Part shown: positions 1 through 64,000 of the stretch, in pieces
How the letters are laid out: every line of letters starts with the position of its first letter
How positions within the stretch are numbered: position 1 is the stretch's first letter
NCBI GenBank assembly: GCA_024708885.1
Contig: JANJXT010000035.1
Span: 1 to 64,000 of the forward strand
Direction: 5' to 3'
DNA: 64,000 nt
From: Thiobacillus sp.
GTDB taxonomy: Bacteria > Pseudomonadota > Gammaproteobacteria > Burkholderiales > Thiobacillaceae
Program-made: the position numbers and the translations under genes
Notes under the pieces: generated by a model
What the model was told of the DNA's origin: nothing
Seen by the model: only the letters and a program-made list of their open reading frames with translations
The model's database searches: none

Positions 1-317
1 GCGCGGCCAGCCACTGCGTGCTGCTCTACCACGCGCCGCTGTCGCAGCTGGGCCGCGAGCGGCTGGCGATCATGCGCGAAACCTGCGACGGCTTCCTGAT
101 TGCCGAAAAGGACCTGGAGCTGCGCGGCCCCGGCGAGGTGCTGGGCACACGCCAGACCGGCATGTGGCAGCTGCGCATCGCCGACCTGCAGCGCGACCAG
201 TCCCTGCTGGCCGAGGCCAGCGTGAGCGCCGACCTGCTGCTCCAGCGCTGGCCGCAGCAGGCGGCCTTGCTGATCCGCCGCTGGGTCGGTGCGGCGACCC
301 GCTACGGCGAGGTATGA
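1..317 (+). CDS. recG: ATP-dependent DNA helicase RecG, C-terminal part (5' truncated by window)
   Basis: Open frame from window start; ...RERLAIMRETCDGFLIAEKDLELRGPGEVLGTRQTG... is typical of the RecG C-terminus. Confidence 0.9.
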   Translation, partial: AASHCVLLYHAPLSQLGRERLAIMRETCDGFLIAEKDLELRGPGEVLGTRQTGMWQLRIADLQRDQSLLAEASVSADLLLQRWPQQAALLIRRWVGAATRYGEV

Positions 318-329
318 TGCGTCACCTTA

Positions 330-411
330 AGTTGCAAGTTTCAAGTGGCAAGTGACAAGAGTAACCCCGCCTCACTAGCCGCTTGCAACTTGCAACTTGT
401 CACTTGGAACT
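330..411. repeat. Imperfect inverted repeat built of short CAAGTTGC/CAAGTGAC words
   Basis: AGTTGCAAGTTTCAAGTGGCAAGTGACAAG ... CTTGCAACTTGCAACTTGTCACTTGGAACT in the recG-ubiC spacer. Confidence 0.75.
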
Positions 412-417
412 GATTCT

Positions 418-978
418 TTGGACAACTACGGCAAACACAGCAGCGAACCCGTCTGGCACGCCCCGCGCCGCCTGCTGCGCAGCGCCGTGCCGGCGCCCAT
501 CTGGCCCTGGCTGCTCGACGCCTCCTCGCTGACCCGGCGCCTGCAGCAGGCCTGCGGTGGTGGTTTTCGGGTGGAGGTGGTGAGCCAGCGCTGGGAGCTG
601 CCGCTGCTGAGCGAGGCGCGCGTACTGGGCATCAAGGCCGGGCGCCATGCCCTGGTGCGCGAGGTGCGCCTGCTGTGCGGTGGGCAGCCCTGGGTCTTCG
701 CCCGCACCGTGATCCCCGCCGCCACCCTCACCGGTCCGCAACGCCGTCTCGGTCACCTCGGCACGCGCCCGCTGGGCGGCCTGCTGTTTCGTGACCGCAG
801 CATGCGCCGCGGCGCGCTGGAGGTGGCCCGCATCGCGCGTGGTCAGCCTCTGTTCGCGCTGGCCTGTGCCGGCCTGTCTGCGCCGCCGCCGAGCCTGTGG
901 GGGCGGCGTTCGCTGTTCTTCCTGCGCGACAAGCCGCTGCTGGTGTGCGAGATGTTTCTGCCGGGGGTGGGCGAATGA
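418..978 (+). CDS. ubiC: Chorismate lyase (UbiC); start uncertain (TTG 397 or 418)
   Basis: ~190 aa; WVFARTVIP, LGxRPLGxLLF and RRSLFFLRDKPLLVCEMFLP motifs; followed by a ubiA-like gene. Confidence 0.88.
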   Translation: MDNYGKHSSEPVWHAPRRLLRSAVPAPIWPWLLDASSLTRRLQQACGGGFRVEVVSQRWELPLLSEARVLGIKAGRHALVREVRLLCGGQPWVFARTVIPAATLTGPQRRLGHLGTRPLGGLLFRDRSMRRGALEVARIARGQPLFALACAGLSAPPPSLWGRRSLFFLRDKPLLVCEMFLPGVGE

Positions 979-1853
979 TGGGTCTCGGGCAACAGGTGAA
1001 GCAGATGCTGCCGTGGTTGCGTCTGGCGCGGCTGCATCGGCCCGCCGACCTGGGCCTGCTCTGGCTGCTCGGCCTGTGGGGGCTGTGGCTGGGCAGCGAC
1101 GGTAAACCCGCCCCCGCGGCGCTGTCGCTGCTGTTGCTGGCCCTGCTGGCCCTGCGCGCGCTGGCCTGGTTGGTACACGACCTGGCTGCCGCGCTGCTGG
1201 CCCACCCGCGCCACAGCACCGTCGAGGTCCTGCGCGGGATGCCGCTGCCGCTGCGCTGGCTGGCCGGGGCGGAGCTGGCGCTGGCCGTGGTGCCGCTGCT
1301 GCTGCTCGGCTGGCCGAGCCTGATCATCGCCCTGTGCGCCGCCGTGCTTGGTGCGACGTTCCTGCTGCTGCGCCTGCGCACCTTTCTCGGTGAACTGCTG
1401 CTGGCCCTGGCCCTCGCCTCGGCCACCCTGGCCGGTTTTACTGCCGCCGGTGTGTTGCCCGGCAAGACGGCCTGGCTGGTCTATACCGCCGCCGTACTGT
1501 GGATCGGCGCCGCCCTGATCCAGTACGCCGCGCTGCACCTGCAGCAGCATGCCCGTCTCGGCATCAAGAGCATCACCATGCTGTTCGGCCGCGCCGATCG
1601 CTGGCTCATCGCCCTGCTCCAGCTCTTTGCCCTGGCCGCGCTCGGGCTCGCCGGGCACCAGGAAAAGCTGGGCGTCTTCATGCACATCGCCCTCGCCGTC
1701 GGCGCCGTCCTCGGCCTGTACCAGCAGTACCTCATGGCCAGTGCCAGCGACCCGGGCTACCGCCGCGCCTGGCTCAACAACCTCTGGTTCGGCCTCGCCG
1801 TGTTCTGCGGCATCGCCTTTTCCTATCTGTGCCGCTGCGCGCCGGCCGGCTGA
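975..1853 (+). CDS. ubiA: UbiA-family prenyltransferase homologue with degenerate active-site motifs
   Basis: Polytopic membrane protein overlapping the ubiC stop; LGIKSITMLFGR retained, Asp-rich motifs lost. Confidence 0.75.
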   Translation: MMGLGQQVKQMLPWLRLARLHRPADLGLLWLLGLWGLWLGSDGKPAPAALSLLLLALLALRALAWLVHDLAAALLAHPRHSTVEVLRGMPLPLRWLAGAELALAVVPLLLLGWPSLIIALCAAVLGATFLLLRLRTFLGELLLALALASATLAGFTAAGVLPGKTAWLVYTAAVLWIGAALIQYAALHLQQHARLGIKSITMLFGRADRWLIALLQLFALAALGLAGHQEKLGVFMHIALAVGAVLGLYQQYLMASASDPGYRRAWLNNLWFGLAVFCGIAFSYLCRCAPAG

Positions 1854-1869
1854 GGTCGGCCATCCACCG

Positions 1870-2400
1870 CTACAATCCCGCCCACCACAGGCGCAGGCGC
1901 AGACCCCAGCCGGTGGTATAGCCGCGCGTGACGAAGCGGATCTCGCCCGCGCCGTCCAGCACGAACAGCGCCGGCACGCCGCTGACGCCCCACTGCCGCG
2001 CCAGGTCGCCGTATTCGTCGGCCACCGTCGCCCAGCGCAGGCCGTGCTGCGTCAGGTAGTGCTGCACCTCCGCTGCCGTACCCGACTGCATCGCCACCGT
2101 CAGCAGCGGCACGTCCTGGGCCAGATGGTCGATGGTACCTTGCTGCGCCCGGCACACCGGGCACCAGCTGCCCCAGAAATACACCAGCGCGGGCGTGCCG
2201 TGGAACTGGTGCAGGGTGAAGCTGCGGCCATCGCTCAAGGTGGCCGTGAGGGGTGGCGCCGGGCCGCGGGCGGCGTCGCGGGTGAGAAAGGCCTCGACGG
2301 CCAGCAGCAGGGCCAGCAGCAGCACCAGCTCGCCGCCGAGCCGCAGCAGGCGGCGCGGGGCGAGCCAGGCGCGCAGACGGGAAGGGGACAACGGGGACAC
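1870..2400 (-). CDS. Membrane-anchored thioredoxin-fold protein disulfide oxidoreductase (TlpA-like)
   Basis: N-terminal TM, YFWGSWCPVCRAQ redox motif, GVSGVPALFVLD. Confidence 0.85.
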   Translation of the reverse strand: MSPLSPSRLRAWLAPRRLLRLGGELVLLLALLLAVEAFLTRDAARGPAPPLTATLSDGRSFTLHQFHGTPALVYFWGSWCPVCRAQQGTIDHLAQDVPLLTVAMQSGTAAEVQHYLTQHGLRWATVADEYGDLARQWGVSGVPALFVLDGAGEIRFVTRGYTTGWGLRLRLWWAGL

Positions 2401-3353
2401 TAGGCGCTGCTACGGCTCTTTTTTTCCACGCGACCGGGCAGTCGCTGTTCGCCCTTGCCGAGCAGCAGCGGGCTTTCCTTGATGAGGTAATCCTTGAAGG
2501 CCTGCGCCACCACCGACAGGCGCTTGCCATGCCGGTTCACCACGTACCAGTAGCGCATGATGGGGAACTCGGCGACGTTGAGGATCACCAGGCGGCCGAG
2601 GGCCAGTTCCATTTCCACGGTATCGCGCGACAGCAGGCCGAGGCCGAGGCCGGCCTGCACCGACTGCTTGATGGCCTCGTTGCTGCCCACCTCCATGCCG
2701 GTGGTGATGCGTACGTCGTGCTGGGCGAAGAAGCGCTCCATGGCGATGCGGGTGCCGGAGCCCGGCTCGCGCACCAGGAACACCTCCTGTTCCAGGCGCT
2801 GCAGCGGGATCTTCTTTTCCTTCGCCAGCAGATGTTCCGGCGGGGCGACGATCACCAGCGGGTTTTCCAGAAAGGCCTCGTAGCCGAGGTCCATGTCCTC
2901 CGGCGGCTGGCCCATCACCACCAGGTCCACCTCGTTGTCCGCCAGCTGGGTCAGCAGGGTCTCGCGGTTGGTGACGTCGAGGCTGACGGTGACGCCAGGA
3001 TAGCGCTGGCAGAAGCCGGCGAGCAGGACCGGGATGAAGTAGTTGGCGGTGGAGGCGACGGAGATCTTCAGGCGGCCCTTGCCGAGGCCCTTCATGCTGT
3101 TGAGCACGCCCTGCAGTTCATCGATCTGCTGCAGGATGCTGCGGCTGTAGTGGTAGACTTCCTTGCCCATCTCGGTGAGGAAGATCTTCTTGCCCAGGTG
3201 CTCGAACAGCGGTACGTCGAGCTGGTTTTCCAGTTGCTTGACCTGCATGGACACCGCCGGCTGCGTCAGGCACAGCTCCTCGGCGGCGCGGGTGAAGCTG
3301 AGATGGCGGGCGACGGCAGAGAAGACCCGCAGTTGGCGCAGAGTGATATTCAT
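2400..3353 (-). CDS. cbbR: LysR-type regulator CbbR
   Basis: [45 protein letters not shown]; located near cbbLS. Confidence 0.9.
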
Positions 3354-3417
3354 AAGTGTTTTCTTATGTAATCCATTACAACAATTTAATTTACATTATG
3401 TCTTCGCAGTCTACACT
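3351..3417 (+). promoter_or_regulatory. CbbR-type operator plus sigma70-like promoter, copy 1 (toward purC)
   Basis: CATAAG-N6-CTTATG palindrome at 3351-3368; TTTACA-N16-TACACT at 3390-3417. Confidence 0.65.
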
Positions 3418-3521
3418 AGTTCCAGTGCACGATTCAAAGCGAGAAGTGTAGACCGCGGCGGCCGATTCAAAAAACCAGTCAGCGCCCCGCGCGGTAGTCG
3501 AATATCTGTGAGGGAGCCCGG

Positions 3522-3555
3522 GGCGGCGCATCGGCAACGATGCGCCGCCTTTTTA
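3522..3555 (+). terminator. Intrinsic terminator upstream of purC
   Basis: GGCGGCGCATCG-GCAA-CGATGCGCCGCC followed by TTTTTAA (12-bp perfect stem). Confidence 0.85.
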
Positions 3556-3654
3556 ATTCCCCGGTTATCGACAGCGCCGCTGCAAATACGCATCATTAGC
3601 CCCTTTCCGGCCGGGTCAATGCGACTCGGCGCCACAGCCCGCGAGAACAAGGCC

Positions 3655-4548
3655 ATGTCCGAAGTCGTTTTCAACTCCGAACTGAAAAGTCTCCCACTGA
3701 TCCAGCGCGGCAAGGTGCGCGACATCTACGCCATCGACGACAGCAAGATGCTGTTCATGGCCACCGATCGCCTGTCGGCCTTCGACGTGGTGCTGCCCTC
3801 GCCGATCCCCGGCAAGGGCAAGGTGCTCACCGGCATGTCCAATTTCTGGTTCGCGCGCACGCAGCACATCGTCGCCAATCACCTCACCGGCATCGACCCG
3901 GCCAGCGTGGTGACTGCCGCCGAGGCAGGTCAGGTGGCGGGGCGTGCGGTGGTGGTGCGCAAGCTGAAGCCGCTGCCGGTGGAGGCCATCGTGCGCGGCT
4001 ACATCGTCGGTTCCGGCTGGAAGGAATACAAGACCAGCGGCACCGTCTGCTCCATGCCGCTGCCCGCCGGGCTGCGCGAGGCCGACAAGCTGCCCGAGCC
4101 CATCTTCACGCCGTCCACCAAGGCGGCGGTGGGCGACCACGACGAGAACATCTCCTTCGAGCGCATGGTCGAGCTGGTGGGCCAGGAGCTGGCCGAGCAG
4201 GTGCGCGATGTCGCCATCAGGCTGTATGTGTTTGCCGCCGAATACGCGCTGACCAAGGGCATCATCATCGCCGACACCAAGTTCGAGTTCGGCCAGGACG
4301 AGGCCGGCAACCTGGTGCTGATGGATGAGGTGCTGACCCCCGATTCCTCGCGCTTCTGGCCGATGGAGTCCTATGCCCCCGGCGCCAATCCGCCCAGCTT
4401 CGACAAGCAGTACGTGCGTGACTATCTGGAGAGCCTGGGCTGGAACAAGAAGCCGCCCGCGCCGGAATTGCCCGCCGAGGTGGTGCAGAAGACCGTGGAG
4501 CGCTATCGCGAGGCCCTGCGCCAGCTCACCGGCAGCGACATCGAGTAA
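3655..4548 (+). CDS. purC: Phosphoribosylaminoimidazole-succinocarboxamide synthase
   Basis: [40 protein letters not shown] and [13 protein letters not shown]. Confidence 0.95.
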
Positions 4549-4555
4549 ATCACGG

Positions 4556-4616
4556 CAGGAGCGCATCGTATTCGCGATATGCCGGTGATGGCGATCGCGA
4601 ATGCGATGTGCTCCTA
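4556..4616. repeat. REP-like palindrome downstream of purC
   Basis: AGGAGCGCATCGTATTCGCGAT ... ATCGCGAATGCGATGTGCTCCT. Confidence 0.75.
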
Positions 4617-4710
4617 CGATCAATAAATGCCTGGCGCGCATTTGCGCGCGCTGCGATCAGCGACTATGTATATGCAGTACATGGTCATGCTGCGCAGGAA
4701 TCCTCCAGGC

Positions 4711-5103
4711 ATGAAATCCAGTCTGCCCAATCTGCCGATCCTGAAGACGCTGCCCCTGCGCATGGAGGCGGTGCATTACAACAATGTCTTTCTCGCCCTG
4801 CGTCGTCTCGGCGATCCCCTGCGCCTGATGCTGCCGGGCATGCGCGGCTTCGAGATGCAGCTCGACCATGAGGCCTGGGTCTGCCTGGACCGCACCAGCG
4901 ACAACCATCCGCTGCTGGCCTGGACCGGCTTTCGCGGCAATGCGCGCAGCGGCCTGTACGAGCCGGTGCCCTGCCGCCTGCTGCTGTATCACCCCTATGC
5001 CTCGCTGCTGATGCGCAATCTGCCGGAAGAGATCAGCCGCCTGCTGATCCGGCGCCTGAGCCAGCGCTCCGAGCCGGTTCAGGCGCGGGTCATCTGCCTG
5101 TAG
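4711..5103 (+). CDS. Conserved hypothetical protein (distant homologue of 25773-26198)
   Basis: MKSSLPNLPILKTLPLRMEAVHYNNV...; co-linear with the second family member in this window. Confidence 0.6.
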   Translation: MKSSLPNLPILKTLPLRMEAVHYNNVFLALRRLGDPLRLMLPGMRGFEMQLDHEAWVCLDRTSDNHPLLAWTGFRGNARSGLYEPVPCRLLLYHPYASLLMRNLPEEISRLLIRRLSQRSEPVQARVICL

Positions 5104-5174
5104 TTCCCCCTGCCGCGGCCGCGTCATGCGGCCTGATGGTTATCCATAGTCCATCAGTCAAGAATGATGCTTGC

Positions 5175-5248
5175 ATAAGTCGATAAATAATATCTTATCG
5201 TTCCGGCAATTATTATTGAATTTACTTTATGTATCGGCGGCCTACACT
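5175..5248 (+). promoter_or_regulatory. CbbR-type operator plus sigma70-like promoter, copy 2 (cbbL)
   Basis: GATAA-N8-TTATC palindrome at 5182-5199; TTTACT-N16-TACACT at 5221-5248. Confidence 0.7.
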
Positions 5249-5374
5249 AGCCTCCAACAAGGGATACGCCTTGCTGAACGACACCCGGCCTGACCCCTGC
5301 CATCGGGGACGCGCCACGGGGCGTCAATGGATACCACCTGTGTAATCGCTAACCGATCGTGGAGGGCAAGCGAA

Positions 5375-6796
5375 ATGGCAGTTAAGACCTATAACGCGGG
5401 CGTGAAAGAGTACCGCGAGACCTACTGGATGCCCAACTACACCCCGTTGGACACCGACTTACTGGCCTGCTTCAAGGTCGTGCCGCAGGCGGGCGTGCCC
5501 CGTGAAGAGGCCGCCGCCGCCGTGGCCGCCGAGTCTTCCACCGGTACCTGGACCACCGTGTGGACCGACCTGCTGACTGACCTGGACTACTACAAGGGCC
5601 GCGCCTACGCCATCGAGGACGTGCCGGGCGACGATGAGGCCTTCTACGCCTTCATCGCCTACCCCATCGACCTGTTCGAGGAAGGCTCCGTGGTCAACGT
5701 GCTGACCTCCCTGGTGGGCAACGTGTTCGGCTTCAAGGCGGTGCGTTCCCTGCGTCTGGAAGACGTACGCATCCCCATCGCCTACGTCAAGACCTGCGGC
5801 GGTCCCCCGCACGGCATCCAGGTCGAGCGCGACATCATGAACAAGTACGGCCGGCCGCTGCTGGGCTGCACCATCAAGCCCAAGCTGGGCCTGTCGGCCA
5901 AGAACTACGGTCGTGCGGTGTACGAATGCCTGCGCGGCGGTCTGGACTTCACCAAGGACGACGAGAACGTCAACAGCCAGCCGTTCATGCGTTGGCGTCA
6001 GCGCTTCGACTTCGTGCAGGAGGCCATCGAGAAGGCCGAGCGCGAAACCGGCGAGCGCAAGGGCCACTACCTGAACGTGACCGCGCCGACGCCCGAAGAG
6101 ATGTACAAGCGCGCCGAGTACGCCAAGGAAATCGGCTCGCCGATCATCATGCACGACTACCTCACCGGTGGTCTGTGCGCCAACACCGGTCTGGCCAACT
6201 GGTGCCGGGACAACGGCATGTTGCTGCACATCCACCGCGCCATGCACGCCGTGCTCGACCGCAACCCGCACCACGGCATCCACTTCCGCGTGCTGACCAA
6301 GGTGCTGCGCCTGTCCGGCGGCGACCACCTGCACTCGGGCACCGTCGTCGGCAAGCTGGAAGGCGACCGCGACGCGACCCTGGGCTGGATCGACACCATG
6401 CGCGACGAGTTCATCAAGGAAGACCGTTCGCGCGGCCTGTTCTTCGACCAGGACTGGGGCTCGATGCCCGGCGTGATCCCGGTTGCCTCCGGCGGCATCC
6501 ACGTGTGGCACATGCCCGCGCTGGTCAACATCTTCGGCGACGACTCGGTGCTGCAATTCGGCGGCGGGACACTTGGACATCCCTGGGGCAACGCCGCCGG
6601 CGCCGCCGCCAACCGCGTCGCGCTGGAAGCCTGCGTGGAAGCCCGCAACCAGGGCCGTCAGCTGGAGAAGGAAGGCAAGGAGATCCTGACCGCCGCCGCC
6701 GCCAACAGCCCGGAACTGAAGATCGCCATGGAAACGTGGAAAGAGATCAAGTTCGAGTTCGACACCGTCGACAAGCTGGACGTCGCCCACAAGTAA
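5375..6796 (+). CDS. cbbL: RuBisCO large subunit, form I (IA-like)
   Basis: [46 protein letters not shown]; adjacent cbbS and cbbQ. Confidence 0.99.
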
Positions 6797-6798
6797 GC

Positions 6799-6890
6799 AG
6801 GATTAAGGATTCAGGGATCAGGATTCAGGGAAAAAAGCGCGGCGCAGCCGCACCACCCCTGAATCCTGAATCCCGACCCCTGACCCCTCA
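6799..6890. repeat. Inverted repeat of GGATTCAGGGATCAGG words in the cbbL-cbbS spacer
   Basis: GGATTCAGGGATCAGGATTCAGGG ... CCCCTGAATCCTGAATCCCGACCCCTGACCCC. Confidence 0.8.
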
Positions 6891-6910
6891 TCAATTTGAA
6901 AGGAACCCAA

Positions 6911-7267
6911 ATGTCTGAAGTGATGGATTACAAAAGCCGCCTGAGCGATCCCGCCAGCCGCAAATTCGAGACCTTCTCCTACCTGCCCGCCATGACCGCG
7001 GACAACATCAAGAAGCAGGTCGAGTACCTGGTGAAGAAAGGCTGGAACCCGGCGATCGAGCACGTCGAGCCCGAGCACATGATGGACTCGTACTGGTACA
7101 TGTGGAAGCTGCCGATGTTCGGTGAAACCGACGTCGACCGCGTGCTGGCCGAAGCCGAAGCCTGCCGCAAGGCCAACCCCGACAACCACGTCCGCCTGAT
7201 TGGCTACAATAACTTCAACCAGTCGCAGGGCGCGGCGATGGTGATTTTCCGCGGCAAGACCGTTTAA
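6911..7267 (+). CDS. cbbS: RuBisCO small subunit
   Basis: [12 protein letters not shown]...[14 protein letters not shown]...[14 protein letters not shown]. Confidence 0.98.
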
Positions 7268-7283
7268 GCCGCGACGGGTGACC

Positions 7284-7317
7284 GCCCCCGTCGCCCGCAG
7301 GGCGCGGGGGCTTTTTG
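7284..7317 (+). terminator. Intrinsic terminator after cbbS
   Basis: GCCCCCGTCGCCCGCAGGGCGCGGGGGC followed by TTTTT. Confidence 0.75.
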
Positions 7318-7324
7318 TTGGCTT

Positions 7325-7457
7325 GTTTATCCGCGAAGGACGCGAAGGACCACGAAGAAAATCTTCGGGCTGGCTTTCCGGCACTTTGTCTGGACGTGGC
7401 TTCTGGCCTTTATCGTCTTTCCTTCGCGCCGCTTCGCGTCCTTCGCGGATGAATAAA
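7325..7457. repeat. ~133-bp inverted-repeat element (CGCGAAGGACGCGAAGG arms) in the cbbS-cbbQ spacer
   Basis: TTTATCCGCGAAGGACGCGAAGGACCACGAAG ... CCTTCGCGCCGCTTCGCGTCCTTCGCGGATGAATAAA. Confidence 0.85.
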
Positions 7458-7469
7458 AAAGGAATTGAA

Positions 7470-8273
7470 ATGAGCACGATCGTCGATCAATACCGCATCA
7501 CCAAAGAACCCTATTACCGTCCCGTCGCCGACGAGGTCGAGTTGTACGAAGCGGCCTATTCGGTGCGCATGCCGATGATGCTGAAGGGGCCCACCGGTTG
7601 TGGAAAAACGCGCTTCGTCGAATACATGGCGCACAAGCTCGGCAAGCCGCTGATCACGGTGGCGTGCAACGAGGACATGACCGCGTCCGACCTGGTCGGC
7701 CGTTTTCTCCTGTCCGCCCAGGGCACCGAATGGCAGGATGGGCCGCTCGCCATCGCCGCGCGCCACGGCGCGATCTGCTACCTCGACGAAGTGGTCGAAG
7801 CGCGCCAGGACACCACCGTGGTGATCCACCCGCTGACCGACAACCGCCGCGTGCTGCCGCTGGAGAAGAAGGGCGAGCTGGTCAACGCGCACCCCGACTT
7901 CCAGATTGTGATTTCCTACAACCCCGGCTACCAGAGCCTGATGAAGGATCTCAAGCAGTCGACCAAGCAGCGCTTCGGCGGTCTCGACTTCACCTATCCC
8001 GAGCACGCCATCGAGACCGAGATCGTCGCGCACGAATCGGGCGTCGCCGCCGACATCGCCGGCAAGCTGGTTTCGATCGCCGAGCGCAGCCGCAACCTCA
8101 AGGGCCACGGCCTCGACGAGGGCCTGTCGACCCGCATGCTGATCTACGCGGGATCGCTGATCGCCAAGGGCGTCAATCCGCAGGCCGCGTGCCGCGTCGC
8201 GCTGGTGCGTCCGATCACCGACGACCCGGATATGCGCGACGCGCTGGATGCGGCGGTGAGCACGTTCTTCTGA
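7470..8273 (+). CDS. cbbQ: MoxR-type AAA+ RuBisCO activase subunit CbbQ
   Basis: GPTGCGKT Walker [15 protein letters not shown] Walker B; between cbbS and cbbO. Confidence 0.96.
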
Positions 8274-8274
8274 T

Positions 8275-8357
8275 TTGAACCACAGAGGCACAGAGACACA
8301 GCGCAAATCTTCTGTCTCGAATGAGTTTTCCCTGTGCCTCTGTGTCTCTGTGGTGAG
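8275..8357. repeat. Inverted-repeat element with CCACAGAGRCACAGAG arms in the cbbQ-cbbO spacer
   Basis: GAACCACAGAGGCACAGAGACACAG ... CCTGTGCCTCTGTGTCTCTGTGGTGA. Confidence 0.88.
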
Positions 8358-8363
8358 AAAAAA

Positions 8364-10733
8364 ATGTCTGTAAAGCTCGAAGACTACGCCGAACTGCTGG
8401 AAGACCTGTCGCCGCACAGCCGGGAGGCGCTCGATGCCAACTGGCACGAAGCCACCAAGGTGTTCTCGCCGCGCGGGCTGGACAACTACCTGAAGGGCAC
8501 TTCGGCGATCCGCGGTCTCGGGCGCGGCGATCTCCTGGTCGAAACCTGGATCGTGCAGGCGCCGCAGGTGGCCAAGGAAGTGGGCGAGGACGTGGTCGCC
8601 GATCTGGCGACGGCCTCGCTGATGCTGGCGTCGAAAACCTCGGGCGCGGTGATCGAGCTCCTGCTCGCCAGCGCGCCGACCGCAGCCAGCCGGCTGGGCG
8701 ACGCCGAGCTGTTCCTCAAGTACCTGCAGTTCATCAACACCCTGGTCGCGCAGGCGCCGCGCGGCGTGCGGCCGATGCTCGACAAGCTGGAAGTGCTGTT
8801 CCAGCACCTGACCTTGGGCGGCCTGCGGCGCTGGGCGCTGTGGGGCGCGCACGCGCATCGCACCAACTACGAAGAGCAGATCAAGTACTTCGGCCTCGAA
8901 TCGAAAGAGTCGCTGGCGATCCTGCAAAAGGAGCGCAAGGGTACGCTGCTGGTCGACGTGCAGCGCCGCATCAACATGTACCTGCGCGCGCTGTGGGCGC
9001 GCGATTTCTTCATGCGGCCGACCTCGGGTGACTTCGAGTCGCGCGAAGGCTACCGTCCCTACATCGAGGACTATCTGCTGCATGTGCCGGACGCCTTCGA
9101 CGACTGGACGGTGGAAGGGCAGGAGCCGGTATCCGGGCTGGAACTGTATCGCGCCACCGCCGCGCACTGCGCCGCGCACGTGATGGAGACGAAGCAGCCG
9201 ATTTCCGCCGAGGCGCTGAATCCGATGCAGATGGCGGTGATTTCCGTCATCGAGGACGCGCGCGTGGAAACTCTGGCGATCCGCCGTTTTCCGGGGCTGA
9301 AGCAACTGTGGTGCAAACTGCACAGCGCCACGCCGGAGATGGGCGACAGCGTGGGCGACTACCTCAACCGGCTGGCGCGCGCGCTGCTCGACGAGCGCTA
9401 TCAGGACAGCGACCCGTGGATCGCCGAGGGCCGCGCGCTGTTTGCCGCCGCCCGCGATGCCGAGGCCGGCACGCTCGACGGCAACCTCATCGCGTGGGAA
9501 ATCGGCGTGCAGCTGGCGCACAGCCTCACCCGGAAAAAGATCCCGTTCAACGCGCGCACCGACGTGCTGAGCGCGCCGTATCGCGACGACAACCGCTACT
9601 TCTGGGAATTCGAGGAATTCGATTTCGACAAGGCGGCGGGCGCCGGCTACGACTCCGTCAAGCAGGTCAGGAAGTACGTCAGCGTGATGGAGATGGCCAA
9701 CGAGATCGACGTCGAGACCGCCGGCGACGACGCCGAGGAAATCTGGGTGCTCGGCAGCGAGCTGTTCCCCTACGAGAACATCGGCGACGAGAGCAACGGC
9801 AAGAGCTTCAACGAGCTGGAGGGCAAGGAGCCGGTGTCCGATCCTTTCCATTATTCGGAATGGGACTACCAGATCCAGCTCGAACGTCCGGCCTGGGCCA
9901 CGGTGCTGGAAAAGCGCGCCAAGTCGGGCGATCTCGCGGTCATCGACGAGATCACCGCGAAGTACAAGCGCGAAATCCACCGCATGAAATTCCTCCTCGA
10001 CGCCATGCAGCCGCAGGGCGTGCAGCGCATCCGCAAACTGGAAGACGGCGACGAGATCGACATCAACGCGGCGATCGCCAGCCTCATCGACATCCGCCTC
10101 GGCAACCAGCCCGACCCGCGCATCATGATGCGCAGTGTGCGGAAAACGCGCGACTTCTCGATCCTGGTGCTGCTCGATCTGTCCGAGTCGACCAACGAAA
10201 CGGTGCAGGACCAGGAATACTCGGTGCTCGATCTCACCCGCCAGGCCTGCGTGCTGCTGGCCGACGCGATCAACAAGGTGGGCGATCCGTTCGCGATCCA
10301 CGGTTTCTGCTCGGACGGCCGCCACGACGTCGAGTACACCCGCTTCAAGGATTTCGACCAGCACTGGGACGAGGGGCCGAAAGCGAAGCTCGCCGGCATG
10401 ACCGGGCAATTGTCGACCCGCATGGGCGCGGCGATCCGCCACGCCGGGCATCATCTGAAGCTGCAGCGCTCGGCGAAAAAACTGTTGATCGTCATCACCG
10501 ACGGCGAGCCGGCCGACATCGACGTGCGCGACCCGCAATACCTGCGCTACGACACCAAGAAGGCGGTCGAAGAAGTCGCCCGCGAGGGCGTGACGACCTA
10601 CTGCATGAGCCTCGACCCGCGCGCCGACAACTACGTGTCGCGCATCTTCGGGCAGAAGAACTTCATGGTGGTCGACCACGTGCAGCGGCTGCCGGAGAAG
10701 CTGCCGCTGCTGTATGCCGGATTAACCCGCTAG
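8364..10733 (+). CDS. cbbO: RuBisCO activase subunit CbbO (C-terminal VWA/MIDAS)
   Basis: 789 aa; C-terminal LVLLDLSESTNE MIDAS motif; directly after cbbQ. Confidence 0.94.
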   Translation: MSVKLEDYAELLEDLSPHSREALDANWHEATKVFSPRGLDNYLKGTSAIRGLGRGDLLVETWIVQAPQVAKEVGEDVVADLATASLMLASKTSGAVIELLLASAPTAASRLGDAELFLKYLQFINTLVAQAPRGVRPMLDKLEVLFQHLTLGGLRRWALWGAHAHRTNYEEQIKYFGLESKESLAILQKERKGTLLVDVQRRINMYLRALWARDFFMRPTSGDFESREGYRPYIEDYLLHVPDAFDDWTVEGQEPVSGLELYRATAAHCAAHVMETKQPISAEALNPMQMAVISVIEDARVETLAIRRFPGLKQLWCKLHSATPEMGDSVGDYLNRLARALLDERYQDSDPWIAEGRALFAAARDAEAGTLDGNLIAWEIGVQLAHSLTRKKIPFNARTDVLSAPYRDDNRYFWEFEEFDFDKAAGAGYDSVKQVRKYVSVMEMANEIDVETAGDDAEEIWVLGSELFPYENIGDESNGKSFNELEGKEPVSDPFHYSEWDYQIQLERPAWATVLEKRAKSGDLAVIDEITAKYKREIHRMKFLLDAMQPQGVQRIRKLEDGDEIDINAAIASLIDIRLGNQPDPRIMMRSVRKTRDFSILVLLDLSESTNETVQDQEYSVLDLTRQACVLLADAINKVGDPFAIHGFCSDGRHDVEYTRFKDFDQHWDEGPKAKLAGMTGQLSTRMGAAIRHAGHHLKLQRSAKKLLIVITDGEPADIDVRDPQYLRYDTKKAVEEVAREGVTTYCMSLDPRADNYVSRIFGQKNFMVVDHVQRLPEKLPLLYAGLTR

Positions 10734-10742
10734 AATCCCCGC

Positions 10743-11039
10743 ATGAACAACACCTACGTAGGACTCGACAAGGACCACCACGGCATCACCCAGCTCGGCC
10801 GTATCGTGCTGGACGGCCGGGTGTTCGGCTTCATCCCCGATTCCGAAGACTGCGCCGGCTGGGACCTGGGCCGCATGCAGATGCTGATGGACCGGATCGG
10901 CGCGGAATGGGACAAGTACAGCAACCTGCCCAGCCGCCTGCCGCCGGACCTGCAGCAGCGCCACACGGAAATCTATGCCCGGGCCATGGCGGATGCCCGC
11001 GCCAGGGGCTGGGACCCCGAGCTCGGCGACGACGACTGA
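10743..11039 (+). CDS. Conserved hypothetical protein downstream of cbbO
   Basis: MNNTYVGLDKDHHGITQLGRIVLDGRVFGFIPDSEDCAGWD...; 10 bp after the cbbO stop. Confidence 0.7.
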   Translation: MNNTYVGLDKDHHGITQLGRIVLDGRVFGFIPDSEDCAGWDLGRMQMLMDRIGAEWDKYSNLPSRLPPDLQQRHTEIYARAMADARARGWDPELGDDD

Positions 11040-11045
11040 GCGTCG

Positions 11046-12683
11046 TCAGGCGCCGGCGCTGTCCGCGATGGCCTGATCGAGCGCGTCGGCCAGGGACAGC
11101 CGCGCGTCGGCCTGGTCCACGCGTTCGAGCAGACCGAAGTTCGCCAGCTTGCCGTTGATGCGGGCGTTCGCCTCGCACAGCATGACCTTCACCCCGCGCT
11201 GCTGGAAGCGGCGCGTCAGATCGGCGAGCGCCTGCATCGCGGTGGCGTCGATGATCGGCACTTCGCCCAGGCGCAGGATCAGCACCCGCGTGCCGTCGTG
11301 CAGGCCGGCGAGCGTGCGCTCGAAGGTCGCGGCGGCGCCGAAGAACAGCGGCCCGTCGATCGAGTAGACCTGCACGCCTTTCGGCACCCCGACCGGGCAC
11401 ACGCCGGCGAGGCTGGTGTCGGTCTCGCCCTCGATCGTCACCGTCTCGCTCATGCGCTTCATGAACAGGAGCGCGGCCAGCAACACGCCGACGTTGACCG
11501 CGATCACGAGATCGGCGAACACCGTGAGCAGGAAGGTGATGAGCAGCAGCGCGCGGTCGTTGAGCGGTGCGTGGCGCAGCAGGTCGACGAAATGGCGCGC
11601 CTCGCTCATGTTCCACGCCACCACGAACAGGATCGCCGCCAGCGCGGCGAGCGGCACGTGTGCCGCGAGCGGCGCCAGCGCGACGATCACCGCCAGCAGG
11701 AACAGTGCGTGCACCACGCCGGCGAGCGGGCTGTTGCCGCCGTTGCGGATGTTGGTGGCGGTGCGTGCGATCGCGCCGGTGGAGGCGAAGCCGCCGAATA
11801 CCGGCGCGGCGAGGTTGGCGATGCCCTGGCCGACCAGTTCCTGGTTGGGGTCGTGGCGGGTGCCGAGCATGCCGTCGGCGACCACCGCGCACAGCAGCGA
11901 TTCGATCGCGCCGAGCATGGCGATGGTGACCGCCGGGCCGATCAGCTCCAGCACGCGTGCGAAGCTGACCGCGGGCAGGTGCAGTTCGGGCAGCCCCGCG
12001 GGAATGCCGCCGAAGGCGCTGCCGATGGTGGCGACGCCGTCGAACTGGAAGTATGCCTGCACCAGCGTCGCCGCGAGCATGGCGACCAGCGGGCTGGGAA
12101 TGCGGCGCAGCACACGCGGCAGCAGCACGACGATGACAAGCGCGCCGAGCGCGAGCAGGGTCGTGGGCAGATGCAGGCCGGGCATCGCCTCGACGAGGGC
12201 GGGCAGTTTTTCGTGGAAGTGCTGGCCGGACGCTGCGGGTGCGAGTCCGAAGAAATCCTTCCACTGCCCGACGAAGATGATGACCGCGATGCCGGTGGTG
12301 AAGCCGGTGACCACCGGGGTGGGAATGAAGCGGATGATGCCGCCGAGTTTCACCAGCCCCATCGCCAGCAGGATGAGGCCCGCCATCAGGGTGGCGATCT
12401 GCAGGCCGTCGATGCCGTATTTGGCGGTGATGCCGGCGAGGATCACGATGAAGGCGCCGGTCGGGCCGCTGATCGACACGCGCGAACTGCCGAACAGCGA
12501 GGCGAGCAGGCCGGCGACGATGCCGGTGTAGATGCCCTGTTCCGGACGCGCGCCGCGGGCGCTGGGGAAGGCCAAAGCCAGCGGCCGCGCGACGAGGCCG
12601 CCCACGAGGGCCGCGCCGAGGGTGCGCAGGATGTGGTGCCGGCCGAACAGCCCGGCTTTCCAGGATTCCAGTGCGGCGATCAT
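11046..12683 (-). CDS. SulP-family anion transporter with C-terminal STAS domain (candidate bicarbonate transporter)
   Basis: SVSISGPTGAFIVI, RHDPNQELVGQGIANLAAPVFGGFASTGAIARTATNIRNG, C-terminal STAS; next to a gamma-CA-like gene. Confidence 0.9.
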   Translation of the reverse strand: MIAALESWKAGLFGRHHILRTLGAALVGGLVARPLALAFPSARGARPEQGIYTGIVAGLLASLFGSSRVSISGPTGAFIVILAGITAKYGIDGLQIATLMAGLILLAMGLVKLGGIIRFIPTPVVTGFTTGIAVIIFVGQWKDFFGLAPAASGQHFHEKLPALVEAMPGLHLPTTLLALGALVIVVLLPRVLRRIPSPLVAMLAATLVQAYFQFDGVATIGSAFGGIPAGLPELHLPAVSFARVLELIGPAVTIAMLGAIESLLCAVVADGMLGTRHDPNQELVGQGIANLAAPVFGGFASTGAIARTATNIRNGGNSPLAGVVHALFLLAVIVALAPLAAHVPLAALAAILFVVAWNMSEARHFVDLLRHAPLNDRALLLITFLLTVFADLVIAVNVGVLLAALLFMKRMSETVTIEGETDTSLAGVCPVGVPKGVQVYSIDGPLFFGAAATFERTLAGLHDGTRVLILRLGEVPIIDATAMQALADLTRRFQQRGVKVMLCEANARINGKLANFGLLERVDQADARLSLADALDQAIADSAGA

Positions 12684-12693
12684 GCGGGGTGGA

Positions 12694-13254
12694 TCAGAAC
12701 TCGTTGCGGATGCGCTTGTAGCCCTTGACGAGTTCCTTGTTGGCCGCGATCACGCTTTCGGAGAAACTCGCGGCGTCGGGTGTGACGCGCTCGATGTTTT
12801 CCAGATCCTTGCACGACTTGATGTTCACGGTCGAGGGGATGTAGAAGCTGTGCGGCACTTCGCAGCCTTCCACCACCGAATTGTGGCGGATCACCGAGTG
12901 GCTGCCGACCACGCAGTTGAACAGCACCGAGTTGAAGCCGACGAAGACGTCGTCGCCGACGGTGCAGGGACCGTGCACGATGGAACGGTGGGCGATCGAG
13001 GTGCCGCGGCCGATGTTGACGCCGCCGCCCGCCTTGCAGTGAATCACCACGCCGTCCTGGATGTTGGAGTTCGCACCGATGACGATGGGCTCCATGTCGC
13101 CGTTCTCGTCGACCTCGTCGGCGCGGATGACCGCGTAGGGCCCGATGAAGACGTTCTCCTCGACGACGACCCGGCCGCACAGGATGGCGGTGGGGTCGAC
13201 GAAGGCGGTTTCGTGCACGACGGGCAAATGGCCGGTGGGATTTCTGCGGATCAT
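12694..13254 (-). CDS. Gamma-class carbonic-anhydrase-like left-handed beta-helix protein
   Basis: Hexapeptide repeats; VIHCKAG and SIAHRSIVHGPC supply three His in gamma-CA spacing. Confidence 0.82.
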   Translation of the reverse strand: MIRRNPTGHLPVVHETAFVDPTAILCGRVVVEENVFIGPYAVIRADEVDENGDMEPIVIGANSNIQDGVVIHCKAGGGVNIGRGTSIAHRSIVHGPCTVGDDVFVGFNSVLFNCVVGSHSVIRHNSVVEGCEVPHSFYIPSTVNIKSCKDLENIERVTPDAASFSESVIAANKELVKGYKRIRNEF

Positions 13255-13281
13255 GATGGATCTCGGTGGGTTGCAGAATAG

Positions 13282-13309
13282 GGAAGAGCCGGGTGCACCC
13301 GGCTCTTCC
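13282..13309. terminator. Perfect 28-bp palindrome, probable stem-loop after the TauE operon
   Basis: GGAAGAGCCGGGTGCACCCGGCTCTTCC; no clear U-tract. Confidence 0.5.
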
Positions 13310-13342
13310 ATGATACCACCGTGCCCGGCCGCCGCCGGGGGC

Positions 13343-14434
13343 TTACTCGGCGACGCCGATCTGGTCGGTGTGCGCCGCGTGTGTCTTCTTGTGTTCGTGG
13401 ATGCCCTTGAACAGCGCGGACAGCACCGTCCATGCACCGACGATCAGCGCCAGCGCAAGCACGCCGTCACCGACCAGCTTCAGCATCTTGACCGTCGATT
13501 CCTGCATCGGCGCGATCAGGCCGAGGTGCGAGAGGTAGCCGGGGATGTAGAAGAAGCGCGAGAACAGCACCGTCAGCATGATGACCGCCATGGTGAACTT
13601 GACCTGGTAGTCCTTCACGTACGTCGTGCCGATGGCGCCGACCTGGATGCCGAACAGCGAGCCCAGGAGGATCAGCATCGCCAGGCGGATGTCGACCACG
13701 CCTTCGAGGCCGTAGAAGATCGTGCCGCCCAGGCCCATGATGAAGGCGATGACGAGTTCGGTGGCCGAGGCCATGATCGCCGGCACGCCGAGAATGTAGA
13801 TCATCGCCGGCACGCCGATGAAGCCGCCGACCGCGATCGCCGAGGCGAGGAAGCCGGTGGCGAAGCCGATCGGCACCAGGAACAGGATCGACACCCGCGC
13901 CTGCGCAGCCTTGGAGTAGATCATGGTGCCGGGGATGTTCACCGACTGCACCCAGCGCGCCAAGCGGGTGATCGGTGCGGCCTGCTCGCTGCCGTCGCCC
14001 GCATCGTCGAGCGCCTTCAGCTTCCTGTAGTCCTTCAGCACGAAGCCGCCGACGATGGCCAGCGTGACGACGAACATGGCGGACACATAGAGGTCGGTGC
14101 CGACCGCGCCGAAGGCGTTCTTGATATCGGTCATCACGTGCTTGCCGAACAGCACGCCGGCTTCGGCGAACAGGCCGAGGATCAGACCGAGCTTGACGTC
14201 GACCTGGCCGTATTTGTTGCGCTTGACCGCGCCGACCAGCGCCTTCGGAAACTTGTGGCAGATGTTGGAGGCCACCGCGACGATGCCGGGCGCGCCGAGC
14301 GTCATCATGGCGGGCGTCAGCACGAAGGCGCCGCCCGAGCCGATGAAGCCGGACACCATGCCGCCGACGAAGCCGACCAGGATCAACAGGATCGCGGTCA
14401 GGGGAGTGATTTCGATGAAATTGATGAGTTCCAT
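13343..14434 (-). CDS. TauE/SafE-family anion (sulfite/sulfur compound) permease
   Basis: LLILVGFVGGMVSGFIGSGGAFVLTPAMM...; two-half TauE architecture. Confidence 0.88.
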   Translation of the reverse strand: MELINFIEITPLTAILLILVGFVGGMVSGFIGSGGAFVLTPAMMTLGAPGIVAVASNICHKFPKALVGAVKRNKYGQVDVKLGLILGLFAEAGVLFGKHVMTDIKNAFGAVGTDLYVSAMFVVTLAIVGGFVLKDYRKLKALDDAGDGSEQAAPITRLARWVQSVNIPGTMIYSKAAQARVSILFLVPIGFATGFLASAIAVGGFIGVPAMIYILGVPAIMASATELVIAFIMGLGGTIFYGLEGVVDIRLAMLILLGSLFGIQVGAIGTTYVKDYQVKFTMAVIMLTVLFSRFFYIPGYLSHLGLIAPMQESTVKMLKLVGDGVLALALIVGAWTVLSALFKGIHEHKKTHAAHTDQIGVAE

Positions 14435-14461
14435 GATGGTCTTGATCTCGTTATTGAAGTC

Positions 14462-14776
14462 TTACTTCCTGGCCTTCAGGCCGACGATGTCCCAGAACAG
14501 GCCGGTGAACGTGCCGTGCGTGTAGGACAGCGCGAAGGCCATGGCGATGGGGGCGAACACGTACCACCACACGCCGTTGATGAAGGTGCCGCCCTCGGCT
14601 GCACAGAGCTCGGGCGTGGCCTTGTTGTAGTAGTCGCTGCCGGCCACGCAGGCATCCAGCGTGGTGTGCGCCAGCACCTGAAACGCGTCGGCGTACCGGA
14701 ACAGCAGCCAGTACAGCGCGAAGGTGATGCCGCCCCAGAGGAGGGCGGGACCGAGTTTGGAGATGTCTTTGATCAT
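14462..14776 (-). CDS. Small membrane protein of the TauE operon, unknown function
   Basis: 104 aa; TM segments LLWGGITFALYWLLF and WYVFAPIAMAFALSY; 27 bp from the TauE gene. Confidence 0.7.
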   Translation of the reverse strand: MIKDISKLGPALLWGGITFALYWLLFRYADAFQVLAHTTLDACVAGSDYYNKATPELCAAEGGTFINGVWWYVFAPIAMAFALSYTHGTFTGLFWDIVGLKARK

Positions 14777-14807
14777 TGGAAATTCCCTAAACGTGGAGGA
14801 TGAAAAA

Positions 14808-15182
14808 TCAGGGTTCGTGGGGCTGGCCGGGCGAATCCGATGCGGCGACGAGCGGGCATTCCAGGCGCGTCCAGTGGTCGGCGCCGTGCTCGCCCGACCA
14901 CGCGCCGGGGCGCCCCACGACGACGGAAACGATGCCTTCGTGGCCGCGCGCGTAGTCGACGACCTGGCGGATCTCGAGTCCGGGCATCGGCGTCAGGCGG
15001 CAGCCGAGGCCGCCGCGCGACAGTTCGGTCAGGCGGGTGACGATGTCCACCCAGCGCGGATGGTCGGGGTCGGCCAGCACTTCGAGATCGGCGTCCATGC
15101 GCCGCGCGAGCGCCGCCCCCGCCCCGAACAGGCGTTCGACGGGAGAGACGGGGCGCAGGGCCAGCAGGACGCGGCGGGACAT
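14808..15182 (-). CDS. Universal-stress-protein-like small protein
   Basis: MSRRVLLALRPVSPVERLFGAGAALARRMDADLEVL...IVSVVVGRP; Usp-like beta-alpha pattern. Confidence 0.6.
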   Translation of the reverse strand: MSRRVLLALRPVSPVERLFGAGAALARRMDADLEVLADPDHPRWVDIVTRLTELSRGGLGCRLTPMPGLEIRQVVDYARGHEGIVSVVVGRPGAWSGEHGADHWTRLECPLVAASDSPGQPHEP

Positions 15183-15376
15183 CAGGCCGGCTCGGCGAAC
15201 GGCGCCACGGCGAGCGCTTCGCCGGCCGCGTCGCGGCTGGCTTGCCGCTGCGCCGCGTGGCGCGGTTCGTGGGCGGGCAAGGTCCAGCCCAGGCCGGCGG
15301 CGGATTGCAGGCGCTCTTCCAGATAGGTCTGGTGCGGCGTGCGCGGGGTGAGAACCGTGATTTCAAGTTTTGACAT
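15182..15376 (-). CDS. Small hypothetical protein, first gene of the TauE operon
   Basis: 64 aa; overlaps next ORF by 1 nt; preceded by a sigma54-like promoter. Confidence 0.5.
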   Translation of the reverse strand: MSKLEITVLTPRTPHQTYLEERLQSAAGLGWTLPAHEPRHAAQRQASRDAAGEALAVAPFAEPA

Positions 15377-15410
15377 GACGTTGACTCGCTTTTGACAGAA
15401 CGTTGACGTG
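15372..15410. promoter_or_regulatory. TTGAC direct repeats at 11-bp spacing
   Basis: TTGACTCGCTT-TTGACAGAACG-TTGACGTG (GAC at 15383, 15394, 15405). Confidence 0.5.
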
Positions 15411-15415
15411 TCCCA

Positions 15416-15431
15416 AGCAGGTTGCGTGCCA
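15416..15431 (-). promoter_or_regulatory. Sigma54 (-24/-12) promoter for the TauE/Usp operon
   Basis: Minus strand reads TGGCACGCAACCTGCT, GG-N10-GC, near the TGGCACG-N4-TTGCW consensus; start codon ~40 nt downstream. Confidence 0.75.
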
Positions 15432-15493
15432 AAACATAAAATAAATAAAAAACAATACGATACGATATCCTGCTCGGCTTGGCGGGTATGGAG

Positions 15494-15511
15494 TTGTTAC
15501 ATTTTGCAACG
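15494..15511. promoter_or_regulatory. Candidate enhancer-binding-protein site
   Basis: TTGTTACATTTTGCAACG imperfect palindrome, ~100 bp upstream of the sigma54 start; resembles 18526-18542. Confidence 0.5.
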
Positions 15512-15529
15512 ACGGGTTAGACTGCAACG

Positions 15530-16978
15530 ATGCACTCGCTCCAGGCCAAGATCGCCCTTGCCTACCTCTCGCTCGCAGCGCTGGTCGTCGGCCTGTCGGC
15601 CGTGGCGCTGTTCGAGCTCGCGCGCATCGAGGCCAAGGTGAACGAGGGCGGCAAGGTCACGGAGCTGTTCGATGCGGCACTGGAGATGCGGCGCTTCGAG
15701 AAGAACTACTTTCTGTATGCGCAGCCCTCCGATCTGGAGGAGCATGGCCGTTTCGTCGCGCGCCTGCGCGAGCTCGCCGAGCGTGACGCAGCCGTGATCG
15801 ACGCCGTCGCGGCGCCGGGCGCGGCGGCGCAATGGGTCGATGCGCTGTCGAGCTATGCGGTCGCGATGGACGCGTACGTGCAGGCGCCGCTCGACGAGGC
15901 CCTCGCGGCGGCGGTGCGCCGCGACGGCTACCGCATCGTCACGCTCGGCGAGCACCTCGCCCAGCGCGAGCGCCGCTCGGTCGACCTCGCGCTGCGCAAG
16001 CACCGGCAGAATTTCAAGTATTTCCTGGTGGCGGTGGCGACCATCCTGGTGCTGACCGGATTCTTTCTCGCGCGCCTCGTCACGCGTCCGCTCAAGGCCA
16101 TGGAGGAGCACATGGAAGCGGTGGCGAGCGGACGGCTGAAGCGGCTGGAGCCGGACAGCCGCGACCGTGAATTCGTTTCCCTCACGGAGGCCTTCAACCA
16201 TGTGCTCGAGGAGCTGGAACGCCGCCAGCACACCCTGGTGCGCTCGGAAAAGCTGGCCTCGCTCGGCACGCTGCTTTCTGGCGTCGCGCACGAACTCAAC
16301 AATCCGCTGTCCAACATTTCATCGTCGGCGCAGATCCTGCGCGAGGATCCCGACCTCGACGCGGGCCTGCGCACCGAGCTGATCGGCGACATCGACGACG
16401 AAACCCTGCGCGCGCGGCACATCGTTCGCGCCCTGCTCGACTATTCGGGCGACCGTGAATTCCGGCCCGCCCCGCTTGCGCTTCCCGAGCTGGTCGAGGA
16501 GACGCTGCGCTTTCTCAAGAACAAGCGCCCGACGGCGGTCGAGGTGCGGGTCGACATCACGCCCGGCCTTGCCATCGTCGCCGACCGCCCGCGCCTGCAG
16601 CAGGTGCTCCTCAACCTCATCCTCAACGCCTACGATGCCATGGGCAGCGCGGGCGTACTGGAAATTTCGGCGCGCCGGCTGAAAACCGGCGAGCGCGACG
16701 ACGATTTTCCCGCGGCGCTCGATGGCTGCCGTGCAGGCGTGCCGGTTGTCGAGATCGAGATCGCCGACGATGGCCCGGGCATTCCGCCGGAGCTCCTCGA
16801 GCGCGTGTTCGACCCCTTCGTGACCACCAAGCCGGTGGGGCATGGCAGTGGACTGGGGCTGTTCGTTGCCTTTGAAATCATCGAAAAACACGGCGGCTGC
16901 ATGGCCGCCGACAACCGGCCCGGCGGCGGGGCGCGTTTTCGCATCCGCCTGCCGGCCGAGCGGAAAGACCTGCCATGA
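15530..16978 (+). CDS. Membrane sensor histidine kinase (periplasmic helical sensor, HAMP-like, NtrB-type)
   Basis: Two TMs, LASLGTLLSGVAHELNNPLSNI H-box, GHGSGLGLFVAFEIIEKHGG; followed by a sigma54 response regulator. Confidence 0.9.
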   Translation: MHSLQAKIALAYLSLAALVVGLSAVALFELARIEAKVNEGGKVTELFDAALEMRRFEKNYFLYAQPSDLEEHGRFVARLRELAERDAAVIDAVAAPGAAAQWVDALSSYAVAMDAYVQAPLDEALAAAVRRDGYRIVTLGEHLAQRERRSVDLALRKHRQNFKYFLVAVATILVLTGFFLARLVTRPLKAMEEHMEAVASGRLKRLEPDSRDREFVSLTEAFNHVLEELERRQHTLVRSEKLASLGTLLSGVAHELNNPLSNISSSAQILREDPDLDAGLRTELIGDIDDETLRARHIVRALLDYSGDREFRPAPLALPELVEETLRFLKNKRPTAVEVRVDITPGLAIVADRPRLQQVLLNLILNAYDAMGSAGVLEISARRLKTGERDDDFPAALDGCRAGVPVVEIEIADDGPGIPPELLERVFDPFVTTKPVGHGSGLGLFVAFEIIEKHGGCMAADNRPGGGARFRIRLPAERKDLP

Positions 16979-16993
16979 ACCTGGAAAAATCGA

Positions 16994-17138
16994 TTGAACC
17001 CCAGAGACACGGAGCACAGCGGGCAAAGCCATATGCTTGTTTCGCGGCTCACCCGATGGCTGCGCGGGGAAAAGCGTGGGGATGCCCTGTTTTTCGGGTT
17101 TCTCTGTGCTGCTGTGTCCCTGTGGTGGGGAATGCAGG
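16994..17138. mobile_element. MITE-like ~145-bp element with CCACAGAGACACAG-type inverted termini, copy A
   Basis: Termini and core align with the reverse complement of 38706-38853. Confidence 0.8.
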
Positions 17139-18491
<1,353 letters not shown>

Positions 18492-18516
18492 AAGGTCTTT
18501 GCAATATCCGGGATTT

Positions 18517-18542
18517 TGGATAAACTGTTGCATTATGAAACA
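18517..18542 (+). promoter_or_regulatory. Sigma54-like element overlapping a TGTTRCATTWTG palindrome upstream of SulP
   Basis: TGGATAAACTGTTGCA (GG-N10-GC) and TGTTGCATTATGAAACA (18526-18542). Confidence 0.45.
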
Positions 18543-18583
18543 ATCGCGTTTCTTTTCTCAACGTTAGCCCGCCCCCCGTTGCC

Positions 18584-20752
18584 ATGAACCCGCTGCTTTA
18601 TCGACTGTTCCCGTTCCTTCACTGGTTCCCGATCGGCAGCGTCGTGCTGCGCGCGGATCTGATCGCCGGGATCACGGGCGCGCTGGTGCTCGTTCCCAAG
18701 GCGATGGCGTACGCGCAGCTGTCCGGCCTGCCGGTCTACTTCGGCCTGTACACCGCGCTGGTTCCCGCCATCCTCGGCGCCCTGTGGGGCTCGTCGCGCC
18801 AGCTCGCCACCGGCCCGGTGGCGATCATCTCGCTGATGACCGCGGCGGCGCTGACGCCGCTGGCCATCCCCTTCAGCGAGGAGTACATCGGGCTTGCCCT
18901 GCTCTTGACGCTGATGGTCGGCGTCATCCAGTTCGGCCTCGGCGCGTTCAAGCTCGGCGCCATCGTCAACTTCGTCTCGCATCCGGTGATCCTCGGCTTC
19001 ATGAACGCGGCGGCGATCATCATCGCCCTGTCCCAGCTCGACCTCCTGCTCGGCATTACCAAAGGCCGCAGCGACTCCTTCCTGGTCGACATCTGGGAGA
19101 TGTTCGGCAACCTGCCGCAGACCCACCTGCCGACGCTGGTGATGTCGGTGTTCGCGCTCGCGCTGATGCTGGTGCTGAAGAAGATCAAGCTGCTGTCGAA
19201 GCCGAGCGTGCTGGTCGCGGTGGTGATCACCACCCTGGTCAGCTACGCGATCGGTTTCGCCCACAAGACCTCGGGCACCGATGCGCACATCGCCGACCCC
19301 GCGACGCGCACGCTGGTGGCCGACTACGTCGTGGCGCAGGAGCGGGCCGCGGCCTTGCAGGCCGACATCACGGAAAAGGGCACGCAGCTGCGCCAGATCG
19401 AGAAGACGGGCGACGCGTTCGCCGCCACCGAACTGCGCTACCGCATCGACATGATGAAGCTTGAAGCCGGCACGCTCGAAGCCCAGAACAAGCAGAGCCT
19501 CGCCCACCTGCGCAAGCTCAACTTCGTGCGCGCCGACGCCCCCGAAACGCAGAGCGCGATGCTGTATCTGGAGGGTCAGGTGCCGGCGGGGCTGGCCACC
19601 GACGGCAACCACTGGCACATCAAGAAAATCGAGGACGGCAAGATGAACCTCACCGGCGGCGGCGACGTCGTCGGCAACATCCCGGCCGGCCTGCCGTCCT
19701 TCCGCCTGCCGACGCTGTCGTTCGACGCCGTGCTGCAACTGCTGTCGGCGGCGTTCATCATCGCGCTGGTGGCTTTCATGGAGTGCATTTCCATGGCCAA
19801 GGCACTCGCGGCACGCACCAAGCAGCGCCTCGACCCCAACCAGGAACTGATCGGCCAGGGCATCGCCAACATGGGGGGTGCGTTCTTCCAGTCCTACCCC
19901 GCGACCGGCTCCTTCACGGGCTCGGCGATCAACCTGCAGGCGGGCGCGCAGACCGGCTTCGCCATGGTGTTCAACGGCCTGTTCGTCGGCCTGACGCTGC
20001 TGTTCTTCACCCCCTACCTCTACCACCTGCCCAAGGCGACCCTGGGTGTCATCATCCTGCTCGCGGTCACCAGCCTCGTCACCCCGGCGGCGTTGAAGCA
20101 CACGTGGAAGGCGAACAAGGCCGACGGCTTGGTGGCGGGCGTGACCTTCGTCGTCACCCTGCTGGCCGCGCCGCATCTCGACAAGGGCATTCTCATCGGC
20201 GCGGCGCTGGCGCTGGCGCTCTACCTGTACCGCACCATGAAGCCCAGGGTTGCCCAGCTTGGCCGCTATTCCGACGGCACCCTGCGCGACGTCAAGGTCA
20301 ACCCCGACCTGCCGACCAGCGAACACGTCGTCGCGATGCGCTTCGACGGCCAGCTCTACTTCGCCAACGTCGCCTACTTCGAGGAGACGGTGCTCGAAAC
20401 CATGGCCGCCCATCCGAAGGCGAAGTACCTCCTGGTGGTCGCCGACGGCATCAACCAGCTCGATGCCACGGGCGAGGAAGCGCTGCGGCAGATCTACGAG
20501 CGCCTGCACGAGAACGGCGTCGCCCTGGTGTTCTCCGGTCTCAAGCGCCAGGTGCTCGACGTCATGCGCAATACCGGCCTGCTTGTCGAGATCGGCGAAA
20601 AGCACGTCTTTCCGAACGAAGATTTCGCGCTGGCCGCGATCTACGAGTGGCTGGGGGACGCCGGCAAGGGCGACCTGTTCTGCCCGGTGAAGCCGGCAGA
20701 GCTTTCGGCGGGGGGCGCGTCCGCCGAGCCGGCGCTGGCGGTCAAGGTCTAG
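18584..20752 (+). CDS. SulP-family transporter with a ~135-aa insertion and STAS domain
   Basis: SulP TM motifs, LDPNQELIGQGIANMGGAFFQSYPATGSFTGSAIN, C-terminal STAS; charged insertion ~19264-19675. Confidence 0.9.
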   Translation: MNPLLYRLFPFLHWFPIGSVVLRADLIAGITGALVLVPKAMAYAQLSGLPVYFGLYTALVPAILGALWGSSRQLATGPVAIISLMTAAALTPLAIPFSEEYIGLALLLTLMVGVIQFGLGAFKLGAIVNFVSHPVILGFMNAAAIIIALSQLDLLLGITKGRSDSFLVDIWEMFGNLPQTHLPTLVMSVFALALMLVLKKIKLLSKPSVLVAVVITTLVSYAIGFAHKTSGTDAHIADPATRTLVADYVVAQERAAALQADITEKGTQLRQIEKTGDAFAATELRYRIDMMKLEAGTLEAQNKQSLAHLRKLNFVRADAPETQSAMLYLEGQVPAGLATDGNHWHIKKIEDGKMNLTGGGDVVGNIPAGLPSFRLPTLSFDAVLQLLSAAFIIALVAFMECISMAKALAARTKQRLDPNQELIGQGIANMGGAFFQSYPATGSFTGSAINLQAGAQTGFAMVFNGLFVGLTLLFFTPYLYHLPKATLGVIILLAVTSLVTPAALKHTWKANKADGLVAGVTFVVTLLAAPHLDKGILIGAALALALYLYRTMKPRVAQLGRYSDGTLRDVKVNPDLPTSEHVVAMRFDGQLYFANVAYFEETVLETMAAHPKAKYLLVVADGINQLDATGEEALRQIYERLHENGVALVFSGLKRQVLDVMRNTGLLVEIGEKHVFPNEDFALAAIYEWLGDAGKGDLFCPVKPAELSAGGASAEPALAVKV

Positions 20753-20840
20753 CAGCCTGTCGGGCCTCCCGCGCCCCGCGTGAAGACCGGCCGGCTTGTG
20801 CCAGAATGAACGATCCTGACGTACTGATGCGGAGGTGACC

Positions 20841-21332
20841 ATGCCTGAGCTACAGCCTTACCGACGGATACTTGCCTTGATCCGCTTCGACGCCACCGAT
20901 GGCGTCACGGCCGAGAAGGCCCTGCTGCTGGCGCGTCTGAACCGGGCTCAGCTGGATTTTCTTCACCTCATCGAACCCGATGGCGCACTCGACGGTGGCT
21001 ATGCCCGCAGCGGCACCGAGGCCGCCGCGCGCGCGCTCGAAGCCGCCTCGCTGCGGCGGCTGAACTTCCTTGCGGCCCAGCTCGGTGCCGGGGAAACCGG
21101 CTGCAACGCGGTCTACGGCCCGCCCCGGCAGGCCTTCCAGCGCCATGTCGCGGCCTGGCAACCCGACCTCGTCGTGGTAGGCGAGCCGTCGGACTATGTC
21201 GATGGCCCGCACGACGTCCTCGTGCTCTCGGCCGCCAGACCGCCGCGCCGCGGACGCTGGCGCGACCTGCTGATGGGGCTGTTCGGCGCGCGCCCCCTGC
21301 TGCGGGTGCACACCATGTTCTGGCGGGGGTAG
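20841..21332 (+). CDS. Usp-like protein partnered with SulP
   Basis: MPELQPYRRILALIRFDATDGVTAEKALLLARLNRAQLDFLHLIE; close paralogue at 25292. Confidence 0.75.
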   Translation: MPELQPYRRILALIRFDATDGVTAEKALLLARLNRAQLDFLHLIEPDGALDGGYARSGTEAAARALEAASLRRLNFLAAQLGAGETGCNAVYGPPRQAFQRHVAAWQPDLVVVGEPSDYVDGPHDVLVLSAARPPRRGRWRDLLMGLFGARPLLRVHTMFWRG

Positions 21333-21382
21333 GGGCCGGGGGCGCGGCCCGCGGTTTCAACGCGAAACGCGCGAAGCGTCTT

Positions 21383-21418
21383 GACGTTTTCTTGACGGAG
21401 GATGCCCTACACTGACGG
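21383..21418. promoter_or_regulatory. TTGACG direct repeats upstream of the OmpR-type regulator
   Basis: CTTGACGTTTTCTTGACGG...CTGACGG (ACG at 21384, 21395, 21415). Confidence 0.45.
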
Positions 21419-21444
21419 GGGTTTCACGCGTTTATTCCTCCGCC

Positions 21445-22146
21445 ATGACATCGAGCCGTTCCCTGCGCATCCTCGTCATCGAGGACAACCCCGACCTCGC
21501 CGCCAACGTGTGCGACTTTCTCGAGGCCAAGGGCCATGTCGCCGATGTCGCGGGCGACGGCATCACCGGTCTGCACCTGGCGGTGACCCACGACTACGAC
21601 GCCATCGTGCTCGACATCGTGCTGCCGGGCATGGATGGCTTCACGCTGTGCCGCAAGTATCGGGAAGAGGCGCGGCGCAGCACGCCGGTGCTCATGCTCA
21701 CCGCCCGCGATGCGCTCGACGACCGCGTGGCCGGTCTCGAATGCGGGGCCGACGACTATGTGCTCAAGCCCTTCGCGCTGCGCGAACTGGAAGCGCGCCT
21801 GCTGGCGCTGGTGCGCCGCTCGAAAAGCGCGATGACGCCGTCCGCGCTGCGGGTGGGCGACCTGGAATTCGACCCCGCGCTGGTGCGTGCGCGGCGCGGC
21901 ACACGCGTGATCGCGCTCTCGGCCACACCGTTGAAGCTCTTGGACACCCTGATGCGCGCGTCGCCGCGCGTGGTCCGGCGCGAGGAACTGGAACGCGCGG
22001 TATGGGGCGAGGCGCCGCCTGATTCGGACGCGCTGCGCTCGCACATGCACACGCTGCGCGCGGCGGTCGACGGCGCGGATGAGGTGCCCCTGATCCATAC
22101 CGTCCGCGGCATCGGTTACCGCATCGCTGCACCCGATGCGCTTTAG
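21445..22146 (+). CDS. OmpR-family response regulator
   Basis: Receiver (LRILVIEDNPDLAANV, LMLTARDA, ADDYVLKPF) plus winged HTH. Confidence 0.95.
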   Translation: MTSSRSLRILVIEDNPDLAANVCDFLEAKGHVADVAGDGITGLHLAVTHDYDAIVLDIVLPGMDGFTLCRKYREEARRSTPVLMLTARDALDDRVAGLECGADDYVLKPFALRELEARLLALVRRSKSAMTPSALRVGDLEFDPALVRARRGTRVIALSATPLKLLDTLMRASPRVVRREELERAVWGEAPPDSDALRSHMHTLRAAVDGADEVPLIHTVRGIGYRIAAPDAL

Positions 22147-23401
22147 CCGCAGCCTGCGCTTTCGCGTCGCCACCGCGTTTGCCGTCACCGGCGGCATCAT
22201 CAGCCTGGTCGCGGCCTTCGGCCTCTATCTCGGGGTGCGCGACGCCGGCGAGCGTCTCATCGACGAAACGCTGAAGGCGGAAATCCAGGATTACCTCGCG
22301 CGCCGCAGCCGCAATCCGGACTCGCATCCGCCTTCGACCGCCACCCTGCTCGGCTATGCGCTGCCGGGGCGAGCGGGCGAGGCGCCGCCGCCGGACGCCA
22401 TCGCCCGGCTGCCGCCCGGAATGCACGAAATCGGGCTTGACGGCGTGTTCTACCGCGTCGCCATCGCCGAGCGCGATGGCAGCCGTTATTTTCTGCTCTA
22501 CGACGAAACCTATTTCCGCAAGAAGCAGGCCGGCCTCATTCTCTATCTCGCCGTCTTCGTCACGCTGATGACGCTGCTTTCCGGGGCCCTGGCGCTGTGG
22601 CTCGCCGAGCGCGTGATCGAGCCGGTGAAGGAACTGGCGCGGCGGGTGCGCAGCGTGCGGCCGGACGCCCACCCCGAACCGCTCACCGAGGATTTTCCCC
22701 ACGACGAGGTGGGCGAGCTGGCGCATGCCTTCGAACAGGCGTTCGAGCGGCTGGCAAGCTTCATCGACCGCGAGCGCGCCTTCACCGCCGACGTCTCGCA
22801 CGAACTGCGCACGCCCATCGCGGTGATCCGCGGCGCGGCGGAGGTGCTGCTCGCCGATGCCGCGCGCCCGCAAAAGGACCGCCAGCGCATCGAGCGCATC
22901 GAGCGCGGCGCGGCCGACATGGCCGACCTGTCGACCGCGCTTCTGGCCATGGCGCGCGAGCGCGACGACGAGCGGCGCGAGCCGGTCGATCTGGCCGCGC
23001 TCGTCGAGGCATCGGTCGACAAGCATCGGCATCTGCTGGGCACGCGGCCGGTGGACGTGATCCTTGAATTCGACGCGCAGCCGCGCGTTGCCGCCGACGC
23101 GAACCTGCTTGCGATCGTCGTCGCCAACCTGCTGCGCAACAGCTTCACCTATACCGAGCGCGGCAGCGTGAAGATCCGCCTCGCCGCCGGCACGCTCGCC
23201 ATCGAGGATACCGGTCTCGGCATTCCGCGCGAGGCGCTCGGCAAGGTATTTCAGCGCCTCTACAAGGGCGCGCACAGCGAGGGCGCGGGCATCGGCCTGT
23301 CGCTGGTGAAGAAGATCTGCGAGCGGTACGGCTGGTCGGTCGCGCTCGACAGCACGGAGGGGCAGGGCACCCGCGCGGTACTGAAATTTGACGGCGTTTG
23401 A
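22136..23401 (+). CDS. Sensor histidine kinase
   Basis: HAMP region, FTADVSHELRTPIAVI H-box, GAGIGLSLVKKICERYGW; overlaps the regulator by 11 nt. Confidence 0.95.
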   Translation: MRFSRSLRFRVATAFAVTGGIISLVAAFGLYLGVRDAGERLIDETLKAEIQDYLARRSRNPDSHPPSTATLLGYALPGRAGEAPPPDAIARLPPGMHEIGLDGVFYRVAIAERDGSRYFLLYDETYFRKKQAGLILYLAVFVTLMTLLSGALALWLAERVIEPVKELARRVRSVRPDAHPEPLTEDFPHDEVGELAHAFEQAFERLASFIDRERAFTADVSHELRTPIAVIRGAAEVLLADAARPQKDRQRIERIERGAADMADLSTALLAMARERDDERREPVDLAALVEASVDKHRHLLGTRPVDVILEFDAQPRVAADANLLAIVVANLLRNSFTYTERGSVKIRLAAGTLAIEDTGLGIPREALGKVFQRLYKGAHSEGAGIGLSLVKKICERYGWSVALDSTEGQGTRAVLKFDGV

Positions 23402-23436
23402 CGCGTTCATCACGCGCGCTTGACGTGCCCGTGACG
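23388..23436. promoter_or_regulatory. Five TKACG half-sites at ~10-bp spacing upstream of SulP
   Basis: TTTGACGGCGTTTGACGCGTTCATCACGCGCTTGACGTGCCCGTGACGCG (ACG at 23391, 23401, 23412, 23421, 23432). Confidence 0.5.
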
Positions 23437-23472
23437 CGGGTCGGGATATATATGTCAGGGTTTCCCTGACGC

Positions 23473-25299
23473 ATGCGATCCGCGATGTCTTTGCCCGCCT
23501 CTCCTGCCCTGCCTGTCTGGCTCAGGCCATTCACCGCATTCCTCCTGTGGTGGCCGCGCGTCAATCGCGCCACCGTGCGGGTCGACGCCATGGCGGGTCT
23601 CACCGGCGCGCTGGTCGCGTTGCCGCAGGGGGTGGCGTTTGCGACCATCGCCGGCATGCCGCCCGAATACGGGCTCTACGCCGGCATGGTGCCGGCGATC
23701 GTCGCCGCCTTGTTCGGATCCAGCTGGCACCTCGTGTCGGGGCCGACCACCGCGGCGTCGATCGTGCTGTTCTCGGTGCTCGCGCCGCACGCCGAACCGG
23801 GCAGCGCCGAGTACGTGCGGCTGGCGCTGACGCTGACCTTCATGGTCGGTGCGATCCAGCTCGTCATGGGGCTCGCCAAGCTCGGCACCCTGGTGAACTT
23901 CATCTCCCATTCGGTGGTGACCGGCTTCACCGCCGGCGCGGCCATTCTCATCGCCACCAACCAGGTCAAGCATTTCACCGGCCAGGCGATCCCGCGCGGG
24001 GCGTCGTTCGCCGACACCTGGACGCACGCCTTCACGCGCATGGATGAAATCAATGCCGCGATCGTCGCCACCGGCCTCTTCACGCTGCTGCTCGGCATCG
24101 CGGTCAAGCGCTGGCTGCCGAAGCTGCCCTACATGATCGTGGCCATGCTGGGCGGCGCGATCGCCGGCGCCGTGCTCGCCGCCTGGTTCGGCGTTGCGCT
24201 CCCAACTGTCGGGGCGCTGCCCGCGAGCCTGCCGCCGCTGTCGATGCCGGCATTCGACGCGGAGAGCATCCGCGCGGTCGCCTCGGGCGTGATCGCCGTC
24301 ACCTTGCTGGCGCTGACCGAGGCGGTATCCATTGCGCGGGCGCTTGCCGCGCGCTCCGGCCAGCACGTCGACGGCAACCAGGAATTCGTCGGGCAGGGTC
24401 TGTCCAACATCGCCGGCGCGTTCTTCTCCGGCTACGTCGCCACCGGTTCGTTCAACCGCAGCGGCGTCAACTATGCAGCCGGCGCGAAGACACCGGTGGC
24501 GGCCATGCTGGCGGGGGTGTTCCTGCTGGTGCTGGTGCTGTTCGTCGCCCCCTGGGCGCAATACCTGCCGAACGCCGCGATGGCGGGCATTCTCTTCCTG
24601 GTCGCGTGGGGCCTGATCGACTTCGACGAGATCGCCCATACCATCCGGAGCAGCCGCCAGGAAACCGCGATCATGGCCGCCACCTTCGCGGCGACGCTCT
24701 TCCTTACCCTGGAGGAGGCCATCATCATCGGCGTGCTGGCTTCGCTGGCGATCTACCTGTCGCGCACCTCCAAACCGCAGGTGCGGGTGCGCGCCCCCGA
24801 CCCGCACCACACGAAGCGCCATTTCACCGACGCCCAGAATGCGCCGCAATGTCCGCAGCTGCGCTTCGTGCGCATCGACGGCTCGCTGTTCTTTGGCGCC
24901 ACCTCGCACATCCGCGAAGCGCTCGCGCAGCAGGATCAGCACGCGCCCGGCCAGAAGCACGTCGCGGTGGTCGCGCATGCGATCAACTTTGTCGACCTCG
25001 CCGGCGCCCACTATCTTGCCGAGGAAGCCGAGCGCCGGCGCAGCGAGGGCGGCGGCCTGTACTTCATCCGCGTGAAGGACACGGTGCAGGAACAGCTCGC
25101 GGAGAGCGGCGCGTTGAAACACATCGGTGGCGTCAACATCTTCGATTCCAAGACCGAGGCGATTGCCGCGATCCACAAGCGGCTCGATCCCGCCGTATGC
25201 CGCACCTGCCAGGCGCGCATCTTCCGCGAGTGCCAGGGCGGCAGCGTGGCGCAAGCGCATGTTTCCGATGTCCTCTTGAGGCCCCTGTCCCATGCCTGA
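23473..25299 (+). CDS. SulP-family transporter with STAS domain and C-terminal Cys motif
   Basis: MPPEYGLYAGMVPAIVAALFGSSWHLVSGPTTAAS, VDGNQEFVGQGLSNIAGAFFSGYVATGSFNRSGVN; C-terminal CRTCQARIFRECQ. Confidence 0.92.
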   Translation: MRSAMSLPASPALPVWLRPFTAFLLWWPRVNRATVRVDAMAGLTGALVALPQGVAFATIAGMPPEYGLYAGMVPAIVAALFGSSWHLVSGPTTAASIVLFSVLAPHAEPGSAEYVRLALTLTFMVGAIQLVMGLAKLGTLVNFISHSVVTGFTAGAAILIATNQVKHFTGQAIPRGASFADTWTHAFTRMDEINAAIVATGLFTLLLGIAVKRWLPKLPYMIVAMLGGAIAGAVLAAWFGVALPTVGALPASLPPLSMPAFDAESIRAVASGVIAVTLLALTEAVSIARALAARSGQHVDGNQEFVGQGLSNIAGAFFSGYVATGSFNRSGVNYAAGAKTPVAAMLAGVFLLVLVLFVAPWAQYLPNAAMAGILFLVAWGLIDFDEIAHTIRSSRQETAIMAATFAATLFLTLEEAIIIGVLASLAIYLSRTSKPQVRVRAPDPHHTKRHFTDAQNAPQCPQLRFVRIDGSLFFGATSHIREALAQQDQHAPGQKHVAVVAHAINFVDLAGAHYLAEEAERRRSEGGGLYFIRVKDTVQEQLAESGALKHIGGVNIFDSKTEAIAAIHKRLDPAVCRTCQARIFRECQGGSVAQAHVSDVLLRPLSHA

Positions 25300-25876
25300 A
25301 CTGCAACCCTACCGGCGCATCCTTGCGCTGGTACGCTTCGATGCGTGCGACGGCGCCATCGTCGAGAAAGCCCTCCTGCTCGCGCGCCTGAACCGGGCGC
25401 AACTGGATTTCCTCCACCTCATCGAGCAGGACGGCGAACTCGATGGCGGCTATTGGCGCGGCAGTCGCCGCGAGGCGGCACGCGCACTCGAGGCGGCCGC
25501 GCTGCGGCGCCTGGCGTTTCTTGCGGCCAGCATGGGGGCAGGCGAAGCATGCTGCCACGCCCGCCACGGCCCGCATCGACAGGGCTTCGCGCGGCACATC
25601 CGACACCTGCCGCCCGACCTCGTCGTCACCGGCGACGCGTCGGCCAGCGTGGACGGCCCGCACGACGTGCTCGTGCTGTCAGGCGGCCGGCGCCGCGGCG
25701 GACGCGGATGGCCCGCATGGCTGGCGAGGGTCTTCGGCCTGCCGGGGTCCGGCATGGCCAATACCCGTTTGCCTATCCCGCGCCATGCTGCGGATGCGGC
25801 AGCCGACTGCTCAGATCGAGCACGCGTGCCGGGGTGTCTGGTTTCAGGCGTTGATCGAGCAGGCGCAAGGCCTTGA
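25292..25876 (+). CDS. Usp-like protein partnered with SulP (C-terminal end uncertain)
   Basis: Paralogue of 20841-21332; overlaps the SulP stop by 8 nt. Confidence 0.7.
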   Translation: MPELQPYRRILALVRFDACDGAIVEKALLLARLNRAQLDFLHLIEQDGELDGGYWRGSRREAARALEAAALRRLAFLAASMGAGEACCHARHGPHRQGFARHIRHLPPDLVVTGDASASVDGPHDVLVLSGGRRRGGRGWPAWLARVFGLPGSGMANTRLPIPRHAADAAADCSDRARVPGCLVSGVDRAGARP

Positions 25877-26198
25877 GGAACTCGCCGGGCAGGCGCCGCA
25901 TGGTCTGGGCCGCCTGTGGCAGATAGTGCACCACTTCGAAGGGCACCGGGTCGTCGAGCGCGGCGCGTGCCTGCGGGCGGAAACGCTGCCACGCCAGTTC
26001 GACCCAGGCGCGATGCTGGCTGTCCACGAAAATGAATTCCTCGGTATCGAGCACGGCCATGTACTGCAAGCTGCGGATCGGCACGAACAGACACTTGCCG
26101 GCATGCATCCGCAGCGTGTGCGCGAGGTTGTAGGTGAGCGCGGGCAGCGCGGCGGGCAGGCGCGCAATGGCTTCTTCGCGATAGAAACGCTCTTCCAT
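25773..26198 (-). CDS. Conserved hypothetical protein (homologue of 4711-5103)
   Basis: 141 aa; co-linear with 4711-5103 (LAWxxF, PVP, MRxLPxE). Confidence 0.7.
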   Translation of the reverse strand: MEERFYREEAIARLPAALPALTYNLAHTLRMHAGKCLFVPIRSLQYMAVLDTEEFIFVDSQHRAWVELAWQRFRPQARAALDDPVPFEVVHYLPQAAQTMRRLPGEFLKALRLLDQRLKPDTPARVLDLSSRLPHPQHGAG

Positions 26199-26291
26199 GC
26201 TTTATGGAGGCTTCAAACCTGACAACGCGTCCATATCAGGATAGTCTGCTTGAGGCACAATACGAAGCATTGCTTGCTGCTTCGTTTCGTC

Positions 26292-26657
26292 ATGACCCAA
26301 CCGCACACCGCTTCCGATCCCATTTTCGACACCCACCTCGAACGCTTCGACCATGAAGTCATCGAGGCCTCGCGCACCCAGCCGATCCTGGTGGACTTCT
26401 GGGCCGACTGGTGTCCGCCGTGCAAGGCGCTGACGCCGGTGCTCGAACGTGTCATTGCGCACTACGCCGGGCGCATCCGCATGGCCAAGGTCGAAGTCGA
26501 CGAAGGCGACAACATGAAGCTTGCCGGACGCTACAGCCTGCGCGGATTTCCCACCGTGCTGCTGTTCGTCGGCGGCGAGATCGTCGGCCGCTTCGCCAGC
26601 GCCAAGCCGGAGCACTGGGTGCGCGAGTTCATCGCCGAGCATGCGAATATTGAGTAA
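26292..26657 (+). CDS. Thioredoxin-family protein
   Basis: VDFWADWCPPCKALTPVLE ... LRGFPTVLLFVGGE. Confidence 0.92.
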   Translation: MTQPHTASDPIFDTHLERFDHEVIEASRTQPILVDFWADWCPPCKALTPVLERVIAHYAGRIRMAKVEVDEGDNMKLAGRYSLRGFPTVLLFVGGEIVGRFASAKPEHWVREFIAEHANIE

Positions 26658-27093
26658 ACCGGTCTGGGTGCTCGATACCAACGTCGTCCTCGACCTGCTG
26701 CATTTCGCCGATCCGCGGGCGTTGCCGATCCTGCACGCACTGGAGACGAAACGCATCGAATGCCGTGCGAGTGCGGCGACGCTGGCGGAGTTGCAGCGCG
26801 TGCTCGACTATCCGGAATTCGGCCTCACGCGGCCGGTGCAGCAGGCGCTGCTGGCGCGCTACCGCACGCTGGCCCCGGGCATCGAAGCACCGCCGGTCGC
26901 GGACCTGCCGCGCTGCCGCGACGTCGACGACCAGAAATTCCTCGAGCTCGCCGCCGCTGCCGCTGCCTGCGTGCTGGTGAGCAAGGATCGCGCGCTGCTG
27001 AAACTTGCGGGGCGTGCTCGCCTGCCATTCCGCATTCTGTCTCCGCAACAGGGCGTCACTGAACTGGCCGGGCCGGACGCGCGGCGTCCCTGA
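26641..27093 (+). CDS. PIN-domain protein (COG1569-like putative toxin/nuclease)
   Basis: WVLDTNVVLDLL, later acidic residues (RDVDDQKFLELA) and VLVSKDRALLKL; overlaps the thioredoxin stop. Confidence 0.82.
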   Translation: MRILSKPVWVLDTNVVLDLLHFADPRALPILHALETKRIECRASAATLAELQRVLDYPEFGLTRPVQQALLARYRTLAPGIEAPPVADLPRCRDVDDQKFLELAAAAAACVLVSKDRALLKLAGRARLPFRILSPQQGVTELAGPDARRP

Positions 27094-28024
27094 GCGCGGC
27101 CGATGCATCCGCTCGGTCCGTCGTCGGTGGCCGCGCGAACAGCGTCAGCCGTGCCGCCTCGCTGATCGCCAGCACGGCCGGGTGACGCAGGCGGCGCTCC
27201 ACCGAAATGGCGAAAAAGCGCTCGCGCACCTCCTGCGTCTCGCCCAGCAGGCTCAGACGGGGCGGCAGCGCAGCCGCCACCTCGTGCGTCATCGGCACCG
27301 GGAATGCGCCGGCCCCGGCGGCGCCGAACGCATGCATCAGGGCGCTGTCGTCGAACTCGCCAACGACCGTGGGCGCGATGTCCTGGCGTTCCAGCCAGCG
27401 CAGCAAGGGTGCGCGCAGCGCGCTTTCCTCGCCCGGCAGCAACAGTGGCGCCGCGTGCAGGCAGCGCGGGAAGCTTCCCTGCAATTGCGCGGCAAGTTCT
27501 GGCGTGGAAAAGAAGCCGATGCCGCACTCGCCAAGCAGGTGGCTGTAGCCGCGCACGTCCGTGTTGGGCGGTAGCGGCCGGTCGGCGAGCACCATGTCGA
27601 GGCGGTGAATGGCGAGATCGGCGATGAGGCGTTCCAGGCGGTTTTCCGAGCACACCAGGCGCGCCGCTTCGGGGAGCGCGAGCGCCGGCGCGATGAGCTG
27701 GTGCGCGACGCCCTTGGGCACCGCGTCCGCCACCCCCACGCGGAACGGTGCGCGCAGCGTGCCGCTGCGGTGCAGCAGCGCATCTTCCAGTTCGGCGCCG
27801 ACCTGGAAGATTTCGTCGGCGTAGGCGAGCGCCATGCGCCCGGCATCGGTCAGTTCGAGCCGTCGCCCGCTGCGGCGAAAGAGCGGTGTGCCGAGGCGCG
27901 CCTCGAACGCGCTGATCTGCCCGGACAGGGTCTGCGGCGTCAGGTGCAGCTTTTCCGCGGCGCGGTTGACGGCACCGGTTTTTGCGACCGTACGGAAATA
28001 ATGCAGGTGCTTGAAATTGAGCAT
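27056..28024 (-). CDS. LysR-family regulator, NhaR-like
   Basis: MLNFKHLHYFRTVAKTGAVNRAAEKLHLTPQTLSGQISAFEARLG. Confidence 0.85.
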   Translation of the reverse strand: MLNFKHLHYFRTVAKTGAVNRAAEKLHLTPQTLSGQISAFEARLGTPLFRRSGRRLELTDAGRMALAYADEIFQVGAELEDALLHRSGTLRAPFRVGVADAVPKGVAHQLIAPALALPEAARLVCSENRLERLIADLAIHRLDMVLADRPLPPNTDVRGYSHLLGECGIGFFSTPELAAQLQGSFPRCLHAAPLLLPGEESALRAPLLRWLERQDIAPTVVGEFDDSALMHAFGAAGAGAFPVPMTHEVAAALPPRLSLLGETQEVRERFFAISVERRLRHPAVLAISEAARLTLFARPPTTDRADASAALRDAARPARPVQ

Positions 28025-28036
28025 GGCAGCGCAAAT

Positions 28037-28075
28037 ATTCGAAAAACTCGAATCATATTCGCATAAAATTCGAAT
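28037..28075. promoter_or_regulatory. LysR-type operator between nhaR-like gene and htpX
   Basis: ATTCG-N7-CGAAT palindrome followed by ATTCGCATAAAATTCGAAT. Confidence 0.5.
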
Positions 28076-28143
28076 TTTGTTGGGATGGATGTGGGCGTAT
28101 CCTGTGTCTGTCGTGATGCCGTTCGTCCAAGGAGAAGCTTTTC

Positions 28144-29022
28144 ATGAAACGCATCGTTCTGTTCCTCGCCACCAACCTGGCCATCGTGCTGGTGCTCTCG
28201 GTCACCATGCGCCTGCTCGGTGTCGAGCCCTATCTGACCGCGAATGGCCTCAATCTCGGCTCGCTGCTGATTTTTGCCGCGGTGATGGGTTTTGGCGGCT
28301 CGCTCATCTCGCTGGCGATCTCGAAGTGGATGGCCAAGAAATCGATGGGCGTGCAGGTGATCGAAACGCCGTCGAATTCGACCGAGCTATGGCTGGTGGA
28401 CACGGTGCGCAAGTATGCGAAGGACGCCGGCATCGGCATGCCCGAGGTCGGCATCTTCCCCTCGCCCGAGGTCAACGCCTTCGCCACCGGCGCCAACAGG
28501 AACAACGCGCTGGTCGCGGTGTCGGCGGGCCTTTTGAACAGCATGACGCGGCAGGAGGCCGAGGCGGTGATCGGCCACGAGGTCGCCCACGTCGCCAACG
28601 GCGACATGGTGACGCTCGCGCTGATCCAGGGCGTGGTCAACACCTTCGTCATGTTCCTGTCGCGCGTCATCGGCCACACGGTTGACCGCGTGGTGTTCAA
28701 GAACGAGGGGGGCCACGGCCCCGCGTTCTTCGCCACCATGATCGTCGCCGAACTGGTGCTGGGCATTCTCGCCTCGATCATCGTCATGTGGTTCTCGCGC
28801 CAGCGCGAATTCCGCGCCGACCGCGGCGGTGCCAGCCTTGCCGGGCGCGGCGCGATGATCGCCGCGCTGGAGCGTCTGGCGAGCGTGCACGGGCAGCCGC
28901 TGCCGGACAAGATGGCGGCCTTTGGCATCAATGGCGGCACGCCGCAGGGCTGGAAGCGCCTGTTCATGACGCACCCGCCGCTGGCGGAGCGCATCGCCGC
29001 GCTGCGCGCGATCAACGGCTGA
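28144..29022 (+). CDS. htpX: M48 membrane protease HtpX
   Basis: N-terminal TMs, [13 protein letters not shown] zinc motif, FRADRGGA. Confidence 0.95.
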
Positions 29023-29028
29023 AAACAC

Positions 29029-29050
29029 GGGGGGCGCAGGACGCCCCCCA
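29029..29050 (+). terminator. GC hairpin after htpX
   Basis: GGGGGGCG-CAGGA-CGCCCCCC, no clear U-tract. Confidence 0.45.
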
Positions 29051-29068
29051 TTTCGATCTGGAGGCACG

Positions 29069-29572
29069 GTGCAGCAACTCGAGCATTTTCTCGAACGTTT
29101 CATGTTCGCCAGCCGCTGGCTGCTGGCGCCGTTCTATATCGGGCTGGTGCTGGCCATCGGCCTGCTTCTGGTCAAGTTCGCAAAGGAGTTCTATTCGCTC
29201 TTCCAGGTGCTGGCGAGCGGAGACAGCGGCAACCTGATGGTGGGCGTGCTCACGCTGGTGGACGTGGTGCTGGTGGCGAATCTCCTGCTCATCATCGTGT
29301 TCGCCGGTTACGAGAACTTCGTCTCGAAAATCAACACGGGCGGCAGTGAGGATCGACCGGACTGGATGGGACACGTCGGCTTCTCGGATCTGAAGATCAA
29401 GCTCATCGGTTCCATCGTGGCGATTTCGGGGATCGAATTGCTGAAAGCCTTTGTCAACGTCGACGCCTACACGAATGAACAGCTTGCCTGGAAGCTCGGA
29501 CTGCATTTGACCTTCGTGGTCTCGGGCGTGATGTTCGCGGTCATGGACCGGCTCTCGTCGAAGAACCATTGA
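29069..29572 (+). CDS. UPF0114/YqhA-family membrane protein (GTG start)
   Basis: YENFVSKIN and WMGHVGFSDLKIKLIGSIVAISGIELLKAF are family hallmarks. Confidence 0.88.
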   Translation: MQQLEHFLERFMFASRWLLAPFYIGLVLAIGLLLVKFAKEFYSLFQVLASGDSGNLMVGVLTLVDVVLVANLLLIIVFAGYENFVSKINTGGSEDRPDWMGHVGFSDLKIKLIGSIVAISGIELLKAFVNVDAYTNEQLAWKLGLHLTFVVSGVMFAVMDRLSSKNH

Positions 29573-29616
29573 CCAGCCTGTTTTTGTTTGGCCATCGCTG
29601 ACGCGGAAGAACAAGA

Positions 29617-30585
29617 ATGAACGAGGCCCTCACCGTCGGTGAACCCTGGATGTGGGCGGCATTCGTCGGCTTCGTGCTGGCGATGCTGGCGGTCGATCTT
29701 TTCGCGGCGGGCGGCAACAAGGCGCACAAGGTCGGCTTCCGGGAGGCGGCGGCGTGGTCCGGCGTGTGGATCACGCTCGCCATGCTGTTCAACTTCGGGC
29801 TGTGGTGGTATCTCGATGGTGCCTACGGCCGCGCGGTCGCCGACGACAAGGCGATGGAGTTCCTCACCGGCTATCTCATCGAGAAGGCGCTCGCGGTCGA
29901 CAACATCTTCGTGTTCCTGATGATCTTCGGTTTCTTCGCCGTGCCGGCGGAGTACCAGCGGCGCGTGCTGATCTACGGCGTGGTTGGCGCGATCGTGATG
30001 CGCGCGGCGATGATCCTGGCGGGCGCCTGGCTGGTGCGGGAATTCCACTGGGTGCTCTATCTCTTCGGTGCCTTCCTCGTCGTCACCGGCGTGAAGATGC
30101 TGATGTTCGCCGAGGCCGAGCCGGATCTTTCGAAGAACCCGCTGCTCAACTGGATCAAGCGCCACATGCGCCTGACGTCCGGCTATCGCGGCGAGAAGTT
30201 CTGGGTCATCGAGAACGGCGTGCGCGTGTTCACGCCGCTGTTTCTGGTGCTGGTGATGATCGAAGTTTCCGACCTGATTTTTGCGGTCGATTCGATTCCG
30301 GCGATCTTCGCCATCACCACCGACCCCTTCATCGTGTTCACCTCGAACATCTTCGCCATCCTCGGCCTGCGCGCGATGTATTTCCTGCTTGCCGGCGTGG
30401 CGGACCGTTTCCATCTGCTGAAATACGGGCTGGCGATGGTGCTGGTCTTCGTTGGCGTGAAGATGCTCATCGTCGACTTCTACAAGATTCCGATCGGGTT
30501 CTCGCTCGGCATCGTCGCCCTCATCATCGGCACCTTCATGTTTGCCAGCCTGTGGGTGACGCGGACGCCGACCGGCCGCCACTGA
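29617..30585 (+). CDS. TerC-family membrane protein (Alx-like)
   Basis: YLIEKALAVDNIFVFLMIFGFFAVP; VMIEVSDLIFAVDSIPAIFAITTDPFIVFTSNIFAILGLRAMYF. Confidence 0.93.
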   Translation: MNEALTVGEPWMWAAFVGFVLAMLAVDLFAAGGNKAHKVGFREAAAWSGVWITLAMLFNFGLWWYLDGAYGRAVADDKAMEFLTGYLIEKALAVDNIFVFLMIFGFFAVPAEYQRRVLIYGVVGAIVMRAAMILAGAWLVREFHWVLYLFGAFLVVTGVKMLMFAEAEPDLSKNPLLNWIKRHMRLTSGYRGEKFWVIENGVRVFTPLFLVLVMIEVSDLIFAVDSIPAIFAITTDPFIVFTSNIFAILGLRAMYFLLAGVADRFHLLKYGLAMVLVFVGVKMLIVDFYKIPIGFSLGIVALIIGTFMFASLWVTRTPTGRH

Positions 30586-30642
30586 GTCGCAAGCGGACTC
30601 CGATCTGCGGATTACTGGATAATCCAGGCTGAAAGGACATCC

Positions 30643-31698
30643 ATGCCAGTGAAGATCGAATCTCCTCGTGCGCGCCGGGTGGTGACGTTCGCCTTTCTCG
30701 TCTTCATCTTCGGGCTCACCTTCTGGGTGCTGTCGCCGTTTCTCGCCGCGCTTGCGTGGGCGGGGATCCTCGCCTACGTGACCCGGCCGCTGCATCAGTG
30801 GCTGTGCCGCCGCCTGCCGGGACGCGACACCCTTGTCGCGCTCCTGATGACGGTGGGGGTGGCGGCGACGCTGTTGCTGCCGATGGCGTGGGTGCTGTTC
30901 ACCCTGGTGGGGGACATCGCGGCGGCATCGGCGGCGATCAGACACCTCGCGGCGCACGGTTTGCCGCCCCTGCCTTCCGGCGTGGCGGCGTGGCCCGGCG
31001 GCGAATGGATCGCCGCGCAGTACGCCCGCGTAGCGGGCGATCCGGCGTGGGTGCGCGCGCAGATCGTCGCCCTCGGACTGACCGACGTGGTCAATATCAA
31101 GCTGGTGGCCGGAGGCGTCGGCCGCAATGTGGCGAAATTCGGCCTCGCCGTCTTCGCGCTGTTCTTTCTGTACCGGCACGGTGACACCGTGCTGACGCAG
31201 TTCCGCCGCGTGGCGACGCGCTGGCTTGGCGAGCCGGCACGCGGCTATATCAATGCGGTCGGCGTGACGGTGCGCGCGGTCGTGTTCGGCATCGTGCTCA
31301 CGGCACTCGCGCAGGGCGCGCTCGCGGGACTTGGATACTGGGTGGCGGGGATCACCGCGCCAGCGCTGTGGGGGGTGGCCACGGCGCTGATCTCGATGAT
31401 CCCCTTCGTCGGCCCCGTGGTGTGGATCGGCCTGTCGCTGGGGCTTCTGGCCAACGGCGAGACCCAGGCCGCACTGGGCCTTTTCCTCTGGGGGGCGCTG
31501 GTGGTGAGCTGGGTCGACAACCTGATCCGCCCCCTGGTCATCAGCGGGCCGACGCGGATTCCCTTCCTGCTCGTGTTCCTCGGCGTGCTCGGAGGCATCA
31601 ACGCCTTCGGCCTCATCGGCCTCTTCCTGGGGCCGGTGTTGCTGGCGGTGTCGCTGGGAATCTGGCGCGAGTGGCTGGGCCATGCGCGTTTGGCCTAG
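30643..31698 (+). CDS. AI-2E-family transporter (PerM/YdiK-like)
   Basis: Polytopic; WGVATALISMIPFVGPVVWIG and LVFLGVLGGINAFGLIGLFLGPVLLAV. Confidence 0.88.
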   Translation: MPVKIESPRARRVVTFAFLVFIFGLTFWVLSPFLAALAWAGILAYVTRPLHQWLCRRLPGRDTLVALLMTVGVAATLLLPMAWVLFTLVGDIAAASAAIRHLAAHGLPPLPSGVAAWPGGEWIAAQYARVAGDPAWVRAQIVALGLTDVVNIKLVAGGVGRNVAKFGLAVFALFFLYRHGDTVLTQFRRVATRWLGEPARGYINAVGVTVRAVVFGIVLTALAQGALAGLGYWVAGITAPALWGVATALISMIPFVGPVVWIGLSLGLLANGETQAALGLFLWGALVVSWVDNLIRPLVISGPTRIPFLLVFLGVLGGINAFGLIGLFLGPVLLAVSLGIWREWLGHARLA

Positions 31699-31790
31699 TC
31701 CGGGTGTTATTCTGTCACGGCCGACTTTCATGGCGATTCGCCACCCCGGAACATGAACCGACGACTCGCCATTCGCGATGTTTCACGCTA

Positions 31791-33038
31791 ATGGAAATCT
31801 CCCCACCCCTGCTGCAGCTCACCACCCACGCGCTCGACCTCGTGCTCGATTTCAAGCGCCCGGCCGACGCGGTGCTGTCGGCGTTCTTCCGCGAGAATAA
31901 AAAGCTCGGTGCGCGCGACCGCGCCTTCATCGCGGAGGCGGTGTTCGGTGTGCTCAGGCGCTGCCGTTATCTTTCGGTCGTGGTGCCGGCGGCCAACCCG
32001 CGCACGCTGATCGTCGCCTGGTTGATCAAGGTGCGCGGCATGAGCGGCGCGGCACTGGAGAAATTCGCCAAGCCCGAGTTGATCCAGCACATCCGCACGG
32101 CGGCGACCGACGCGCTGCCGCTCGGCGTCGCCGCCGAACTGCCCGACTGGGTGCTGGAGAAGCTCCAGGGCACGATGAGCGATGCCGACATCCTTGCGCT
32201 TGGCCGCGCGCTGCAGCAGCCGGCGCCGCTCGACGTCCGCGTGAACACGCACCGGACGAGCCGCGAGGCGGTGCTGGCGCAACTGCAGGCCGAGGGCCAT
32301 GCGGTGGAGGCGACGCCGTATTCACCGTGGGGCATCCGTTTTCGTGACAACCCGGCGATCAACCGCCATCCGCTGTTCCTCGACGGCAGCCTCGAAGTGC
32401 AGGACGAGGGCAGCCAGTTGCTCGCGCTCCTGCTCGGCGCCCGACGCGGCGAAATGGTGTGTGATTTCTGTGCCGGCGCCGGCGGCAAGACGCTGGCGAT
32501 CGGCGCGATGATGGCGTCGACCGGACGGCTGTATGCGTTCGACGTGGCGGAGAAGCGTCTGGCCAACCTGAAGCCGCGGCTGGCGCGCTCGGGCCTGTCG
32601 AACGTCATGCCGCAACGCATCGCTTCGGAGTCCGATACGCGGATCAAGCGCCTGGCCGGCAAGCTCGACCGCGTGCTGGTCGACGCGCCCTGTTCGGGCC
32701 TGGGCACGCTGCGCCGCAATCCCGATCTGAAGTTTCGCCAGTCGCCCGAATCGGTGGCCGACCTGACGCAGAAACAGGCGGCGATCCTGCGCGCCGCCGC
32801 GCGCCTGGTCAAACCCGGCGGCCGCCTGGTGTACGCCACGTGCAGCCTGCTGCCGGAAGAGAACGAAGGCATCGTCGAGGCGTTTCTCGCGCAAGGCGGT
32901 TTCCGCCTGCACGCGGCCGCCGAGCTCCTGGCGCAGCACAAGGTGCCGCTCGACACCGGTTCCATGCTCCGGCTCTCGCCCGCGGTGCATGCGACCGACG
33001 CTTTTTTCGCCGCCGTGCTCACCCGCGACACCGCTTGA
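31791..33038 (+). CDS. RsmB/NOP2-family RNA m5C methyltransferase
   Basis: VCDFCAGAGGKTLAIGAMM, VLVDAPCSGLGTLRRNPDLKFR, LVYATCSLLPEENE. Confidence 0.93.
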   Translation: MEISPPLLQLTTHALDLVLDFKRPADAVLSAFFRENKKLGARDRAFIAEAVFGVLRRCRYLSVVVPAANPRTLIVAWLIKVRGMSGAALEKFAKPELIQHIRTAATDALPLGVAAELPDWVLEKLQGTMSDADILALGRALQQPAPLDVRVNTHRTSREAVLAQLQAEGHAVEATPYSPWGIRFRDNPAINRHPLFLDGSLEVQDEGSQLLALLLGARRGEMVCDFCAGAGGKTLAIGAMMASTGRLYAFDVAEKRLANLKPRLARSGLSNVMPQRIASESDTRIKRLAGKLDRVLVDAPCSGLGTLRRNPDLKFRQSPESVADLTQKQAAILRAAARLVKPGGRLVYATCSLLPEENEGIVEAFLAQGGFRLHAAAELLAQHKVPLDTGSMLRLSPAVHATDAFFAAVLTRDTA

Positions 33039-33098
33039 CCCGATGCCGGGTTTGCGGGTATCAATGCGAGGTTTTCCCCGGCCGGACCGCCTTGCGAC

Positions 33099-34913
33099 AT
33101 GAGCGTTGCCCCCTTCGATCCCGATGTTCTCGGCACCTTGTGCGGCCTGTTCCGCGCACGCGTCGCGGCAAGCCCGGATGAGGTGGCCTACCGCCAGTTC
33201 GACGAGACGCAGAACGACTGGGTGAGCTTCACCTGGGCCGGGGTGGCGGCCGAGGTGGCGCGCTGGCAGGCGGCACTCGCGAAGGAAGGCCTGGTCCCGG
33301 GCGACCGCGTCGCGCTGATGCTGAGGAACTGCGTCGAATGGGTGATCTTCGACCAGGCCGCGCTGGGTCTCGGCCTCGTCACCGTTCCGCTCTATCCCGA
33401 CGACCGGCCCGACAACGCCGCGTACATCCTCGACCACGCCAACGTGAAGCTCATGCTGGTCGAAGGCCGCTTCCAGCACAAGAAGCTCGCCGAGATCGCC
33501 GGCAGCGCCCGCAGCCTGCAACGCATCGTCAGCCTCGTCGCGCCCGAGAACGGGCTCGCCGACTGGAGCGCACGTTTCGCCGTCGCGGCCGACTGGCTCG
33601 CCGCCGCCGCAGGCACGCCGGTTCCGGAGCGCCACGTGTCCGCCGACCTGCTGGCGAGCCTGGTGTACACCTCCGGCACCACCGGGCGCCCCAAGGGCGT
33701 GATGCTGACGCACGACAATATGTTGTGGAACGCTTTCTACGCCTCGCAGTGCGCCGATTTCGGCGCGCACGAGGTGTTTCTTTCCTTCCTGCCGCTGTCG
33801 CACACGCTGGAGCGCACCGGCGGCTATTACCTGCCGATGCTGCTCGGCGCCGAGGTCGCCTACGCGCGCTCGATCGCGCAATTGGCGCAGGATCTGCTGA
33901 CCATCCGGCCGAGCGTGCTGGTGTCGGTGCCGCGCATCTACGAGCGTGTGCACACGCGCATCCTGGATGGTCTGCAAAAAAAGGGCGCGGCGGCGCGTCT
34001 GCTGTTCCGGCTCGCGGTGGCGGTCGGCTGGCGCCGCTTCGAGCGCAGCCAGGGACGTGCGATGTGGACGCCCGAGCAGCTGCTGTGGCCGCTGCTCGAC
34101 AGCCTGGTCGCCGGCAACGTCACCGAGAAGCTCGGCGGGAACCTGAAGCTGGCGATTTCCGGCGGCGCCGCGCTGTGTCCCGAGATCGCACGCGTGTTCA
34201 TCGGCCTGGGCGTGCCCATCTTCCAGGGCTACGGCCTTACCGAGGCGAGCCCGGTGGTCACGGTGAACCGCCCCGATTCCAACGTGCCCGCGAGCATCGG
34301 CCAGGCGCTGCCCGGCGTCGAGGTGAGGATCGCCGAAAACGACGAGCTGCTCACCCGCAGCCGCTGCGTGATGCGCGGCTACTGGAAGAACGAGGAGGCG
34401 ACCCGCGCCATGATCGACGCCGAGGGCTGGCTGCACACCGGCGACCAGGCGCGCGTCGACGCCGAGGGGCACTACACCATCATCGGGCGCATCAAGGACA
34501 TCATCGTGCTCAACAACGGCGAGAAAGTGCCGCCCTCGGACATGGAGTCCGCCATCCTGCTCGATCCGCTGTTCGAACAGGTGATGGTCGTCGGCGAAGG
34601 CAGGCCGTTCCTGGCCGCGCTGGTGGTGCTGAACGAGGACCATTGGCGCAGCTTCGCCGCGCATCTGCACGTCGACCCCACGCACCCCGGCACCTTGCGC
34701 GACCCGAAGGTGATCAAGGCGGTGATTCGGCATATCGCGCATCAGCTGAAGCACTTTCCGGGCTACGCGCAGATCCGCCGCCTGCATCTGGAGCTGAAAC
34801 CATGGACCGTGGACGAGGGGCTTCTGACCCCCACGCTCAAGGTCAGGCGCGGCCAGGTGCTCGACCGCTATCGCACGGTGGCCGACGGGCTCTACGCCGA
34901 TCTTGCACGCTGA
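33099..34913 (+). CDS. AMP-dependent long-chain acyl-CoA ligase family protein
   Basis: LVYTSGTTGRPKGVMLTHDN, GYGLTEASPVVTVN, GWLHTGDQARVDAEGHYTIIGRIKD. Confidence 0.92.
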   Translation: MSVAPFDPDVLGTLCGLFRARVAASPDEVAYRQFDETQNDWVSFTWAGVAAEVARWQAALAKEGLVPGDRVALMLRNCVEWVIFDQAALGLGLVTVPLYPDDRPDNAAYILDHANVKLMLVEGRFQHKKLAEIAGSARSLQRIVSLVAPENGLADWSARFAVAADWLAAAAGTPVPERHVSADLLASLVYTSGTTGRPKGVMLTHDNMLWNAFYASQCADFGAHEVFLSFLPLSHTLERTGGYYLPMLLGAEVAYARSIAQLAQDLLTIRPSVLVSVPRIYERVHTRILDGLQKKGAAARLLFRLAVAVGWRRFERSQGRAMWTPEQLLWPLLDSLVAGNVTEKLGGNLKLAISGGAALCPEIARVFIGLGVPIFQGYGLTEASPVVTVNRPDSNVPASIGQALPGVEVRIAENDELLTRSRCVMRGYWKNEEATRAMIDAEGWLHTGDQARVDAEGHYTIIGRIKDIIVLNNGEKVPPSDMESAILLDPLFEQVMVVGEGRPFLAALVVLNEDHWRSFAAHLHVDPTHPGTLRDPKVIKAVIRHIAHQLKHFPGYAQIRRLHLELKPWTVDEGLLTPTLKVRRGQVLDRYRTVADGLYADLAR

Positions 34914-34940
34914 CAATTTCAAACACTGAGGGAGAACATC

Positions 34941-36143
34941 ATGTCGTTTCGGGTCCGTCAACTGAGTGTCGCGCTGGCCCTGGCCGGCTGCGGCAGCCTT
35001 GCGCACGCCGCGGGCTTTGCGCTCATCGAGCAGAACGCCAGCGGGCTGGGCAACGCCTACGCTGGCGCCGCAGCCGTCGCTGCGGACGCGAGCACCATTT
35101 TCTTCAACCCCGCCGGCATGACGCGCTTGCCCGACAGGCAGGTGGCGGCGGCCGGACACCTCATCAAGCCGAAGGCGGAATTTTCCGGCACCTCCACCAT
35201 CGGGGGCGGTGATGGCGGCGACGCCGGCGGCCTCGCGCTGGTTCCCAATGCCTACTATGCGTTCCGCCTGACGCCCGACGTACACATCGGCGTCGGTCTG
35301 AACGCCCCGTTCGGGCTGGCGACCGAATACGATTCGACGTGGGCGGGACGCACCCAGGCGATCAAGTCCGAGGTGAAGACGGTCAACCTCAATCCCTCGC
35401 TTGCCTGGAAGGTGAACGATGCGGTGTCGCTGGGCGCGGGGGTGAGCATGCAGTACGCCGAAGCGACGCTGACCAACCTCGCGGGAGCGCCCGGTCTGGC
35501 GACCGTCAAGGGCGACGACTACGGCTGGGGCTTCAACCTCGGTGTGCTGTGGCAACTGGACGCGGCGACGCGCATCGGCCTTGCCTACCGCTCCGAAGTC
35601 GACTACACGCTGGAAGGCACGCTGACCCTGTCGGCCTTCCCGGCCGGCAACGGCCCGGTGACCGCGAACACCACCATGCCCGACTCGGCGTCGCTGTCCC
35701 TGTTCCACAAATTCAACGAGCGCTGGGACTTGCTCGCGGACGTGAGCTGGACCGGCTGGAGCGATTTCGACGAGTTGCGCATCGTCCGCACCAACGGCGC
35801 GCTCGTCGGGGTGACGCCGGAGAACTGGGACGACACCTACCGCTATTCGGTCGGCGCCAACTACCGCTGGAACGACAGGCTGACCCTGCGCGGCGGCGTC
35901 GCCTACGATGAAGCGCCGGTGTCGGATCTTTACCGCACCGCGCGCATCCCCGACGAGAACCGCACCTGGATCGCCTTCGGCGTGCAGTACCGCTTGTCGC
36001 CGAAGAGCGCGCTCGACGTGGGCTACGCGCATCTCTTCGTCAAGGATGCGCGCATCCACAAGACGGAAGGCCCCGTCACCCTCGCCGGAACCTACGACGC
36101 CTCGGTCGACATCCTTTCCGCGCAGTTGACGCTGGACTTCTAG
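34941..36143 (+). CDS. FadL/OmpP1-family outer membrane transporter
   Basis: Signal peptide; AAGFALIEQNASGLGNAYAGAAAVAADASTIFFNPAGM. Confidence 0.92.
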   Translation: MSFRVRQLSVALALAGCGSLAHAAGFALIEQNASGLGNAYAGAAAVAADASTIFFNPAGMTRLPDRQVAAAGHLIKPKAEFSGTSTIGGGDGGDAGGLALVPNAYYAFRLTPDVHIGVGLNAPFGLATEYDSTWAGRTQAIKSEVKTVNLNPSLAWKVNDAVSLGAGVSMQYAEATLTNLAGAPGLATVKGDDYGWGFNLGVLWQLDAATRIGLAYRSEVDYTLEGTLTLSAFPAGNGPVTANTTMPDSASLSLFHKFNERWDLLADVSWTGWSDFDELRIVRTNGALVGVTPENWDDTYRYSVGANYRWNDRLTLRGGVAYDEAPVSDLYRTARIPDENRTWIAFGVQYRLSPKSALDVGYAHLFVKDARIHKTEGPVTLAGTYDASVDILSAQLTLDF

Positions 36144-36145
36144 AC

Positions 36146-37429
36146 TTGGCCACGCCCATCCCCATCGACAACCTGCTGACGCGGCTGATCACCGACAGCG
36201 AGAATCTCGGCCTGCTGTGGCAGCTCGGCGTGCTGGCCGTGTCCGGGCTGCTGGCCTTAGGGGCGATGCGGCTGGCGAAGCCCTATTTCGCGCACCCGAA
36301 TCCGCTGTGGCCGGCAGGGCGTGCGGGACTGCGTCGGGTCGGTTTTCCGCTGGCGATGCTGCTGGCGGTGCTGGTCGGTCGGGCGATCGTCGAGCACTGG
36401 CTTGCCAACACGCATCTCCTCAACCTGGCGGTGCCGCTGTTGCTCTCGCTCGTGGGGGTGCGGCTGGCGGTGTACGTGCTGCGCTACGTATTCGAACCGC
36501 GCACCACGCTCAGGATCTGGGAACGCGGTGCGGTCTGGCTGATCTGGGGCGTGTTCGCACTGCACATCACGGGCCTCTTGCCGCGCATCCACGCGACGAT
36601 GGAGGCGCTGTCGTTCCAGTCGGGAAGCTATCGGTTCTCCCTGTTGCAGCTGTTCCAGGCAGCGGTGGTGCTCGTGGTGGCGGTGATCGTGGCGCTGATG
36701 CTGGCGCGCGTGATCGAGAACCGGCTGATGGGCGTGACGCGCATGAACCTGTCGCTGCGCATGGCCTTGTCGAAAACCGTGCGCACGGTGCTGCTGATCG
36801 TCGCGGTGCTGATAGCGCTGCCCGCCGTGGGCATCGACCTCACCGTACTGTCGGTGTTCGGCGGCGCGCTCGGTGTCGGCATCGGCTTCGGTCTGCAGAA
36901 GGTCGCCAGCAACTATATTTCGGGGTTCATCATCCTGCTCGACCGTTCGGTGCGCATCGGCGATGTCATCACCGTCGACAACAAGTATGGCGAAGTCAGC
37001 CAGATCAACACCCGCTACACCCTGCTCCATTCGCCCGACGGCGCCAAGAGCATCGTTCCGAACGAGATGCTGATCGCACAGACCGTGATCAACCACTCGC
37101 TCACCCAGCCCAACGTGCGCGTCGCGCTGTCGCTCCAGGTGGCTTATGACACCGATCTGGAACAGGCCGAAGCGCTGATGCTGGACGCCGCGCGCGAGCA
37201 CGGGCGCGTGATCCTCGACGATCCGGAAAACCCGCCCCGGGTGCTTCTGAAGGAATTCGCCGACAGCGGCATCGTGCTCGAACTGGCGGTGAGCATCGAC
37301 GGCCACAAGGGGCAGGGCGGCGTGCGCTCCGACCTCAACTGGGCGATCTGGCGCCGCTTCAAGGCGGCCGGCATCGAGATCCCCCTCCCGCAGCGGGTGG
37401 TGCACATGGTCGCACCCGCGACGGCCTGA
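36146..37429 (+). CDS. MscS-family mechanosensitive channel (TTG start)
   Basis: GIGFGLQKVASNYISGFIILLDRSVRIGDVITV. Confidence 0.92.
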   Translation: MATPIPIDNLLTRLITDSENLGLLWQLGVLAVSGLLALGAMRLAKPYFAHPNPLWPAGRAGLRRVGFPLAMLLAVLVGRAIVEHWLANTHLLNLAVPLLLSLVGVRLAVYVLRYVFEPRTTLRIWERGAVWLIWGVFALHITGLLPRIHATMEALSFQSGSYRFSLLQLFQAAVVLVVAVIVALMLARVIENRLMGVTRMNLSLRMALSKTVRTVLLIVAVLIALPAVGIDLTVLSVFGGALGVGIGFGLQKVASNYISGFIILLDRSVRIGDVITVDNKYGEVSQINTRYTLLHSPDGAKSIVPNEMLIAQTVINHSLTQPNVRVALSLQVAYDTDLEQAEALMLDAAREHGRVILDDPENPPRVLLKEFADSGIVLELAVSIDGHKGQGGVRSDLNWAIWRRFKAAGIEIPLPQRVVHMVAPATA

Positions 37430-37444
37430 ATCCTTCACGGGCAA

Positions 37445-37474
37445 CAAAAAACCCGCCGGGTCGGGCGGGTTTCT
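37445..37474. terminator. Bidirectional terminator between mscS-like gene and rpmG
   Basis: AAAAAACCCGCC-GGGTCG-GGCGGGTTT. Confidence 0.8.
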
Positions 37475-37511
37475 GCGTGTGCGGGCCCGGCTGGTCCGCC
37501 CGAAGCGCAAC

Positions 37512-37679
37512 TTATTTCAGCTTGGTTTCCTTGTACATCACATGCTTGCGAGCCTTGGGATCGAACTTGCTGATCTCCATTTTCTCGGGCATGGTTTTCT
37601 TGTTCTTGGTGGTGGTGTAGAAGTGACCGGTGCCCGCAGTGGACTCCAGCTTGATCTTTTCGCGTCCGCCTTTAGCCAT
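37512..37679 (-). CDS. rpmG: Ribosomal protein L33 (55 aa, absent from ORF track)
   Basis: [55 protein letters not shown]. Confidence 0.97.
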
Positions 37680-37691
37680 GATTGCGCTCCC

Positions 37692-37928
37692 TTAAACCGC
37701 TTCGCCGCGCGCGCGCAGGTCGGCCAGCACGGAATCGATGCCGTTCTTGTCGATGGTGCGCAGCGCCGCATTGGACAGGCGCAGGCGCACCCAGCGGTTT
37801 TCGCTTTCGACCCAGAACCGGCGGTATTGCAGGTTCGGCAGGAAACGGCGCTTGGTTTTGTTGTTGGCGTGGGAAACGTTGTTCCCGACCATGGGCTTCT
37901 TGCCCGTGACGACGCATACGCGAGCCAT
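37692..37928 (-). CDS. rpmB: Ribosomal protein L28
   Basis: [39 protein letters not shown]. Confidence 0.98.
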
Positions 37929-38006
37929 GATGCTGCTCCAGACTTGTTGGGGTAACCGGAAAACCGAGATTTATACCATAGCTGTGGCGGGCGAGGCAAG
38001 TCCCGG

Positions 38007-38681
38007 TCAAAGATGCCCCGCTTCCCTGAACGACAGCGCCGACGGACCGGCGACAATGAAATGGTCGAGCACGCGCACGTCGACCAGGGCCAGGGCGTCT
38101 GCAAGCTGGCGCGTCAGCTGGCGATCGGCGGCGCTGGGCTCGGCCACGCCGCTGGGATGGTTGTGCGCGAGGATCAGCGCGGCGGCGTTGTGGGCGAGCG
38201 CGCGGCGCACGATCTCGCGCGGGTAGACGCTGGTCTGGGTGAGGGTGCCGCGGAACAGCTCCTCGATTTCGATGACGCGGTGCTGCGCGTCGAGGAAGAC
38301 GCAGCAGAACACCTCGTAGTCGCGATGGCGCAGGATGAGGCGCAGGTAGTCCCGCACCGCGTCGGGTGAGGCGAGGACGTCGCCGCTGCGCGCCGATTCG
38401 CCCAGCGTGCGGCGCGCCATTTCCAGCACCGCGGCGAGGAGCGCGTACTTGGCCTCGCCGACGCCGGGTGCCGCGCAGGCCGCCTTGCGGTCGGCGCGGC
38501 ACAAGCCGCCGAGGCTGCCGAACCGCTCGATCAGTTCGCGCCCGAGGTCGACCGCGCTCTTGCCCGGCAGCCCGGTGCGCAGGAACACCGCGACCAGTTC
38601 GGCGTCGGTGAGCACGGCAGCGCCGTGCCGCAGGAGTTTCTCCCGTGGACGCGCGTCCTCGGGCCAGTCGCAAATCGCCAT
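38007..38681 (-). CDS. radC: RadC-family JAB/MPN domain protein
   Basis: [53 protein letters not shown]. Confidence 0.94.
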
Positions 38682-38705
38682 CGTCGGTCTCCTCCCCTTG
38701 TTTAT

Positions 38706-38853
38706 CCTGCATTCCGCACCACAGAGACACAGAGGCACAGAGAAACCCGAAACAGGACATCTCCGCGCTTTTTCCCGCTCATCCATCGGGTGAACCACGG
38801 CAGGAATGCAAATATATGTTTTTCTCGCTGTTCTCTGTGTCTCTGTGGTTCAA
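38706..38853. mobile_element. MITE-like ~148-bp element, copy B (opposite orientation to copy A)
   Basis: ITRs ACCACAGAGACACAGAGGCACAGAG / CTCTGTGTCTCTGTGGTT; core matches 16994-17138. Confidence 0.85.
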
Positions 38854-38930
38854 CTGCGCTTTCTAAGCTTATTCGGAACAGCGCGTGCCTTGTGCCCCCT
38901 CGCCCGCTTGCGGGAGGGCGGGCACCGGGC

Positions 38931-40157
38931 ATGTCCGTTAGAATGGGAATTTTCCCGGAAACCGGGCAGGGAATCGAGAGCGTGTCGCTGACAGACAGGA
39001 ATATTCTCCTTGGCGTGACCGGCGGCATCGCCGCCTACAAGGCGGCCGAACTGTGCCGTTTGCTGGTCAAGGCCGGCGCGCGGGTGGAGGTGGCGATGAG
39101 CGAGGCGGCGACGCGCTTCGTCGGGCCGCTCACTTTCCAGGCGCTGTCCGGACGCCCGGTGTTGACCGACCTGTGGCATGCCGACGGCGCCGGCATGGCA
39201 CATATCCATGCCTCGCGCGGCGCCGATCTCATTCTGGTGGCGCCGGCTTCCGCCGACTTTCTGGCGAAGCTTGCGCAGGGGCGCGCCGACGGCCTCCTGA
39301 GCGCGCTGTGTCTGGCGCGTGCCTGCCCGCTGGCGGTGGCGCCGGCGATGAACCGTGAAATGTGGGCGGTGGCGGCCACGCAGCGCAATCTGGCGCAACT
39401 GCGCGCCGACGGCGTCCAGGTGCTGGGCCCGGCCGAGGGCGAACAGGCGTGCGGCGAAACCGGTCCCGGGCGCATGCTGGAGCCGGCGGAGCTGATGGCG
39501 GCGCTGCCCGGGCTCCTCGGCGCGGGACCGCTTGCCGGCACGCGGGTGGTGGTCACCGCCGGGCCGACTTTCGAGCCGATCGACCCGGTGCGCGGCTTGA
39601 CCAACCTCAGTTCCGGCAGGATGGGCTACGCGGTGGCGCAGGCGGCCGCCGAGGCGGGCGCGGCGGTGTGCCTGGTGACGGGGCCGACCTGCCTGGCGAC
39701 GCCGCCGGGCGTGCGCCGCGTGGATGTGCGCACGGCGAGCGAGATGCATGCGGCGGTGCTGGCCGAACTGCCGTGCGAGGTGTTCATCGCGGTGGCTGCG
39801 GTGGCGGATTACCGCCCCGCGACGAGCGCCGCGCAGAAAATCAAGAAGGGCGCGGGCGGCCTGGATTTGCACCTGGTGCCCAATCGCGACATTCTCGCCG
39901 AGGTCGCGGCACGCCCGGACGCACCCTTCTGCGTGGGGTTCGCCGCCGAGACCGAGCGCCTGGCCGAGCACGCCGAGGCGAAGCGCGTCAAGAAGAAGCT
40001 GCCGCTCCTGGTCGGCAACCTGGCGCAGGATACGCTCGGGCAGGACAGCGCCGAACTGGTGCTGTTCGACGACAACGGCGCCCACCCCCTGCCGCGCGCC
40101 GCCAAGCTGGCGCAGGCACGATCCTTGATTGCCCACTTGGCGATTCTGCGTTCCTGA
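38931..40157 (+). CDS. coaBC: Phosphopantothenoylcysteine synthase/decarboxylase (start 38931 ATG or 38982 GTG)
   Basis: ILLGVTGGIAAYKAAELCRLL; APAMNREMW; VVVTAGPTFEPIDPVRGLTNLSSGRMGYA. Confidence 0.96.
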   Translation: MSVRMGIFPETGQGIESVSLTDRNILLGVTGGIAAYKAAELCRLLVKAGARVEVAMSEAATRFVGPLTFQALSGRPVLTDLWHADGAGMAHIHASRGADLILVAPASADFLAKLAQGRADGLLSALCLARACPLAVAPAMNREMWAVAATQRNLAQLRADGVQVLGPAEGEQACGETGPGRMLEPAELMAALPGLLGAGPLAGTRVVVTAGPTFEPIDPVRGLTNLSSGRMGYAVAQAAAEAGAAVCLVTGPTCLATPPGVRRVDVRTASEMHAAVLAELPCEVFIAVAAVADYRPATSAAQKIKKGAGGLDLHLVPNRDILAEVAARPDAPFCVGFAAETERLAEHAEAKRVKKKLPLLVGNLAQDTLGQDSAELVLFDDNGAHPLPRAAKLAQARSLIAHLAILRS

Positions 40158-40172
40158 CGAGATTTCGACAAA

Positions 40173-40619
40173 ATGAAGATGGATGTGAAGATACTCGATG
40201 CCCGCCTGCGCGAGCAGTTGCCGCACTACGCGACGCCGGGCGCGGCCGGGCTCGACCTGCGCGCCTGCATCGACGCACCGGTGGCGCTCGTGCCGGGCGA
40301 AACGCGGCTGATTCCCACGGGTCTTGCGATCCATCTCGCCGATCCCGGCTACGCGGCCCTGATCCTGCCGCGCTCGGGGCTCGGCCACAAGCACGGCATC
40401 GTGCTGGGCAATCTGGTGGGCCTCATCGACTCGGACTACCAGGGTCAGCTCATGGTGTCGGCGTGGAACCGCGGCAGCGCATCCTTCGAACTGGCGCCCC
40501 TGGAACGCCTGGCGCAACTGGTCATCGTGCCGGTGATGCAGGCGGAATTCAACGTGGTGGAGGCGTTCGAAAGCAGCCAGCGGGGCGAAGGCGGCTTCGG
40601 CAGTACCGGCCGCGGCTAG
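40173..40619 (+). CDS. dut: dUTP diphosphatase
   Basis: [51 protein letters not shown]. Confidence 0.97.
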
Positions 40620-40681
40620 GAGCCTGTCGGATTTGAGCACGATCCACAGCGCTGGTGGGGTCGCGTTTCGCCGGCGTACGG

Positions 40682-40758
40682 GTGTCGAAATCCTTTACAC
40701 CCATGCCGGGCGACCCCCTGGAAGGGGGCAAGGTGGTGGAGGGTACGGAACTTGCTGG
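40682..40758 (+). promoter_or_regulatory. Sigma54 promoter (GGGTACG-GAAC-TTGCT) with upstream dyad GGTGT-N11-ACACC
   Basis: GG at 40742-40743 and GC at 40754-40755 (N10); dyad at ~40681-40701, about 75 bp upstream of the predicted start. Confidence 0.6.
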
Positions 40759-40844
40759 TTATTGAACCAGGTTGACGGGTACCCGCTGGGGCGCCCGTTG
40801 CGGAGACACAACAATACAAGGATGGAGCCGGCTGGCGCACGCTC

Positions 40845-42290
40845 ATGCCCCATACGTCGATTCTGCGGTTCGGTTTGATGCTCGTCGCTACGCTGGTCGC
40901 GCTGGCGGGCATCGTCACGGCCGTATTCTATCTGTCGCAGCCGCAGGCGCAACCGGTGGCGGAGGAGCTCGACAAGCCGGTGATGGCCACCCAGATCGAG
41001 TTTCTCGCCGATGCCATGCAGCGCAGCGCAGCGCGCATCGCCGCGCACCCGCAGACGCTGGCGTGCTTCGAGAGCCGCTCCGCGGAGGCGTGCCAGGCAC
41101 AGGCGGCGAACCTGTACGCGCTGAACCAGGACGCGACCGTGCTGTTCATCAGCGATGGGCAAAACCAGTTGCTGCCAGGCTTTCTGCCGGGCGAGACGCG
41201 CCGCCTCATTTCCGGTATCGGCACGGGTGGCGCGGGTGCGGCGGCCGCGGCGACGTTCAGTCTGTCGCTGTCGCACCCGGTGCAGGACGCTGCGGGCCAG
41301 CGCCTGGGCTTCGTCATCGTCGAGCAGAGCGTGCCGCAGTTGCAGGTGGTGTTCGACACCCTGCCGCTGCCGGATGCCGCCGCCTACGCCGAGCTGCAGC
41401 AAAGCCAGGGCGACGGTGACGTGACCGTGCTGATGCGGCGCGGCAACCAGGCGATCAAGCAGCGCAGCCAGCCCAACTGGATCGCGCTGGCCGGCACACC
41501 GTGGACCATCGCGGTGTGGCGCAACGAGAAACCGCTGATCGAAAGCGTCGCCCCCTACGTGCTGGGCTGGCTGGTGGCGAGCCTGACGATCGCGATTCTG
41601 GTGTTCGGCGTGGTGCTGACGGTGCGCAATCGCGTCACCGACAACCTGCGCACCCTGGTCAAGCTGACCAACGATGTGCGGCAGCAGCGCCTGCGCAGCG
41701 ACTATCCGGTCAGCCTCGCGGAGTTCAAGCCACCGCTCGAAACGATGCTGAAGCTTGGCAAGGTGATGCTCGGGCGACAGAAGGAGGCGAGCTCGCAGGC
41801 GCGCCTCGATCACCTGTCGCAGGTCAACAACCGGCGCGCGTTCGACGAGAAGCAGAAGGAATTGTTCGCCACGCTGAAGGACGGCTGGACCCACAGCCTG
41901 CTGATCCTCGACATCGACAATTTCAAGCAGGTCAACGACACCTTCGGCCACGAGGCGGGCGACCAGCTCATCGTCAAGTTCGGCAATGCGCTGAAGAGCA
42001 CCCTCAGGAACAGCGACTTTATCGCCCGTCTCGGCGGCGACGAGTTCTGCGTGCTGTTTCCCTACACCCCGCTCGACCGCGCACGGGAACTCGCCGAACG
42101 TCTGCGTGCAAACCTGCCGGAGAGCGTCGAGCTGATTCCGGGCGTGACGCAGAAATTGTCGTGGAGCGGCGGCATGTCCGAATACAGCCGCGACGACCGT
42201 GAGGAAAACGAGGCGCTGGCACGCGCCGACGCAGCGCTCCTGGAAGCCAAGCGCGGCGGCCGCAACGCCACCCGCATCAGGGCCGCCTGA
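40845..42290 (+). CDS. Membrane diguanylate cyclase (periplasmic sensor + GGDEF)
   Basis: Two TMs; LLILDIDNFKQVNDTFGHEAGD and RLGGDEFCVLF (intact GGDEF). Confidence 0.93.
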   Translation: MPHTSILRFGLMLVATLVALAGIVTAVFYLSQPQAQPVAEELDKPVMATQIEFLADAMQRSAARIAAHPQTLACFESRSAEACQAQAANLYALNQDATVLFISDGQNQLLPGFLPGETRRLISGIGTGGAGAAAAATFSLSLSHPVQDAAGQRLGFVIVEQSVPQLQVVFDTLPLPDAAAYAELQQSQGDGDVTVLMRRGNQAIKQRSQPNWIALAGTPWTIAVWRNEKPLIESVAPYVLGWLVASLTIAILVFGVVLTVRNRVTDNLRTLVKLTNDVRQQRLRSDYPVSLAEFKPPLETMLKLGKVMLGRQKEASSQARLDHLSQVNNRRAFDEKQKELFATLKDGWTHSLLILDIDNFKQVNDTFGHEAGDQLIVKFGNALKSTLRNSDFIARLGGDEFCVLFPYTPLDRARELAERLRANLPESVELIPGVTQKLSWSGGMSEYSRDDREENEALARADAALLEAKRGGRNATRIRAA

Positions 42291-43764
42291 ACGCGGCAAT
42301 CAGAAGACCGGCCGCCAGCACGCCCCACACCGCCAGCACCGGTGCATTGCCCCAGCGCACGTAGGGGGTGCTGCCGGCGTAACCCTGGATCGAGCCCGTG
42401 AGGCTGCCGGCGGCAAACATGGGCAGGTGGGCGAGCATGCGCCCCTGCGCATCGATGATCGCGGTGACGCCGGTGTTGGTCGCGCGCAGCATCATGCGGC
42501 CGGTTTCCAGCGCGCGCATCTGCGACATCTGCGCGTGCTGCCACGGTGCGAGCGAATCGCCGAACCAGGCGAGGTTGCTGACGTTGATGAGCACGCTGGC
42601 CTCGGGGAGCTGACGGATGATCTCTTCGCCGAACGCGTCCTCGTAGCAGACATTGGCCGCCACCCGCTGACCGCCGACGGCGAGCGGGCGCTGATCGATG
42701 CCGCCGCGGGTAAAATCCGACAGCGGAATATGCAGCACGTCGAGAACCCAGCCCCACACGGCCCGCTGCGGAATGTATTCACCGAACGGGACCAGGTGCA
42801 CCTTGTGGTAGCGCTGGCTGGGCGCCGTGCCAAGACTCACCACGCTGTTGTAATAGGCGCCGTCGAGCGAGCCCGTGGGCATGCCGGCGAGCAGATCGCC
42901 ACCGCGATGGCGAGCGAGTTCGGCGAGCAGGGTGCGGTCGGCGCGCGGCAAGTCGGTTTCGAACAGCGGCAACGCGGTTTCCGGCAGCACCACCAGTTGT
43001 GCGGGCGATGCGGCCGCCATGCGGTAATACGCATCGAGCGTGGCACGGATGTTTTCCGGGCGCCATTTCATGTCCTGCGGCACGTTGCCCTGCAGCAGCG
43101 CAACCGAGGTCGGTGCGCCATCCGGCGTGGTCCAGGCGATGCCGCGCAGGGCCTGACCGCCCACGCCGATGGCGGCGATGCCGACCGTGGCCCATGCCAG
43201 CGCCGCGCGGCCGCGCACCGCGACGCCCCAGGCAGCGAGGCCCGCGGCGAGCGCAAGCAGGCTGGCTACGCCGTACACGCCGACGAGCGGCGCGTAGCCG
43301 GCGAGCGGGCTTCCCGGCACCTGGGAATAGCCGATCACCAGCCAGGGAAAGCCGCTGAAAATCCAGCCGCGCAGCCACTCGCTCGCGCTCCACAGCAGCG
43401 GCAACAACAGCAGTGCGCGCAGCCCAAAAGATCCCGGCCAGCGTGCTTGCACGGCACCCACCGTGGCCGGGAACAGGGCGAGGAAGGCGCAGAACAGCAG
43501 GGTTGCGAGCGCCGCCAGCCACGGCATCATGTCGCCGTAGACCGACAGGCTGACATAGATCCAGCTCACGCCGACGAGAAAAAACCCCAGGCCCCAGGCG
43601 AAACCGACGAGAAAGCCGGCGCGGCTGGATGCGGTGCGCAGCAACAGGGCGAAGAGCAGGGCGAGGCTCGCGGCGGCGAGCGGCCAGGCGCCCAGAGGGG
43701 CGAAGCCTGCGACGCCCAGCGCGCCGGCGGCAAGACTCGCCGCGAGCGTGCGCAGCGACGGCAT
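42277..43764 (-). CDS. lnt: Apolipoprotein N-acyltransferase
   Basis: VLPETALP, YHKVHLVPFGEYIP, NVCYEDAFGEE (Glu-Lys-Cys). Confidence 0.95.
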   Translation of the reverse strand: MPSLRTLAASLAAGALGVAGFAPLGAWPLAAASLALLFALLLRTASSRAGFLVGFAWGLGFFLVGVSWIYVSLSVYGDMMPWLAALATLLFCAFLALFPATVGAVQARWPGSFGLRALLLLPLLWSASEWLRGWIFSGFPWLVIGYSQVPGSPLAGYAPLVGVYGVASLLALAAGLAAWGVAVRGRAALAWATVGIAAIGVGGQALRGIAWTTPDGAPTSVALLQGNVPQDMKWRPENIRATLDAYYRMAAASPAQLVVLPETALPLFETDLPRADRTLLAELARHRGGDLLAGMPTGSLDGAYYNSVVSLGTAPSQRYHKVHLVPFGEYIPQRAVWGWVLDVLHIPLSDFTRGGIDQRPLAVGGQRVAANVCYEDAFGEEIIRQLPEASVLINVSNLAWFGDSLAPWQHAQMSQMRALETGRMMLRATNTGVTAIIDAQGRMLAHLPMFAAGSLTGSIQGYAGSTPYVRWGNAPVLAVWGVLAAGLLIAAFRRP

Positions 43765-43799
43765 GGAGCGGTGCCTCTCCCGCGCAGACTGCACGCGGA

Positions 43800-45080
43800 T
43801 CAGCGTGGCGCCTCGAAATCGATGTGGCCGTCGATCACGGTGTAGCGCACGCGGCCCTGCATCGGATGGCCAAGGAACGGCGTGTTGTCGCCCTGGCTCG
43901 CCAGAGCCTGCGGCGTGACCACCCATTCGGCGGCTTCGTCGAAGATGCAGATGTCGGCGCAGGCGCCGACCGACAGATGCCCGCCTGGCACACCGAGAAC
44001 CTGGGCGGGCTTCCAGGTGACGAGGTCGAGCGCCTGCAGCAGGGGCACGCCCATTTCGCGCGCCCATTTCAGGGTGAGCGGCAGCAGCAGTTCGACGCCC
44101 GAGGCCCCTGCTTCGGATTCGCCGAAGGGCACTTGCTTGGCGTCCTCGTCGACCGGAGTATGGTCGGAACACAGCGCGTCGATCGAGCCGTCGCGCAAGG
44201 CCTCGCGGATGGCGTCGCGGTCGCGCAGGCTTCTGAGCGGCGGCACCAGATGCATGTGCGCGTCGAAACCGACCAGATCGTTTTCCGACAGGTGCACGTG
44301 CGTCGCCGCGACGTCGCAGGAGATCGCCAGCCCCTGTGCCTTGGCGGCGCGCACCATGGCGATGCCCTCGCGCGTCGACAGGCGGGCGAGGTGGATGCGC
44401 GCACCGGTTTCGCGCGCCAGCTGCAGGATGGTCGCCAGCGCCACCGTCTCGGCGAGTGCCGGAATGCCGGCCAGACCCAGGCGCGACGCCACCGCGCCAT
44501 CGTGCGCCACGCCTTCGCGGGCGAGCGCGACATCCTGCGGACGCAGCCACAGGCTGAAGCCGAAGGTGGCGGCGTATTCCATCGCGCGCAGCAGCACCAG
44601 GGTGTCGGTGAGCGGCGCGTCGGCCTGGGTGAAGGCACGGCAGCCGGCCTCGGTGAGTTCGGCCATTTCGGTCAGCGCGCGGCCTTCGAGTTTCTGCGTC
44701 AGTGCGCCGATCGGGTACACGCGCGGCCCCGGCAGGTTCTTGGCGCGGAATTTCAGCATCTCGACCAGCCCGGGTTCGTCCAGCGGCGGGTCGGTGTCGG
44801 GCGGGCAGGCGAGCGAGGTGATGCCGCCCGCCGCGGCAGCGAGCATTTCCGATTCCAGCGTGGCCCTGTATTCGTAGCCGGGTTCGCGCAGGCGTACCGA
44901 GAGGTCGACCAGTCCCGGGCAGACGACGAGGCCGCTGGCGTCGAGGGTGCGGTTGGCGTGGAAATCGGCCGGGGCCTGGCCGTTGCCGACGATCTTGCCG
45001 GCGGCGATGTAGAGATCGCCGATTTGGTCGCGTGCGTTCATCGGGTCGATGATGCGACCGTTCCTGATGTGGATCTTCAT
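43800..45080 (-). CDS. pyrX: Pseudo-dihydroorotase (PyrX/PyrC'-like, probably noncatalytic)
   Basis: Dihydroorotase fold, but the HxH motif reads [14 protein letters not shown]; adjacent pyrB. Confidence 0.88.
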
Positions 45081-46030
45081 GCCGATGGCCCCCCTGCGAG
45101 CATCGCCATCACCGCCATGCGCACCGCGATGCCGTAGGTGACCTGCGGCAGGATCACCGACTGCGGGCCGTCTGCGACTTCGGAGGCGATCTCCACGCCG
45201 CGGTTCATCGGGCCGGGGTGCATCACGATGGCACCGGGTCCCGCCAGCGCGAGCTTCTCCGGTGTCAAGCCGAAAAACTTGAAGTATTCCTGCGCGGACG
45301 GCAGCAGCGCGCCCTTCATGCGCTCGTTCTGCAGGCGCAGCATGATGACCACGTCGCAGCCGCGCAAGCCCGCTTCCATGTCGTGGAACACCTTCACGCC
45401 CATCTGTTCGACGCCGGTGGGGAGCAGCGTCTTCGGCCCGATCACGCGCACCTCGGGCACGCCGAGCGTGGTCAGCGCATGGATCTGCGAGCGCGCCACG
45501 CGCGAGTGCAGCACGTCGCCGACGATGGCCACCGTCAGGTTGTGGAACGCGCCCTTGTAGCGCCGGATGGTGAACATGTCCAGGAGGCCCTGCGTCGGGT
45601 GCGCATGGCGCCCGTCGCCGGCGTTGACCACCGAGATGTGGGGGGCGACGTGGCGCGCGATGAAGTGCGCGGCACCGGACTGCGCGTGGCGCACGATGAA
45701 CATGTCGGCGTGCATCGCGGCGAGATTGTCGACGGTGTCGAGGATGGCCTCGCCCTTGGTCTGGCTGGAGGTGGCGATGTTGAGGTTGACGACGTCGGCG
45801 GACAGGCGCTTGGCGGCGATCTCGAAAGTCGTGCGGGTGCGGGTCGAGGGTTCGAAGAACAGGTTGAAGATCGACTTGCCGCGCAGGAGCGGCACTTTCT
45901 TCACCTCGCGCGCGCCGACGTCCATGAAGGATTCGGCGGTGTCGAGGATCTGCGTGATGATGGCGCGCGGCAGACCGTCAAGCGTCAGCAGATGGCGCAG
46001 CCTGCCGTCTTCGGTGAGTTGGAGGTTCAT
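45077..46030 (-). CDS. pyrB: Aspartate carbamoyltransferase catalytic subunit
   Basis: [53 protein letters not shown]. Confidence 0.97.
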
Positions 46031-46521
46031 GCGATGGAGAGCGTGAGGTGGCCGTCGTCGAGGCGCGACAGGTTGACGTTCTGGTGTTCGGGGATGTCGA
46101 CGGTGAGGCCGACGAAATCGGGGCGGATCGGCAGCTCGCGGCCACCGCGGTCGACCAGCACCGCGAGGCGGATCGACGCCGGGCGGCCATAGTCGAACAG
46201 CTCGTTCATCGCCGCGCGCACCGTGCGGCCGCTATGCAGCACGTCGTCGACGAGGAGGATGGTGCCGCCCTCGAGCTCGAACGGCAGGCTCGACGGTTTG
46301 ACCTGCGGATGCAGGCCGATGCGCGAGAAGTCGTCGCGATAGAACGAGATGTCGAGCACGCCGAGCGGCTGCCTGCAGCCGAGCAGCGCATGCAGGCGCT
46401 CGGCGACCCACGCCCCGCCGGTGTGGATGCCGACGATGAACGTGTCAGGGGTGAGTGTCGGGGCGATGGCATCCGCCAGCCGGGCGATGAGGGTGTTGGC
46501 GTCAGGCAGTGAGGCGGGCAT
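46027..46521 (-). CDS. pyrR: PyrR regulator / uracil phosphoribosyltransferase
   Basis: [60 protein letters not shown]. Confidence 0.95.
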
Positions 46522-46939
46522 CGAAAAATCCTTGCAGGATGAGTTGCGCGGCAACGGCGTCGGTGAGCGCCTGCCTTTTCTTGCCGTGGATGCCGCGCGC
46601 GCGCAGTTCGGATTCGGCTGCGGTGCTGGTATGGCGCTCGTCGACCAGGAAGACCGGCAGTCCGAAACGCGATTCTAATTTGTACGCGAAGTTTTTGGCC
46701 ACCCGCGTCATTTCGTGCTCGCTGCCGTCAGCGTGGGTGGGCAGCCCCAGCACCAGCAGCACCGGCTGCCATTCGGCGACGAGCCTGGCGATCGCGTCGA
46801 GCCGTGCGGCCGTCGACTCGGCCGCAACCACAGTGAGCGCGTGGGCGATGCCGAGCGCCAGTTCGCCGGACGCGACACCGGTGCGCTTCAAGCCAAGGTC
46901 GAAGGCCAGCACCGTGCCGTGAGTGTCGACAAAGCTCAA
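46502..46939 (-). CDS. ruvX: YqgF/RuvX-family putative Holliday-junction resolvase
   Basis: [48 protein letters not shown]. Confidence 0.94.
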
Positions 46940-47493
46940 GCGTGCCCGGCTTCTTCGGAAAGATTGGCGAAATCGATGCCCAAAAGCTTCATCGCCGCGG
47001 GCAGACGGGCTTCCGCCGGCAGGTCGAAAATGACCTGTGGGTCCGCCGCCACCGACAGCCAGGTGTTCTGCTTCATCTCCTCTTCGAGCTGGCCCGCCGA
47101 CCAGCCGGCGTAGCCCAGCGATACCATGAATTTCTCCGGCCCCTCGCCCTGGCTCACCGCCTCGAGCACGTCCTTTGACGTGGTGAGGCTGACCGCGTCG
47201 TTCACGGTGAGCGTCGAGCTGTAGGTGCGCGGTGGCGTATGCAGCACGAAGCCGCGCTCGGTCTGCACCGGGCCGCCAAAGTACACGGCCTGGCGGTGCA
47301 GGGGTTCGGGCAGCGACAGACCGAGCTGCTCGAACAGCGTCGACAGTTCCAGCTCGATCGGGCGGTTCACCACGACCCCCAGCGCCCCCTGCTCGCTGTG
47401 GTCGCAGATGTAGGTGAGGGTGCCATTGAAGTTCGGATCGACCATGCCGGGCATGGCGATCAGAAAGTGGTGGGTGAGGTTGACGGTATCCAT
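46936..47493 (-). CDS. algH: YqgE/AlgH family protein
   Basis: [45 protein letters not shown]. Confidence 0.95.
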
Positions 47494-47980
47494 GATTGCT
47501 TTTTCATTGTAATCCGCAGCGGCAAGGGCAGACAGGTCTTTCTCAACCCGGATTGTCCATTTCTCGGTGGAAGATTCGCGTGCACGGTGCAATGGACGGA
47601 CGAAACCCCGCCTCGTCCGGCCCGGGGTGATCCTGCTGCAACGGTACGCCCGATGGTGCGATGATCCGTATCGCGCCACAGGAGAGCGTGCGAGGCACGC
47701 TGCCATGGGCATGAGGAAGCGCTCACTTTCGGATGCTGCGGCAAGGTCAGGCCATCCTGTGTTTCCGGCTTGTCCACGTCTTGAGGCCGCACGGCGTTTC
47801 GTGCCACGCGATGGCCGAATGCAACGGCGCGGGCTTCAAGACAGCCGCCGTATCGCCGTAACTACACGTGCGGTGCGCGCCGGGTCGGGTGTGCAAATCG
47901 CCGATGTTGTGCCAAATTGAACGAGGGGGACGAGGTGCGTCGCGGGTGACGGCCTCCACGGGGCAATCAGGGTCTTGTCG

Positions 47981-50095
47981 ATGCAAACGCCACACGCGAA
48001 CACACGCCGGATCGCCGGGACGCTGCTGCTGACGCTGAGCGTGCCCCTGCTGCTGTGGCAGGTGACCCCCGACAACCAGTTCACCATCACCCAGCCGCAA
48101 TTCCTGGTCGTCCACTCGCTGATGGAAATCTTCGCGGTGATCGTGGCGATGCTGGTTTTCTTCACCGGCCACGGCGCGGCGCAGGCGGAACGCTCCACCC
48201 GGGCGGTGGCGCTGGGAAGCGCCTTTCTCGCCGTCGGCGTGTTCGACATGCTGCATTTCCTGTCCTACATCGGCATGCCGGACGTGGTCAGTGAGAATTC
48301 GCCGCACAAGTCGATCGTGTTCTGGCTGCTCGGCCGTTTCGCGGCGGGGCTGGGCCTGCTGGTCTACGTGCTGCTTCCCGAACGCCCCCTGCGGCATTCG
48401 CCGTTGCAACGCCACGCCTGGCTCGGCGTGTTGCTCGTGGCCTGCGTGATCTCCTGGGCCTTGTTGAAGAGCCCCGAGCTTGCGCCCCGGATGTACGAGA
48501 CCGGGGTGGGGCTGACGCGGCTCAAGGTGGCGCTCGAATGGGGCGTGGTCGCGCTCTATCTGGGCGCCGCCGTACTGCTTGCCCTGCGGCGCAAGCAGAT
48601 CACGAATTGCGACTTCGACAGCCTGATGCTCGCCATCCTGCTGATGGCGGTGGGCGAGCTCTTCCTCGCCGTATACGTCCAGGTGACCAGCACCGCGAAC
48701 ATGCTGGGCCACGTCTACAAGGTGGCGGCCTACTATTTCCTTTACCGCGCCATCTACGCCGAAGCGGTGAGCCGGCCGTTCCGGCAGATGCGCCACATGC
48801 TCACCCATGACGATCTCACCGGGCTGCCCAACCGCACCGCATTCGGTGAACGCCTCAGGCAGTCGCTCGCGCGTGCGCGCGAGACGCAGCGCGCGGGTGC
48901 TGTGCTGCTGCTGGACCTCGATCACTTCCAGACCGTCAACGACACGCTGGGTCACGAGCAGGGCGATCTGCTGCTGGTCGCCGTCGCCGAGCGAATCCGG
49001 GCGACCCTGCCGGCGGATGCGTTCCTCGCCCGGTTCAGCGGTGACGAGTTCGTGATCCAGTTGGAAAATGCATCGGATGAGCGTGTGAAAGCGGTGGGGG
49101 AGAACCTGCTGCAGGCGCTGTCCCGCGAGTTCGACATCGGCAGCGACCGGCTCGGCATCAGTGTGAGCATTGGCATCGCCGTCTATCCGTCGGCTGACGA
49201 AACGGCCAGTGTCCTCATGCGCCATGCGGACCTCGCCCTGCACCGCGCCAAACAGACCGGACGCAACTGTCTGAGCGTGTTCAGCCGTGCGCTGGCGGAG
49301 GAAATGCAGCGCCGCGTCCTGCTCGAAGCGCGGCTCAAGCACGCACTCCAGCGGCGCGAACTGGTGCTGCACTACCAGCCCAGACACGAGATCGGCAGCG
49401 GCCGGCTGACGGGCTGGGAGGCGCTGCTGCGCTGGCAGTCGCCGGAGCTTGGCCACGTCAGCCCGGATGAATTCATCCCGCTGGCGGAGCGCAGCGGCCT
49501 GATCCTGCCGATCGGCGACTGGGTGCTGCGCGAAGCCTGCCGCCAGATGCGTGCGTGGCAGGACGCCGGACTGACACGTGGCACCATGGCGGTCAACCTG
49601 TCGGCGCGCCAGCTGCGCCAGATGGACCTCGCCGAAAAAGTCGCCATGGTCCTGCGCGATACCGGCCTTGCCCCCAGCGACCTCGAACTCGAGATCACCG
49701 AATCCTCCCTGATGGACAACCTCGCAAGCGCCGCCGCCGTGCTGCGCGAGCTGGAACGGCTCGGGCTGCGCATCGCCGTGGACGACTTCGGCACCGGCTA
49801 TTCGTCGCTGAGCTACCTGAAGACCTTCCCCATCCATTGCCTGAAGATCGACCGTTCGTTCATCCGCGACATTCCCGGCGACGAGGACGACGCCGCCATC
49901 GTGCGCACCATCATCGCGCTGGCGGAAAGCCTGGATCTGGACGTGGTTGCGGAGGGCGTGGAAACGGAGGCGCAGCTCGCCTACCTGCGCGCCAACCGCT
50001 GCGACCAGGCGCAGGGTTATCTGTTCAGCCGTCCGTTGCCGCCCGATGCGTGCCTTGGCCTCATGCGTGCCGAACAGCGCGCGGCGGTCGCGTAA
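47981..50095 (+). CDS. MASE3-like + GGDEF + EAL cyclic-di-GMP protein
   Basis: FDMLHFLSYIGMP; DLDHFQTVNDTLGHEQGD/RFSGDEF; GWEALLRW; DDFGTGYSSLSYLKTFPIHCLKIDRSFI. Confidence 0.93.
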   Translation: MQTPHANTRRIAGTLLLTLSVPLLLWQVTPDNQFTITQPQFLVVHSLMEIFAVIVAMLVFFTGHGAAQAERSTRAVALGSAFLAVGVFDMLHFLSYIGMPDVVSENSPHKSIVFWLLGRFAAGLGLLVYVLLPERPLRHSPLQRHAWLGVLLVACVISWALLKSPELAPRMYETGVGLTRLKVALEWGVVALYLGAAVLLALRRKQITNCDFDSLMLAILLMAVGELFLAVYVQVTSTANMLGHVYKVAAYYFLYRAIYAEAVSRPFRQMRHMLTHDDLTGLPNRTAFGERLRQSLARARETQRAGAVLLLDLDHFQTVNDTLGHEQGDLLLVAVAERIRATLPADAFLARFSGDEFVIQLENASDERVKAVGENLLQALSREFDIGSDRLGISVSIGIAVYPSADETASVLMRHADLALHRAKQTGRNCLSVFSRALAEEMQRRVLLEARLKHALQRRELVLHYQPRHEIGSGRLTGWEALLRWQSPELGHVSPDEFIPLAERSGLILPIGDWVLREACRQMRAWQDAGLTRGTMAVNLSARQLRQMDLAEKVAMVLRDTGLAPSDLELEITESSLMDNLASAAAVLRELERLGLRIAVDDFGTGYSSLSYLKTFPIHCLKIDRSFIRDIPGDEDDAAIVRTIIALAESLDLDVVAEGVETEAQLAYLRANRCDQAQGYLFSRPLPPDACLGLMRAEQRAAVA

Positions 50096-50110
50096 GGCGG
50101 GGAGGAAACG

Positions 50111-50136
50111 AAAAAACCGGGCAGCGCCCGGTTTCT
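50111..50136. terminator. Bidirectional terminator between the GGDEF-EAL gene and fbp
   Basis: AAAAAACCGGGC-AGC-GCCCGGTTT. Confidence 0.8.
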
Positions 50137-50155
50137 CCAGTCCGCATCAAGGTGC

Positions 50156-51169
50156 TTACGCCGCTTTTTCGTGGTGGTAAGCGCTCACCGTGTCGACCTC
50201 GTTCTTCGAGCCGAGAATCACCGGCACGCGCTGGTGCAGGCCGTCCGGCGCGATGTCGAGGATGCGCTGATAGCCGGTGGTGGCCGCGCCGCCGGCCTGC
50301 TCGACGATGAAGGCCATCGGATTGGCCTCGTACAGCAGGCGCAGCTTGCCGGCCTTGGCGGGATCCTTGGTGTCGCGCGGATACATGAAGATGCCGCCGC
50401 GGGTGAGGATGCGGTGCACTTCGGCGACCATCGAGGCGACCCAGCGCATGTTGAAATCCTTGCCGCGCGGACCTTCCTTGCCGGCGAGGCACTCGTCGAC
50501 GTAACGCTGCACCGGCGCTTCCCAGAAACGCCGGTTCGACGCATTGATGGCGAATTCCCGCGTGTCGACGGGGATCGTCATGTTGGGGTGGGTGAGCACG
50601 AATTCGCCGACGTCGCGGTCGAGCGTGAAGCCATTCACGCCGTTGCCCAGGGTCAGCACCAGCATGGTCGAGGAGCCATAGATCGCGTAGCCCGCGCACA
50701 CTTGCGTCGTCCCCGGCTGCAGGAAATGCTCCGCCTGCGCCGGGCGGTTCGGCACGGGGGCCTTGAGGATGGAAAAGATGGTGCCGACCGAGATGTTGAC
50801 GTCGACGTTGGAGGAGCCGTCGAGCGGGTCGAACACCAGCAGGTACTTGCCGAGCGGATACTGCGTGGGAATGTCGTACACCGTGTCCATTTCCTCGGAG
50901 GCCATGCCGGCGAGGTGCCCTGCCCACGCGTTGGAGCGGATCATGATGTCGTTGGTGATGACGTCGAGCTTTTTCTGCGTCTCTCCCTGCACGTTCTCGG
51001 AATCGAGCGAACCCATCACGCCGAGCAGCGCACCCTTGTTCACGGCATTGGAAATGGCCTTGCAGGCGGTGACGACGTCGTTGAGCAGCGAGGTGAAGTC
51101 GCCGGTGGCGCCGGCGGCGCGACGCTGCTCCTCGATGATGAACTGGGTGAGGGTGGTGCCGGTGTGCAC
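50156..51169 (-). CDS. fbp: Class I fructose-1,6-bisphosphatase (GTG start)
   Basis: [59 protein letters not shown]. Confidence 0.96.
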
Positions 51170-51281
51170 GGTGAAGCTCCTTTTTCCATGTCGATAAACA
51201 ATTTTTATATCATACACGAAAAAAGTTTGGATTCATGCTGCGGACGCAGCGGCGGGCCGCCGATCGCGGGCCGCGGCGCGA

Positions 51282-52652
51282 TCAGCCCGCGTTGCCCGCG
51301 CCGCGCTGTCGCAGCACGTCCAGCAGCCTGCCGTGGAGGCCGCCGAAGCTGCCGTTGCTCATCACCAGCACCTGGTCGCCTGCCTGCGCGTCGTCTGCCA
51401 GCTGCGCGATGAGGGCGTCGAGATCGTCGAATACGCTCGCCTTGTCACCGAGCGGGGCGAGCGCCGCGCGCGCATCCCAGCCCAGATCGGCGCCATGGCA
51501 ATAGACCCGGTCGGCCCCGGCGAGGCTGCCCGGCAGCTGCGCTTTCATCACGCCGAGCTTCATCGTGTTGGAGCGCGGCTCCAGCACGGCGAGAATGCGC
51601 GCCGCACCGACCTTGCGGCGCAGGCCCTCGATGGTCGTGGCGATCGCGGTGGGATGGTGGGCGAAGTCGTCGTACACGGTGATGCCGTGCACGCTGCCGC
51701 GCACTTCCATGCGTCGTTTCACGTTCTCGAAGCGCGCCAGGGCGTCGATCGCCGCCGCGGCGGGCACGCCGGCGTGACGCGCGGCGGCGATGGCAGCGAG
51801 GGCGTTCATGCGGTTGTGCTCGCCGAATGCCGTCCAGTTCACGCGCCCCTGCAAAACACCGCCCAGGCTGACGTCGAAGCTGCCGTCAGCGTCGGGGGGA
51901 CCGGCCTGCCAGCCCGCGGCACTGCCGAAACGCTCCACCGGTGTCCACGCACCGCGCGCCAGCACGCGATCGAGCTTGCCGTCCTGCGCGTTGGCGATGA
52001 TCAGGCCGTTGCCGGGCACGGTGCGCACCAGATGGTGGAACTGCGTTTCGATCGCCGCGAGATCGGGAAAGATGTCGGCGTGATCGTATTCGAGATTGTT
52101 GAGGATGGCGGTGCGCGGCCGGTAGTGGACGAACTTGGAGCGCTTGTCGAAGAACGCGGTGTCGTATTCGTCCGCTTCGATGACGAAGAACGGGCTGTCG
52201 GTCAACCGTGCCGACAGGCCGAAATTCTGCGGAATGCCGCCGATGAGAAAACCCGGCGCCAGCCCCGCGTCTTCGAGGATCCACGCCAGCATCGCGCTGG
52301 TGGTGGTCTTGCCGTGGGTGCCGGCGACCGCGAGCACCCATTTGTCCCGCAGCATGGTGTCGGCGAGCCATTGCGGCCCGGAGGTGTACGGCAGGCCGCG
52401 GTCGAGGATGGCCTCCATCAGCGGCTGCTTGCCGCGGGCGACGACGTTGCCGACCACGAAGATGTCGGCACCGATGTCGGCCTGGCGCGCGTCCCAGCCT
52501 TCGATGAGCTCGATGCCGAGCGCGCGCAGCTGGTCCGACATGGGCGGGTACACGTTGGCGTCGCAACCGGTGACGGAATGTCCCGCGGCGCGGGCAATGG
52601 CGGCAATGCCGCCCATGAAGGTGCCGCAGATGCCGAGAATGTGGAGGTGCAT
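51282..52652 (-). CDS. mpl: UDP-N-acetylmuramate:L-alanyl-gamma-D-glutamyl-meso-diaminopimelate ligase
   Basis: MHLHILGICGTFMGGIAAIARAAGHSVTGCD; VAGTHGKTTTSAM; VYDDFAHHPTAI. Confidence 0.96.
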   Translation of the reverse strand: MHLHILGICGTFMGGIAAIARAAGHSVTGCDANVYPPMSDQLRALGIELIEGWDARQADIGADIFVVGNVVARGKQPLMEAILDRGLPYTSGPQWLADTMLRDKWVLAVAGTHGKTTTSAMLAWILEDAGLAPGFLIGGIPQNFGLSARLTDSPFFVIEADEYDTAFFDKRSKFVHYRPRTAILNNLEYDHADIFPDLAAIETQFHHLVRTVPGNGLIIANAQDGKLDRVLARGAWTPVERFGSAAGWQAGPPDADGSFDVSLGGVLQGRVNWTAFGEHNRMNALAAIAAARHAGVPAAAAIDALARFENVKRRMEVRGSVHGITVYDDFAHHPTAIATTIEGLRRKVGAARILAVLEPRSNTMKLGVMKAQLPGSLAGADRVYCHGADLGWDARAALAPLGDKASVFDDLDALIAQLADDAQAGDQVLVMSNGSFGGLHGRLLDVLRQRGAGNAG

Positions 52653-52660
52653 GATTTTCA

Positions 52661-52750
52661 GGGATCAGGGATCAGGGATCAGGGATCAGGGATCAGGGAT
52701 CAGGGGTCAGGGGTCAGGGATCAGGGATCAGGGATCAGGGATCAGGGATT
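52661..52750. repeat. Tandem heptamer array (GGGATCA)n, 12 full units plus a partial
   Basis: Direct count: units 7 and 8 read GGGGTCA, all others GGGATCA. Confidence 0.97.
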
Positions 52751-54665
52751 ATCCCACGGCGGGGGCGCGCGGCTGCTGGACGAGATGGGTCAGCAGCGCG
52801 CGCAGTTTGGCGGGGCGCAGGGGCTTGTGCAGCAGGGGCAGGCCGGCCTGGGCGATGCGTTGCAGACTTTCCGGTGCGGTGTCGCCGGTGATGAGGATGG
52901 CGGGGATGCCGGGGCCGAATTTCTCGCGCAGGCGCGCGATCGCCGCGATCCCGTCGGTGTCGCCGGGCAGGCGATAATCCGAGATGATGACGTCGGGCGC
53001 GCATTCGAGGCTGTCGAGCCACTGCTCGGCTTCGTCGGCGTTGCGGGCGGTGACCAGACCGATGTTCCAGTTGTCGAACAGCTCCGCCATGCCGTGCAGG
53101 ATGGCGTTTTCGTCGTCGACCAGCAGCACCAGGGTGTCGGGCGGAATCACGTCGGTGACGGCACTGGCGCTGACGGATGGGCTCGCACGCACGCGCGCGG
53201 GGTCGCCAAGCGGCACATCGATGCTGAACCTGGAGCCGTGGCCCGGGCGCGAGACGAGGTCGATGCGGTGGCCCAGCAGACGCGCCAGGCGCGAGACGAT
53301 GGCCAGTCCCAGGCCGAGCCCCTTGTTGCGGTTGCGTGCCGGATTGTTGAGCTGGACGAATTCCTGGAACACGCTTTTCTGCAGCTCGGGCGGAATGCCC
53401 CGCCCGCTGTCGATGACGCTGATGCGCAGCATGCGGCCGCGGCGCCGGCAGCCGACCAGTACCCCGCCGTCGTCGGTGTAGCGGATGGCGTTGGTGATGA
53501 GGTTGGCGAGTATGCGTTCGATCAGCAGCGGGTCGCTGCAGATCACCGCATTGCAGGGGCGGATGCGCAGCTTGAGGTGTTTCTCCCCCGCCAGCGCGCC
53601 GAACTGCTTGCCGAGGACGTCGAACAGGGGCTGTAGCGCGATGTGCTCCGGGTGCGCCGCGATCGCGCCGGCATCCAGCCGCGAGATGTCCAGCAGCGCA
53701 TTGAACAGCAGCTCCATGGCGGCGGTCGATGCCTCGATGTTCTCCACCAGCGTCTGCGTCTCGGGCTCGCGGCTGCGCGTTTTCAGCGCGGCGACGAACA
53801 GCGACAGCGCGTGCAGCGGTTGGCGCAGGTCGTGGCTGGCCGCCGCGAGAAAACGCGATTTGGCCTGATTCGCGCGTTCGGCCTGGTCCTTCTTCGCGGC
53901 GAGGTCGGCGGTTGCGTCGAGAATGCGCAGCTCAAGCTCGGTGCGGTGTGCCTGCAGCGCTTCGGCCATGCGGTCGACGCCGCGCGACAGCTGGCCGATT
54001 TCGCCGGCCGTGGTCAGCCGCGCACGCGCGCCGAGATCGCCCTGCGCCAGGCGCTCGACCGCGTCGCCGATCTGTCCCAGCTGTCCGGCAAGCCGGTTGG
54101 ACAGCCGCCAGGCGAGCACGGCGCTCAGGGCCAGCGCCGCCACCATGAGGAATGCGGCATGCAGCAGCGTGGTGTGCCGGAAGGCCCGGATCTCGTCGCG
54201 CGAGACGGTGATCTCGACTTCGCCGAGCAGGGGGCTTGCCGCCACGCCGGAATCCAGGGTGGCGGACAGGTTGGCGGTGGGCAGCACGATGGGGACGCGC
54301 CGGTGCAAGCGCCCGTCGTCGTCCGCTTCCTGCGGCGGCGCACCCAGTCCCACGATCAGGCGCTGCTGCGGATCGAGTACGCGTGCCGACGTGAGCCGGT
54401 TGTCCTTCATCTCGCCTTCCAACTGGCTGTGCACCCTGGCGAAATCGCCTGCCACGAGCGCGTAGGGCAGCACGTCGGCGAGATGGTGCGCGGCGCTGTT
54501 GGCGCGTGCCTGCAATTCCGCATCCGCCTGCGACAGGGTGCGCGTGGTGAAATGGGCGACCATGCCGAACGCCGTGAGCAGCGCCGGCAGCAGCGCGATC
54601 GGCAGGATGCGGCGGCGGATGCTGCCGCCCCGGCCGGGCAGCCGCGTGACGCTGGTGTGCGTCAC
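52749..54665 (-). CDS. Hybrid sensor histidine kinase with C-terminal receiver (GTG start)
   Basis: FLAAASHDLRQPLHALSLFVAAL H-box; GLGLGLAIVSRLARLLGH; receiver VLLVDDENAILHGM. Confidence 0.93.
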   Translation of the reverse strand: MTHTSVTRLPGRGGSIRRRILPIALLPALLTAFGMVAHFTTRTLSQADAELQARANSAAHHLADVLPYALVAGDFARVHSQLEGEMKDNRLTSARVLDPQQRLIVGLGAPPQEADDDGRLHRRVPIVLPTANLSATLDSGVAASPLLGEVEITVSRDEIRAFRHTTLLHAAFLMVAALALSAVLAWRLSNRLAGQLGQIGDAVERLAQGDLGARARLTTAGEIGQLSRGVDRMAEALQAHRTELELRILDATADLAAKKDQAERANQAKSRFLAAASHDLRQPLHALSLFVAALKTRSREPETQTLVENIEASTAAMELLFNALLDISRLDAGAIAAHPEHIALQPLFDVLGKQFGALAGEKHLKLRIRPCNAVICSDPLLIERILANLITNAIRYTDDGGVLVGCRRRGRMLRISVIDSGRGIPPELQKSVFQEFVQLNNPARNRNKGLGLGLAIVSRLARLLGHRIDLVSRPGHGSRFSIDVPLGDPARVRASPSVSASAVTDVIPPDTLVLLVDDENAILHGMAELFDNWNIGLVTARNADEAEQWLDSLECAPDVIISDYRLPGDTDGIAAIARLREKFGPGIPAILITGDTAPESLQRIAQAGLPLLHKPLRPAKLRALLTHLVQQPRAPAVG

Positions 54666-55330
54666 CCCTGCGTGCGGCGCTGCATGGCCAGAACGGCCTC
54701 GGCGCGGTTGTTGACCCCGAGGGCGCGGAAGATTGCGGCGACGTGGATCTTCACCGTGGATTCGGACAGCGCAAGCAGCTCGGCAATGGTCTTGTTGGGG
54801 CACCCGCGTGCCAGCAGGCGCGCCACCTCGAATTGCCGCGCCGTCAGGCCGGCGTGCTGCAGCCCCGGAATCTGTGCTCCGGGCGCTGCCGCCGTGACTT
54901 CGGCGTCGCTGCCGAAACGGGGTATGAAAACGTAGCCGGCGAGGACCTGACGCAGCGCCCGCAGCATGATTTCAGTGGAGGACGATTTGGGAATGTAGCC
55001 GAGCGCACCGGCGCCGATCACCTGGCGCACGTCCTGCGGCGCTTCGGAGGCCGACAGCACCACCAGGGGAATGTCGGGAAAGCGGCTGCGAAACTGCGCG
55101 ATACCCTGGATGCCGACGAAGCCGGGCATGTTGAGGTCGACCAGCGCGAGATCGAGGTCGGTGTGCAGCGCCGCCTGGGCGAACAGGCTCGGATAGTCGT
55201 GCGCGTCGAGAATGATGGTGCGCGGCGCGAGTCGTGCGACCACGTGGCGCACGCCTTCGCGGATCAGCGGATGGTCGTCGGCCAGCAGCGCTTTGAAAGT
55301 GACGCTTGACGGCGCCGTTCTCGCATTCAT
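54662..55330 (-). CDS. NarL/LuxR-family response regulator
   Basis: KALLADDHPLIREGVR receiver; LTARQFEVARLLARGCPNKTIAELLALSESTVKIHVAAIFRALGVNNRAEAV. Confidence 0.95.
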   Translation of the reverse strand: MNARTAPSSVTFKALLADDHPLIREGVRHVVARLAPRTIILDAHDYPSLFAQAALHTDLDLALVDLNMPGFVGIQGIAQFRSRFPDIPLVVLSASEAPQDVRQVIGAGALGYIPKSSSTEIMLRALRQVLAGYVFIPRFGSDAEVTAAAPGAQIPGLQHAGLTARQFEVARLLARGCPNKTIAELLALSESTVKIHVAAIFRALGVNNRAEAVLAMQRRTQG

Positions 55331-55372
55331 GCGCGCGATTTTACCAGCCCGGCGGCCCGGTCGCGCCGGGCT

Positions 55373-55846
55373 TCAGCGGCCGCGTACCCTGCGCAGGCCT
55401 TCGTCGATGGCGGCCTCCAGGTAACCGAAGTAGTAGTCCGGCGTCAGCAGGCCGACAAGCGGGTCGCCGGTCTCGTTGCCGCGCGTGTCGTAGACCTTCA
55501 CCGTCGGCACCATGATCACCTTGCTTGCCGCGGCGAACGCGCCCTCGGTGGTCGGCTTGCCGTCGAAGCCGGTGAGCGGCCGGGTCGAGCTCATCTCGAC
55601 CTCACGGATGATGACACGCTTGCGATAGGCGCGGTCCTTGTGCATCGGCACCAGGTATTCGCGCTTGACGCGCTCGCAGAAATGGCAGAACGCGCTGGAG
55701 TACAGGATGAGAATCGGCACCTGACGGCGCGCGGCTTCGCGCGCGTCGGCTTGCAGGTTCGCCGCACGCACCAGGCCGTCGTCGGCACGGACGTTCAGCG
55801 TGAGCCCCCATGCTAGAATCAAAGCCCATGCCGCGAGTCGCCGCAT
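55373..55846 (-). CDS. Periplasmic thioredoxin-fold protein (SoxW/thioredoxin_7-like)
   Basis: Signal peptide; [22 protein letters not shown] CxxC motif. Confidence 0.8.
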
Positions 55847-55928
55847 GGTGCTGCGTGTGTGCTGTCGCATGCCGCCCACCGAATCCCTCTGTCGCGTTTC
55901 CACCGCCCCGATTACCTTGCCTGCCGAC

Positions 55929-56846
55929 ATGCAAACCCTGACCATCGCTTCCCGTGAAAGTGCCCTTGCCATGTGGCAGGCCGAGCATATCCGCGATCGC
56001 CTGCGCGCACTCCACCCGGGATGCGACGTCGACATTCTGGGCATGACCACGCGCGGCGACCAGATTCTCGACGTCACGCTTTCCAAGATCGGCGGCAAGG
56101 GCCTGTTTGTCAAGGAGCTCGAGGTGGCGCTGGAAGCCGGCCGTGCCGATCTCGCGGTGCATTCGATGAAGGACGTGCCGATGGAACTGCCGCCGGGCTT
56201 CACGCTGGCGGTGATCGGCGAGCGCGAGGACCCGCGCGACGCCTTCGTCTCCAGCCGCTACGCGCATCTGTCCGACCTGCCGCCGGGCGGCGTCGTCGGC
56301 ACTTCCAGCCTGCGCCGCGAAGCCCAGCTGCGCGCGCGCTATCCGCATCTCGCGGTGAAACCCCTGCGCGGCAACGTCGGCACGCGCCTGAAAAAGCTCG
56401 ACGAAGGCCAGTTCGATGCCATCCTGCTGGCGGCTGCCGGCCTCAAGCGCCTCGGCCTGGGCGCGCGCATCCGCAGCCTGCTGTCGGTGGAGGACAGCAT
56501 CCCCGCCGCCGGCCAGGGGGCGCTCGGCATCGAAATCCGCAGCGGCCGGGACGACGTCGCCGCGCTGCTCGCGCCGCTCGATCATCCCGCGACCGCGGTC
56601 TGCGTACGTGCCGAGCGCCAGGTCAGCCGCGTGCTCGGCGGCAGCTGCCAGGTGCCGCTCGGCGCGCATGCCGTCCTCGAAGGCGGCATCCTGCGCATCG
56701 CCGGCTTCGTCGCCCGTCCCGACGGCAGCGCATTCATCCACGAGCGCGCCGAGGGCGATGCCGCCGACCCGGAGGCGGTCGGCCAGGCGCTCGCCGACAA
56801 GCTGCTTGCGCAGGGCGCGCGCGCCGTCCTCGACGCCATCGCATGA
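55929..56846 (+). CDS. hemC: Hydroxymethylbilane synthase
   Basis: [62 protein letters not shown]. Confidence 0.97.
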
Positions 56847-57610
56847 CCGGGCCGCTCGCCGGGCGTACCGTGCTGGTCACCCGCCCCACGCACCAGGCGC
56901 AGGGGCTGGCCGAGCGGATTCGCGCGGCGGGCGGCGACGCCTTCGTCTTCCCTGCGCTCGCCATCGAGGCCGTGCCGCACGCCGAGCTCGCGGCCGCCCT
57001 CGCGCGGCTCCCGGCCGCCGCTGTGCTGGTTTTTGTCAGCCCCAATGCCGCACGATTCGGCATGGCGGCGATTCGCGCCGCAGGGGGCCTGCCGCCGTCG
57101 GCGCAGGTGTTCGCGGTGGGGCCGGGCACGGCACGCGCGCTGGCCGCCGCCGGCCTTGGCAGCGCAATCGTTCCGGACGGACAGGACAGTGAAGCGCTGC
57201 TCGCGCTGCCCGCGTTGCAGGACGTGGCGGGGCGGCAGGTGCTGGTCGTGCGCGGCGTCGGCGGGCGGCCGCTGCTGGCCGACACGCTCGCGGCGCGCGG
57301 CGCGCAGGTCGCCTTCCTCGAATGTTACCGGCGCAGCTGCCCGCACGACGATCCTGCGCCGTTGCTGGCGCGCTGGCAGGCGGGCGGCATCGACGCGGTG
57401 ACCGTCGCCAGCGCCGAGACCCTGCACAACCTGGCCCAGCTGCTGGGGCAGGCGGGCATGCCGCTGCTTCTGAATACCCCGGTTTTCGCGCCGCATGCGA
57501 AAATCGCCGAGGCCGCCCGCCGTTTTGGCGTCGCACGCGCGATCACCACTGAAGGGGGCGACGCCGGTCTGGCGGACGGCCTGGTGAACTGGTTCAGGGA
57601 CAACACATGA
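56843..57610 (+). CDS. hemD: Uroporphyrinogen-III synthase
   Basis: [30 protein letters not shown]; overlaps the hemC stop. Confidence 0.93.
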
Positions 57611-58635
57611 GCGACATTTCCGAGACGATTGCAGCGCCAGCGGCCCCTGCACCGACGCGGCCGCAGACCAGTCATGGTCCGATGTGGCTCGCGCTGATGC
57701 TTGCGGTGCTGGCGCTCGCCGTCGCCGCGTGGTCGTGGTCCGACAGCCGCGAGCGCATCCGCGATCTCAAGGCCGAACTCGGCCGCCGCCTCGCCGAAAC
57801 CGGACAGACGGCGAGCGAGACCCGGCTGCTCGCGCGCAACGCCGACGACGCGATGCGGCAGGCCACTGAAAAACTCGCGCAGCTGGAAGCGCAGCTGGCC
57901 ACCTCGCAGCAGCAGCAACTCTCGCTTGAAGCCCTGTACAAGGACCTGTCGCAGGGGCGCGACCAGTGGACGCTGGCCGAAATCGAGCAGGTGCTGCTGA
58001 CCGCGGCGCAACAGCTGCAACTGGCCGGCAACGTGCGCGCCGCCATCATTGCGCTGGAAGGCGCCGACACCCGCCTGCAGCGTCTCGACAAGCCGCAGTT
58101 CACCCCGCTGCGGCGCGCCATCGCCGTCGACCTCGCCAACCTGCGTGCGGTCCCCTCGGTCGACGAAGTGGGCGCCAACGCGCGCATCGAGGCACTGGCG
58201 GCGCGCCATGCAGGCTGGCCGCTCGCGAGTGCGCAGGCATCCGAAGCCACGGCAGCGGCACCGCGCGGTGCGGGGCGCGCCGCCAACCTCGGTCAGGAGC
58301 TGTGGACGGAAATGAAGCGCCTGGTGCAGATCCGCCGCGCCGAAGGCAATGAGGCGGTGCTGCTGCCGCCTGATCAGGCCTATTTCCTACGCGAAAACCT
58401 GCGCCTGCGCCTGCTCTCCGCGCGCCTCGCCCTGCTCTCGGAAGACCAGGCCGCGTTCAAGGCCGATCTCCAGGCGGTGGCCGACATGCTGACGCGCTAC
58501 TTCAACACGCGCGACGCGGGCGTGGTCGCCGCGCTCAAGGAAGTGCACCGCCTGGCGAGCCTGCAGATCGTGCACAAGTTGCCCGGCATCGATGCCAGCC
58601 TTGCCGCGCTGGACGCGTTGAAGGGCACGCCCTGA
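57607..58635 (+). CDS. hemX: HemX-like protein of the heme operon
   Basis: Single TM plus coiled coil; QWTLAEIEQVLLTAAQQLQLAGNVRAAIIALEGAD. Confidence 0.9.
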   Translation: MSDISETIAAPAAPAPTRPQTSHGPMWLALMLAVLALAVAAWSWSDSRERIRDLKAELGRRLAETGQTASETRLLARNADDAMRQATEKLAQLEAQLATSQQQQLSLEALYKDLSQGRDQWTLAEIEQVLLTAAQQLQLAGNVRAAIIALEGADTRLQRLDKPQFTPLRRAIAVDLANLRAVPSVDEVGANARIEALAARHAGWPLASAQASEATAAAPRGAGRAANLGQELWTEMKRLVQIRRAEGNEAVLLPPDQAYFLRENLRLRLLSARLALLSEDQAAFKADLQAVADMLTRYFNTRDAGVVAALKEVHRLASLQIVHKLPGIDASLAALDALKGTP

Positions 58636-59807
58636 TGCGCTGGCTGGTAAGCCTGCTGATCCTTGCCGTGCTGGCGGTGGCGCTCGCGCTGGCGGGGCGT
58701 TACGACCCCGGCTACGTGGTGCTGGTGTACCCGCCGTGGCGCATGGAAATTTCCTTCATCAGCTTCGTGCTGATGCTGGTCGCCCTCGTGGTCGGCGGCG
58801 TCGTGCTGCTGCGCGTGGCGGCGCTGACCCTGGCGCTGCCGCGCATCGTGCGCGAGCAGCGCGCGCGTCGCGCCGCGCGGAAGCGCGACCAGCAGTTCGT
58901 CGACGGTCTGCGCGCCTTCACCGAAGCGCGCTGGAAAGACGCCGAGCAGATCCTCGGCGCCTGGCAGGGCGAGGCGGGGCGCCTTGGGCTTGCGCGCGTG
59001 CTGGCCGCGCGCGCCGCCAATGAAATGCGCGCGCCTGCGCTGCGCGAGCGCCATGTGAGCGATGCGGCGGCGCAGGGCAGCGAACTCGCAGCGCAGCTGC
59101 TGGAGGCGGAAACGCGGCTCGACCTCAAGGATGCGTCCGGCGCGCTGGTGGCCATCGACACCGCCCGTGCGATCGCGCCGCAGCACACCACCCTGCTGCG
59201 CATGGAACTGAAGGCGCGGCAGCTCGTCGGCCAGTGGGACGAGGTCGACCGCCTGCTCGACGCGCTGGCGCGCAGCAACGCGCTGGAACCCGCCATCGCC
59301 ACGCAGATGCGGCGCATCGCCTACGCCGAGAACCTCAAGCGCCGCGCCGAGGACGACCGCGCGCTCCTCGAATACTGGAAAAAAATACCCGGCGATTTCC
59401 GTACCGATGCCTTCGTCGCGCGCGCCGCGGCGCGCGCCTTCATGCAGCGGGGCGGTCACGACACCGCGCTCGACATCCTGGAAGCGGCGCTCGATGCGTC
59501 GTGGGACGAGGATCTGGTCGCGCTGTACGGCGAAGTGCGCGGCAGCAAGCCGCTGCGACAGATCGAACGCGCGGAGAAGTGGCTGCACGCGCAGCCGCGC
59601 GACGCGCAGCTGCTGCTGACGCTGGCGCAGTTGTGCAGCGTCGAGTCGTTGTGGGGCAAGGCGCAGAGTTATCTCGAAGCGAGCCTTGCCATCGCGCCGA
59701 GCGCGGATGCCCACATCCGCATGGCCGAACTCAAGGTCCAGAGCGGACAGCCGGGCGAGGCCTGCCAGCACTACCAGAAGGCGCTGGAGCGCTGCCGGCT
59801 CGCGTAG
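58635..59807 (+). CDS. hemY: HemY-like membrane protein
   Basis: Two TMs then TPR-like region; RYDPGYVVLVYPPWRMEISF; follows hemX. Confidence 0.9.
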   Translation: MRWLVSLLILAVLAVALALAGRYDPGYVVLVYPPWRMEISFISFVLMLVALVVGGVVLLRVAALTLALPRIVREQRARRAARKRDQQFVDGLRAFTEARWKDAEQILGAWQGEAGRLGLARVLAARAANEMRAPALRERHVSDAAAQGSELAAQLLEAETRLDLKDASGALVAIDTARAIAPQHTTLLRMELKARQLVGQWDEVDRLLDALARSNALEPAIATQMRRIAYAENLKRRAEDDRALLEYWKKIPGDFRTDAFVARAAARAFMQRGGHDTALDILEAALDASWDEDLVALYGEVRGSKPLRQIERAEKWLHAQPRDAQLLLTLAQLCSVESLWGKAQSYLEASLAIAPSADAHIRMAELKVQSGQPGEACQHYQKALERCRLA

Positions 59808-59827
59808 CCGCGGCCGACGACGCGGGC

Positions 59828-60865
59828 TCAGCCGGCCGCTGCGCTCACCGCGTCGACGGCGTAGGCGAAGGAATCGGCAAAGAACTGGTCTTCAGGCAGC
59901 GCGCGGGTATGGATGAATGTCTCGCGCGCGCTGTCGATCATCGCCGGTGCGCCGCTGGCGTAGACCTGATAGCCCGCAAGGTCCGCGAAATCGGCCAGCA
60001 CCGCGGCATGCACGTTGCCGGTGCGGCCCTGCCAGGCGTCGTCCGGCGCGGGCTCCGACAGCACCGGGACAAAACTGAAGTTGGGGTGTTCGGCCGCCCA
60101 GCGCTGCGGCAGTTCGGCCATGTAGAGATCCTTCCGCGCGCGCGCCCCCCAGTAAAGCACCATCTCGCGGTCCATGTGCGCGGCGAAGGCATGTTCCAGC
60201 ATGCCCTTGATCGGTGCGAAGCCGGTGCCGCCCGCGACGAAGATCATCGGCTTGTCCGAATCCTCGCGGATGAAAAAGCTGCCCAATGGACCCTTCAGGC
60301 GCAGGATGTCGCGCGCCTTCATCGCGGAAAATACCTGCGTACTGAACAGCCCGTCCGGCACGTGACGGATGTGCAATTCGAGCAGCGCGTCGTCGTGCGG
60401 CGGGTTGGCGAGCGAGTAGCTGCGCGACCGGCCATCCTTCAGCTGGAAGTCGATGTACTGCCCGGCGAGGAACTGCAGACGTTCGTTGGCCGGCAGCTTG
60501 ATCTTCAGCAGCATGACGTCGCCGGCGCGTTGTTCCATCTGCTCCACCCGGCACGGCAGCGTCTTCACCACGATGTCCCGGGCGGCGCCGATTTCCTTTG
60601 CCTCGAGGCTCAGGTCCGACAGCGGCCTGGCGCGGCAGAACAGTGCGCGGCCGCGCGCCTTCTCCTCGTCCTTCAGGATTCCGGCCTGGTAGTCGCCGTG
60701 CTCGACCGTGCCGGCGAGCACCGTGCCCTTGCACGCGCCGCACGCGCCGTTGCGGCAACCATAAGGCAGTGCGAAGCCTTCGCGCAGCGCCGCTTCGAGT
60801 ATGGTTTCGCCGGCTTCGACAGTGAACTGGTGCCCGCTGGGCTGGAGGGTGACCTGATACGGCAT
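59828..60865 (-). CDS. 2Fe-2S/FAD/NAD(P)H oxidoreductase (AscD-like)
   Basis: ALPYGCRNGACGACKGTVLAG ferredoxin motif; RSYSLANPP; FVAGGTGFAPIKGMLEHA. Confidence 0.9.
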   Translation of the reverse strand: MPYQVTLQPSGHQFTVEAGETILEAALREGFALPYGCRNGACGACKGTVLAGTVEHGDYQAGILKDEEKARGRALFCRARPLSDLSLEAKEIGAARDIVVKTLPCRVEQMEQRAGDVMLLKIKLPANERLQFLAGQYIDFQLKDGRSRSYSLANPPHDDALLELHIRHVPDGLFSTQVFSAMKARDILRLKGPLGSFFIREDSDKPMIFVAGGTGFAPIKGMLEHAFAAHMDREMVLYWGARARKDLYMAELPQRWAAEHPNFSFVPVLSEPAPDDAWQGRTGNVHAAVLADFADLAGYQVYASGAPAMIDSARETFIHTRALPEDQFFADSFAYAVDAVSAAAG

Positions 60866-60965
60866 GATGGCGAACGCTTACAATGCAGAACTGAAGCTCG
60901 GGATTATCCCCCGCGCACCCGTGTATTTCACCCCTGCCGGACCAGGGTTGCAAGCTGCGTGCTCC

Positions 60966-61850
60966 ATGAAAACCATCCTGATCGTCGGATTCGGCGACAT
61001 CGCCGAGCGGCTGGTGCGGCGCTATGCGCACCAGGCCACGTTCATCGGCCTCACCCGCCAAGCCGGGCGCGCCGCCGAACTGCGCGCGCTGGGTGTGATT
61101 CCGCACGTCGCTGATCTCGATGCGCCGGCCACGCTGCGGCGCCTGCCGCGCGTCGACGCCGTGTTCCATTTCGCGCCGCCACCCGGCACGGGGACGACCG
61201 ACCCGCGTACCGCCTCCCTGCTGCGCGCGCTCGGCCGGCGCTGCCCCGGCGCGCTGGTCTACATCAGCACGAGCGGCGTGTACGGCGATTGCGCCGGCGC
61301 CTGGGTGGCCGAGACGCGGCCGCTGGCCCCGGTCAGCGGCCGCGCGGTGCGCCGCGTCGACGCCGAGCGTCGGCTGCGTGCCTGGGGCCGCCGCCAGGGC
61401 GTGCCGGTGACGGTGCTGCGCGCACCCGGCATCTACGCTGCCGACCGCCTGCCGCTGGAGCGCATCCGTCGCGGCACGCCGGCACTGCTGCGCGAGGCGG
61501 ACAGCTACACCAACCACATCCACGCCGACGACCTCGCCCGCCTGGCGTGGGCCGCGTTGTTCCGCGGTCGTGCCGGACGCGTCTATCATGCGGTTGATGC
61601 GTTGCCGCTGAAAATGGGCGACTGGTTCGACAGCTGTGCCGATGCCTTCGATCTGCCGCGTCCGCCACGCGTGACGCGCGCCGAGGCGGAACACGTGCTG
61701 TCCGAGGCGCTGCTGTCTTTCCTGCGCGAGTCGCGCCGCCTGTCGAACGTGCGGACCGTGCGCGAATTGCGGCTGAAGTACCGCTACCCGACGTCGGACC
61801 ACCTGCTGCGCGAGCTTCGCCGCGCGCGCGGGCAGCTGCCGCTGTTTTAA
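60966..61850 (+). CDS. NAD(P)-dependent epimerase/dehydratase-like protein
   Basis: ILIVGFGDIAERLVRRYA Rossmann motif; YISTSGVYGDCAGAWV. Confidence 0.85.
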   Translation: MKTILIVGFGDIAERLVRRYAHQATFIGLTRQAGRAAELRALGVIPHVADLDAPATLRRLPRVDAVFHFAPPPGTGTTDPRTASLLRALGRRCPGALVYISTSGVYGDCAGAWVAETRPLAPVSGRAVRRVDAERRLRAWGRRQGVPVTVLRAPGIYAADRLPLERIRRGTPALLREADSYTNHIHADDLARLAWAALFRGRAGRVYHAVDALPLKMGDWFDSCADAFDLPRPPRVTRAEAEHVLSEALLSFLRESRRLSNVRTVRELRLKYRYPTSDHLLRELRRARGQLPLF

Positions 61851-62299
61851 CGGTCGCGCAATCGTTCGTCGGCAACGTGCCGGTATTCGCCGTCGAGGGT
61901 GCGCCCCGCGCGGTCGACGTCCCCGGGCCACGGCGAGGCGGGGGCGTCGTCGCCCGGCGGGGGCATCGTCGCCGGGCGGCGCCAGGTGCCCGGCACCAGC
62001 AGCAGGCCGAGTGCGATGACGTCGCTGATGAAGCCGGGGAACACCAGCAGCCCGCCGGCGATCAGCATGCGCCCGCTGGCAAGCAGTGCGGCCAGGGGAT
62101 GCGTGCCGGACTGCACGGAAAACAGCAGGCGCGCGCCCCAGGCAAGGCGCTCGAAGCGGATCAGCGCGGCGCCGGCGAGTGCGGCAACGAGAAGCCACAA
62201 CAGCACCCAGGCACCGATGTGTTCGGCCATCCAGAAAATACCGATGGCTTCGAGCACCGGAAACGAGAGCATCAGTAGCACGATCCAACCAAAGCGCAT
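61847..62299 (-). CDS. fxsA: FxsA-family membrane protein
   Basis: EAIGIFWMAEHIGAWVLLWLLVAALAGAALI; GRMLIAGGLLVFPGFISDVIALGLLLVP. Confidence 0.88.
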   Translation of the reverse strand: MRFGWIVLLMLSFPVLEAIGIFWMAEHIGAWVLLWLLVAALAGAALIRFERLAWGARLLFSVQSGTHPLAALLASGRMLIAGGLLVFPGFISDVIALGLLLVPGTWRRPATMPPPGDDAPASPWPGDVDRAGRTLDGEYRHVADERLRDR

Positions 62300-62302
62300 G
62301 AC

Positions 62303-62617
62303 ATGGAACCTTTGTTAGTCTTGACCAATGTACCCGACGCCGCGACGGCAGAAAAGCTGGCGCGCGCGCTGGTCGACGCGCATGCGGCGGCGTGCGTGAA
62401 CGTTCTGGCACCCTGCCGCTCCATATATCGATGGCAGGGCGCGGTCGAGTCCGCGACGGAAATCCCGCTGCTGATCAAGACCACGCGGGCCGCGTACCCG
62501 CGGCTTGAACAAATCGTTCGCGCCGAGCATCCTTACGCGCTGCCGGAACTGATTGCCGTACCGATTCAACAAGGCCTGCCTGCCTATCTCGATTGGCTGG
62601 CCGCGGAGACCAATTAA
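62303..62617 (+). CDS. cutA: Divalent-cation tolerance protein CutA
   Basis: LVLTNVPDAATAEKLARALVDAHAAACVNVLAPCRSIYRWQGAVESATEIPLLIKT. Confidence 0.95.
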   Translation: MEPLLVLTNVPDAATAEKLARALVDAHAAACVNVLAPCRSIYRWQGAVESATEIPLLIKTTRAAYPRLEQIVRAEHPYALPELIAVPIQQGLPAYLDWLAAETN

Positions 62618-62619
62618 GC

Positions 62620-64000
62620 ATGAAAACCTGGACGCTCAAACTCCTGGCCTTACTTTGGGGCGTGCTGGCGCTTTTTCCAGCGGCACACGCCGAAGAATTC
62701 CTGGACCCCGAAGTCGCCTTCAAGTTCTCGGCGCGCGCGCTCGACGCCGACACGCTGGAAGCGCGCTGGCAGATCGCCGACGGCTACTACATGTACCGCG
62801 ACAAGTTCAGGTTCGAAGTGGCCGGCGGCACGCTGGCCGCGCCGAAGTTTCCCGCCGGCAAGATCAAGGAAGACGAGTACTTCGGCAAGACCGAGGCCTA
62901 TGTCGGCGACGTGCGCATCGTGCTGCCGTTCCAGCGCGCGCCGGGCACCACCGCGGTCACCCTCAAGACCGTGTCGCAGGGCTGCGCCGAAGCGGGACTG
63001 TGCTACACACCGCAGACGGTGAGCGCGACCATCCAGCTGCCCGCGCCGGTGGCGGCCGCGCCCGCTGCGGCAAAGCCTGTGGCCTCCGTGCTCGACGGCC
63101 TGCGCAGCCTCGCCGGCGACTTCGGCATGCCCAAGGTGCTGCCCGCAGAGGAGGCCTTCCTCGTCGATGCCACGCTCGCCGACGCGCAGACCGTGAAAGT
63201 CGCCTACACGCTGACGCCCGACACCTATCTGTATCGCGACAAGCTCGCCTTCGTCGTGACCTCGCCCGCCGACATCCAGGTGGCGCAGGCCGAAACACCG
63301 GCGGGCGAGGTCAAGGACGATCCGAATTTCGGCCGCACCGAGGTGTATCACGCCGACTTCGCCGCCAGAGTGACGCTGTCGCGCGCGCTCGTCGAAGGCG
63401 AAACCCTGGTGCTGCAAGCCGGCTGGCAGGGCTGCAACGAGGCCGTCGGCATCTGCTATCCGCCGCTCGACCGGGCCTTCACACTCACCGGCGGGACCGC
63501 CGCCGCGAGCGGTACCGCGGTGGTCACCGCGCCGACCGAACCCGCGGGGGAATCAGACACTTCGAAAATCGAGCAGGTATTGAAGGGCGGCAGCTTCTGG
63601 GGGGTGGTCGCCACCTTCTTCGGCCTCGGCCTGCTGCTGTCGCTGACGCCCTGCGTGTTTCCCATGATTCCGATCCTGTCGGGCATCATCGCCGGGCAGA
63701 AGAAAGACCTCACGAAGACCAGCGGTTTTCTGCTCTCCTTGGCCTACGTGCTCGGCATGGCGATCACCTACGCGCTCGCCGGCGTGGCCGCGGCGCTGTC
63801 GGGTACCCTGCTGTCGAATGCCATGCAGAATCCGTGGGCGCTCGGCGTCGGGGCCGGCATCTTCGTGCTGCTCGCGCTTTCCATGTTCGGCTTCTTCGAG
63901 ATCCAGCTGCCGAGCGCGCTGCAAAGCCGGTTCTCGGATGCGTCGAACAGGATGAAGGGCGGAAACTTTGTGGGCGTATTCGTCATGGGCGCGCTCTCCG
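62620..64000 (+). CDS. dsbD: Thiol:disulfide interchange protein DsbD (3' truncated), two tandem N-terminal DsbD-alpha-like domains
   Basis: Signal peptide; two QGCxEAxGxCYxP motifs; LSLTPCVFPMIPILSGIIAG. Confidence 0.93.
   Translation, partial: MKTWTLKLLALLWGVLALFPAAHAEEFLDPEVAFKFSARALDADTLEARWQIADGYYMYRDKFRFEVAGGTLAAPKFPAGKIKEDEYFGKTEAYVGDVRIVLPFQRAPGTTAVTLKTVSQGCAEAGLCYTPQTVSATIQLPAPVAAAPAAAKPVASVLDGLRSLAGDFGMPKVLPAEEAFLVDATLADAQTVKVAYTLTPDTYLYRDKLAFVVTSPADIQVAQAETPAGEVKDDPNFGRTEVYHADFAARVTLSRALVEGETLVLQAGWQGCNEAVGICYPPLDRAFTLTGGTAAASGTAVVTAPTEPAGESDTSKIEQVLKGGSFWGVVATFFGLGLLLSLTPCVFPMIPILSGIIAGQKKDLTKTSGFLLSLAYVLGMAITYALAGVAAALSGTLLSNAMQNPWALGVGAGIFVLLALSMFGFFEIQLPSALQSRFSDASNRMKGGNFVGVFVMGALS

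Follow-up and report, generated by a model that had tools for sequence, protein, structure and literature searches.

The window, i.e. the whole stretch of 64,000 nucleotides analysed here, contains two copies, A and B, of a family of non-autonomous MITEs with IS1380-type ends, which are probably moved in trans by an IS1380-family transposase. The parental genome (G000) carries at least 38 copies of this mobile element, about 160 bp in length. The evidence consists of direct observations on copy number, target duplications, the consensus shared by the targets, similarity of the ends and empty sites. The window is part of contig 36 of an assembly of 2.56 Mb, which is divided into 67 contigs and is 84% complete. 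An earlier, sequence-only reading had reported a repeat present at two places in the window, with inverted CACAGAG arms, and had described it as MITE-like. Both copies and their arms were found again, and the MITE-like interpretation is borne out by the copy number, the target duplications and an empty site. The features of the window are reported below, where the names radC-like and coaBC-like derive from a reading of the translations.

16980-17138, + strand: MITE copy A, 159 bp long, beginning with CCTGGAAAAA and ending with GGAATGCAGG
16975-16979: ATGAA, the target duplication to the left of copy A, containing the kinase stop codon TGA (16976-16978)
17139-17143: right target duplication of copy A, ATGAA, providing the start codon of an NtrC-type regulator (17139-18491)
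16999-17014, + strand: CACAGAG arm at the left of copy A, with 2 mismatches relative to CCACAGAGACACAGAG
17110-17125, - strand: CACAGAG arm at the right of copy A, with 3 mismatches relative to CCACAGAGACACAGAG
38706-38867, - strand: copy B of the MITE, 162 bp, with radC-like and coaBC-like genes on either side
38701-38705: target duplication of copy B, TTTAT, with 4 of 5 bases the same as in its partner CTTAT
38868-38872: target duplication of copy B, CTTAT, partner of TTTAT
8280-8353: CACAGAG inverted pair of class 2, without the class-1 core, flanked by cbbQ- and cbbO-like genes

Nine matches to the arm motif CCACAGAGACACAGAG are found in the window at up to 3 mismatches, against 0.42 expected and a maximum of 3 in 100 shuffles. 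In the G000 assembly, the motif has 90 forward and 93 reverse matches with up to 2 mismatches; when one mismatch and R at one position are allowed, the matches are 75/85, against 6/9 for the pattern read backward. From the stretches around the motif matches, 53 inverted CACAGAG pairs were extracted. A set of 38, defined by a similarity threshold, shares the core of copies A and B and was named class 1, so that the repeat, originally taken to exist in two copies, is present in 38 with the same core. The other 15 pairs, named class 2, combine CACAGAG arms with interiors that differ from this core and are mostly shorter; no clear target duplication was seen for these pairs, including the one located at 8280-8353. 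Class-1 elements mostly range between about 155 and 175 bp, ends included, and their anatomy is fixed from end to end, the arms being arrays of an 8-bp unit, whose number differs from copy to copy. Identity among the copies of the genome varies between 60 and 98%, with a young set at 94-99%. Several contigs terminate near copies, as expected for a repeat, which breaks the assembly.

Conservation within class 1 extends beyond the arms, as far as a left end reading CCTGGAAAAAGCAGTTGA and a right end reading GGAATGYAGG (GGAATGCAGG in copy A). The limits initially assigned to the two copies, 16994-17138 and 38706-38853, hold at one end and fall about 14 bp short at the other, and what had been described as an asymmetric edge, GGAATGCAGGAT, is made up of the right terminus GGAATGCAGG and the beginning of the ATGAA target duplication. 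Exact 5-bp repeats flank 17 of the 38 class-1 copies (shuffled mean 2.35, maximum 9 in 10,000) and, at one fixed offset, the flanks agree at 142 of 190 positions (shuffled mean 94.9, maximum 116 in 10,000 shuffles); the offset is the best of many, which inflates these duplication statistics somewhat, and the conserved ends stop at the same offset. The consensus of the target duplications is WTNAW. For some copies the duplication is imperfect or absent, as would be the case for old copies. Many short, dispersed copies with common ends, target duplications and, for copy A, an empty orthologous site are the features of a MITE. REP and REPIN sequences, associated with RAYT, are not known to duplicate their target upon insertion; the class-1 copies show 5-bp duplications and IS1380-like ends, and the suggested link to a RAYT-type transposase is not supported. 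At locus L043 (C45:11882-12184 of the same genome) two class-1 copies are located in tandem with one ATAAT common to both, as if the second had inserted in the duplication of the first.

A comparison with orthologous loci lacking the element, indicated by the sequence-only reading as a check, was performed for copy A alone, and revealed both an empty site and a 5-bp target duplication. The joined flanks were sought in 40 congeners; three of them, G010, G029 and G009, contain an empty site, the first two aligning across the junction at 93% and 86%, respectively, over 220 bp without gaps, the third at 75% with small gaps. All three have a single ATGA, shared by the TGA that ends the kinase gene and the ATG that begins the regulator gene, and therefore copy A entered the four-base overlap between the two genes. 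Since ATGAA was duplicated, the element has a stop to its left and a start to its right, and both the kinase (HAMP, HisKA and HATPase_c domains) and the NtrC-type regulator are intact; the rebuilt stop and start follow directly from a comparison of the sequences. The edge of copy A had correctly been placed at the start of the response regulator, as the right duplication ATGAA gives the ATG of the gene located at 17139-18491. A GGGGA within copy A, 7 nt upstream of this ATG, could possibly act as the ribosome-binding site of the regulator, and the translational coupling of kinase and regulator may have been weakened by the insertion. Copy A is a clean example of a transposon located in a translationally coupled operon without damage to either gene, the operon being intact because the 5-bp ATGAA duplication rebuilds stop and start.

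The class-1 ends resemble those of ISEcp1, an IS1380-family element. ISEcp1 has repeats CCTAGATTCTACGT and ACGTGGAATTTAGG, and 5-bp duplications (PMC7864471). As a test, IS1380-family (PF13701) loci were collected from the same order and their ends were read. The detected duplications (TTCAT, CTCAT, TTGAA, ATGAA, TTCAA, TTTAT, TTAAT and ATTAA) have the same length as those of the MITE and follow the same WTNAW consensus, apart from one that departs from it in the first position. The closest ends belong to a subgroup with an intact member on a plasmid of Polaromonas sp. P1-6 (CP087967.1, 343357-344986), which encodes a transposase of 510 residues (PF13701, E 1.5e-24) and has the duplication TTAAA. 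Between the end CCTAGAAACGGCAGTT of this IS and several left ends of the MITE, 13-14 of 16 bases agree, where the chance of 13 or more matching bases is about 1e-5, uncorrected for the number of ends compared; the MITE right end is less similar to IS1380 ends, with 8-11 of 16 bases. Within the genus, the subgroup was found as broken relatives only, in G076 and G012; the one in G076 (E 2e-96) ends in CCTAAAAACCTCAGTT, which shares 15 of 16 bases with a MITE end of G002.

In the assembly of the parental genome, at 84% completeness, no match to the Polaromonas subgroup and no IS with the MITE ends were found. The remark that no transposase is nearby holds, since none was seen beside copy A or copy B; the one intact IS1380-type transposase found in this genome is located on another contig (C16:13006-14277, NF033539, E 2e-94). 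This resident copy was evaluated as partner and discarded, because its ends do not match. An autonomous partner in the same genome is usual for a MITE, but is not a requirement. On the basis of the shared duplication consensus and of the end likeness, the family was therefore filed as an IS1380-type MITE, the source IS of which was not found in the assembly; this IS would have been lost, or would be contained in the unassembled part of the genome.

An IS1380-family enzyme is probably the mover of the element. According to the proposed mechanism, a DDE transposase of this family, acting in trans, would have recognised the CCTGGAAAAAGCAGTTGA...GGAATGYAGG ends, excised the element and inserted it at WTNAW sites cut with a 5-bp stagger; gap repair after joining would have produced the 5-bp duplications. 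For copy A, the target would have been the ATGAA of the overlap between kinase TGA and regulator ATG. A probable mobiliser family is in this way named for a repeat that has reached many copies in several species belonging to a single genus.

Of 61 genomes searched with a consensus, 10, among them G000, contain the element, and all 10 belong to one genus; the copies in congeners have similar ends and often WTNAW duplications. The flanks of ten copies from G010 share no insertion site with the G000 copies compared, which indicates insertion polymorphism between the two genomes. The situation named beforehand as contrary to mobility, i.e. only two copies, both conserved at orthologous sites, is not the one found. 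No class-1 copies were detected on plasmids at the sensitivity of blastn. Partial matches in congeners were evaluated as candidates for a gene-bearing element and rejected, nearly all of them being paired CACAGAG elements with other cores. Elsewhere, one exact match proved to be a class-1 copy, flanked on either side by ATAAT (L216, CAMDKM010000050.1) and located on a metagenome-assembled contig titled Bordetella parapertussis, a title which may be wrong.

The CACAGAG arms, located inside the ends, are also found around genes encoding GxxExxY proteins. In the parental genome, a class-2 pair at C42:51483-51805 encloses the truncated remains of the only such gene found there, and the other eight GxxExxY genes found in the genus are all located between inverted arrays. 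The array units in the genus are CACAGAGR, GCGAAGGAC and two further types, and four of the nine loci have arrays of the CACAGAG type. The genes recur at three sites: one lies between genes resembling gspE and gspF, another between genes resembling trpD and trpC, and the last next to a third gene, the gsp and trp names being derived from a reading of the translations. When the sample was widened to the phylum, a test was possible for 37 loci: the median score of left against right arm is 20, compared to 8.5 for arms taken from mixed loci, and 29 of the 37 loci reach 17, which corresponds to the 95th percentile of mixed pairs. Within the genus, motif counts are higher in genomes holding a GxxExxY gene whose arrays are of the corresponding type (p 0.0002 and 0.002, with no correction for shared ancestry).

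At loci L061, L125-L132 and L186-L215, purine-rich units of 8-9 bp flank GxxExxY (PF13366); the unit varies by locus and the arms match. Loci L127 and L128, from two congeners, are located at the same trpD-trpC junction and contain a GxxExxY gene each, with units that differ between the two loci and arms that match within each. At L126:1492-1899 (- strand) the CACAGAG array enters the GxxExxY reading frame and encodes its first residues, MNHKTINHRDTETQR. In the window, a gene-less inverted pair of GCGAAGGAC is present at 7323-7456, with cbbS- and cbbQ-like genes on either side; its array type is the one flanking GxxExxY genes in G064, G072 and G076 (L129-L131). Tandem TCAGGGA units are found at 52644-52763 and 6790-6892, those at about 6799-6888 forming an inverted pair with cbbL- and cbbS-like genes on either side.

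It may tentatively be proposed that GxxExxY PD-(D/E)XK genes bracketed by locus-specific inverted arrays represent an undescribed module, the gene-less arrays being its non-autonomous offspring, and class 1 an array wrapped in IS1380-type ends, i.e. a chimera of two mobile systems. The inner CACAGAG arms link the MITE to this separate, more surprising pattern, a by-product of the analysis which may matter more. With the arrays, a testable role would become available for a widespread protein of a nuclease superfamily, for which passing mentions and no described function were found in the literature searched, nor a solved structure by sequence; no description of the inverted arrays was found there either, which is weak evidence.

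That the CACAGAG arms are themselves the mobilised part, with the GxxExxY nuclease acting on inverted arrays and spreading gene-less copies, class 1 included, is considered unlikely. The idea draws on the arrays present around every GxxExxY gene found in the genus, of the CACAGAG type in four cases out of nine, and on the motif counts, but the latter ignore shared ancestry, the conserved class-1 ends and the 5-bp duplications are located outside the arms, at IS1380-like termini, the GxxExxY gene of G000 is a remnant, and both G013 and G021 contain many copies and no GxxExxY match. Movement of the MITE by an IS1380-family transposase is the preferred reading.

The location of copy A also raises the question of whether the element seeks start and stop codons, sparing genes by design, which appears very improbable. 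In 10 of the 24 copies with a recognisable duplication, the latter falls on a start or stop codon, in two cases within start-stop overlaps; however, when only non-disruptive sites are considered, 10 of 19 are on codons, compared to 34 of the 93 harmless WTNAW sites that the window contains (p 0.21 in a Fisher test), all counts depending on rough gene calls. Such a share is expected, because the target core TNA gives TAA or TGA when read along one of the two strands. With respect to duplications that contain an ATG, the element shows no bias in orientation (8 right-hand, 9 left-hand). Insertions within genes are strongly depleted (5/24 against 297/390, p 6e-8), as selection would remove them, and this is enough to produce the pattern. 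Active targeting was discarded, there being no excess over the available harmless WTNAW sites.

Even less credible is the possibility that the repeats are kept between genes as functional RNA hairpins, with a regulatory or processing role, and not as transposons: they fold better than shuffled sequences (z -7.5 for copy B, -2.1 for copy A), but the target duplications and the empty site argue against a non-mobile RNA, and a conserved RNA was discarded on account of the scarce variation of the arms, conserved by sequence almost without compensatory change, and of the lack of any Rfam match in the window. A hairpin role may exist in addition to mobility.

No description of these repeat sequences was found in the literature searched, although such absence is weak evidence. 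In the accessible portion of one study dealing with MITEs and IS1380, the MITEs are reported without a tie to its ISs. The family may be compared to three known systems. With IS1380-family ISs, such as ISEcp1 and the Polaromonas IS, the MITE shares ends beginning with CCT and 5-bp duplications and, with those of the same order, the WTNAW target consensus; it differs from them in having no transposase gene, about one tenth of the length, and CACAGAG arrays inside the ends. The GxxExxY (TIGR04256 / PF13366) loci are similar in their inverted arrays of the CACAGAG 8-bp unit, located between co-oriented genes, whereas they carry a gene, and neither a clear target duplication nor outer ends of the IS1380 kind were observed around them. 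MITEAba12, as presented in the accessible part of its description (PMC6382973), is likewise short, non-coding and present in many copies, with inverted ends and target duplications, but its ends are different, and the family described here has a probable mobiliser in the IS1380 family.
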